Assembly (NCBI GenBank): GCA_019084485.1
Contig: JAHRFU010000039.1
Coordinates: 1-34,508, forward strand
DNA from: Desulforudis sp.
GTDB lineage: Bacteria; Bacillota; Desulfotomaculia; Desulfotomaculales; Desulforudaceae
Direction: 5' to 3'
Length of the DNA stretch: 34,508 bases
The notes under the pieces were generated by a model. The model was not told the DNA's origin and made no database searches. It saw only the letters and a list, made by a program, of their open reading frames with translations. This document shows, piece after piece, positions 1 to 34,508 of this stretch; position 1 is the first letter of the stretch; every line of letters begins with the position of its first letter. The position numbers and the translations under genes are program-made.

Positions 1-1296
1 GATGCCCTGCGGATAGTTCTTGACTACCCGGTGACCGGAGCCGGTGGGGGCGGATGGAATGCTCTTTACCATCAGTATCAGTCCTATCCCTACTGGAGTA
101 CCGAGACACACAACTACTTTTTCCAGACCTGGGTAGAGGCCGGGACGGTCGGTTTTCTGGCTGTGCTGGCCTTATGGGGTTTCTTTATTCGGCTACTGGT
201 GCGCCTCTGGCGCTATGGGGAGCAGGGTGGAGTGTGGGTGTCCACTTGGGCGGCGGCGGTCGCGGCCCTGGCTCTCGGGATACACAGTGCCTTTGATTTT
301 GACCTCTCCATGGCGGCGATGGGAATCCTGCTGTGGTGTTGTTTTGGACTGGTGAGGCGTGGAGCGGAGATCGCGGTCTCCGGGGGCGATGAGGCGGAAT
401 CTGCGGAGCGGCGCGGGAAGAAGGATCGGACCGCTGCGGCTGTGGTACCGGCGTCCCGCTTGATTACGGTTGCCCTTGCCGGGACGTTGTGCGCAGCGGT
501 GCTATTGGTCCCGGCGGCCAGTTTCTACTCGGCGGGGAAGGTCGGGGCCGAGGGGGCACGGGCCCTGCTGGAGGCCGATCTGGACCAGGCGGCAGTGTTA
601 TATGAGACGGCTTTGAAACGTGATCCCTTTACGGCATCCTATCCTGGTGACTTGGCCCAGATCTACGCGGTCAAAGCCTTGAGCGGTGAGGTTGGCGCTC
701 TCGAAGAGGCGGTGCGTTATGCCGATCGGGCGGCCAGGCTGGAGCGGTACGGCATAGGGGTGCGCACCACCAACCTGAACGTGTTTAACATGTTGGGCGA
801 TCACGGGCGGGCGGTCTCCGAGGCGGAAGCCCTGTTGCTGACCAATCCGCTGATGATCTCTAATTATGAGATTCTGGCACGGACCTACCTGGCGGCGGCG
901 CGTCACAGCATTGGCCAAGGGGACTTGGCGGCAGCCGGGGGGTATGTGCGTAAAGTTACAGACTTGCCTCGACGGGCGGAAGATCAGTCCAGAATGCTGC
1001 AGCGGGGTAGCTACAGGGGTACCTGGCTTAAGGATGTTGAGGATTACCCAGGTCTGCGGCTTTGCCGTGGGCAGGCGGCTTTCCTGCTGGGGGACTACGA
1101 GACAGCGGAGTTATTGCTCAGGGGCTCGGCAGCGAAGAAGGACTACAAGTGGGAGAGTGAACTCTGGCTGACGGCATTATACCAGCGGGCCGGGGATGAA
1201 GAGCAGGCGAGTACCCTGCTGGTCCGCCTGCAGGAGGAGAAAGCGGAAGCTGTGGAACTGTTTGCGGAAGTGTTGGCCTTACCGGAGCTGCAATAA
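1..1296 (+). CDS. O-antigen ligase/polymerase family membrane protein with TPR tail (5' partial)
   Basis: The reading frame is open from base 1, so the start lies outside the window. The first ~50 residues match the end of a Wzy_C (O-antigen ligase/polymerase) domain: a D-Y-P-V-x-G-x-G-x-G stretch followed by T-H-N-Y-F-F-Q and W-V-E-A-G. Three hydrophobic segments follow (about residues 45-70, 80-115 and 155-185 counted from base 1). The last ~240 residues are soluble, alanine and leucine rich, and have the A-x-x-x-Y-E-x-A-L-x-x-D-P pattern of tetratricopeptide repeats. Such proteins polymerise or ligate lipid-linked polysaccharide at the membrane. The downstream chain-length protein (21 bases away), kinase and phosphatase support a role in exopolysaccharide or capsule assembly. 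The family assignment is fairly secure; the exact polymer is unknown. Confidence 0.75.
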   Translation, partial: DALRIVLDYPVTGAGGGGWNALYHQYQSYPYWSTETHNYFFQTWVEAGTVGFLAVLALWGFFIRLLVRLWRYGEQGGVWVSTWAAAVAALALGIHSAFDFDLSMAAMGILLWCCFGLVRRGAEIAVSGGDEAESAERRGKKDRTAAAVVPASRLITVALAGTLCAAVLLVPAASFYSAGKVGAEGARALLEADLDQAAVLYETALKRDPFTASYPGDLAQIYAVKALSGEVGALEEAVRYADRAARLERYGIGVRTTNLNVFNMLGDHGRAVSEAEALLLTNPLMISNYEILARTYLAAARHSIGQGDLAAAGGYVRKVTDLPRRAEDQSRMLQRGSYRGTWLKDVEDYPGLRLCRGQAAFLLGDYETAELLLRGSAAKKDYKWESELWLTALYQRAGDEEQASTLLVRLQEEKAEAVELFAEVLALPELQ

Positions 1297-1317
1297 ACGG
1301 ACAAGGAGCGTTAGCAA

Positions 1318-2646
1318 GTGAACGAGAAATCGAAGGAACAGGATTTTGCCGAGGACGTCATCGACCTGCGCGTGGTGTTTAAAACCCTTAACAAGTGGCG
1401 GATGGTCATTGCCATCGGTACATTCCTGGCGGTCCTGACCAGTGGTATTCTGAGCTTTTTCCTTTTGCAGCCGGTCTACGAGGCCAATACCCTGGTGATG
1501 GCGACACAGGCGGCCGACCGGCAGCGGGTGGTGGATCAGGGCGGGCTGGAGGACGTGGTCGGGAGCCTGTCCCGGATTCCCGTGATGACTATGAGTACTT
1601 ACCTTGGTCAGATCCAGAGTGAGGCCCTGATGGAGCGGGTGATCAACGAGCTAAAGTTGGATCGGGGGCTTTATGGCCCGACGACGTTGCTGAGTATGGT
1701 TAATGCCAGGGTAATCAAGGATGCCAACCTGATTGAGATCCGGGTTCAGAATACTGATCCGGTCTTAGCGCGTGACATTGCCAACACCATTAACAGCGAG
1801 TATCTTAAACTGCTGTCCGAGAAGAACGAGGAGCAGATGGCCCGTTCGGTGACCTTCCTCGAGAAGCAGCGGGACGAGACGCTCAAGCGATTAGATACTG
1901 CCTTTAATAACCTGAAGGAATTCGAGGGTCAGCCGCGCAGCGTGGGGGTGCTGGACAAGGAGTTTGCGCGGAAGTCGGATGATTTGGCCCGGTACAAGTC
2001 ACAGCTGAACGTGGCCGTGGTCGAACTGCATCAGGCCAACGCCGGGATTCTGCTGATGGAGGCGGAGTTAAAGGACACACCGCAGACGGTGAGCGTGGAG
2101 AAAGTCACAGAGAGCGGTACGATAATGAATGTGCAGGAGACCAACCCGGTGTACGTGGCTCTGTCCCAGAGACTGAGCGAGCGAAAGGCGGCCCAGGCCG
2201 AGAAGTCGGCGGAGGTGGATGCGGTGAGTCAGCTGATCGCCGTGCTGGACGGAGAGACGGAAGTCCTGCTGATGGAGCTTACGGAGAAGCGGGCGAAGCT
2301 CGACCGGCTGCAGGAAGAAGTGGATCGGCTGCAGTCTACGGCGAATCTGTTGGCCCAGAAGGCTACCGAGACCCAGATTGCCCGCTCGATCGACCTGGGG
2401 CAGACTTCCGTGGTCGTGGTCTCTCCGGCGAATACACCCACCAACCCGGTCAAACCGAATAAGAAACTGAACATTGCGGTGGCCTTCGTTCTCGGACTGA
2501 TGGTGTTTGTGGCTTTGGCCTTTGTGCTGGAGCACCTGGACTACCACATCAAGACACCGGAGGATGTGGAGCAGCACTTGGGCCTGCCGGTCCTTGGGAT
2601 GATCCCGAAGGTGGATTCCAAGTCCGTCCGTCGCTCGGGCTATTGA
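1318..2646 (+). CDS. Wzz/GNVR-type polysaccharide chain-length determinant (BY-kinase activator)
   Basis: This 442-residue protein has the Wzz layout. It has a cytoplasmic N-terminus, a first membrane segment at about residues 29-50, a long extracytoplasmic region rich in heptad-like charged/leucine stretches (about 165-350, coiled coil), a P-x-x-P-type segment, and a second membrane segment near residues 385-410. A short tail resembles the CapA/CpsC-type C-terminus (H-L-G-L-P-V-L-G-x-I-P). The GTG start at 1318 is preceded by AAGGAG at a normal distance. Proteins of this family set polymer length and activate the separate cytoplasmic tyrosine kinase, which is encoded just downstream. The length and two-segment topology fit the longer GumC/Wzz type. 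Operon membership is inferred from spacing. Confidence 0.85.
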   Translation: MNEKSKEQDFAEDVIDLRVVFKTLNKWRMVIAIGTFLAVLTSGILSFFLLQPVYEANTLVMATQAADRQRVVDQGGLEDVVGSLSRIPVMTMSTYLGQIQSEALMERVINELKLDRGLYGPTTLLSMVNARVIKDANLIEIRVQNTDPVLARDIANTINSEYLKLLSEKNEEQMARSVTFLEKQRDETLKRLDTAFNNLKEFEGQPRSVGVLDKEFARKSDDLARYKSQLNVAVVELHQANAGILLMEAELKDTPQTVSVEKVTESGTIMNVQETNPVYVALSQRLSERKAAQAEKSAEVDAVSQLIAVLDGETEVLLMELTEKRAKLDRLQEEVDRLQSTANLLAQKATETQIARSIDLGQTSVVVVSPANTPTNPVKPNKKLNIAVAFVLGLMVFVALAFVLEHLDYHIKTPEDVEQHLGLPVLGMIPKVDSKSVRRSGY

Positions 2647-2690
2647 TTTAGGATCTCGGTCTTGTTTGCAGAGAGGGAGGGTAATACCGG

Positions 2691-3410
2691 ATGCTGAACA
2701 GCAGTGGCAACGTAAGCTACGTGGATCTGATCACCCACAAGTATCCGAAGTCAGCGGCGGCGGAGGCTTTCCGTACTATGCGTACCAACCTGGGGTTTGC
2801 CGCCCCGGACTCCCCCGCCAGGGTGATAATGGCGACCAGTGCGGGGCCTGGTGACGGGAAGACGACCACGATAACCAACCTGGCGGTAGTGCTGACCCAA
2901 GCCGGACACAGTGTGTGCCTGGTGGACTGTGACCTGCGCAAGCCCCGTCTACACAAGATTTTTGGCCTGGAGAATAACCTGGGGTTGACCAACCTCTTGC
3001 TCCAGAAGGCGACTCTGGACGAAGTAATTGTACCTTCTGAGGTCAACGGGCTGCATTTGCTGTTCAGCGGACCAATTCCGCCAAACCCGGCCGAACTCCT
3101 GGGGTCTGAGCGGATCAAGGAGTTGTGGCCGTCTTTGCTGGAGCGTTTCAATTATGTTCTGGTGGATGCCCCGCCGGTTCTGGCCGTAACTGATGCTTCC
3201 CTTTTGGCCGGTCAGTTGGACGGTGTGATTTTGGTAGTTAATTCCGTGACCAGCAGGGTTGATCGGGTTCAGGAAGCCAAGGACTATATTTTGAAGGCCA
3301 ATGGCCGCATTCTGGGAGTGGTGCTGAACCAGCTTCGGATGTCCAACAAAGATTACAGCTACTATTATTACTACCATAGTAAGAGTAAAGCAGACCAGAT
3401 CCGTCTATAA
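2691..3410 (+). CDS. BY-kinase, CpsD/CapB-type tyrosine-protein kinase
   Basis: This 239-residue cytoplasmic kinase carries the bacterial tyrosine kinase motifs. Walker A is S-A-G-P-G-D-G-K-T-T-T (residues 50-60), Walker A' is V-D-C-D-L-R-K-P-R (78-86), and Walker B is V-L-V-D-A-P-P near residue 160. The C-terminus carries a tyrosine cluster (Y222 and Y224-Y228), the usual autophosphorylation site. The E-A-F-R-T-M-R-T-N segment near residue 25 is the typical oligomerisation motif. In Gram-positive bacteria the kinase is separate from its transmembrane activator, which matches the preceding gene. It probably controls polymer synthesis through cycles of phosphorylation, reversed by the phosphatase encoded 4 bases downstream. 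The ATG at 2691 follows GAGGGAGG. Confidence 0.93.
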   Translation: MLNSSGNVSYVDLITHKYPKSAAAEAFRTMRTNLGFAAPDSPARVIMATSAGPGDGKTTTITNLAVVLTQAGHSVCLVDCDLRKPRLHKIFGLENNLGLTNLLLQKATLDEVIVPSEVNGLHLLFSGPIPPNPAELLGSERIKELWPSLLERFNYVLVDAPPVLAVTDASLLAGQLDGVILVVNSVTSRVDRVQEAKDYILKANGRILGVVLNQLRMSNKDYSYYYYYHSKSKADQIRL

Positions 3411-3414
3411 GGGG

Positions 3415-4242
3415 ATGCTCCATGCTGCAGATACTGAAGGTGATAAAGGCTTGATTGATATCCATGCGCATATCCTGCCCGGTGTGGATGACGGGGCCGG
3501 AAATGGGGCCGAGGCGGTCGAGGCCGCTCGGCTGGCGTTTTCTCTCGGGGTGGAGCACATTGTGGCCACCCCGCACGTTATTCCGGGTGTCTATCGGAAC
3601 GACCGGAACACAGTGCTGGAAGCGGTAGCCGGGCTTCAGCGACTGCTGGACGAGCAGGGGGTATCTGTTCAGGTATTTCCTGGGGCGGAGTACTATGTGG
3701 AGCCGGACTTGCCGGAAAAGGCGGGTCGGGGTGAGTTGGTGACTTTAAATAACCAGGGGCGGCACGTGCTCGTGGAGCTACCGATCCAGAGTATACCGGG
3801 GTATGTAGACCGGGTTCTCTTTGACCTTCTTGTTCAAGGGGTGACCCCGGTGTTGGCTCACCCAGAGCGCAATGCGGTGCTGGCTAAGGAACCGGATCGG
3901 CTGTACCAACTGATCCAAAAGGGTGTTCTGGTGCAGGTTACCGCCGGGAGTCTGGTGGGGATGTTCGGGCGGGAGGTACGGGCCGCTGCCGTGTTGTTTG
4001 TCCGGCAACGGTGGGTACACTTTGTAGCCTCGGATTTGCACGGTCCGGGCGGGCGGCTTTCGTCGTTTTTGGAAGCAGTGGACGTTCTCGATGGTATGGT
4101 GGGGGCCGAGGCGCGTAAGCTTTTGGTAGCGGAAAACCCCCGGCGGGTCTTGGATGGGTTGCCGGTGGCCGTGGGTGAGCCGTTAGCGGTCAGCCGGCGG
4201 ACAGGGTTCTTTGGGCGGATGACCGAACGGGGGAGAAAATAG
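3415..4242 (+). CDS. PHP-type tyrosine-protein phosphatase, CpsB/YwqE family
   Basis: This is a metal-dependent phosphatase of the PHP superfamily that dephosphorylates BY-kinases. Visible metal-ligand motifs are D-I-H-A-H near residues 15-19, T-P-H near 55, an E-Y pair near 92-93, A-H-P-E-R-N near 145 and S-D-L-H-G near 205. The overall length of about 260-275 fits CpsB/YwqE. The annotated ATG (3415) is only 4 bases after the kinase stop and has AAGGGG very close to it. A TTG at 3451, preceded by GAAGG and AAAGG, would give a protein starting L-I-D-I-H, closer to family members. The start is therefore uncertain; the function is not. With the kinase and Wzz protein it forms a standard phosphoregulatory trio. 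Confidence 0.9.
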   Translation: MLHAADTEGDKGLIDIHAHILPGVDDGAGNGAEAVEAARLAFSLGVEHIVATPHVIPGVYRNDRNTVLEAVAGLQRLLDEQGVSVQVFPGAEYYVEPDLPEKAGRGELVTLNNQGRHVLVELPIQSIPGYVDRVLFDLLVQGVTPVLAHPERNAVLAKEPDRLYQLIQKGVLVQVTAGSLVGMFGREVRAAAVLFVRQRWVHFVASDLHGPGGRLSSFLEAVDVLDGMVGAEARKLLVAENPRRVLDGLPVAVGEPLAVSRRTGFFGRMTERGRK

Positions 4243-4265
4243 TGGAAATCTGGTCGGAAAAAGGT

Positions 4266-4295
4266 TTGCAATCAACTGACAAGCTATGGTAATAT
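4266..4295 (+). promoter_or_regulatory. Candidate sigma-A-type promoter for the surface protein gene
   Basis: TTGCAA (4266-4271) and TAATAT (4290-4295) are separated by 18 bases, and lie upstream of the AAGGAGG site of the next gene. The match is reasonable but based on sequence alone. Confidence 0.4.
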
Positions 4296-4358
4296 CTGCT
4301 TGAGTGGGGTAATATACCCTCGCTTCCATTCCTGTCTGGGAAGGAGGTGAAATATGTA

Positions 4359-5903
4359 ATGGGCAAATTGTATTCAAACAGAACTATCTTGGGCAATATC
4401 GCCCTAGTGGTGTTCGTCGCGTTCCTGGTTACGCTGACTTTTGGTTCGCTGAATCCTGCTTTCGCTCAGACGGCAACAAACTCCGGTACCGTCTCGATCG
4501 GCGGTGCCAATAAGGACTATACCGTTCAGGCGGACAGATCCGGGGCCACTGTGACGTTTAGCGTAACCATCTCTCCGCTAACCCGTCCGCAGTTCGACGC
4601 AGTGACCATCAAGTTCTTCGACGGAGCCGGTACTGCTGTAGGTCAAGTTTATGGCGCAACCTACGCGCAGGCTTACCAGCAGATTTCGGCTGGGGTATAC
4701 GGATTCGTGTATAGCTGGGTGTACACCTTTGCAGCTACACCGAATGATGTTCAGATCCGTATCTATGAGGGTCCGGAACTGACGGAGAGAAAATCCATTA
4801 CGCTCGATGTGAGGACTCCTCCTCCTTCCGGCGGTGGCGCTCCGGCACCTGCTCCGGCACCGACTCCGACAGTGCCGAATGCAACCGTTGTGAGCAGTAC
4901 TGCTGTGACGTCGCAGACGACCACGACACCGGATGGCAAGAGGGTACAGACCTTTACCGTTCAGGCGACGGCAACGACAGACATCCAGAAGGCCAAGACT
5001 GAAGGCAAGACCACGGTCGAGATCCAGATCGCTCCTGCAGCGACCACGACCTCTACGGTCGTCAACATTCCGACCAACGTGCTGCAGAGTGCACAGGGAC
5101 TGAACGTGGCGATCACCACCCCGAATGCTATGCTGGAGCTTCCGCCAGCATTGGTGGCAGCCTTAGCGGCGGCTGGACAGGGCCTGTCTCTTACCGTGGA
5201 GAGTGGCAATGCCAGTACGGTAGCTAACGAAGTGGCAAACACCCCTGGAGCACGCGGAGCCGTGGTTCTGGGCACGCCGACCGTGATCAAGACAGCGATC
5301 AAGGGTAACACCAACGTTACTCTGCCGTTGAAGGGCATCACGATACCGGCAGATCCGGAGGCCAAAGCCGCCTTCTTAGCCAGCCTAGCGGTGTTCGCGA
5401 TCCACAGCGACGGTGAGAAGAAGATCATCTCGGGAACTATCGTGTACGACAAGGATAATAATCCGATCGGCATCAAGTTCCAGGTTGACAAGTTCAGCAC
5501 GTTCGCAGTGGTCAAGGTAGATAAACTGGTCAAGGTTATCACCCTGAAGATTGGTGATACCAAGGCCACAGTCGGTGACCAGCCGTACACTCTGGATGCT
5601 GAGCCGTTTGTGAAGGCTAAGGTGAACCGCACGCTGGTTCCGGTGCGCTTCATCGCCGAGGCCTTGGACGCCAAAGTTGAGTGGAAGGCTAACACGAGGC
5701 AGGTTGTGGTCATTGACGGCGCCGAGATCGTTCTCACCATCAATTCAAGTAAAGTGCTAGTCAACGGACTAGACAAGACCTTGGATTGTCCGGCAGAGAT
5801 CATCAGCAGCCGCACCTTCGTTCCGCTCCGCTTCGTGAGCGAAACCCTAGGTGCCAAGGTAGCCTACGACGCCAAGACCAAGGAGATCACGATAACCCGC
5901 TAG
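4359..5903 (+). CDS. Secreted surface protein with Cu-amine-oxidase-N-like domain
   Basis: The ATG at 4359 is preceded by AAGGAGG (4341-4347). The longer frame opening at GTG 4347 would place its start inside the ribosome binding site, so it is not preferred. The protein has about 514 residues. A signal peptide (hydrophobic run about residues 12-32 ending P-A-F-A-Q) implies export. An N-terminal beta-rich region of about 110 residues is followed by a Pro/Ala/Gly linker near residues 155-170 and a Thr/Val-rich middle region. The last ~115 residues match the copper amine oxidase N-terminal-like domain, with two copies of the T-x-V-P-x-R-F core (L-V-P-V-R-F-I-A-E-A-L and F-V-P-L-R-F-V-S-E-T-L). 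This module is common in cell-surface proteins of clostridia and Desulfotomaculum-like bacteria and does not imply oxidase activity. The function is unknown; a cell-wall or S-layer associated role is inferred. Confidence 0.8.
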   Translation: MGKLYSNRTILGNIALVVFVAFLVTLTFGSLNPAFAQTATNSGTVSIGGANKDYTVQADRSGATVTFSVTISPLTRPQFDAVTIKFFDGAGTAVGQVYGATYAQAYQQISAGVYGFVYSWVYTFAATPNDVQIRIYEGPELTERKSITLDVRTPPPSGGGAPAPAPAPTPTVPNATVVSSTAVTSQTTTTPDGKRVQTFTVQATATTDIQKAKTEGKTTVEIQIAPAATTTSTVVNIPTNVLQSAQGLNVAITTPNAMLELPPALVAALAAAGQGLSLTVESGNASTVANEVANTPGARGAVVLGTPTVIKTAIKGNTNVTLPLKGITIPADPEAKAAFLASLAVFAIHSDGEKKIISGTIVYDKDNNPIGIKFQVDKFSTFAVVKVDKLVKVITLKIGDTKATVGDQPYTLDAEPFVKAKVNRTLVPVRFIAEALDAKVEWKANTRQVVVIDGAEIVLTINSSKVLVNGLDKTLDCPAEIISSRTFVPLRFVSETLGAKVAYDAKTKEITITR

Positions 5904-5905
5904 TA

Positions 5906-5960
5906 GGTTATCCACAAAAGGGGACAGGCTACTTTTTGAAGTAGCCTGTCCCTTACTTTT
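5906..5960 (+). repeat. REP-like palindromic element R1 with DnaA-box sequence
   Basis: TTATCCACA (5908-5916) is followed by a 14-base perfect stem, GGGACAGGCTACTT (5921-5934), with its complement at 5939-5952 around the loop TTTG. A T-rich stretch follows, so it may also terminate the surface protein transcript. It begins 3 bases after the stop codon. Confidence 0.85.
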
Positions 5961-5993
5961 TGGAAACGGGTAGTATTAGGGAAGGAATAGCAA

Positions 5994-6200
5994 GTCCTTG
6001 GAAAGGTTCTTAATCTGTTAATACTGTGAGTCCAGTTCGGAGAGAAATCCCCATATGTGTCTGAGAAAGTTCCTGATGTCACCGGTGTCTTCGATGAGAA
6101 TGCTGTAGAGTTCTTCGTCAGCGACCGCTGATCGCCGTCTGTAAACCGGTTGCATATCAAGGAAAAGGCGTCGTGACGCTACTTCTTGGGCGATCCGGTA
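5994..6200 (-). pseudogene. Remnant of a HepT-like (HEPN) toxin gene
   Basis: On the minus strand a frame without a start at its upstream end translates to a conserved-looking fragment. It has R-R-L-F-L-D-M-Q-P-V-Y, then E-E-L-Y, then D-I-R-N-F-L-R-H-I-W-G-F and a stop after S-Q-Y. The R-x-F-x-x-H pattern near the end resembles the R-x(4-6)-H catalytic region of HEPN ribonuclease toxins. The upstream end runs into repeat R2, suggesting the gene was cut there. Assignment is by eye and tentative; it could also be an unrelated short protein end. Nothing else was recognised between the two repeats. Confidence 0.35.
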
Positions 6201-6256
6201 TCCACAAAGAGGGACATATCCACAAAGAGGGACAGGCTACTTTTTAAGTGTGTCCC
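6198..6256 (+). repeat. REP-like element R2 (degenerate)
   Basis: Two direct copies of TATCCACAAAGAGGGACA (GTATCCACA at 6198, ATATCCACA at 6216) are followed by GGCTACTTTTTAAG. GGGACA (6229-6234) pairs with TGTCCC (6251-6256). It is the same family as R1 but with one-base variants of the DnaA-box-like core. Confidence 0.75.
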
Positions 6257-6394
6257 CCGCAAGGAATTAATGTTGGAAGCTGGAACGCATACGGCCTAAG
6301 ATGTCCAGGTTTATGCTATACTTGTCGAAAAATCATGTCATCGATCGTGTCGGTGACTGCCGGTTACAGGTACGGAAAGAAGGTGCGGACAAGG

Positions 6395-8275
6395 GTGAGT
6401 AGCATCAAGGCAGGGGTACTGGATGAAAAAGGGCGGGCGCTACTGGAGGAAGGACGGTTCGGCGAGGCGGCAGAAGTTTTTCAGAAGGCCTACCGGTTGG
6501 ACGACAACCCTGTTCTAGCGAACAACCTGGCTACTGCCTGTTTTTACGGCGGGGAGGTGGAGCGGGCTCTAGAAACCCTGGCACCGAACATCCGGCCCGG
6601 CGCGTCGTTCAACCCTTATGCCCACGGTCTGGCGGCTCAGATCCTGGCGTCCTTGGGGCGGGAAGCGGAGGCGCGCGGTGAGCTTCGGGAGGCGGTACGG
6701 GACTTCGACGACGGTCTGGCTGCTCTGCGCCGGGAGGGAACGGTGCCACGTGCCTGGAGGGAGTACACCGTCATGGTGTTGAGGGCGGCGGGGCGCCTAG
6801 ATGAGCACCGCCTCGTTTACGATCTGTATAGCCGCTGGCAGAGTTTGCACGTGAGCTGGGAGTGCGGCTACCTGGCGGGCGTGGCGGCCTTTAATCTAAA
6901 GCGGTTCGTCCAGGCGGCCAAGTATTGGGCGGCGGCCGGAAAAATGGGTCGGTTGGCGGGGGCTGTGCAACGGGTGGCGCTGTTGGCGGATCGAGGTCAC
7001 ATTCCCCATTTCTCTGTAGAATATGAGCTCCCGACCACAGATCGACTGTCCAGCCTGGCTATCGAGGCCGCGGCTTCCGAGGAAGAGCGCTACCGGTATG
7101 CTGAGCGGGGAATGGTGCGCCTGTACCTGCTGGCCGGGGCTCTGGATTCCGAGGCCGATGATAAGATGATCAAGCCCTTCTTGAATACCCTGGTCGCTTA
7201 CGGTGGTGACTGGGGTCGACGGCTGGGGCAGGCTTTGCTTGGGGCGGGCGGCGTAGCGCAAGGTGTAAAGGTCGCGGCCGCTGCGGCTTTGGTGGATAGC
7301 GGCGTGTATCAACTAGATGAGCCGATTCCGGTTATTGTGGACGGTCGGCAAGAAACAATCCGGATTCATAAGATAGCCGTTGCGGAAGAGGGGGATCCGG
7401 AGCTGGATGAGGTTGTGGCTCGTGCTGGCCGCCTGCGTGCGGAGGAGAAGTACGAGGAAGCTCTGGCACTCCTAGAGGAATTGCAATTAGAGGGCCGGTT
7501 TTACCCACCTGCCGTGATGATGCAGGCCAATCTGTACCGTCAGTTGGAGCAGATCGGGGAGGGTAGGCGTCTGCTGGAGACGCTGGAGGAGATGTATCCG
7601 GGTGAGCCCACAGTCTTGTTTAACCTGGCTGCGGTGTGGTGTGAGCTGGAGAACCCCGAGAAGGCGGTATCCTACCTGGAGCGGCTCGAGGAGAGCTTGA
7701 AGCAACCGGGTGTTGCTGGCGATTTCCGGGAGAAAGTGGCCTTTTTGCAGCAGCAGGTAGCCGACTTAGTACGAACCGCACACGTTGAGGAACTGTTCGA
7801 ACTAGCGGCGGAAGAGCAGCGAGCAACGGTGGAGGCAAAACCCTTAATCTTAAACGCAACACTGACTAGGGGATTGAAAAATATGCCCGCCATCTGGCTG
7901 GACGGCATGTGCGATGACTGGGAGATTCGGCCCGTCCGTACCCGGAAGGAGCGGGAAGAAGAAATTATCGCGTACCTGGGGGACGACGGCAATCTGGGGA
8001 GGCTGGTTGCGAAACTGGACGAGGATGAGGTCGAACTCTTGCGCTTTCTTCTGGGAAAGGGTGGTTGGAGCAAGATGGGCAGCGTGAGCCGCAGGTTCGG
8101 TACGATGGACGGTGACGGCTATTTCTGGAACGAGCTGGCTCCCGTTTCTCCGTTGGGCTCCCTTTGGTCCCAAGCCCTGGTTATGGTCGGCAGGACACAG
8201 ATCGACGGGCGCTACTACCGGGTCGCAGTGATTCCCGCCGAACTGCGGGAAAAACTCCCCATACTCCTAGGTTAA
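6395..8275 (+). CDS. Tetratricopeptide-repeat protein, function unknown
   Basis: The frame is open from 6248, but the upstream part overlaps repeat R2 and has no family-like sequence. GTG 6395, 8 bases after AAGAAGGTG, gives a natural start just before a TPR-like helix (G-R-F-G-E-A-A-E-V-F-Q-K-A-Y). GTG 6383 is an alternative. The ~626-residue protein has helical repeats at about residues 10-130 and again at 330-450 (E-E-A-L-A-L-L-E-E-L and F-N-L-A-A-V-W-C-E-L-E-N-P). Its C-terminal ~130-residue domain is rich in acidic residues, with a W-L-D-G-M-C-D-D-W core. There is no signal peptide or membrane segment, so it is cytoplasmic. It stands alone between repeats. TPR proteins act as scaffolds; I cannot name a partner. 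Confidence 0.75.
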   Translation: MSSIKAGVLDEKGRALLEEGRFGEAAEVFQKAYRLDDNPVLANNLATACFYGGEVERALETLAPNIRPGASFNPYAHGLAAQILASLGREAEARGELREAVRDFDDGLAALRREGTVPRAWREYTVMVLRAAGRLDEHRLVYDLYSRWQSLHVSWECGYLAGVAAFNLKRFVQAAKYWAAAGKMGRLAGAVQRVALLADRGHIPHFSVEYELPTTDRLSSLAIEAAASEEERYRYAERGMVRLYLLAGALDSEADDKMIKPFLNTLVAYGGDWGRRLGQALLGAGGVAQGVKVAAAAALVDSGVYQLDEPIPVIVDGRQETIRIHKIAVAEEGDPELDEVVARAGRLRAEEKYEEALALLEELQLEGRFYPPAVMMQANLYRQLEQIGEGRRLLETLEEMYPGEPTVLFNLAAVWCELENPEKAVSYLERLEESLKQPGVAGDFREKVAFLQQQVADLVRTAHVEELFELAAEEQRATVEAKPLILNATLTRGLKNMPAIWLDGMCDDWEIRPVRTRKEREEEIIAYLGDDGNLGRLVAKLDEDEVELLRFLLGKGGWSKMGSVSRRFGTMDGDGYFWNELAPVSPLGSLWSQALVMVGRTQIDGRYYRVAVIPAELREKLPILLG

Positions 8276-8276
8276 G

Positions 8277-8320
8277 TTATCCACAAAGAGGGACAGGCTA
8301 CTTTTTAGGCAGCCTGTCCC
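8277..8320 (+). repeat. REP-like element R3 with DnaA-box sequence
   Basis: TTATCCACA (8277-8285) is followed by GGGACAGGCT (8290-8299), which pairs with AGCCTGTCCC (8311-8320) across an 11-base loop. It starts 1 base after the stop of the TPR gene, and T-rich sequence follows, so it may double as a terminator. Confidence 0.85.
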
Positions 8321-8324
8321 CCTT

Positions 8325-8500
8325 GTTTTTCCGAGACGGGACAGGTGCTCATTCCGGTCTGGTCTGCTTCGGCCTGAAAGACGGAATGGTTTTCTTCAAG
8401 AAAGATCAAGTCCAGCTTCAGTGGTCGAAACAGTTCTTCCAGTTCATTATAGAGGGCGGCATAGAGTCTGTGTCGTCTCGCGGGAGGGGGCAGAGAAGCC
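8325..8500 (-). pseudogene. Remnant of an MNT-type nucleotidyltransferase
   Basis: Reading the minus strand through this gap gives R-R-H-R-L-Y-A-A-L-Y-N-E-L-E-E-L-F and then L-D-L-I-F-L-E-E-N-H-S-V-F-Q-A-E. This is the pattern seen in the C-terminal half of minimal nucleotidyltransferases (a core of L-D-L-V-F-L). The G-S-x(n)-D-x-D half is missing, and the downstream end runs into repeat R3. It is judged a fragment of an antitoxin-like gene. Evidence is pattern recognition only. The rest of the 8321-8615 gap shows no gene. Confidence 0.35.
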
Positions 8501-8615
8501 TTGGTGACCAGGTTTTGGATATTGCGTCAATGTAGCAGCTGCTAGCCAAGGGTGTGAGATACTATGGCCTCGAGGGATTTGACCGGCTACCGGCTTGGAT
8601 GGGAATAAGGAAAGA

Positions 8616-8927
8616 ATGCGGGAGAAACAGGCTCTCAAGAACCGATATGAGAGGGCTATGACGCAGGCCCGTGTTGCTGCTGACCATTTGAAGAAAAAGT
8701 ATGGTTGCCGGGTGTTCCTCTTCGGCTCAATTGTTAATGAGCAGCGTTTCATGGATCACTCGGATATCGATATGGCTGTGGCAGGTGTGGGTACCGAGGT
8801 GAATTTCTGGGTTTTGTACTCAGAGGTAATGAAGATTTTACACCCATTTGAGTTTTACCTGGTCGAGTTGGAGAGAATCGAAGCGGATGTCTGTGATCAC
8901 GTGTTGCAGAAGGGGTTGGAACTGTGA
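8616..8927 (+). CDS. Minimal nucleotidyltransferase (MNT), antitoxin-like
   Basis: This ~103-residue protein has the nucleotidyltransferase fold signature: V-F-L-F-G-S, then H-S-D-I-D-M-A-V, the G-S...D-x-D motif that binds NTP and metal. ATG 8616 has AAGG 5 bases upstream; TTG 8595 would extend it by 7 residues. Small MNT proteins often act as antitoxins that AMPylate or bind a HEPN RNase toxin encoded next to them. Here the next frame overlaps by 4 bases (GTGA), as in real MNT/HEPN pairs, but is only 31 codons long. The gene is intact to the eye, so this may be an orphan antitoxin. The cellular target is unknown. Confidence 0.7.
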   Translation: MREKQALKNRYERAMTQARVAADHLKKKYGCRVFLFGSIVNEQRFMDHSDIDMAVAGVGTEVNFWVLYSEVMKILHPFEFYLVELERIEADVCDHVLQKGLEL

Positions 8928-9019
8928 CTCCTAAGTTTGCTCTGTTGGATGCCAGGATAAAGAGAACATTGACCCATGTTTCCCCTATCCGGGGTGGAAG
9001 ATGGGTCTTCGTTTTATAG
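8924..9019 (+). pseudogene. Truncated HEPN-toxin partner of the MNT gene
   Basis: A GTG overlapping the MNT stop (GTGA) starts a 31-codon frame. Its first residues (F-A-L-L-D-A-R-I-K-R-T-L) look like the N-terminal helix of HEPN partners. After H18 the sequence becomes unlike the family and stops at 9017-9019. No catalytic R-x(4-6)-H is present. It is inferred to be a deleted toxin gene; a genuine small peptide is the alternative. Confidence 0.4.
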
Positions 9020-9083
9020 GGATCACTTGTCTGGCCAGCGGGGCAGTGGTAGTATCTATTCAGTTGACCGCCACGGAAAAGCG

Positions 9084-9107
9084 GAAAAAGGGAACTGTCC
9101 CTTTTTC
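9084..9107. repeat. Perfect 10-base inverted repeat (hairpin)
   Basis: GAAAAAGGGA (9084-9093) and TCCCTTTTTC (9098-9107) flank the loop ACTG. The sequence GGGAACTGTCCCTTTTT differs from the R-series repeats, so it may be a second small palindrome family. The rest of 9020-9160 shows nothing recognisable. Confidence 0.6.
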
Positions 9108-9160
9108 GGGAGCAGTTAGCGTAAGAACAAGGAACGATCCCTTGCAGTGTTGAGCAACAG

Positions 9161-9207
9161 GGTTATCCACAGAAAATAGGGGTTATCCACAAAAGTAGCC
9201 TGTCCCC
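9161..9207 (+). repeat. REP-like element R4 with two DnaA-box sequences
   Basis: There are two copies of GGTTATCCACA (TTATCCACA at 9163-9171 and 9183-9191), then GTAGCCTGTCCCC (9195-9207). The architecture is almost identical to R6 at 15701. It ends shortly before the murJ ribosome binding site. Confidence 0.85.
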
Positions 9208-9231
9208 TTTTTCCCCTTTTGGAGGAGTTTC

Positions 9232-10806
9232 ATGTCGACTGGGCAGATAGTGGCCCGTGCTACGATAATCGTGATGGTGATGTCGGGGTTGTCGCGGATC
9301 CTGGGGCTGGGGCGGGAGACGGCGATCGCGCATCAGTTCGGGGCGACTAGTGCGACCGATGCTTATCTGGTGGCGTATACGATTCCGAACATTTTCTACG
9401 GGGTGGCCGGGCTGGCGCTGGCGACTGTGATCGTGCCGATCTTCGCGGAGTATGTGGCCCGGGGGCAGCGTGAGGAGGCCTGGCGGCTCTGTAGCTTGGT
9501 GACCAATGCGCTGGTGGTGTTCACGGTGGTTGCCTCGTTGGCGGGGATGCTGGCCGCGCCGCTGATCGTGGGGGTGCTGGGGCAGGGCTTCCCGCCGGAA
9601 ACCTATCGGTTAGCTGTTCAACTGACCGTCTTCATGCTTCCTTCCATCGTGTTCTTCAGCCTCGCGGGGCTGTTCATGGGCATCCTTAACGCGAACAACA
9701 TCTTCGGTATCCCGGCCTTTGGCTCGGCGGCCATGAACATTGTAATCATCTTCGGGGCCTTGGTGTTGGGCAAGTACTACGGGGTCTACGGTTTGGCAGC
9801 GGGGGCCGTAGGCGGGGCGGTGGCAATGGCCTTGATCCAGCTGCCGGTGCTCCGCCGGGCCGGGTTCCGTTACCACTTCATCTTCGATTTCCGTCACCCC
9901 GAGGTGAAACGCGTCCTGCTGCTGGTGTTCCCACTGACCCTGGGGCTCAGCGTGAACCAGATCTACCTGATGGTGGACTGGGTGCTGGCCTCAGGTTTGG
10001 CTGAGGGGAGCATCGCGGCGCTGAACTACGCAAACAAACTGATCCAACTGCCGATGAGCCTGTTCGTGCTGGCCATTTCCACCGCCATTTTCCCGACACT
10101 GTCCAAGCAGATCGCCGAGGCGCGTCCGGCAGAGATGGCCGAGACTCTACGGCGGGGGATCAAGGTGGTGCTGATGCTGACCATCCCGGCCGGCACCGGC
10201 ATCCTGATCCTGCGCGAGCCGATCGTCACCCTGTTGTTCCAGCGGGGGGCTTTTGACGCTCGGGCCACAGAGATGACGGCGGCGGCGCTGCTCTATTTCT
10301 CGATCGGTCTGGTCGGGCTGTGTATGGTGATGATCCTGAGTCGCGGCTTCTTCGCGATGCAGGACACGCGTACCCCGGTGGCGGTGACCTTGGGCACGCT
10401 GGTGGTGAAGTTCGGGCTGAGCGCCGCCCTGATGGGGCACCTGGCGCACGCAGGCTTGGCCCTCGGGACCTCAATCACCGCGCTCCTGAATATGGTGATT
10501 CTGGCCTTCCTTCTCAATCGGCGTCTTCCGGTACTCACGAAGGATACCTTCCGTTTCCTGGGCGGGGTGGTCGCCGCAGCGGCGGCTATGGCCTTCGCCG
10601 TGCACTCTGCAGACACCTATCTGGCGGGAATTTTGACCGGGGGCGGGACGGCGCTCCTGTTTCGCATAATTTTGGACATATTCTTAGGCGGAGTTGTGTT
10701 TTTCATGGCAGGGTTTTTGCTTAAGCTTGACGAATTACATAGTGTAGTCCGTTTCGGTCTCTCTATGTGCGGGTCGCGGGTGATCGGATTCGGGATGCGC
10801 AGGTAA
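9232..10806 (+). CDS. murJ: MurJ (MviN) lipid II flippase
   Basis: This 524-residue polytopic membrane protein starts at ATG 9232, a few bases after GGAGGAG. It has the MVF/MOP-superfamily signature: G-L-S-R-I-L-G-L-G-R-E-T near residues 19-30, then D-A-Y-L-V-A-Y-T-I-P-N near 41-51, and the F-Q-R-G-A-F-D segment near residue 338. About 14 hydrophobic segments run along the length, as expected for MurJ. MurJ moves lipid-linked peptidoglycan precursor across the membrane. Some Firmicute paralogues (e.g. in polysaccharide loci) flip other lipid-linked sugars, so with an exopolysaccharide cluster 5 kb upstream a related role is possible. It appears to be transcribed alone. Confidence 0.92.
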   Translation: MSTGQIVARATIIVMVMSGLSRILGLGRETAIAHQFGATSATDAYLVAYTIPNIFYGVAGLALATVIVPIFAEYVARGQREEAWRLCSLVTNALVVFTVVASLAGMLAAPLIVGVLGQGFPPETYRLAVQLTVFMLPSIVFFSLAGLFMGILNANNIFGIPAFGSAAMNIVIIFGALVLGKYYGVYGLAAGAVGGAVAMALIQLPVLRRAGFRYHFIFDFRHPEVKRVLLLVFPLTLGLSVNQIYLMVDWVLASGLAEGSIAALNYANKLIQLPMSLFVLAISTAIFPTLSKQIAEARPAEMAETLRRGIKVVLMLTIPAGTGILILREPIVTLLFQRGAFDARATEMTAAALLYFSIGLVGLCMVMILSRGFFAMQDTRTPVAVTLGTLVVKFGLSAALMGHLAHAGLALGTSITALLNMVILAFLLNRRLPVLTKDTFRFLGGVVAAAAAMAFAVHSADTYLAGILTGGGTALLFRIILDIFLGGVVFFMAGFLLKLDELHSVVRFGLSMCGSRVIGFGMRR

Positions 10807-10860
10807 TGAGCACATGCCCGTTAGTTATGAGATTCTGCTAATTAAGTTCAGGTTAAAACC

Positions 10861-10889
10861 TTGATATTGCCAGATTACTTTGTTAGAAT
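10861..10889 (+). promoter_or_regulatory. Promoter of the mvhDGA hydrogenase operon
   Basis: TTGATA (10861-10866) and TAGAAT (10884-10889) are separated by 17 bases, close to the vegetative consensus. It would give a leader of roughly 220 bases before the mvhD start at 11118. The gap 10807-11117 otherwise holds only a small hairpin. Confidence 0.6.
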
Positions 10890-10952
10890 AAGATAAAAAA
10901 TTCGGACAAGGTTTGCGGGGCAGGCACCAGAAGGCGTGGTTTCGTCCTTTTT

Positions 10953-10969
10953 GCTGTTTATGAAACAGC
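10953..10969. repeat. Hairpin in the mvhD leader
   Basis: GCTGTTT (10953-10959) and AAACAGC (10963-10969) form a perfect 7-base stem with the loop ATG. No T-run follows, so it is unlikely to be a terminator. Its role is unknown. Confidence 0.4.
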
Positions 10970-11117
10970 TGACTAGTTAAACAGGTTTGGTTTAGATCTT
11001 ATGCTACCTTACCTGAGTACGGAAAAAGCCGAACAGATGGGGGTGAGCAAAAAACAAACAAGGCTTTCTAGCAGATTGCTAAAACTTTCCAAGTCTGTAA
11101 CGAAAGAAGGGGCGGGA

Positions 11118-11558
11118 ATGGAGAAAAAAGGTTTTGAACCCAAGATTATCGCATTTCTGTGTAACTGGTGTAGTTACGGGGGAGCCGACCTCGCTGGTGT
11201 TTCCAGGCTCCAGTATCCACCTAACGTTAGAATTGTGCGCGTAATGTGCTCCGGCCGTGTGGACCCGACGTTCGTATTCAAGGCTCTAAGTGACGGTGCT
11301 GACGGTGTTATGGTCGCTGGTTGACACCCGGGTGACTGTCACTATGTTAGTGGCAATTACAAGACGATGCGCCGCTTCAACCTCATGTCCACAGTCCTTG
11401 GACAACTTGGCGTAGAGAAAGAAAGAGTTCGCCTAGAGTGGGTGTCCGCGGCAGAAGGTACCGTATTCGCTAAGATCATCCACGATTTCACTGCTGACCT
11501 TAAGCGGCTTGGCCCCTTTAAGTGCAAATGCCGGGCAGCAGCCGGGGGGGAGGGTTAA
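11118..11558 (+). CDS. mvhD: MvhD/VhuD-type hydrogenase iron-sulfur subunit, selenoprotein
   Basis: The frame is interrupted by TGA at 11322-11324, but the same frame continues to a stop at 11558 with uninterrupted family-like sequence. With TGA read as selenocysteine the protein has 146 residues, the usual MvhD length. Residues 67-75 read A-G-U-H-P-G-D-C-H, exactly where MvhD has A-G-C-H-P-G-D-C-H and where VhuD of selenium-using methanogens has Sec. Other cysteines (C15, C18, C44, C74) fit the cluster ligands. ATG 11118 follows AAGAAGGGGCGGG. MvhD hands electrons from the hydrogenase to HdrA in electron-bifurcating Mvh-Hdr complexes. The frame is open 39 codons further upstream, but without family sequence. 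Confidence 0.88.
11322..11355 (+). promoter_or_regulatory. Selenocysteine TGA and bacterial SECIS hairpin in mvhD
   Basis: TGA at 11322-11324 is followed after 12 bases by TGTCACT (11337-11343), which pairs with AGTGGCA (11349-11355; one G-T pair). The loop is ATGTT, carrying the G expected at the apex. Spacing and size fit a SelB-type bacterial SECIS element inside the coding sequence. Confidence 0.7.
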
Positions 11559-11561
11559 CAT

Positions 11562-12515
11562 ATGAGTAAGCTTAAATTAGCCTCCTACTGGGGCTCAGCC
11601 TGTGGCGGTTGTGACGTAGCCATCCTCGACATCCACGAGAAGATTGTGGATCTCGCGAACGCGGCCGATATCGTGTTCTGGCCGATCGCTGTCGACTTTA
11701 AATACAGTGACCTCGAGGCTTACGAAGACGGTTACATCGACGTCTGCCTCTTCCACGGTGCGGTTCGTAACTCGGAAAACGAACACATCGCGAAACTCCT
11801 TCGCCAGAAGTCCAAGGTAATGGTCGCCTTCGGTGCCTGTGCGATCACCGGTGGTATCCCCGGTCTGGCGAACTTCAAGAAGAAAGAAGACATTTTTGCG
11901 CGGGCTTACTTCGACACCCCCTCCACACAGAACAAGGGGAAGGTCCTGCCGACGACGGTGCTGCAAATGCCCGAAGGTGAAATCGATATCCCTGAGTTCT
12001 ACAAAGACGTTAAATGCTTGGCCGACGTGATCGACGTCGAGTTCTATATGCCTGGCTGCCCGCCCACTTCCGAGCAGATCTGGAACGTGGTGCTGGCGAT
12101 TGTGACCGGTCAGTTGCCGCCGGTGGGTTCGTTCGTCGGCTGTGAAGACCGGGCGCTCTGCAACACCTGTGGTCGGACCAAGACCGATAAGAAGGTCAAG
12201 AAGTTCTACCGGCCGCATGAAATCCTTGTTGATCCCGATTCTTGCTTGCTGGAACAGGGCTTGGTCTGCATGGGACCGGTCACTCGGGCCGGCTGCGGCA
12301 ATCAGTGTACCGGTGCCAACACACCCTGTAGCGGCTGCTACGGCCCCCTGTCAGGTGTAGTTGATGTCGGTGCTAAGTTCATCGGTGCATTGGCCTCCGT
12401 CGTTGATACCGATTCGCCGGAGGAGGCGGACAAGATCATCAGCGACGTACTCGACCCGGCGGGCACGTTCTACCGTTATGCTTTACCGGGCTCGCTGTTA
12501 AGGAGGGCTAAATAA
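11562..12515 (+). CDS. mvhG: MvhG-type hydrogenase small subunit
   Basis: This is the 317-residue electron-transfer subunit of a group 3c [NiFe] hydrogenase. The proximal cluster ligands are visible as G-S-A-C-G-G-C-D (C14, C17), with G-A-C-A-I-T-G-G near residue 95 and P-G-C-P-P near 168. The C-terminal half has further cysteine groups (C-N-T-C-G, G-C-G-N-Q-C, T-P-C-S-G-C) for medial and distal [4Fe-4S] clusters. There is no twin-arginine signal, so the enzyme is cytoplasmic, as expected for Mvh. ATG 11562 follows GGAGGG, 3 bases after the mvhD stop. The codon bias (C-ending codons) matches mvhA, suggesting high expression. Confidence 0.93.
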   Translation: MSKLKLASYWGSACGGCDVAILDIHEKIVDLANAADIVFWPIAVDFKYSDLEAYEDGYIDVCLFHGAVRNSENEHIAKLLRQKSKVMVAFGACAITGGIPGLANFKKKEDIFARAYFDTPSTQNKGKVLPTTVLQMPEGEIDIPEFYKDVKCLADVIDVEFYMPGCPPTSEQIWNVVLAIVTGQLPPVGSFVGCEDRALCNTCGRTKTDKKVKKFYRPHEILVDPDSCLLEQGLVCMGPVTRAGCGNQCTGANTPCSGCYGPLSGVVDVGAKFIGALASVVDTDSPEEADKIISDVLDPAGTFYRYALPGSLLRRAK

Positions 12516-12517
12516 GC

Positions 12518-13987
12518 ATGAGAAAAATCACCATTGATCCGATCACCAGGCTGGAAGGTCACGGTAAGATCAACATCTTCCTGAATGACGCCGGCGGGGT
12601 CGAGAACGTATACTTCGCAATTCCAGAGCTACGCGGCTTTGAGAAGTTCTGCGAAGGCCGTCCGGCCGACCAGGTCCCACAGATCGTAAGCCGCATCTGC
12701 GGCGTCTGACCGGCTGCACATCATTTGGCCTCGGGTAAGGCCATAGACATGGTTTACGGAGCAGATCCTACGCTTACTGCGAAAAAGCTCCGCGAGCTGT
12801 ATTATTCAGCTCACATGATTCACAGCCACATCGCGCACTTCTACGCCCTCGCGGCACCGGACTTCGTGATGGGCCCGGATGCTGACCCGTCAGTTCGTAA
12901 CATCCTGGGCGTGATCGGCAAGGTCGGTCTGGAGATCGGCGGCGAAGTTATCAAGCACCGCGCGTACGGCCAGAAGATCCAGGCGATGATGGGCGGCAAG
13001 GCCACCCACCCCGCGTGGACTAAGCCGGGCGGCGTGTCCAAGGGCCTCACCGAAGAGGAGCGCAAAGAGGTCGAGGAAATGGCGAAGTCCTGCGTGGCCT
13101 TCAGCCAGTTCTCCCTGAAGCTCTTTGAAGATGTCGTACTCAAGAATAAGGCCTATGTGGACCTGATCCTGAGCGACGGCTACAAGCTGGTCACCAACTA
13201 TATGGGTATGGTTGACGAGAACAACAAGATCAACTTCTACGATGGCAAGGTGCGCGTTGTGGATACCGAGGGCAAGGAACTCTTCAAGTATGGCCCGCGT
13301 GAGTATCTGGACCACGTGGCCGAGCATGTGGAGCCCCACAGTTACCTGAAGTTCCCGTATCTCAAGAAGTATGGCTGGACCGGTCTTGTGGAAGGCCCCG
13401 GCACCGGCATCTACCAGGCCGCCCCGCTAGCCCGTCTGAACGCCTCCGAAGGCATGGCCACCCCGCTGGCGCAGGAAGCTTACGAGAAGTTCTTTGCAAC
13501 TCTCGGCGGCAAGCCTGTTCACCACGTCCTGGCCTCGCACTGGGCACGGCTGGTTGAGCTCCTGTACGCGTCCGAGCGTCTACTCGAGTTGGCGCAGGAT
13601 CCGCAGGTCACCGAGCCAGATATCCTGAACATCCCGACCGATGTTCCGAAGGAAGGCGTGGGCATCCTCGAGGCACCGCGCGGCACCCTGACGCACCACT
13701 ACATCACCAACGAGCGTGGCATCGTCACTGCGGCGAACATGATCGTCGGTACCACCAACAACAACGGCCCGATCACCATGGCCATCAAGAAGTCGGCAAT
13801 GGCGATCATCAAGCCGGGTATGGAGATCTCGAACGGCCTCTTGAACATGGTCGAGATGGCCTTCCGCTCCTACGACCCGTGCTTCAGCTGCGCGACTCAC
13901 GCCATCCTGGGCGAACTTCCGCTCCAGATCAGCGTCTACGACGCCGAAGGCGACTTGGTCAAGCAGATGCAGAGAGAGCTTACCTAA
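12518..13987 (+). CDS. mvhA: MvhA-type [NiFe(Se)] hydrogenase large subunit with selenocysteine in the L1 motif
   Basis: The frame begins at ATG 12518 (AAGGAGG upstream) and meets TGA at 12707-12709, then continues in the same frame to 13987, giving 489 residues. Around the TGA the protein reads R59-I-C61-G-V-U64-P-A-A-H68, i.e. the L1 metal-binding motif R-x-C-G-x-C-x-x-x-H with the second cysteine replaced. The C-terminal L2 motif is ordinary: D-P-C455-F-S-C458-A-T-H461. In [NiFe] hydrogenases the second L1 Cys bridges Ni and Fe. Known NiFeSe enzymes have Sec at the first L2 position instead. A 28-residue tail after H461 should be removed by the maturation endopeptidase encoded at 15079. 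The TTG at 12725 is an internal codon, not a start. Confidence 0.9.
12707..12743 (+). promoter_or_regulatory. Selenocysteine TGA and candidate SECIS hairpin in mvhA
   Basis: TGA at 12707-12709 is followed by TGGCC (12726-12730) and GGCCA (12739-12743), enclosing the loop TCGGGTAA, which offers apical G residues. The stem is short (5 bases, 6 with T-A closure in the loop), but its distance from the TGA is in the range used by bacterial SECIS elements. Confidence 0.55.
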
Positions 13988-14010
13988 GCTCCATTCTCCC
14001 AAGACTCTAC

Positions 14011-14047
14011 GGGGCTCCTTCGGTCATCCGAAGGAGCCCCTTCTTTA
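14011..14047 (+). terminator. Rho-independent terminator after mvhA
   Basis: A 13-base perfect stem, GGGGCTCCTTCGG (14011-14023), pairs with 14028-14040 around the loop TCAT and is followed by TTCTTTA. It closes the mvhDGA operon 24 bases after the mvhA stop. Confidence 0.9.
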
Positions 14048-14190
14048 TCCACAATAAGGGACATATCCACAATAAGGGACAGGCTACTTTTTGCGCATTG
14101 CTGGCAGGCGCTCGCTGGAGTTGCACATATCCACAATAAGGGACAGGCTACTTTTTTGCGCGTTGTCGGCCCGGCTCGCAGGGAGTTGCA
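14045..14190 (+). repeat. Tandem REP array R5
   Basis: A TTATCCACAATAAGGGA half unit (14045-14061) is followed by two ~63-base tandem units starting at 14062 and 14125. Each unit reads CATATCCACAATAAGGGACA, then GGCTACTTTTT, then a G/C-rich part ending GGAGTTGCA. The units differ at several positions in the G/C-rich part, so they are diverged copies. The array lies directly upstream of the transposase gene, a typical REP/RAYT arrangement. The remaining bases to 14328 hold a small palindrome (GCCTAA 14254-14259 with TTAGGC 14267-14272) and the transposase ribosome binding site. Confidence 0.85.
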
Positions 14191-14328
14191 GTGATTTGTA
14201 GAAATAATGATATTATTGGAAATATGGAAGCCTGGGGACGAATGGATTTGACCGCCTAATGGCAGTTTAGGCGAGTTAGAATAGAGAGAAATGCGGGATT
14301 GTTCATTATCGGTGGGGGAGGGATGTCG

Positions 14329-14994
14329 ATGCCGCGGATTACCCGGGGGCTGGTCGACGGGATGACATACCACGTGCTGAACCGTGGAAACGGTAAACAG
14401 CGGGTCTTTTATGAGGAAGCGGACTATGTCGCTTTTCTCGGCTTGGTGAGTGAGGCCCAAGAACGTGAGGATATCGGGATTTTGGCCTATTGTCTGATGC
14501 CCAATCACTTTCATTTGGTGGTAACACCGGCGGAAGCCGACGGGCTGAGCCGCTGGATGCAATGGCTGATGACCAGTCACGTCCGGCGCTACCACCAGCA
14601 CTATGATTCCAGTGGGCACGTGTGGCAGGGGCGGTACAAGAGCTTTATAATTCAGGATGGGCTTCATCTGCTTACCGTCCTCAGGTATGTGGAGGGAAAC
14701 CCGGTTCGCGCGAGCATGGTGCGCTCCGCCCGGGACTGGTGGTGGTCATCGCACCGGGAGCGGCTTGACCTGCGGCAAGGGGCGCTGGTATCTGTTCCGC
14801 CTATTGAATTGCCGAAGAACTGGGGTCAATTCGTGGATCAACCGCTGACCGATGGCGAGTTGGGTGGAGTTCGCCGGAGTGTGATCCGGCAGTCCCCCTA
14901 CGGGGAATCTGATTGGCGGATGGCCAAGGCGAAGGAACTGGGGCTGGAATCCACGGTTCGGCCCGTAGGACGCCCCCGAAAAAATTCGGACTAG
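14329..14994 (+). CDS. REP-associated tyrosine transposase (RAYT, Y1/IS200-like)
   Basis: ATG 14329, 6 bases after GGGGGAGGG, starts M-P-R-I-T-R-G; an ATG at 14323 lies too close to the site. The protein of about 221 residues has the Y1 transposase features. These are H-V-L-N-R-G-N near residues 15-21, the HUH motif in M-P-N-H-F-H-L-V-V near 58-66, the presumed catalytic tyrosine in H-V-R-R-Y-H-Q-H-Y near 90, W-Q-G-R-Y-K-S near 102, and Y-V-E-G-N-P-V-R-A. The C-terminal G-R-P-R-K is typical of RAYTs. These enzymes cut and move single-stranded palindromic REP sequences in cis-like fashion and are usually single copy beside their repeats. The neighbouring repeats probably are its substrates. 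Confidence 0.9.
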   Translation: MPRITRGLVDGMTYHVLNRGNGKQRVFYEEADYVAFLGLVSEAQEREDIGILAYCLMPNHFHLVVTPAEADGLSRWMQWLMTSHVRRYHQHYDSSGHVWQGRYKSFIIQDGLHLLTVLRYVEGNPVRASMVRSARDWWWSSHRERLDLRQGALVSVPPIELPKNWGQFVDQPLTDGELGGVRRSVIRQSPYGESDWRMAKAKELGLESTVRPVGRPRKNSD

Positions 14995-15078
14995 AAGCAG
15001 GGTTCTGATCACTGAGAGTGTGGGAACCTATTGTTAAAGGATACGCGTCAAATCCCAAGGTACGCAGGGGGTAGGTAA

Positions 15079-15663
15079 TTGGACGACCGGCAAGGAAGGT
15101 TGCGCATTGTGGTACTGGGGTGCGGGAATATCTTCGCGGGTGACGATGGTGTCGGTATCGAGGTGTTGCGTGCACTCGAGCAGGATGAACTGATCAGCCG
15201 TCTGGTTGCGGATTCCCGGGATCCGGGATCAACGGAATCTGCGGCGGGCGGCTCTGAGCACACAACCGGACGCGTCATTTCCGTGAGCCTGCTTGAGGCG
15301 GGAGCGCCGGGACTTGGCATGCTGGACCACATGATTGACTTCGACAAAGCTGTTATAATAGATGCGGTGGCGGGTATCGGCGAGCCGGGTCGGATTGTGC
15401 GCTGGCACGAGGATGAGATTCCACGCAAGAACGCGCCTCCGGTGTCGGTACACGACATCAGCATCCGCGATGCCCTGGAGTTCGGACGAAGGTCCGTCCC
15501 CGAACTATTGCCATCGGAAGTGGTGATCATCGGGGTGGTGGTTGCCCAAATGGAGGCCTGGCATATGGGGCTGACACCCGAGGTGGTGGAGGCGGTCCCC
15601 AAGGCGGCCCAGGCGGTAAAATCGGAGATCGAACGCTGGATTAGTGAGGCGGGCAGGGTATAA
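15079..15663 (+). CDS. Hydrogenase maturation endopeptidase (HyaD/HycI family)
   Basis: This 194-residue protease-like protein carries G-C-G-N-x-F-A-G-D-D-G-V-G near residues 14-26, V-I-I-D-A-V near 92 and V-H-D-I-S near 125, the family's nickel/metal-binding acid and histidine positions. TTG 15079 follows GGGGGTAGG and is the best start seen. It is longer than usual (~150-165): residues 50-70 hold a Gly/Ser/Glu-rich insert between the first two core strands. These enzymes cut the C-terminal tail of the hydrogenase large subunit after nickel insertion; MvhA here has such a 28-residue tail after its last L2 histidine. It lies between the mvh operon and hypA, fitting this role. Confidence 0.85.
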   Translation: MDDRQGRLRIVVLGCGNIFAGDDGVGIEVLRALEQDELISRLVADSRDPGSTESAAGGSEHTTGRVISVSLLEAGAPGLGMLDHMIDFDKAVIIDAVAGIGEPGRIVRWHEDEIPRKNAPPVSVHDISIRDALEFGRRSVPELLPSEVVIIGVVVAQMEAWHMGLTPEVVEAVPKAAQAVKSEIERWISEAGRV

Positions 15664-15700
15664 GGAGTAGCTGGCTGGCGTTTGCCGGGTAGCCTGGCGG

Positions 15701-15747
15701 GGTTATCCACAGAAAAGACCGGTTATCCACAAAAGTAGCCTGTCCCC
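15701..15747 (+). repeat. REP-like element R6 with two DnaA-box sequences
   Basis: TTATCCACA occurs at 15703-15711 and 15723-15731, followed by GTAGCCTGTCCCC (15735-15747). It matches R4 nearly base for base. It separates the endopeptidase gene from hypA. Confidence 0.85.
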
Positions 15748-15790
15748 ATTACATTACCATTATGCCTCATTATGCCTAAGGATGATTTGA

Positions 15791-16204
15791 ATGCACGAGA
15801 TTGGGTTGATGACTTCGGTGATGGAACAGATCACGGAGTCGGCCCGGGAGAATGGTATTGAGCGGATTACTAAGGTGAAGCTGGTCCTGGGGAAGATGAA
15901 CGGGGCTTTGCCGGACGCTTTGGAGTTCGCTTGGGAGATTATGACGCCGGAGAGCATCTTTGTGGGTGCGGCGCTGGAGATCGAGCAGGTGGACATCGTG
16001 GTGGAGTGCCCGAAGTGCGGGGCCGAGTCCGCCGTTGGTGAGATTGCTTACTTCTGTCCCGAGTGCGGCGCACGCGCGACTGTGAAGAAGGGACAGGAAT
16101 TTTATATCGATTTCTACGAGGGTGACGAAAGGAAGGAAGATACCGTTGAAGGTAGTGATGGCGCAGAGGATTCTGCGGGCCAACGACCAGGTCGCGAGGG
16201 ATAA
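15791..16204 (+). CDS. hypA: HypA hydrogenase nickel chaperone
   Basis: The protein starts M-H-E-I-G, with His2 and Glu3 forming the nickel site. It has a zinc site of two C-P-x-C pairs (C-P-K-C near residue 75, C-P-E-C near 94). ATG 15791 follows TAAGGATGA. HypA passes Ni(II) to the large subunit together with HypB. Family members end near residue 115, after the F-Y-I-D-F-Y stretch found here at about 106-111. This frame runs on to 137 residues, with the extra ~20 read in a different frame through the beginning of hypB. The extension looks like overlap read-through rather than a functional domain. Confidence 0.93.
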   Translation: MHEIGLMTSVMEQITESARENGIERITKVKLVLGKMNGALPDALEFAWEIMTPESIFVGAALEIEQVDIVVECPKCGAESAVGEIAYFCPECGARATVKKGQEFYIDFYEGDERKEDTVEGSDGAEDSAGQRPGREG

Positions 16205-16796
16205 TCGTGAGCGCCTGCAGGGGCTGACCACCGTGAACCTGATCAGTTCGCCGGGGGCGGGGAAGACTACACTCCTGGAGAAGACCATCGCCGCCCTGAA
16301 GGGTGAAGTGGTGATCAGCGTCGTGGAAGGGGATATCTACACCACCCGTGACGCCGAGCGCATCGCCGGACAGGGAGCGGACGTGGTGCAGATCAATACC
16401 GAGGGGCTCTGCCACCTGGATGCGAATATGGTCGGGCGGGCACTGGATCAGTTGGACCTGGCCGCTACCGACCTGGTGGTCATCGAGAACGTGGGGAACC
16501 TGGTCTGCCCGGCGGAGTTCGACCTGGGCGAGGACTACAAGGTGGCCGTGTTGAGCGTGACCGAGGGCGGGGACAAGCCAGCGAAGTATCCGTTGGTGTT
16601 CCGTCAGTCCCACGCCGCAGTGATCAACAAGAGCGACCTGATCCCATATACAGACTTTAACCTGGAAACCGTGACCGAGGAGATCATGACGATCAATCCG
16701 GACCTCGAAATATTCGTCATCTCCGCCCGCACGGGCGAGGGACTGGAAAAGTGGTGCGCATGGCTCAGAGACCGGGTGCGCGAAAAGAAAAGCTAG
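16146..16796 (+). CDS. hypB: HypB GTPase for nickel insertion
   Basis: TTG 16146, about 8 bases after AAGGAAGG, gives a start M-K-V-V-M-A-Q-R-I-L that fits short HypB proteins; a GTG at 16122 in the same frame is an alternative. GTPase motifs are clear: Walker A S-S-P-G-A-G-K-T-T, V-V-E-G-D-I near residue 58, and N-K-S-D-L. Metal-binding positions are visible as G-L-C-H-L-D and N-L-V-C-P-A-E-F-D. There is no His-rich nickel-storage N-terminus. About 216 residues. HypB works with HypA to load nickel in the hydrogenase large subunit. The gene overlaps hypA by ~59 bases and hypF by ~46, so translation is probably coupled. Confidence 0.93.
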   Translation: MKVVMAQRILRANDQVARDNRERLQGLTTVNLISSPGAGKTTLLEKTIAALKGEVVISVVEGDIYTTRDAERIAGQGADVVQINTEGLCHLDANMVGRALDQLDLAATDLVVIENVGNLVCPAEFDLGEDYKVAVLSVTEGGDKPAKYPLVFRQSHAAVINKSDLIPYTDFNLETVTEEIMTINPDLEIFVISARTGEGLEKWCAWLRDRVREKKS

Positions 16797-19081
16797 CGAA
16801 CAGGCTTCACTACCGGATCACCATCAAGGGCACCGTGCAGGGGGTGGGATTCCGCCCATTCGTCTATAATCAGGCTTTGGCGCACGGGCTGACCGGCAGC
16901 GTCCTGAACGCGGGCCGCGGGGTAGTGATCGAAGCCGAGGGCGAGGCGGAGGCCGTGGAGGGTTTCACCCGGGTGATGCGGGACGAGCCGCCGCGCCTGG
17001 CGTGGATTGATTCTTTTACCGCCGAGGAGTTGCCCCTGGAGGGCTATACCTCATTTGAGATCATCGTCAGCGCCGGCGGGGACGATATTGAAGCCCTGGT
17101 GCCGCCGGACGTAGGGCTTTGCCCGGACTGTGCGCGGGAGACCTTTGACCCTGCCGACCGGCATTTCGGCTATCCCTTTACGAACTGTACGAACTGCGGG
17201 CCGCGCTTCACCATGGTACGCGACCTGCCTTATGACCGGCCGAAGACCTCGATGGCCGTTTTCCCGATGTGCCGGGACTGTGCGCGGGAGTACCGGGATC
17301 CGCTGGACCGCCGTTTCCACGCCCAGCCGGTGGCCTGCCCGGTCTGCGGGCCGTCCGTGGAATTTAACGATGCCGAGGGTCGGGCGGTGGAGGGTGAATG
17401 GCGCAGCCTGTGCTGGGATGCCCTCGGTCAGGGCCGGATCCTGGCTCTGAAGAGCCTGGGCGGTTTCCACCTGGTTTGCGATGCGCGCCACGTGAAGGCG
17501 CTGAACACCTTACGTCGCCGCAAGGGCCGGAATGCCAAACCCTTTGCGGTGATGTGCCGTGATTTGGAGGTTGTGAAGCGGTACTGCCTGGTCGACGAGG
17601 CGGAAGCAGAACTGCTGTGCTCGCCCCAGGCGCCGATTGTGGTGTTGCGGCAGCGGCCGGATTGCGACCTGCCGGTGGAATTGGCCCCGGGGCTGAAGTC
17701 CCTGGGGGTGATGCTACCCTACACGCCTCTGCACCACTTGCTCTTCGGCGGACAATTCGATATCCTGGTGATGACCAGCGGCAACTACAGCGAGCTGCCC
17801 TTGGCCAAGGAGAACGCTGACGCCCTGAGTGAGCTAGCCGGGATTGCGGATTTCTACCTCTGGCACAACCGCGAGATCCTGAACCGGGCCGACGACTCGC
17901 TGGCCGCGGTGGTGGACGGGGACGTTCTGCTGTACCGGCGTTCGCGCGGCTACGTGCCTTCGCCGGTAAAGGTGCCGTTCGAGGCCGACCGGGTGGTACT
18001 CGGGATTGGCGGCGAAATGAAGAATACCTTCTGTCTCCTGAAGCAGGATAAAGCGTTTGTCAGTCAACACGTGGGCGAACTGGACAGCGTGGAGGGGGAG
18101 GACAACCTCTTCTCCAGCCTCGTCGGCTTCCAACGCCTGCTGGGGATCGAGGTCGAGGTCGTGGGCTACGACCTGCATCCGGACTACCGTTCCTCGCGCT
18201 TGGCGGGGAAGGTTCCGGCGTTGGGCCGCTACCCGGTACAGCACCACCACGCCCACCTGGTTTCCTGCCTGGCGGATAACGGGGTGGAGGAGCGGGCGAT
18301 CGGGGTGATCCTGGATGGCACCGGATACGGCGGGGACGGGACGCTCTGGGGGTTTGAGGTTCTGACCGGGGACTACACTACGTTTAAGCGGGAGTATCAC
18401 CTGGGCTACGTTCCGCTACCCGGCGGTGAGCAGGCGGTGCGGAACCCCTGGCGCACGGCGGTGTCCTACCTGCACACCTACCTGGGTGCGGAGGCCGGGG
18501 CGCGGGAGGCCGAGCGGCTCTTCGGAGACACCGGCCCAGAACTGGCCATCGTGCAGCGTCTACTGGAGAGGGACTTCAACTGCCCGCCCAGTTCAGGTTG
18601 CGGGCGCCTGTTTGACGCTGTCTCGGCCCTGTTGGGGGTTTGCCGGCGATCGGGTTACGAGGGGCAGGCCGCGATTGAGCTCGGTGAGCTGGTCCTGGAT
18701 CCGGACGAGGGTGCCGCAGTGGGGGCCTACCCGTTCGCTATCGACGATCAGGTGATTTCCGCGGCAGGGATTGTCCGCGGCGTCCTGGAAGACCTGGATA
18801 ATGCAGAATCCCGGGAGATCATTGCCACCAGATTTCATAACACGATTGTGCAGATTATCCTGGAGTGCGTCCGGCGGGTGTCCGGGGTCACCGGGCTCCG
18901 GACCGTCGCGCTGAGTGGCGGCTCCTGGCAAAATAGATACCTGTTTGCGAGCGCCAAGAAGGTACTGCCCGAAGCGGGCTACCGCCTGTTGTACCACCGG
19001 AATGTTCCGGCGAACGACGGGGGGCTCTGTCTGGGGCAGGCCGTGATAGCTTATCGGAGGTGGAGAGAGGAATGTGTGTAG
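16751..19081 (+). CDS. hypF: HypF carbamoyltransferase
   Basis: This 776-residue protein shows the full HypF layout. An acylphosphatase-like domain (G-T-V-Q-G-V-G-F-R-P-F near residues 27-37) is followed by two zinc-finger blocks (C-P-D-C..C-T-N-C-G and C-R-D-C..C-P-V-C-G, about 120-200), then a YrdC-like domain (K-S-L-G-G-F-H near 236, T-S-G-N-Y near 343). A Kae1-like domain ends it (H-H-H-A-H near 500, D-G-T-G-Y-G-G-D-G near 525, S-G-G-S-W-Q-N near 722). It makes thiocarbamate on HypE Cys from carbamoyl phosphate, the source of the CN ligands. GTG 16751 has GAGGG 9 bases upstream; ATG 16760 is an alternative. It overlaps the hypB end and the hypC start. Confidence 0.95.
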   Translation: MVRMAQRPGARKEKLANRLHYRITIKGTVQGVGFRPFVYNQALAHGLTGSVLNAGRGVVIEAEGEAEAVEGFTRVMRDEPPRLAWIDSFTAEELPLEGYTSFEIIVSAGGDDIEALVPPDVGLCPDCARETFDPADRHFGYPFTNCTNCGPRFTMVRDLPYDRPKTSMAVFPMCRDCAREYRDPLDRRFHAQPVACPVCGPSVEFNDAEGRAVEGEWRSLCWDALGQGRILALKSLGGFHLVCDARHVKALNTLRRRKGRNAKPFAVMCRDLEVVKRYCLVDEAEAELLCSPQAPIVVLRQRPDCDLPVELAPGLKSLGVMLPYTPLHHLLFGGQFDILVMTSGNYSELPLAKENADALSELAGIADFYLWHNREILNRADDSLAAVVDGDVLLYRRSRGYVPSPVKVPFEADRVVLGIGGEMKNTFCLLKQDKAFVSQHVGELDSVEGEDNLFSSLVGFQRLLGIEVEVVGYDLHPDYRSSRLAGKVPALGRYPVQHHHAHLVSCLADNGVEERAIGVILDGTGYGGDGTLWGFEVLTGDYTTFKREYHLGYVPLPGGEQAVRNPWRTAVSYLHTYLGAEAGAREAERLFGDTGPELAIVQRLLERDFNCPPSSGCGRLFDAVSALLGVCRRSGYEGQAAIELGELVLDPDEGAAVGAYPFAIDDQVISAAGIVRGVLEDLDNAESREIIATRFHNTIVQIILECVRRVSGVTGLRTVALSGGSWQNRYLFASAKKVLPEAGYRLLYHRNVPANDGGLCLGQAVIAYRRWREECV

Positions 19082-19314
19082 CCGTTCCTGGAAAAGTGAT
19101 TGAAGTGAATCCAGCAGACAACACCTGTATCGTCGAGGTCTTCGGAGTGACTCGCCGCATCAACACGATCATGGTCGGTGAGGTCGAGCTAGGCGAGTAT
19201 CTGATCGCCCACACCGGGTTCGCCATCGAGAAACTGGATCTGGAAGAGGCGATGATCCGACTGAAGCTGTGGGAGGAGATTTTGAGCTATGCAGATCCTG
19301 GACAGGTTTCGTGA
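19072..19314 (+). CDS. hypC: HypC hydrogenase assembly chaperone
   Basis: This 80-residue protein begins M-C-V-A-V-P-G-K-V. The exposed Cys2 is essential in the family, which fixes the start at ATG 19072 and excludes the in-frame GTG 12 bases upstream. GGAGGTGGAGAGAGG precedes the start. HypC binds the Fe(CN)2CO intermediate together with HypD and delivers it to the large subunit. It overlaps the end of hypF by 10 bases and hypD by 26, part of a tightly packed hypABFCDE series. Confidence 0.95.
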   Translation: MCVAVPGKVIEVNPADNTCIVEVFGVTRRINTIMVGEVELGEYLIAHTGFAIEKLDLEEAMIRLKLWEEILSYADPGQVS

Positions 19315-20401
19315 CCCCGTAGTTGGCCGGGCACTCCTCGTCAAGGTAACCGAACAGGCCAAAGAGGTCGCAGAACGCCTGGGCCGCCGATCGGTGTTTA
19401 TGGAGGTCTGCGGCACCCACACGGTGGCCATCTCCAAGGCCGGACTGAGAAGCCTCCTGAGCGAATATATCGACCTGCGCAGCGGTCCGGGCTGTCCGGT
19501 TTGTGTAACCGACTACGGTGACATCGACCGCATGGTGGCCTTCGCCCGGACCCCGGGGGTGACCCTGGGCACCTTCGGCGATATGATTCGCGTCCCAGGC
19601 AGTTTTGCCTCGTTGGAGAAGGAGATGGCGGCCGGAGCCGACGTCCGCATTTTCTATTCACCGGCTGATGCCGTGGAATACGCGCGTACTCATCCGGATC
19701 GGCACGTGGTGTTTCTGGGGGTCGGGTTTGAGACTACGGCGCCCGGTATTGCGCTGAGCATTCTGCAGGCGAAGGCGCAGGGGGTCACGAACTTCAGCGT
19801 GCTTACCTCGCACAAGCTGGTGCCGCCGGCGATGCATGCGATCCTGGCCGATCCGGAACTGAGGCTGGACGGCTTCATCCTGCCGGGCCACGCCACCGCG
19901 ATCGTGGGGCGCAACGCCTTCCAGTTCGTGGCCGACCAGTACAACCTGCCGGCGGTGGTCACCGGCTTTGAGACGACGGACATCCTGGACTGCCTGCACA
20001 ACCTGCTGGATCAGCTGTTCCAAGGTCAGGTGCGGGTGGACAACGGCTACTCTAGAGTGGTTAAAGATGAAGGTAACGTCCGGGCGCAGGCCCTGATGGA
20101 GCAGTTGTTTGAGGTGGCGGATGTTTCCTGGCGTGGGTTCGGGGTGATCCCAGCGAGCGGCATGGTCATCCGGCCGGAGTTCGCGGACTTTAACGCCGAG
20201 AAGCGCTTCACCGTGAATATTCCGGAGCCGCGCATCCCGAAGGGCTGCCGCTGCGGCGACCTCCTGAAGGGGAAGATCAACCCGCACGAGTGCCGCCTGT
20301 TCGGCACCGCCTGCACCCCGGTCAACCCGATCGGCCCCTGCATGGTCTCATCCGAAGGCGCCTGCGCGGCATACTACCAATACGACCGCCGGGGGCAGTA
20401 G
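19289..20401 (+). CDS. hypD: HypD iron-sulfur scaffold for Fe(CN)2CO assembly
   Basis: This 370-residue protein has all HypD hallmarks: M-E-V-C-G-T-H-T near residue 36-43, G-P-G-C-P-V-C-V-T near 66-74, and G-F-E-T-T-A-P-G near 147. A C-terminal cysteine-rich region for its [4Fe-4S] cluster runs from C-R-C-G-D near 326 to G-P-C-M-V-S and G-A-C near the end. ATG 19289 follows GGGAGGAG inside the hypC frame. HypD with HypC holds the iron while HypE donates cyanide. No lost residue was seen. Confidence 0.95.
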   Translation: MQILDRFRDPVVGRALLVKVTEQAKEVAERLGRRSVFMEVCGTHTVAISKAGLRSLLSEYIDLRSGPGCPVCVTDYGDIDRMVAFARTPGVTLGTFGDMIRVPGSFASLEKEMAAGADVRIFYSPADAVEYARTHPDRHVVFLGVGFETTAPGIALSILQAKAQGVTNFSVLTSHKLVPPAMHAILADPELRLDGFILPGHATAIVGRNAFQFVADQYNLPAVVTGFETTDILDCLHNLLDQLFQGQVRVDNGYSRVVKDEGNVRAQALMEQLFEVADVSWRGFGVIPASGMVIRPEFADFNAEKRFTVNIPEPRIPKGCRCGDLLKGKINPHECRLFGTACTPVNPIGPCMVSSEGACAAYYQYDRRGQ

Positions 20402-20442
20402 TCAGAGTGAGAACCCAAGGGAGACCCCAAAGGAGAGATAAG

Positions 20443-21450
20443 ATGGCTTCTGACATTATTCTGTTGGCGCACGGTGACGGGGGGAAGTTGACCCACGACC
20501 TGGTCACCGAACTTTTTATGAAACACCTCGGTAACGGCCTGTTGGAGGGGCTGACCGATGCGGCGACCTTTAAGGTGGGCGAGGGGCGAATGGCTTTGAC
20601 CACGGATTCCTTCGTAATCGACCCGCCGTTTTTTCCGGGCGGGGATATCGGGAAGCTGGCGGTGTGCGGCACGGTCAACGACCTGGCCGTGAGCGGGGCG
20701 GTGCCGCGCTACCTGACGGCGGGTTTCCTGATTGAAGAGGGGCTGCCCATGGCCGACCTGGAGCGGGTGGTTGCTTCGATGGCCGAGACCTGCCGCGAGG
20801 CGGGAGTGCAGGTTGTGGCCGGAGACACCAAGGTGGTGCCGCGCGGCGGACTGGACCGGATTTTTATTAATACAACTGGCTTTGGTCTGATCCCGGACGG
20901 GGTGGACTTGGGCTACCACCGGATTGCGCCGGGTGACATGGTGCTGGTGAACGGGAATATGGGTGACCACGGGATGGCGGTGCTGACCGCGCGCGAGGGT
21001 TTCGGGTTTGAACAGCCGATCCTGAGCGACTGCGCGCCGTTGCACGAGATTACCGGTTTGCTGGCGGAGAAGCTGTCCGGGGTGAAGCTGATGCGGGACC
21101 TGACCCGCGGCGGCCTGGCCACTTCGACCAAGGAGATAGCGTCTTCGGCGGTCTGCGACATCTGGCTGGAGGAAGCCGCGATCCCGGTTGATCCGGTGGT
21201 GAAGGGAGCCTCGGAGATGCTCGGCGTGGATCCCTTCTATATGGCCAATGAGGGTAAGTTCCTGGCTATTGTGGCCCCGGAACAGGCTGACGAGGCACTC
21301 CGCATGATGCGGGAGCACCGCTACGGGCGTAACGCGCGGGTGGTCGGTGAAGTGCGCACCGGTAAGGGCGACTGCTACCTGAAGACGGCGCTGGGCGGAA
21401 CCAAGTACCTGGATATGCTGGCCGGAGCACCGTTGCCGCGGATATGCTAG
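20443..21450 (+). CDS. hypE: HypE, carbamoyl-dehydratase for cyanide ligand formation
   Basis: The frame is open from 20290, but ATG 20443 with AAAGGAGA just upstream gives the family start (I-I-L-L-A-H-G-D-G-G). The 335-residue protein ends P-R-I-C, the conserved C-terminal cysteine that is carbamoylated by HypF and then dehydrated to thiocyanate with ATP. The PurM-like ATP-binding fold is visible: T-D-S-F-V-I near 46, G-D-I-G-K-L-A-V-C-G-T-V-N-D near 62-75, and G-D-T-K-V-V near 121. The lack of selenophosphate synthetase motifs rules out SelD, a relative. Last gene of the hyp set; a terminator follows. Confidence 0.95.
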   Translation: MASDIILLAHGDGGKLTHDLVTELFMKHLGNGLLEGLTDAATFKVGEGRMALTTDSFVIDPPFFPGGDIGKLAVCGTVNDLAVSGAVPRYLTAGFLIEEGLPMADLERVVASMAETCREAGVQVVAGDTKVVPRGGLDRIFINTTGFGLIPDGVDLGYHRIAPGDMVLVNGNMGDHGMAVLTAREGFGFEQPILSDCAPLHEITGLLAEKLSGVKLMRDLTRGGLATSTKEIASSAVCDIWLEEAAIPVDPVVKGASEMLGVDPFYMANEGKFLAIVAPEQADEALRMMREHRYGRNARVVGEVRTGKGDCYLKTALGGTKYLDMLAGAPLPRIC

Positions 21451-21481
21451 TGAATAGGAACAAAGGCGAACCAACAAAATG

Positions 21482-21504
21482 AGAGCGGGCGACCGCTCTT
21501 TTTT
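21482..21504 (+). terminator. Rho-independent terminator after hypE
   Basis: AGAGCGG (21482-21488) pairs with CCGCTCT (21493-21499) around the loop GCGA, followed by a T-run to 21504. Confidence 0.9.
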
Positions 21505-21620
21505 GTCGAACTGTGAGGTTGCTGTTTCAAAAGTCTAAATTTGGTACAGATATGGACAAATGAAAAAATTTCAAACGGATGTCCCGTTTCGACATGGTTC
21601 TTATTGCCGATCTGGTAAAC

Positions 21621-21646
21621 TAGTCCCATCTATGTGGTGAGGGGAC
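21621..21646. repeat. Inverted repeat before the small Cys/His gene
   Basis: An 8-base inverted repeat, CTAGTCCC and GGGACTAG, sits at about 21619-21649, just upstream of the ATG at 21654. It may be an operator or leader hairpin. Nothing else was recognised between 21505 and here. Confidence 0.35.
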
Positions 21647-21653
21647 TAGCACT

Positions 21654-21794
21654 ATGCCATACACGCACTGGAGAAAACTGTTGTCCATATTCGGCATTAC
21701 GGTATGCAAGTGTGAAGAATGCGGTTCGGTTTACATTCGCGGCAAACACTATCACAAGCGGATTTGGGGTATATCCTGTTCAAAACATCTCTAG
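21654..21794 (+). CDS. Small Cys/His-rich protein (possible zinc ribbon), hypothetical
   Basis: This is a 46-codon frame with ATG 21654 and GAGGGG about 10 bases upstream. The protein has C-K-C-E-E-C near residues 18-23 followed by H-Y-H and a final C, compatible with a one-metal zinc-binding knuckle; it is basic overall. A longer frame from 21634 in another phase shows no family-like pattern, so this one is preferred. It is not recognised as a known family. Coding status rests on the ribosome binding site and cysteine pattern only. Confidence 0.35.
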   Translation: MPYTHWRKLLSIFGITVCKCEECGSVYIRGKHYHKRIWGISCSKHL

Positions 21795-21801
21795 TAGGAG
21801 A

Positions 21802-22077
21802 TCAACGATGAGCCCTATTGTTGAGAACCAAGTCAATACATTGCCGGGCAATAGACAACTGTTCGTTTAGGGCTTCTCCAACACGCACAATTTCCTCGGC
21901 GGTCAGTTGCTCCAGCTTCCGGTTATTGCATAGTTGTTGAACCATATAACCAACTTCTTCAGGATTGTAACCAAGCTCGACCAACTGTTTCTGCAGTGTT
22001 CTAATTCTGCGGGTCCCAACCTCGTTCGTCCGTTTTCCTGTAACAGCACCGATCCAGGGCATAATATAACTGAACAA
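21802..22077 (-). CDS. 91-residue hypothetical protein controlled by a c-di-GMP riboswitch
   Basis: On the minus strand, TTG (22077-22075) follows GGGGAGG at a spacing of about 7, a convincing start. The product has a short hydrophobic N-terminus (F-S-Y-I-M-P-W-I-G-A-V). A charged helical region follows, with E-L-G-Y-N-P-E-E-V-G-Y-M-V near residues 34-46 and E-L-T/Q-L-T-A-E-E-I-V-R-V-G-E-A-L near 57-70, plus two cysteines. I do not recognise the family. Upstream on the same strand lie a GEMM-I riboswitch and a set of competing hairpins, so expression should follow cyclic di-GMP. The gene stands alone. A role in surface behaviour or signalling is only inferred from that control. Confidence 0.7.
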   Translation of the reverse strand: MFSYIMPWIGAVTGKRTNEVGTRRIRTLQKQLVELGYNPEEVGYMVQQLCNNRKLEQLTAEEIVRVGEALNEQLSIARQCIDLVLNNRAHR

Positions 22078-22137
22078 ACCAAAACCTCCCCGGTATGTTC
22101 ACCATACCTCAAGGAGGTTTCCTTGCAATGGTATGGT
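22078..22137 (-). promoter_or_regulatory. Riboswitch expression platform with alternative hairpins
   Basis: In the minus-strand RNA, arm 1 ACCATACC (22137-22130) can pair with arm 2 GGTATGGT (22108-22101), enclosing an inner AAGGA/TCCTT stem. Arm 2 can instead pair with arm 3, CATACC (22097-22092), next to the ribosome binding site. The inner segment AAACCTCC (22120-22113) is a perfect complement of GGAGGTTT (22089-22082), which holds the ribosome binding site. Competing structures of this type suit translational control. Confidence 0.55.
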
Positions 22138-22226
22138 CTCTGGTAGCCAGGCCGTCTTATCGGTTGAACGACTTAGACCCTCAGCTTTGCGCCCCTGCCT
22201 TTCGACAGGTTTGCCCTTCAAGACGC
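22136..22226 (-). ncRNA. Cyclic di-GMP-I (GEMM-I) riboswitch
   Basis: Read on the minus strand, the conserved GEMM-I blocks occur in order and spacing. GGCAAACC (22215-22208) is followed by a P2 hairpin with the C-G-A-A-A-G tetraloop (CCTGTCGAAAGGCAGG), then GCGCAAAGC (22192-22184), GGGTCTAA (22180-22173) and finally ACGGCC..GGCTACC, closing P3 and the P1 region. P2 and its flanks align base for base in length with the Vibrio cholerae Vc2 aptamer as I remember it. A P1 stem GTCTT/GAGAC is possible, ending at 22136 where it overlaps arm 1 of the expression platform. TACAAT near 22243-22238 could be the -10 box. Confidence 0.88.
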
Positions 22227-22292
22227 TGAATATTGTCTATTGTACCTGATTTAGGTCGAAAGTGGAAGACGTCATCGGAAGAATCCGGAACG

Positions 22293-23579
22293 CTAGAGCT
22301 TGTTAATCACCAGACCGGTGCTCAGCTTCGGGTAGAAGTAGGTGGACTTCTGCGGCATTCTTTCGCCGCCCTCGGCTACGGCCACCAACTCATCTACGCC
22401 AGTGGGGTTCATAAAGAAGGCAAAGGCAAACTCCCCCTGATCTACCTTTTCCAGAGCACCGGATTCCTCGCGGGTGTAGCGGATCAGACCCTCGTCGGTG
22501 CGCTCGCTGCTACCGATGTCGAGATACTTCTCCAGGATCAGGCTGTGCAAGACCGTTACGTCAAGCCGCCGCCAGGCCGGAGACTTGTCCGCGGGCATCA
22601 GACGGTCCAGATCGCCCCCGGGTTTCAGGGAGAGCCAGTACAGACGACCGTCCCCGGCGTAAAGACCAAAGGAGCCCTTGCCCCGAACCTCCAGGTCATC
22701 CAGGAACACCTGAAAGCCGTGCGGTCCGACGGTGGCGGGGGTGACCTCAAAGACATCCCCCAGTTCAGAGACTAGGGCTTCCGGATCGATGCCCTTCGGG
22801 TTTTGCACCAGACGGTGGGTGGGTAGCACCAGCAGGCCGGGATCGTAGAGGTTGACCAGCACCATCAGGGCGTAGTTGTGCAACCCCGGGCCGCCGATCT
22901 CCTGGCTGTAAGCCAGGGCAGTCTCGTACCGGTGGTGCCCGTCGGCGATGAAGATGTGTTTTTGTTCCATGATGCTGATAATCGGGTTGATTACGGTATG
23001 GTCACGGACGATCCACATGCGGTGCGCCTGACCAAGCTCGTCGGTGAAAGAAATGTCCGGATCATTCTGCATCACTTTCGCAATAATCAGGGAACTGACC
23101 ATTTCCTTCTCCGGATAGAGGCCGAAGATCGGGCTGAAGTTGGCCCGACAGAGGCGCATCAACTCCAGGCGATCCTTCTTGTGCTTAGGCAGGGTCTCCT
23201 CGTGTGGCAGGATCACTCCGGTCTCATAAGGTTCAACGCGCACGCCGCAGAAGAAACCGCGACGGCCGTAGGTCCGCCCCCGCAAGGTAAACTGCTGCTC
23301 GTAGAGGTAGAGGCACTGCTGCCGATCCTGCACCAGCACCTGGCTGTCCAGCCAATTGCTGAAGGTCTCGCCGGCCCGCGTGTAGCGGTTGTTCCCGGCG
23401 TCGTCTGCGGGACCGGTCTTGCCGTATTCAAGCCGGATTACGTTGTATGGGCTCCGTTCGTAGTAACGGTTCTGAGCGGATTCATCGATAACGTCGTAGG
23501 GGGGGGTGACCACCTGGGCGAGATCGGGCACGATGCGGGGATTATAACGAACTCCCCGAAGGGGAATGATTGACGCCAA
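22293..23579 (-). CDS. DUF1015 family protein (COG4198-like)
   Basis: Minus strand, TTG start at 23579 with GAGGAGG 8 bases upstream; 428 residues. Family features are I-I-P-L-R-G-V-R-Y near the start, V-V-T-P-P-Y-D-V-I near residues 23-31, L-P-H-E-E-T near 125 and the conserved A-D-G-H-H-R-Y-E-T-A near 215-224. There is no signal peptide or membrane segment. The biochemical function of DUF1015 is not established to my knowledge, though it is widespread in anaerobic bacteria and archaea. It is transcribed alone; the riboswitch-controlled gene lies downstream on the same strand behind its own promoter region. Confidence 0.88.
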   Translation of the reverse strand: MASIIPLRGVRYNPRIVPDLAQVVTPPYDVIDESAQNRYYERSPYNVIRLEYGKTGPADDAGNNRYTRAGETFSNWLDSQVLVQDRQQCLYLYEQQFTLRGRTYGRRGFFCGVRVEPYETGVILPHEETLPKHKKDRLELMRLCRANFSPIFGLYPEKEMVSSLIIAKVMQNDPDISFTDELGQAHRMWIVRDHTVINPIISIMEQKHIFIADGHHRYETALAYSQEIGGPGLHNYALMVLVNLYDPGLLVLPTHRLVQNPKGIDPEALVSELGDVFEVTPATVGPHGFQVFLDDLEVRGKGSFGLYAGDGRLYWLSLKPGGDLDRLMPADKSPAWRRLDVTVLHSLILEKYLDIGSSERTDEGLIRYTREESGALEKVDQGEFAFAFFMNPTGVDELVAVAEGGERMPQKSTYFYPKLSTGLVINKL

Positions 23580-23720
23580 AACAGATGCCTCCTCGTGCTA
23601 CTGGTCTGTCCCAATTATAACTTGAATTGAAAAGGAGTGACCATCTTTTTTACCCCGAGGGTTCCAATTCGTCCTTCCGGGTCCAGCGCTCGCTGTCCCG
23701 CTCCCGGTACTTGGCCATCA

Positions 23721-23826
23721 GGGGCAAGTGGAGGGGCAAGGGCAAGTGGGGACGGTTCTTGCTTGCCCCCCGGGGGATCAGGGGGCAAGTGGGGACGGTT
23801 CTTGCTTGCCCCCCGGGGGATCAGTA
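23721..23826 (+). repeat. Tandem 43-base GC-rich repeat
   Basis: Two copies starting at 23741 and 23784 agree over 41 bases: GGCAAGTGGGGACGGTTCTT, then GCTTGCCCCCCGGGGGATCAG. Shortened units precede them (23721-23740). Each contains the inverted repeat GGCAAG/CTTGCC. The surrounding gap 23580-24017 shows no intact gene; on the minus strand near 23655-23720 a short fragment (M-A-K-Y-R-E-R-D-S-E-R-W) may be a gene remnant. Confidence 0.8.
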
Positions 23827-23924
23827 GCGGTGCAGTTAGACCGCCCGCCTCGAAAGGACCAACCTGGAGACCGGTTTTCCCTAAGTTCGGTGATTAGAAC
23901 GGGATGTCTAGTGTCTCGCAAAAA

Positions 23925-23951
23925 GTAGCCTGTCCCCCTTTGTGGATAAGT
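23925..23951 (-). repeat. REP-like element R7 (reverse orientation) with DnaA-box sequence
   Basis: GTAGCCTGTCCCC (23925-23937) is followed by TGTGGATAA (23941-23949), the reverse complement of TTATCCACA. The order is that of R3 read on the opposite strand. Confidence 0.8.
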
Positions 23952-24017
23952 CGGTTGGTATATTTGTCCGGGGGGGCACGTACACATAGGTAAAGTATGT
24001 CTCTGGAGGGGATTTAC

Positions 24018-24707
24018 ATGCGCTGGATCATCTTGCCGCGGGGCCGGATTTGGTTGACGGCGGTCGCCGTTCTGCTGCTCTTCGTTGTGGCTCTGGTAGT
24101 GTTTCGTGGCTGTGCTCAGAGCGTAACCATTGACAAGGAGATCTTCCTGGCGGAGAGTCTGGAAAAGACCAAAGCCGCTCAAACCTACCGCTACACGATC
24201 GATTCCCGGCTGGGCGGGGTGGACCGGGATACTGAGTACTTGAGCCGGATTGAGGGTGAATACGCCGGCGTGGACCGGGTGCACATCAAGGGCACCCTCG
24301 CCAACAACCCGATCGAGTTTATCCAAGTGGACGATACGACCTATATGAAGGATCAGATTTCCGGAACGTGGCTGTCCCTGCAAGGCAACCGGTTGGCCCA
24401 GACGGAACTCTTCATTACCGAGCTGAATCCGCTGGCCGTCTTTGATTTCAAGGACGTCCCGGTGTCGGAGTTCAAGGGGCAGGACGGCAAGCACCAGCTG
24501 ATGGAACTGAAGCCGATGGTACAAAACCCGTATCTGGACCTGGCCTTCACGGATTTCACCTACAAGATCTGGGTGAATCCCAAGGACAAACGGATCGCCA
24601 AGACCGAGATCTCGGCGGTGAGCAGGACCAACGAGAAGGAAACACTGGACATTGTCATCGAGTTCAAGGACTACGACAAGGAGATCAGCATCCAGGCCCC
24701 GCAGTAG
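24018..24707 (+). CDS. Membrane-anchored extracytoplasmic protein, function unknown
   Basis: ATG 24018 follows GGAGGGG by 6 bases; the frame is open from 23997, but that start has no such site. The ~229-residue protein has an N-terminal signal anchor (hydrophobic run about residues 11-31, ending F-R-G-C-A). The sequence before the cysteine is not a good lipobox, so lipidation is doubtful. The rest is beta-rich with I-E-F-I-Q-V-D-D-T-T-Y-M-K and I-W-V-N-P-K-D-K-R-I, a pattern reminiscent of LolA/LprG-like fold lipid carriers. That resemblance is weak. No operon partner is seen; a strong inverted repeat follows. Confidence 0.65.
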   Translation: MRWIILPRGRIWLTAVAVLLLFVVALVVFRGCAQSVTIDKEIFLAESLEKTKAAQTYRYTIDSRLGGVDRDTEYLSRIEGEYAGVDRVHIKGTLANNPIEFIQVDDTTYMKDQISGTWLSLQGNRLAQTELFITELNPLAVFDFKDVPVSEFKGQDGKHQLMELKPMVQNPYLDLAFTDFTYKIWVNPKDKRIAKTEISAVSRTNEKETLDIVIEFKDYDKEISIQAPQ

Positions 24708-24758
24708 TCTGTACAGTCTGTCCGCGCCCGTGGTGCGACAGTAAACGCTTCCCCTTGT

Positions 24759-24789
24759 GAAGAGGAGTGGACTTGATCTACTCCTCTTC
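24759..24789 (+). terminator. Hairpin after the membrane-anchored protein gene
   Basis: GAAGAGGAGT (24759-24768) pairs perfectly with ACTCCTCTTC (24780-24789) across an 11-base loop. Only a weak T-run (CGCTTTG) follows, so termination is likely but not certain. Nothing else was recognised up to the next promoter. Confidence 0.6.
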
Positions 24790-24888
24790 CGCTTTGTACC
24801 AGAGGCACCGGGTTAGGACTGTGAGCTTTCCTCTAATGCTTCCTAAAACCGCGGGCTTTTCCTACCGCTCTCAGCCATTCGGCATTCA

Positions 24889-24918
24889 TTGACACTAATC
24901 TTTAATTCTTGGTATAAT
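24889..24918 (+). promoter_or_regulatory. Strong sigma-A promoter for hpt-guaA
   Basis: TTGACA (24889-24894) and TATAAT (24913-24918), both consensus hexamers, are separated by 18 bases. The leader of roughly 45 bases is too short for a purine riboswitch. Confidence 0.85.
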
Positions 24919-24970
24919 AGGCCATATTTTTCAGGAATTATCCTGCCCGAAAGGGGAGGCTGAGAGCCTA

Positions 24971-25519
24971 ATGCACCAGGATCTGGAGCGGAAACTGGTT
25001 TCCGGAGACGAGATCCAGGACAGAGTGGCTGCGATGGGGCGCGAGATCGCCAGGGACTTCATTGGTAAGGATTTGTTGCTAGTCGGAATTCTGAAGGGGT
25101 CGACCATCTTTATGGCCGACCTTGCGCGTCAGATCGACATACCGGTAGCGATGGACTATATGGCGGTGTCCAGCTACGGCCTATCCACCACCTCTTCAGG
25201 GGTGGTCCGTATTTTGAAGGATCTCGAGGAGAGTATCGAGGGGCGGCATGTGTTGATTGTGGAAGACATAGTGGACACGGGTCTGACCCTGAACTACCTG
25301 TTGGAATACCTGCGCTCACGCGGGCCTGCCGAGGTTAAGGTTTGCGTGTTGTTGGACAAGTATGAACGGCGCAAGGTGGATGTCCAGGTCGATTACCTCG
25401 GGTTCACGATTCCGGACGAGTTCGCCGTAGGCTACGGCCTGGACTACCGGGAGCGCTACCGGAACCTAGGCGACATTTGGGTCCTGAAGCCGGAAGTTTA
25501 CACCAAACAGGGGGAGTAG
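24971..25519 (+). CDS. hpt: Hypoxanthine phosphoribosyltransferase
   Basis: This 182-residue salvage enzyme converts hypoxanthine or guanine with PRPP to IMP or GMP. The PRPP-binding loop [10 protein letters not shown] is near residues 96-105. G-I-L-K-G-S near 39-44 and the flexible-loop M-A-V-S-S-Y-G near 58-64 are typical, and the [11 protein letters not shown] near the end is conserved. ATG 24971 follows AAGGGGAGG at about 10 bases. A consensus promoter lies directly upstream and guaA begins 2 bases after the stop, so the two form an operon joining salvage and GMP synthesis. Confidence 0.95.
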
Positions 25520-25521
25520 AG

Positions 25522-27063
25522 TTGCATTTCGGACACGATTTTGTAATCGTCCTTGATTTCGGCGGGCAGTACACACAACTGATCGCCCGGCGGATCCGCG
25601 AGTGCCGCGTGTACTGTGAGATCCTGCCCTATAATACACCGGTGGCGGAACTGGCGGTGCGCAAGCCGCAGGCCATCGTGTTCTCCGGTGGGCCTTCCAG
25701 TGTGTACCAGGAGGGTGCACCCCGCGTTGACCCGGATATTTACAACTTGGACATCCCGATTCTCGGGATTTGCTACGGCATGCAGCTGATGGCCTTTCAA
25801 CTGGGCGGCAAGGTGCGGCCTTCCGAACAGCGGGAGTACGGGAAAACGACCCTGGAGAGTGTTTCCGGGGATCTTCTGTTTAAAAAGCTCCAGCCGCGCG
25901 AGCAGTGCTGGATGAGCCATGGGGACAGCGTGGAGGCGGTGCCTCCGGGCTTTGAGATTTCGGCCCGGACGTCCAGTGCTCCGGTCGCGGCGATGAGTGC
26001 ACGGGACCGGAAGCTGTACGCGTTGCAGTTTCACCCCGAGGTGGTGCACACCCCTGGCGGGATGACCATTCTTCAAGACTTCCTTTATGAAGTCTGCGGT
26101 TGCCAGGGTGACTGGACGATGGCTTCCTTCCTGGAGAGTACAGTGGCGCAGATCCGGGCCGAGGCGGGCGATGCGGAACAGGTGCTGTGCGCCCTCAGCG
26201 GCGGAGTCGATTCGTCGGTGGCGGCGGCGCTTGTCCAGCGCGCTGTGGGTGACCGGCTGACCTGCGTGTTTGTGAACCACGGGCTACTGCGCAAGGGGGA
26301 GCCGGAGGAAGTGCAGCGTGTCTTTCGCAACCAATTTCAGATGAATCTGATTTATGTGGACGCCGAGGAGCGCTTCCTGGCCAAGCTGGCCGGAGTGACC
26401 GATCCGGAGCGCAAACGGAAGATTATCGGCACGGAGTTTATCCGGGTCTTCGAAGAGGAAGCAGCGAAGCTCGGCCGGATCGACTATCTGGTGCAGGGCA
26501 CCCTGTATCCGGACGTGGTCGAGAGCGGTACCGCCACGGCGGCGGTGATCAAGTCCCACCACAACGTGGGCGGCCTGCCGGAGGACATGCAGTTCAAACT
26601 GATCGAGCCGCTGAAGTGGCTGTTTAAGGATGAGGTGCGCGTGCTCGGTGAGGAACTCGGCCTGCCTGAGGAGATCGTCTGGCGCCAGCCGTTCCCGGGT
26701 CCGGGTCTGGCCGTGCGCATCCTGGGCGAGGTCACCCGGGAGAAGCTCGACGTATTACGCAAAGCCGACGCCATCGTGACCGATGAGGTCCGTAAGGCGG
26801 GGCTGTACCGCGCCATCTGGCAGTCCTTTGCGGTGCTGCCCTCGATGAAGAGCGTGGGTGTAATGGGTGACGAACGCACCTATGCCTACACGGCCGTGAT
26901 CAGGGCGGTGGACAGTGCGGACGGGATGACCGCAGACTGGGTGCGCATGCCCTACGAGGTATTGGAGAAGATTTCGTCCCGGATCGTGGGCGAGGTACGC
27001 GAGATTAACCGGGTGGTTTACGACATTACTTCGAAGCCCCCGGGCACAATAGAGTGGGAATAG
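25522..27063 (+). CDS. guaA: GMP synthase (glutamine-hydrolysing)
   Basis: This 513-residue enzyme makes GMP from XMP. The class I glutamine amidotransferase domain shows D-F-G-G-Q-Y-T at residues 12-18, the nucleophile in G-I-C84-Y-G-M, and F-H-P-E-V near residue 173. The ATP-pyrophosphatase domain has the P-loop L-S-G-G-V-D-S-S near 229, and the dimerisation part has [10 protein letters not shown] near 390. It ends K-P-P-G-T-I-E-W-E as usual. TTG 25522 after GGGGGAG is the start; the frame is open earlier, but only inside hpt. It is followed by a palindrome and the purE remnant. Confidence 0.96.
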
Positions 27064-27098
27064 TGTTAAGTTAGGGGCCTGACCCACTAACTTAACAT
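27064..27098. repeat. TTAAGTTAG palindrome after guaA
   Basis: TGTTAAGTTAG and CTAACTTAACA (11 bases each, about 27063-27097) flank the loop GGGCCTGACCCA. It begins right after the guaA stop and lies at the truncated end of the purE remnant. It could terminate transcription, or be a second palindromic repeat family; the last bases of the window (34485-34508) carry a similar GGGTCAGAC..TTAA stretch. Confidence 0.6.
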
Positions 27099-27111
27099 CG
27101 TCTGGTATTAT

Positions 27112-27502
27112 CTAGGTGGCTGTTTGGAGTACAGCAGCACGGCTGCGGAACGCGGCCTGAAGGTGATCATCGCTGCGGCCGGAATGGCCGCCCACCTGGG
27201 GGGGGGTGATCGCGGCGCACACGATCCTGCCTGTGATCGGAGTGCCGATCAAGTCCGGCGCGCTTAACGGTCAGGACGCCCTGTACTCCACAGTGCAGAT
27301 GCCGTCCGGAGTACCCGTAGCCACCGTGGGTATCAATGGTGCGAAGAACGCCGCCATCCTGGCGGCCCAGATGATCGCCCTCACGGATGAGGGTGTTCGC
27401 GCCCGGCTGGAGCCGTTCAAGCGGGACATGACCGCCGAGGTCGAAGCATAGGACGCCAAGCTCCAGTCCCTCGGCTGGTCCGAATACCTAAAGCAACAGT
27501 AA
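27112..27502 (+). pseudogene. purE: Broken purE (5-carboxyaminoimidazole ribonucleotide mutase)
   Basis: The sequence matches PurE only from about codon 55 onward: L-F-(E)[13 protein letters not shown], then A-A-G-M-A-A-H-L, then [13 protein letters not shown], and a typical C-terminal half. The first third, with the substrate-binding G-S-x-S-D, is absent. An extra G in TTTGGAG (near 27124) and a run of nine Gs (27198-27206 region) each shift the frame. An in-frame TAG (27449-27451) cuts off the last 17 codons, which otherwise continue sensibly to TAA 27500-27502. The position before purB is the normal one for purE. Three or more lesions make this a true pseudogene. Confidence 0.88.
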
Positions 27503-27522
27503 GGGAAACAGGAGTTATATCA

Positions 27523-28818
27523 ATGATCGATCGTTACACCCTGCCCGAAATGAAGGCCATCTGGTCCGAGGAAAACAAGTTCCGGAAATGGCTTAAAGTA
27601 GAGATACTGGCCTGCGAGGCGCTGGCCGAGCTGGGCCAGATACCGGCTGAGGCCGTAGACGTCATCAGAAACCGTGCGGACTTCAGGGTCGAGCGCATTC
27701 TGGAAATCGAGAAGGTCACCCGACACGACGTGATCGCCTTCCTGACCAACGTTGGTGAGTACGTGGGCGAGGAGTCCAAGTACATTCACCTGGGAATGAC
27801 TTCGTCGGACGTGGTGGACACCGCCCTTGCGGTGCGCATGGTCGAGGCTGGGTGGCAGATCTTGGTCCGCCTAAAGGAGCTTCGCCTGGCACTGTTGGAG
27901 AAGGCTGTGAAGTACCGCGACACCCTGATGATCGGACGCACCCACGGCATTCACGCCGAGCCTATGACCTTCGGCCTGAAGATGCTGCTTTGGGTGGCCG
28001 AGGTGGAGCGGGACATCGAACGGATGGAAAAGGCCGTCGAGGAAGTGGCTGTGGGCAAGCTTTCCGGCGCGGTCGGCAGCTATTCCACCCTGGAGCCCTT
28101 CGTTGAAGAACATGTCTGTCGGAAGCTCGGGCTGACCCCGGAGCGGGTGGCCACGCAGGTCATTCAGCGTGACCGGCACGCCGCCTATATGACCGCGATT
28201 GCCGTGGTCGGAGCCTCGCTCGAAAAGTTCGCGGTGGAGATCCGTAACCTCCAGCGCACCGACATCCGTGAAGCGGAGGAACCGTTTAAAGCCGGGCAGA
28301 AGGGCTCGTCCGCAATGCCGCACAAGCGCAACCCGATCGTCTGCGAACGCATCTCCGGCTTGGCCCGGCTCCTGCGTGCCAACGCCATGGTAGCTCTGGA
28401 GAACGTCGCCCTCTGGCACGAGCGGGACATCTCTCATTCCTCGGTGGAACGGGTGGTCATTCCGGACAGCACGATCACCCTGGACTATATGGTCTTCCGG
28501 TTCACCGGGGTGATCCAGGATCTGCTGGTTTATCCCGAGAACATGAAACAGAACCTGGAACGTACGCACGGGCTGGTCTTCTCCCAACGGGTGCTACTGG
28601 CCCTAGTGGAAAAAGGACTCAGCCGAGAGAAGGGCTACGAAATCGTCCAGCGCAACGCAATGCAGTCCTGGCAGACCGGCGAACCGCTCAAGGACCTGCT
28701 CCTGCGTGACACCGAACTGACCGCCCACCTGAACCCGGATGAACTCGAAGCGGTCTTCGACTACGGCCACTTCACCCGCCGGCTCGGCGAAGTTTACCGC
28801 CGCTTCGGCCTGGTGTAG
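27523..28818 (+). CDS. purB: Adenylosuccinate lyase
   Basis: This 431-residue enzyme acts twice in purine synthesis: cleavage of SAICAR to AICAR, and of adenylosuccinate to AMP. The fumarase/ASL signature [11 protein letters not shown] lies near residues 262-272. T-H-G-I-H-A-E-P near 141 and the T-S-S-D-V-V-D-T-A near 88-96 carry catalytic or binding residues. The length is normal. ATG 27523 follows ACAGGAG by 8 bases. It is the first intact gene of the de novo cluster, after the purE remnant; repeat R8 begins 1 base after its stop. Confidence 0.96.
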
Positions 28819-28843
28819 TTATCCACAAAAGTAGCCTGTCCCC
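28819..28843 (+). repeat. REP-like element R8 with DnaA-box sequence
   Basis: TTATCCACA (28819-28827) is followed by GTAGCCTGTCCCC (28831-28843), the short form of R4 and R6. It is inserted between purB and purC without disturbing either frame. Confidence 0.85.
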
Positions 28844-28880
28844 TTTATTCCCTATTCCCTATTTTAAGGGAGGAGAACTA

Positions 28881-29591
28881 ATGGACAAGGGTAAGTTTCT
28901 GTATGAAGGTAAGGCTAAGCGGGTTTACCGGACGGCCGACCCGAATCAGTACATCGTTTCCTACAAGGACGATGCCACGGCCTTCGACGGGCAGAAGAAG
29001 GGTACCATCACCGATAAGGGCGTGGTGAACAACCTCGTTTCCGCCCACTTCTTCAAGCTGCTCGAGCAGGAGGGTGTGCCGACGCACTTCGTCGAACTGC
29101 TGAACGACCGGGAGATGACCGTTCGCGCCGTGCGGATCGTGCCGATCGAACTGGTGGTACGGAACGTCACCGCGGGCAGCCTGGCTAAGCGTCTGGGTCT
29201 CGATGAGGGGATCGAACTGGACGAACCGGTCGTAGAATATTATTATAAGAGTGATGAGCTGCACGATCCCCTCATCAACTGTTCGCACATTCGGCTCCTT
29301 AAGCTGGCCGAACCCGAGCAACTCACTACGATGCGGGAGATGGCCCTTAAGGTCAACGACTTTCTCAAGAAGTACCTGGACGCACGCAACATCATCTTGA
29401 TCGATTTCAAACTGGAATTCGGGGTTACCGAAGGCGAAGGGCGCTTGATCCTTGCCGATGAGATCTCCCCGGATACTTGTCGTTTCTGGGACAAGCAGAC
29501 CCGGGAGAAGCTTGACAAGGACCGCTTCCGCCGCGACCTGGGCGGGGTGGAGGAGGCTTATCAGGAGATCCTGCGCCGCCTGCTTGGGTAG
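28881..29591 (+). CDS. purC: SAICAR synthetase
   Basis: This 236-residue ATP-dependent enzyme condenses CAIR with aspartate. [10 protein letters not shown] near residues 7-16 is the nucleotide-binding start. [11 protein letters not shown] near 90-100, and [11 protein letters not shown] near 190-200, are conserved substrate and metal motifs. ATG 28881 follows AAGGGAGGAG. It normally uses the product of PurE, which is broken here, so either a second PurE exists elsewhere or the step is missing. In Bacillus purS, purQ and purL follow purC; here only 86 bases separate it from purF. Confidence 0.96.
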
Positions 29592-29677
29592 TGGGAAGTG
29601 GGATGTTAGAGACTGGTTGATGACTGTCCGGATCGAAGGTTTCCTATGTACACCGGGATAGGAGTGGGCTGAGACAA

Positions 29678-31084
29678 ATGAACTACGACCGGGACAAACC
29701 CCGTGAACACTGTGGCGTCTTCGGCATCTACGGCCCCGGGCTCGATGTAGCCCGGCTTACCTTTTACGGGCTGTACGCCCTGCAGCACCGGGGGCAAGAG
29801 AGTGCCGGGATCGCGATCGCCAACGGGTCTCACATCAACCTGCACAAGGGAATGGGGCTTGTCCCCGATGTATTCAACGAGTCAGTTATCTCAAGTCTCA
29901 AGGGTCACAGCGCGATTGGGCACGTGCGCTACTCCACCACGGGGTCCAGCCTGGCGGTGAACGCGCAACCCCTGGTGTTCAGATACGCCGGGGGCCAGAT
30001 CGGCCTGGCCCACAACGGGAACCTGACGAACATCTACGAGTTGCGGCAGCAGATGGCGGCTTCCGGAGCAGTGTTCCAGACCACCACGGACAGCGAAGTG
30101 ATCGTGAACCTGATCGCCCGGCACAGCCAGAACAGCCTGGAGGAAGCTCTGGTCAAGTGTATGATCGATATCAAAGGGGCCTACTCGCTGGTGATCCAGA
30201 CCGAGGATAGGCTCGTGGCGATGCGCGACCCGTTTGGATTCCGGCCCCTGTGCCTGGGTAAACTGGGTAATGCTTGGGTGGTGGCCTCGGAGTCCTGCGC
30301 GCTGGATACCATCGGTGCGGAGTTTATCCGTGATATCCGGGGCGGCGAGATCGTCGTGATGGACAAGAACGGCCTGGTCAGCATCAATGCCCTGGCCGGC
30401 AATCGGCAGGCGCACTGTATCTTTGAATATATTTATTTCGCCCGTGCGGATAGCCGCATCAACGGTTTCAACGTGAACCGGGTGCGCCGGATGATGGGCG
30501 AACAGCTCGCCCGCGAGTATCCGATCGAGGCCGACCTGGTTCTGCCGGTGCCGGACTCCGGGATTCCGGCGGCGCGGGGTTATGCAGACGCCTCGGGGAT
30601 ACCGTTCGAGGAAGGCCTGATGAAAAACCGCTACATCGGTCGGACCTTTATTCAGCCCGCCCAGCACCTGCGTGACCTGGGGGTGCGCTTGAAACTGAAC
30701 CCGATCCGCGAGGTATTGGAAGGAAAACGGGTGATCATGGTGGATGATTCCCTGGTGCGGGGCACCACCAGCTGCAAGATTGTGAAGATGTTGCGGGATG
30801 CGGGGGCGACCGAGATTCACCTGTGCCTGAGTTCGCCTCCGGTAACCTTTCCCTGCTACTACGGTATCGACACTTCGAACCGGAAGGAACTGATCGCCGC
30901 GCAGAAGCGGATCGAGGAGATTCGCCAGTATACGGGGGCGGACAGCCTGAACTACCTGAGCCTGGACGGGCTCCTGGGTGTGTTCGGCGACCGGCGGGAT
31001 GATTTCTGCACCGCCTGCTTTGACGGGGAATATCCCGTGAAAATGCCTGGGAAAACGAATGGGAAGTTTGCCCTGGAAGGGTGA
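29678..31084 (+). CDS. purF: Amidophosphoribosyltransferase
   Basis: This 468-residue enzyme performs the committing step from PRPP and glutamine to phosphoribosylamine. The start M-N-Y-D-R-D-K-P-R-E-H-C12-G-V-F-G shows an 11-residue propeptide before the nucleophile Cys, as in the Bacillus subtilis type. The PRPP motif V-I-M-V-D-D-S-L-V-R-G-T-T lies near residues 351-363. Cysteines near 247 (H-C-I-F-E), 389 (F-P-C-Y-Y) and a D-F-C-T-A-C pair near 446 are the expected [4Fe-4S] ligands, suiting an anaerobe. AGGAG lies upstream of ATG 29678. purM follows 6 bases after the stop. Confidence 0.96.
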   Translation: MNYDRDKPREHCGVFGIYGPGLDVARLTFYGLYALQHRGQESAGIAIANGSHINLHKGMGLVPDVFNESVISSLKGHSAIGHVRYSTTGSSLAVNAQPLVFRYAGGQIGLAHNGNLTNIYELRQQMAASGAVFQTTTDSEVIVNLIARHSQNSLEEALVKCMIDIKGAYSLVIQTEDRLVAMRDPFGFRPLCLGKLGNAWVVASESCALDTIGAEFIRDIRGGEIVVMDKNGLVSINALAGNRQAHCIFEYIYFARADSRINGFNVNRVRRMMGEQLAREYPIEADLVLPVPDSGIPAARGYADASGIPFEEGLMKNRYIGRTFIQPAQHLRDLGVRLKLNPIREVLEGKRVIMVDDSLVRGTTSCKIVKMLRDAGATEIHLCLSSPPVTFPCYYGIDTSNRKELIAAQKRIEEIRQYTGADSLNYLSLDGLLGVFGDRRDDFCTACFDGEYPVKMPGKTNGKFALEG

Positions 31085-31090
31085 TCCGTT

Positions 31091-32134
31091 TTGACTGAAC
31101 CGAAAAAAGGCCTGACCTATGCCGAGGCCGGTGTGGACATTGAGGCCGCCAACCGTGCGGTGGAACTGATGCGACAGTCGGTCCGGCGGACGCTGCGGCC
31201 CGAGGTGTTGACCGACATCGGCGGATTTGGCGGGCTTTTTGCATTGAATGCCGGGAAGTACCGGGAACCGGTGCTGGTTTCCGGCACGGACGGTGTGGGT
31301 ACCAAACTGCGGGTCGCGTTTATGATGGACCAGCACGGCACGGTCGGGATCGACCTGGTGGCGATGTGCGTGAACGACATCCTCGTCCAGGGTGCGGAAC
31401 CGCTATTCTTTCTGGACTACCTGGCGGTGGGCAAGGTCGTGCCGGAGCGTGTGTCCACGGTTGTGGCCGGCATCGCCGAGGGCTGCTGCCTAGCTGGCTG
31501 TGCCCTGATCGGCGGGGAGACGGCCGAGATGCCCGGTTTCTACGCGGATGAGGAGTACGATATGGCCGGGTTTGCGGTGGGCGTGGTGGAGCGCTCCCGC
31601 ATTGTGGACGGTTCGGCGATCCGCAAAGGGGATGTGCTGCTGGGCCTGGCCTCGTCCGGGTTGCACAGCAACGGGTTTTCCCTGGCGCGTAAGGTGCTGC
31701 TGGAGATCGGCGGAATGGACGTGGACAGTTATCGGCATGAGCTTGGCCGGACGGTCGGAGAGGAAATCCTGGTCCCCACCCGGATTTACGTACGGGTGGT
31801 GCTGCCCCTGCTTGATGAGTTCACGGTGCGGGGAATGGCGCATATCACCGGAGGCGGGGTTACTGAGAACGTGCCGCGTATTCTACCGGCGGGCTTAAAG
31901 GCCGTGGTCAAGCGCGGCAGCTGGCCGCTGCTGCCGGTTTTCGCGCTGATCCAGGAGATCGGCAATGTGGCCCCGGAGGAGATGTACCGCACTTTCAACA
32001 TGGGGATCGGCTTTGTCCTGGTGGTGCCGGCGGATGAAGCGGACGCGGTTATGGGCCGCCTGCGCACTCAAGGTGAGCAGGTCTTCCGGATCGGGAGTAT
32101 TGCGGACGGAGCGCAGGTCGTGGAATACAAGTGA
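31091..32134 (+). CDS. purM: AIR synthetase (phosphoribosylformylglycinamidine cyclo-ligase)
   Basis: This 347-residue protein closes the imidazole ring using ATP. The family motifs are [10 protein letters not shown] near residues 64-73, [11 protein letters not shown] near 138-148 and [10 protein letters not shown] near 255. TTG 31091 with GGAAGGG upstream begins [15 protein letters not shown], the usual start. It needs FGAM made by PurL, whose gene is not in this window. It is followed by a ~140-base gap without a gene before purN. Confidence 0.95.
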
Positions 32135-32275
32135 GTTTCTGCCGCCTGCGACGTTACCATCTGATGACCGGAAAAGAGGGGCTGGAATATGGATTCCCGA
32201 AGTTTTCGAGTATTCAAAAGTGGGAATTTAGTGCGGTGTCCCCGATATTTTGGCCCTGGAATCAGGAGAAGATAA

Positions 32276-32917
32276 ATGGAAGTCAGGGATGATCACCGGA
32301 GTCAACTAAAGATCGGTGTACTGGCCTCGGGGCGTGGGTCTAACCTGCAGGCTATTCTGGACGCGACCCTGGACGGGCGGCTGCCGGCCGAAGTGGCTGT
32401 GGTGATCAGCGACGACCCGCAGGCTTACGCCCTGGAGCGGGCGCGGACGCATGGTATCCCCCTGCACTCGGTGGAGTTGGCCGGGAAGCCTTCTAAGCAG
32501 GCCTATGAGGAAGAGATCGTGCGTATCTTGCGTGAGCACGGAGTCGGGCTGGTTTGCCTGGCGGGTTACATGCGGATCGTTTCGCCTGTGATGCTCCGGG
32601 CCTTCCCGAACCGAATGATTAACATCCACCCTTCGCTACTCCCTTCCTTCCCGGGGTTGCACGCCCAGCGTCAGGCTTTGGACTACGGGGTGCGCTTCTC
32701 GGGGTGCACCGTCCATTTCGTGGATGAGGGCGTGGACAGCGGCCCGATTATTATTCAGGCTGTGGTGCCCGTGCTGCAGGATGACACCGAGGACACCCTC
32801 TCGGCGCGCATTCTGGAGCAGGAGCACCGCATTTACGTGGAGGCCGTGCGCCTCTACGCACTAGGGAAATTGACGATTAAGGGCCGGAAGGTCTGCTACG
32901 ATAACCCAACGAAATGA
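32276..32917 (+). CDS. purN: Phosphoribosylglycinamide formyltransferase (folate-dependent)
   Basis: This 213-residue enzyme transfers a formyl group from 10-formyltetrahydrofolate to GAR. A-S-G-R-G-S-N-L-Q near residues 17-25 is the phosphate-binding loop. N-I-H-P-S-L-L-P-S-F near 116-125, with the catalytic Asn and His, and D-E-G-V-D-S-G-P-I near 151-159 with the catalytic Asp, are intact. ATG 32276 follows AGGAGA by 7 bases and adds ~10 residues before the usual core start. The adjacent purH begins 22 bases after the stop. Confidence 0.95.
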   Translation: MEVRDDHRSQLKIGVLASGRGSNLQAILDATLDGRLPAEVAVVISDDPQAYALERARTHGIPLHSVELAGKPSKQAYEEEIVRILREHGVGLVCLAGYMRIVSPVMLRAFPNRMINIHPSLLPSFPGLHAQRQALDYGVRFSGCTVHFVDEGVDSGPIIIQAVVPVLQDDTEDTLSARILEQEHRIYVEAVRLYALGKLTIKGRKVCYDNPTK

Positions 32918-32939
32918 GCGCCAAAAGGAGGCGGAAGGT

Positions 32940-34481
32940 ATGAAAATCAAGCGTGCGCTGATCAGTGTGTCGGACAAGACCGGGCTGGAGGAGTTTGCGC
33001 GCGGACTACACGCGGCGGGGGTGGAACTGGTTTCCACGGGAGGCACGGCAACGGCGATCGCACAGGCGGGGATACCGGTGACCAAGGTCTCGGACGTGAC
33101 CGGATTTCCGGAGATCCTGGGCGGTCGGGTGAAAACCCTGCACCCGCGCATTCACGGCGGAATCCTGGCGATGCGTACCGACGAACACCTGGCGCAGCTG
33201 GACGAGCATGGCATTGTGCCGATTGATATGGTGGTCGTGAACCTTTATCCCTTCAAGGCGACCATCACCAAGGAAGGGGTCTGCCAGTCCGACGCGATTG
33301 AGAATATCGATATCGGGGGCCCGGCGATGATCCGGGCTGCGGCCAAGAACTTCAAGTATGTGGTGGTGGTCACCAACCCGATAAGTTACCTGGAGATATT
33401 GGAGGCCCTCACTCAAGACGAAATCACTGATGAGCTGCGGATGTCCCTGGCGCGGGAGGCCTTTGCGCACACGGCCCACTACGATTCGGTGATCGCCGGG
33501 TACCTCGGCCACTGCGATGACAGCGGCAAGATGTTCCCGGCGGAGATCTCTCTGCCCTTCGAGCTGGTCCAGTCCCTGCGCTACGGGGAGAATCCCCATC
33601 AGCAGGCGGCTTTTTACCGCGATCCCCGGCGCTTCGGGGCCTCGGTCGCCAATGCCCACCAACTGCACGGCAAGGAGCTTTCCTATAACAACATCCTGGA
33701 TCTGAACTCCGCGCTCGAACTGGTGCGGGAGTTCGAGGAGCCGACGGTGGCGATCATTAAGCACAACAACCCCAGCGGCGTGGCTAGTCGCGACGCGCTG
33801 GTCGAGGCCTACCGTTTGGCTTACGAGGCTGATCCGGTGTCGGCCTTCGGCGGGATCGTGGCCGTGAACCGCGTGGTGGACGGGCCGACCGCCGAGGAAA
33901 TGAGCAAGCTATTCCTGGAGGCCGTAATTGCCCCCGGGTTCAGTGAAGAGGCCCTGCCGATCCTTACGAAAAAGGTCGGGATCAGGCTGCTGGAGACGGG
34001 CCCCTTCCACCTGATGTCACCCGACTGGTACGACATGCGGAAGGTGAACGGCGGCCTCCTCGTCCAGCAAGGCGACCGCCAAGTGTTCAACCGCGAAGAC
34101 CTCCGGGTGGCCACCAAGAAGCAGCCTACGGCGGAGCAGCTGGCGGAGCTGGAGTTCGCCTTTAAGATTGTCAAGAATGTGAAGTCCAACGCCATTGTAG
34201 TCACCGCAGACCGGCGACTGCTTGGTGTCGGGGCCGGTCAGATGAACCGGGTCGGTTCGGCGCGCATCGCTCTGGAGCAGGCCGGAGAGGCGGCCAAAGG
34301 TGCCGTGCTGGCGTCCGACGCCTTTTTCCCGTTCAACGACACCGTCTTGCAGGCGGCCGAGGCCGGCATCGCGGCGATCATTCAGCCGGGCGGTTCGGTA
34401 CGCGACCAGGACTCCATCGACACCGCCGACGAGAAAGGCATTGCCATGGTCTTCACCGGCATGCGCCACTTCAAACACTAG
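32940..34481 (+). CDS. purH: Bifunctional AICAR transformylase/IMP cyclohydrolase
   Basis: This 513-residue protein carries the last two steps to IMP. The N-terminal MGS-like IMP cyclohydrolase domain has S-D-K-T-G near residues 10-14, S-T-G-G-T-A near 32 and G-G-R-V-K-T-L-H-P near 61-69. The transformylase domain shows L-R-Y-G-E-N-P-H-Q near 214-222 and I-I-K-H-N-N-P-S-G near 273-281 (catalytic Lys-His). The end F-T-G-M-R-H-F-K-H is the normal C-terminus, so the gene is complete. AAAGGAGG lies upstream of ATG 32940. purD would be expected next, beyond the window. Confidence 0.96.
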
Positions 34482-34508
34482 GAGGGTCAGACTTAAAAAG
34501 TTAAGTAA

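Follow-up and report, generated by a model that had tools for sequence, protein, structure and literature searches.

An apparently undescribed variant of [NiFeSe] hydrogenases, with selenocysteine predicted at the second L1 cysteine, in Desulforudis and other bacteria

Does a natural [NiFe] hydrogenase carry selenocysteine (Sec) at a ligand of the Ni-Fe centre other than the terminal L2 ligand of the known selenium enzymes? The question is raised by an mvhA-like gene for a hydrogenase large subunit (positions 12518 to 13987, plus strand) in a 34,508-nucleotide stretch of Desulforudis sp. DNA, the whole of contig JAHRFU010000039.1 (assembly GCA_019084485.1), referred to here as the window. The gene starts with an ATG at 12518, with the sequence AAGGAGG 11 nt 5′ of it; codon 64 is TGA, the sole in-frame stop before the TAA at 13985–13987, which gives a product of 489 residues with Sec as residue 64. 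The TGA (12707–12709, plus strand) lies exactly where the original prediction placed it, at the codon where an MvhA-type (group 3c) subunit normally has its second L1 cysteine, and the alignment with the MvhA structure 5ODC pairs it with that cysteine. The L1 motif reads R-I-C-G-V-U-P-A-A-H-H. The predicted 425 open codons past the TGA are also borne out; they contain an ordinary L2 motif, D-P-C-F-S-C-A-T-H, in which both Cys455 and Cys458 (13880–13891, plus strand) are encoded as cysteine. The first L1 cysteine, Cys61 (TGC, 12698–12700, plus strand), is a putative terminal Ni ligand. All four positions (61, 64, 455 and 458) are invariant, as Cys or Sec, across 43 homologues.

The product matches PF00374 with 139 bits, against a gathering score of 25.8. 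The nearest solved structure by sequence is MvhA of Methanothermococcus thermolithotrophicus (5ODC, E 4e-119), a group 3c (MvhA/VhuA) enzyme that is 44% identical over the fold and has the same L1/L2 frame and the same D-G-A operon partners, but has Cys at the second L1 position. An AlphaFold2 model (mean pLDDT 90.8) finds 5odc_F as its best Foldseek match, with TM scores of 0.87/0.95, and also matches the known [NiFeSe] enzymes in fold. The best match in both sequence and fold, together with the gene order mvhD-mvhG-mvhA, places the protein in group 3c. Against the NCBIfam VhuA equivalog model (NF041785) it scores 412.5 bits, below the curated cut-off of 800; the product is MvhA-like, not an archaeal VhuA equivalog.

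The TGA is shared by relatives. It occurs at exactly this codon in 13 of the 13 closest orthologues, and in 14 of 14 genes when the window's own is counted; these come from 14 genomes across the order, found among 60 relatives, are 71–100% identical, and up to L2 contain no further internal stop. Just below them in identity (68–70%), the genes have TGC at the second L1 cysteine. A scan for the pattern RICG(V/I)U-P-x-x-H over 84,980 species (GTDB-wide) gave 70 matches, comprising 57 hydrogenase large subunits and 13 chance matches in unrelated, non-hydrogenase frames. TGA-interrupted homologues, which the original prediction proposed to look for, are therefore numerous. The 57 hydrogenases, from more than 10 phyla, consist of 40 MvhA-like proteins (Bacillota, Chloroflexota, Nitrospirota, Acidobacteriota, Krumholzibacteriota, Latescibacterota, Zixiibacteriota, Coatesiibacteriota, Cloacimonadota, Fidelibacterota, Thermodesulfobacteriota and KSB1) and 17 group-1-like proteins (Bacillota, Nitrospirota, Chloroflexota and Actinomycetota). 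One L1-Sec MvhA, from Cloacimonas (L096), has a frame that is broken before L2, by sequencing error or decay.

A bacterial SECIS hairpin, U-GGCC-U / CGGGUA / A-GGCC-A, is identified by comparison at 12726–12743 (plus strand). It begins about 17 nt past the UGA, with the apical G about 24 nt past it, which is the usual range for bacterial SECIS elements. Folding of this single sequence is not unusually stable (z about 0), and an Rfam scan of the window reports no SECIS family at the hairpin, its sole match being a c-di-GMP-I riboswitch aptamer at 22139–22225 on the minus strand. Since folding alone gave no significance, comparative tests based on synonymous sites and compensatory pairs were used, in place of bSECISearch. 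In 28 non-redundant Sec genes, compared with 16 Cys genes and with expectations taken from each gene's own codon use, Ser70 is TCG in 21 of 24 genes (5.2 expected), Gly71 is GGT in 14 of 15 (3.2 expected) and Ala73 is GCC in 21 of 27 (11.4 expected); the 16 Cys genes have no such bias at these three codons. Likewise, stem cells are paired in 99.5% of cases in 36 Sec genes, with two compensated pairs, and in 64% in 35 Cys homologues. The plausible hairpin of the original prediction is thus an RNA conserved in the Sec genes and not in the Cys genes.

RNAalifold found no consensus structure when all Sec genes were pooled, because the lineages differ in the register of the stem; splitting by lineage resolved the consensus, and the Nitrospirota and the Coatesiibacteriota/Zixiibacteriota lineages have hairpins in other registers. 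One Cys gene (L155) retains the Sec hairpin (L155:2707–2769, minus strand), which is likely to be the fossil SECIS of a recent Sec-to-Cys change.

The genome has the machinery for selenocysteine insertion. selA and selB adjoin on one contig (C54), and selD (L126, contig C44) has one in-frame TGA and probably encodes a Sec-containing SelD. A search for tRNA-Sec gave three matches above the cut-off, at which ARAGORN called one tRNA-Sec, one tRNA-Ser and, at the third, nothing; selA, selB, selC and selD, all of which the original prediction wished to see checked, are hence present. A sample of 20 L1-Sec genomes covering several phyla gave a selA match in 18, and the lack of a match in the other two may be due to genome incompleteness. 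The genomes with the Cys orthologues L036 and L037 have selA too, so that the Sec machinery alone does not predict Sec at L1. Taken as a whole, mvhA has the sequence features by which bacterial selenoproteins are predicted: a TGA aligned to the Cys of homologues, a downstream hairpin conserved as RNA, and the four sel genes in the genome.

The neighbouring genes are those of a hydrogenase operon. Upstream lie mvhD (11118–11558, plus strand), coding for a delta subunit of the FlpD type (PF02662), and mvhG (11562–12515, plus strand; PF01058, and 213 bits with the VhuG model), coding for the small subunit, which transfers electrons through FeS clusters. As stated in the original prediction, mvhD is also a selenoprotein gene; its in-frame TGA (11322–11324, plus strand) stands in the motif AGUHPGDCHY, and GUHPGDCHY occurs in relatives too. 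The MvhD family is a known Sec family (PF02662, CxxU; PMC13188914); MvhD/VhuD, although a partner in the same operon, is a small electron-transfer subunit and not the Ni-Fe subunit. The two genes switch between Sec and Cys independently, as one locus (L132) pairs a Cys-type MvhA with a Sec-containing MvhD and four others (L032–L035) pair a Sec MvhA with a Cys MvhD. Downstream are a HycI-type maturation protease (15079–15663, plus strand; PF01750), a candidate for cutting the C-terminal tail after CATH461, and the cofactor assembly genes hypA, hypB, hypF, hypC, hypD and hypE (15791–21450, plus strand), named by reading their translations. An IS200-like (Y1_Tnp) transposase gene (14299–14994) is located between mvhA and the protease, with the repeat 'tatccacaataagggacaggctac' immediately upstream of it. 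No hdrA-like gene was seen among the ORFs of the window, which were read by eye.

In the [NiFe] hydrogenases of known structure, each pair consists of a terminal ligand (the first Cys) and a ligand shared by Ni and Fe (the second). The equivalence of residue 64 to the second L1 Cys therefore suggests that Sec64 would bridge the two metals. Of the four Cys ligands of the [NiFe] centre, two are bridging and two terminal (PMC9961374). In the proposed mechanism, SelB with Sec-tRNA would read UGA-64 as Sec, directed by the hairpin, as the comparative evidence indicates. The mature MvhADG complex would hold its Ni-Fe(CN)2CO centre by Cys61, Sec64, Cys455 and Cys458, and alignment and fold point to Sec64 as the L1 ligand between Ni and Fe, giving one bridging selenolate. 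The complex probably oxidises H2, and MvhG and MvhD, itself with Sec, would relay the electrons to an Hdr-type partner. Speculatively, Sec64 would most likely help the enzyme to recover from oxidative damage, or tune its Ni-Fe pair for work at very low H2; it could also have a role in cofactor loading. We regard this explanation as a whole, with mvhA a selenoprotein gene and Sec64 bridging in MvhADG, as very probable; Sec at codon 64 is supported by comparison of genes, and its bridging role is predicted.

The alternative that fares best accepts that Sec is inserted, and places its main role in maturation or in selenium-dependent expression (as a ligand for Ni/Fe loading, or with the UGA as a checkpoint) rather than in catalysis or resistance to oxidants. 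UGA-containing genes can respond to the selenium supply, as such a role would have it. In another hydrogenase, changing the natural L2 Sec to Cys is reported to lower Ni incorporation (PMC9961374). However, the repeated retention of Sec at an active-site ligand agrees no less well with a chemical role, and control of expression alone leaves unexplained why Sec always takes this one Cys. We consider a maturation or expression role possible and rather unlikely as the main one.

Insertion of Sec at codon 64 was itself weighed against three readings of the TGA. A ribosome that mostly stops at UGA-64 could be followed by a downstream start, such as that of the TTG-initiated ORF beginning at 12725, to give a truncated protein without L1; however, such a product would miss two of the four metal ligands, and the UGA is retained in many lineages. 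Moreover, in a comparison with a genus-mate (MvhA 92% identical), residues 1–63, upstream of the TGA, are equally constrained (dN 0.021, dN/dS about 0.05) as the part downstream of it (dN 0.048, dS 0.54, dN/dS about 0.09). Low ratios on either side of the TGA indicate that both halves of mvhA are selected as protein, and truncation is very improbable.

With only one genome at hand, a sole in-frame stop would by default be put down to pseudogene decay by nonsense mutation or to a sequencing error, and the original prediction named a TGA private to a decayed copy as the case against itself. The codon is instead shared with the 57 hydrogenases of the scan and is present in isolate genomes (for MvhA, Desulfoscipio geothermicus DSM 3669 and Desulfotruncus alcoholivorax DSM 16058; for the group-1 type, Syntrophomonas wolfei subsp. 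methylbutyratica), and the constraint downstream of it and the conservation of the hairpin also speak against decay; the conservation of the TGA rules this reading out for practical purposes. Equally negligible is a genome-wide reassignment of TGA to a standard residue, which several genes with in-frame TGAs (mvhA, mvhD, selD and a group-1 large subunit) could suggest, but which is ruled out by the use of TGA as the ordinary stop of 5 of the 26 other window genes, by the placing of the in-frame TGAs at Sec/Cys sites, and by the presence of tRNA-Sec.

The group-1 large subunit is a second L1-Sec hydrogenase of the same genome (L002, contig C64, about 37.8–39.2 kb), with RICGVU-PISH in L1 and an all-Cys L2, DPCLAC; the gene upstream encodes a small subunit bearing a twin-arginine signal. 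The solved structures closest to this large subunit are those of the periplasmic HysA enzymes, of the [NiFeSe] type, and since these have Sec in L2, related enzymes bear selenium at different ligands. Another locus of this genome (L005, contig C98, about 5.5–5.9 kb) has an ORF that opens like a ferredoxin and continues as the C-terminal portion of a hydrogenase large subunit lacking L1; it may be a fusion, a deletion or an assembly join.

The distribution of L1 Sec was examined on a quick tree of 133 MvhA-like proteins, built after masking of the Sec column. The L1-Sec label changes 10 times (gains or losses), all forced by supported branches, and on this quick tree a single L1-Sec clade is rejected with a p-AU of 1e-52. 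Cys reversions (L036/L037 and L155) are nested within Sec clades. The differing hairpin registers of the lineages argue for separate gains, implying, as far as sequences can tell, that L1 Sec was gained repeatedly. Sec-type genes are often found in genomes whose relatives have Cys at this position; the fold can thus form without Sec.

MvhA proteins of the known L2-Sec type (DPUxSC) form one separate clade of 12 in the tree sample, and among the genes seen none has both L1 Sec and L2 Sec. The Thermodesulfobacteriota gave many single-TGA matches, of which 20 were fetched; 11 have the known L2 Sec and 2 have L1 Sec. The remainder had TGAs only at or past the gene end, or none in frame; most of the 20 were thus not the further L1-Sec genes that such matches could have been. 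Two Thermodesulfobacteriota genes (L219 and L220) of a divergent MvhA-like subfamily have L1 Sec in the motif TICGVU, without the usual L1 arginine, together with an L2 of DLCFAC and a hairpin.

The known [NiFeSe] hydrogenases with L2 Sec (HysA; VhuU/FrhA; Thermodesulfobacteriota MvhA) likewise have Sec in place of one of the four Ni-ligand cysteines. In these, it is the first Cys of L2 that is replaced (DPUxxC), a terminal Ni ligand, whereas the Desulforudis MvhA has DPCFSC in L2 and its Sec in L1; it thus falls outside the current definition of a [NiFeSe] hydrogenase, which has Sec as the first Cys of L2 (UxxC). The original prediction knew of no characterised enzyme with Sec at the L1 position. 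This apparently stands for natural enzymes, but every Ni-coordinating cysteine of E. coli Hyd-1/Hyd-2 has been changed to Sec, one at a time, by engineering (Evans et al. 2021, 2024; reported in PMC13111528). These variants include the equivalent L1 position, but they are laboratory-made group 1 enzymes.

A 2026 review of 119 prokaryotic selenoprotein families and subfamilies gives UxxC (L2) for both hydrogenase alpha subunits and has no L1 entry (PMC13188914). In the genome paper of Desulfobacterium autotrophicum, MvhA2DG is called selenocysteine-containing, but it is the D subunits that are named among the selenoproteins (PMC2702500). Neither RICGVU nor a "bridging selenocysteine" was found in the literature searched, which does not fully exclude an earlier mention of the position. 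On comparative evidence, the L1-Sec hydrogenase is a real, widespread and apparently undescribed variant of the [NiFeSe] hydrogenases. We hold with good confidence that the bridging L1 Sec would be a second natural design of selenium hydrogenase, of repeated origin in at least two groups and more than 10 phyla, seen in no gene together with L2 Sec, and overlooked since annotation cuts the genes at UGA.

Genome surveys probably count too few [NiFe] hydrogenases, because ordinary ORF calling splits the L1-Sec genes at UGA and the NCBIfam models tested score below their cut-offs. Selenium in hydrogenases has so far been viewed through the terminal L2 ligand, where it is tied to proton transfer and oxygen tolerance; if the bridging position has been chosen repeatedly by evolution, selenium would help there too, for another reason. 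Natural L1-Sec enzymes would let bioinorganic chemists separate the roles of the bridging and the terminal chalcogen. The carriers are anaerobes at the energy limit, such as the deep-subsurface Desulforudis, Desulfopertinax, Dehalococcoidia and Syntrophomonas. Selenium hydrogenases thus seem to exist in nature in more than one form.
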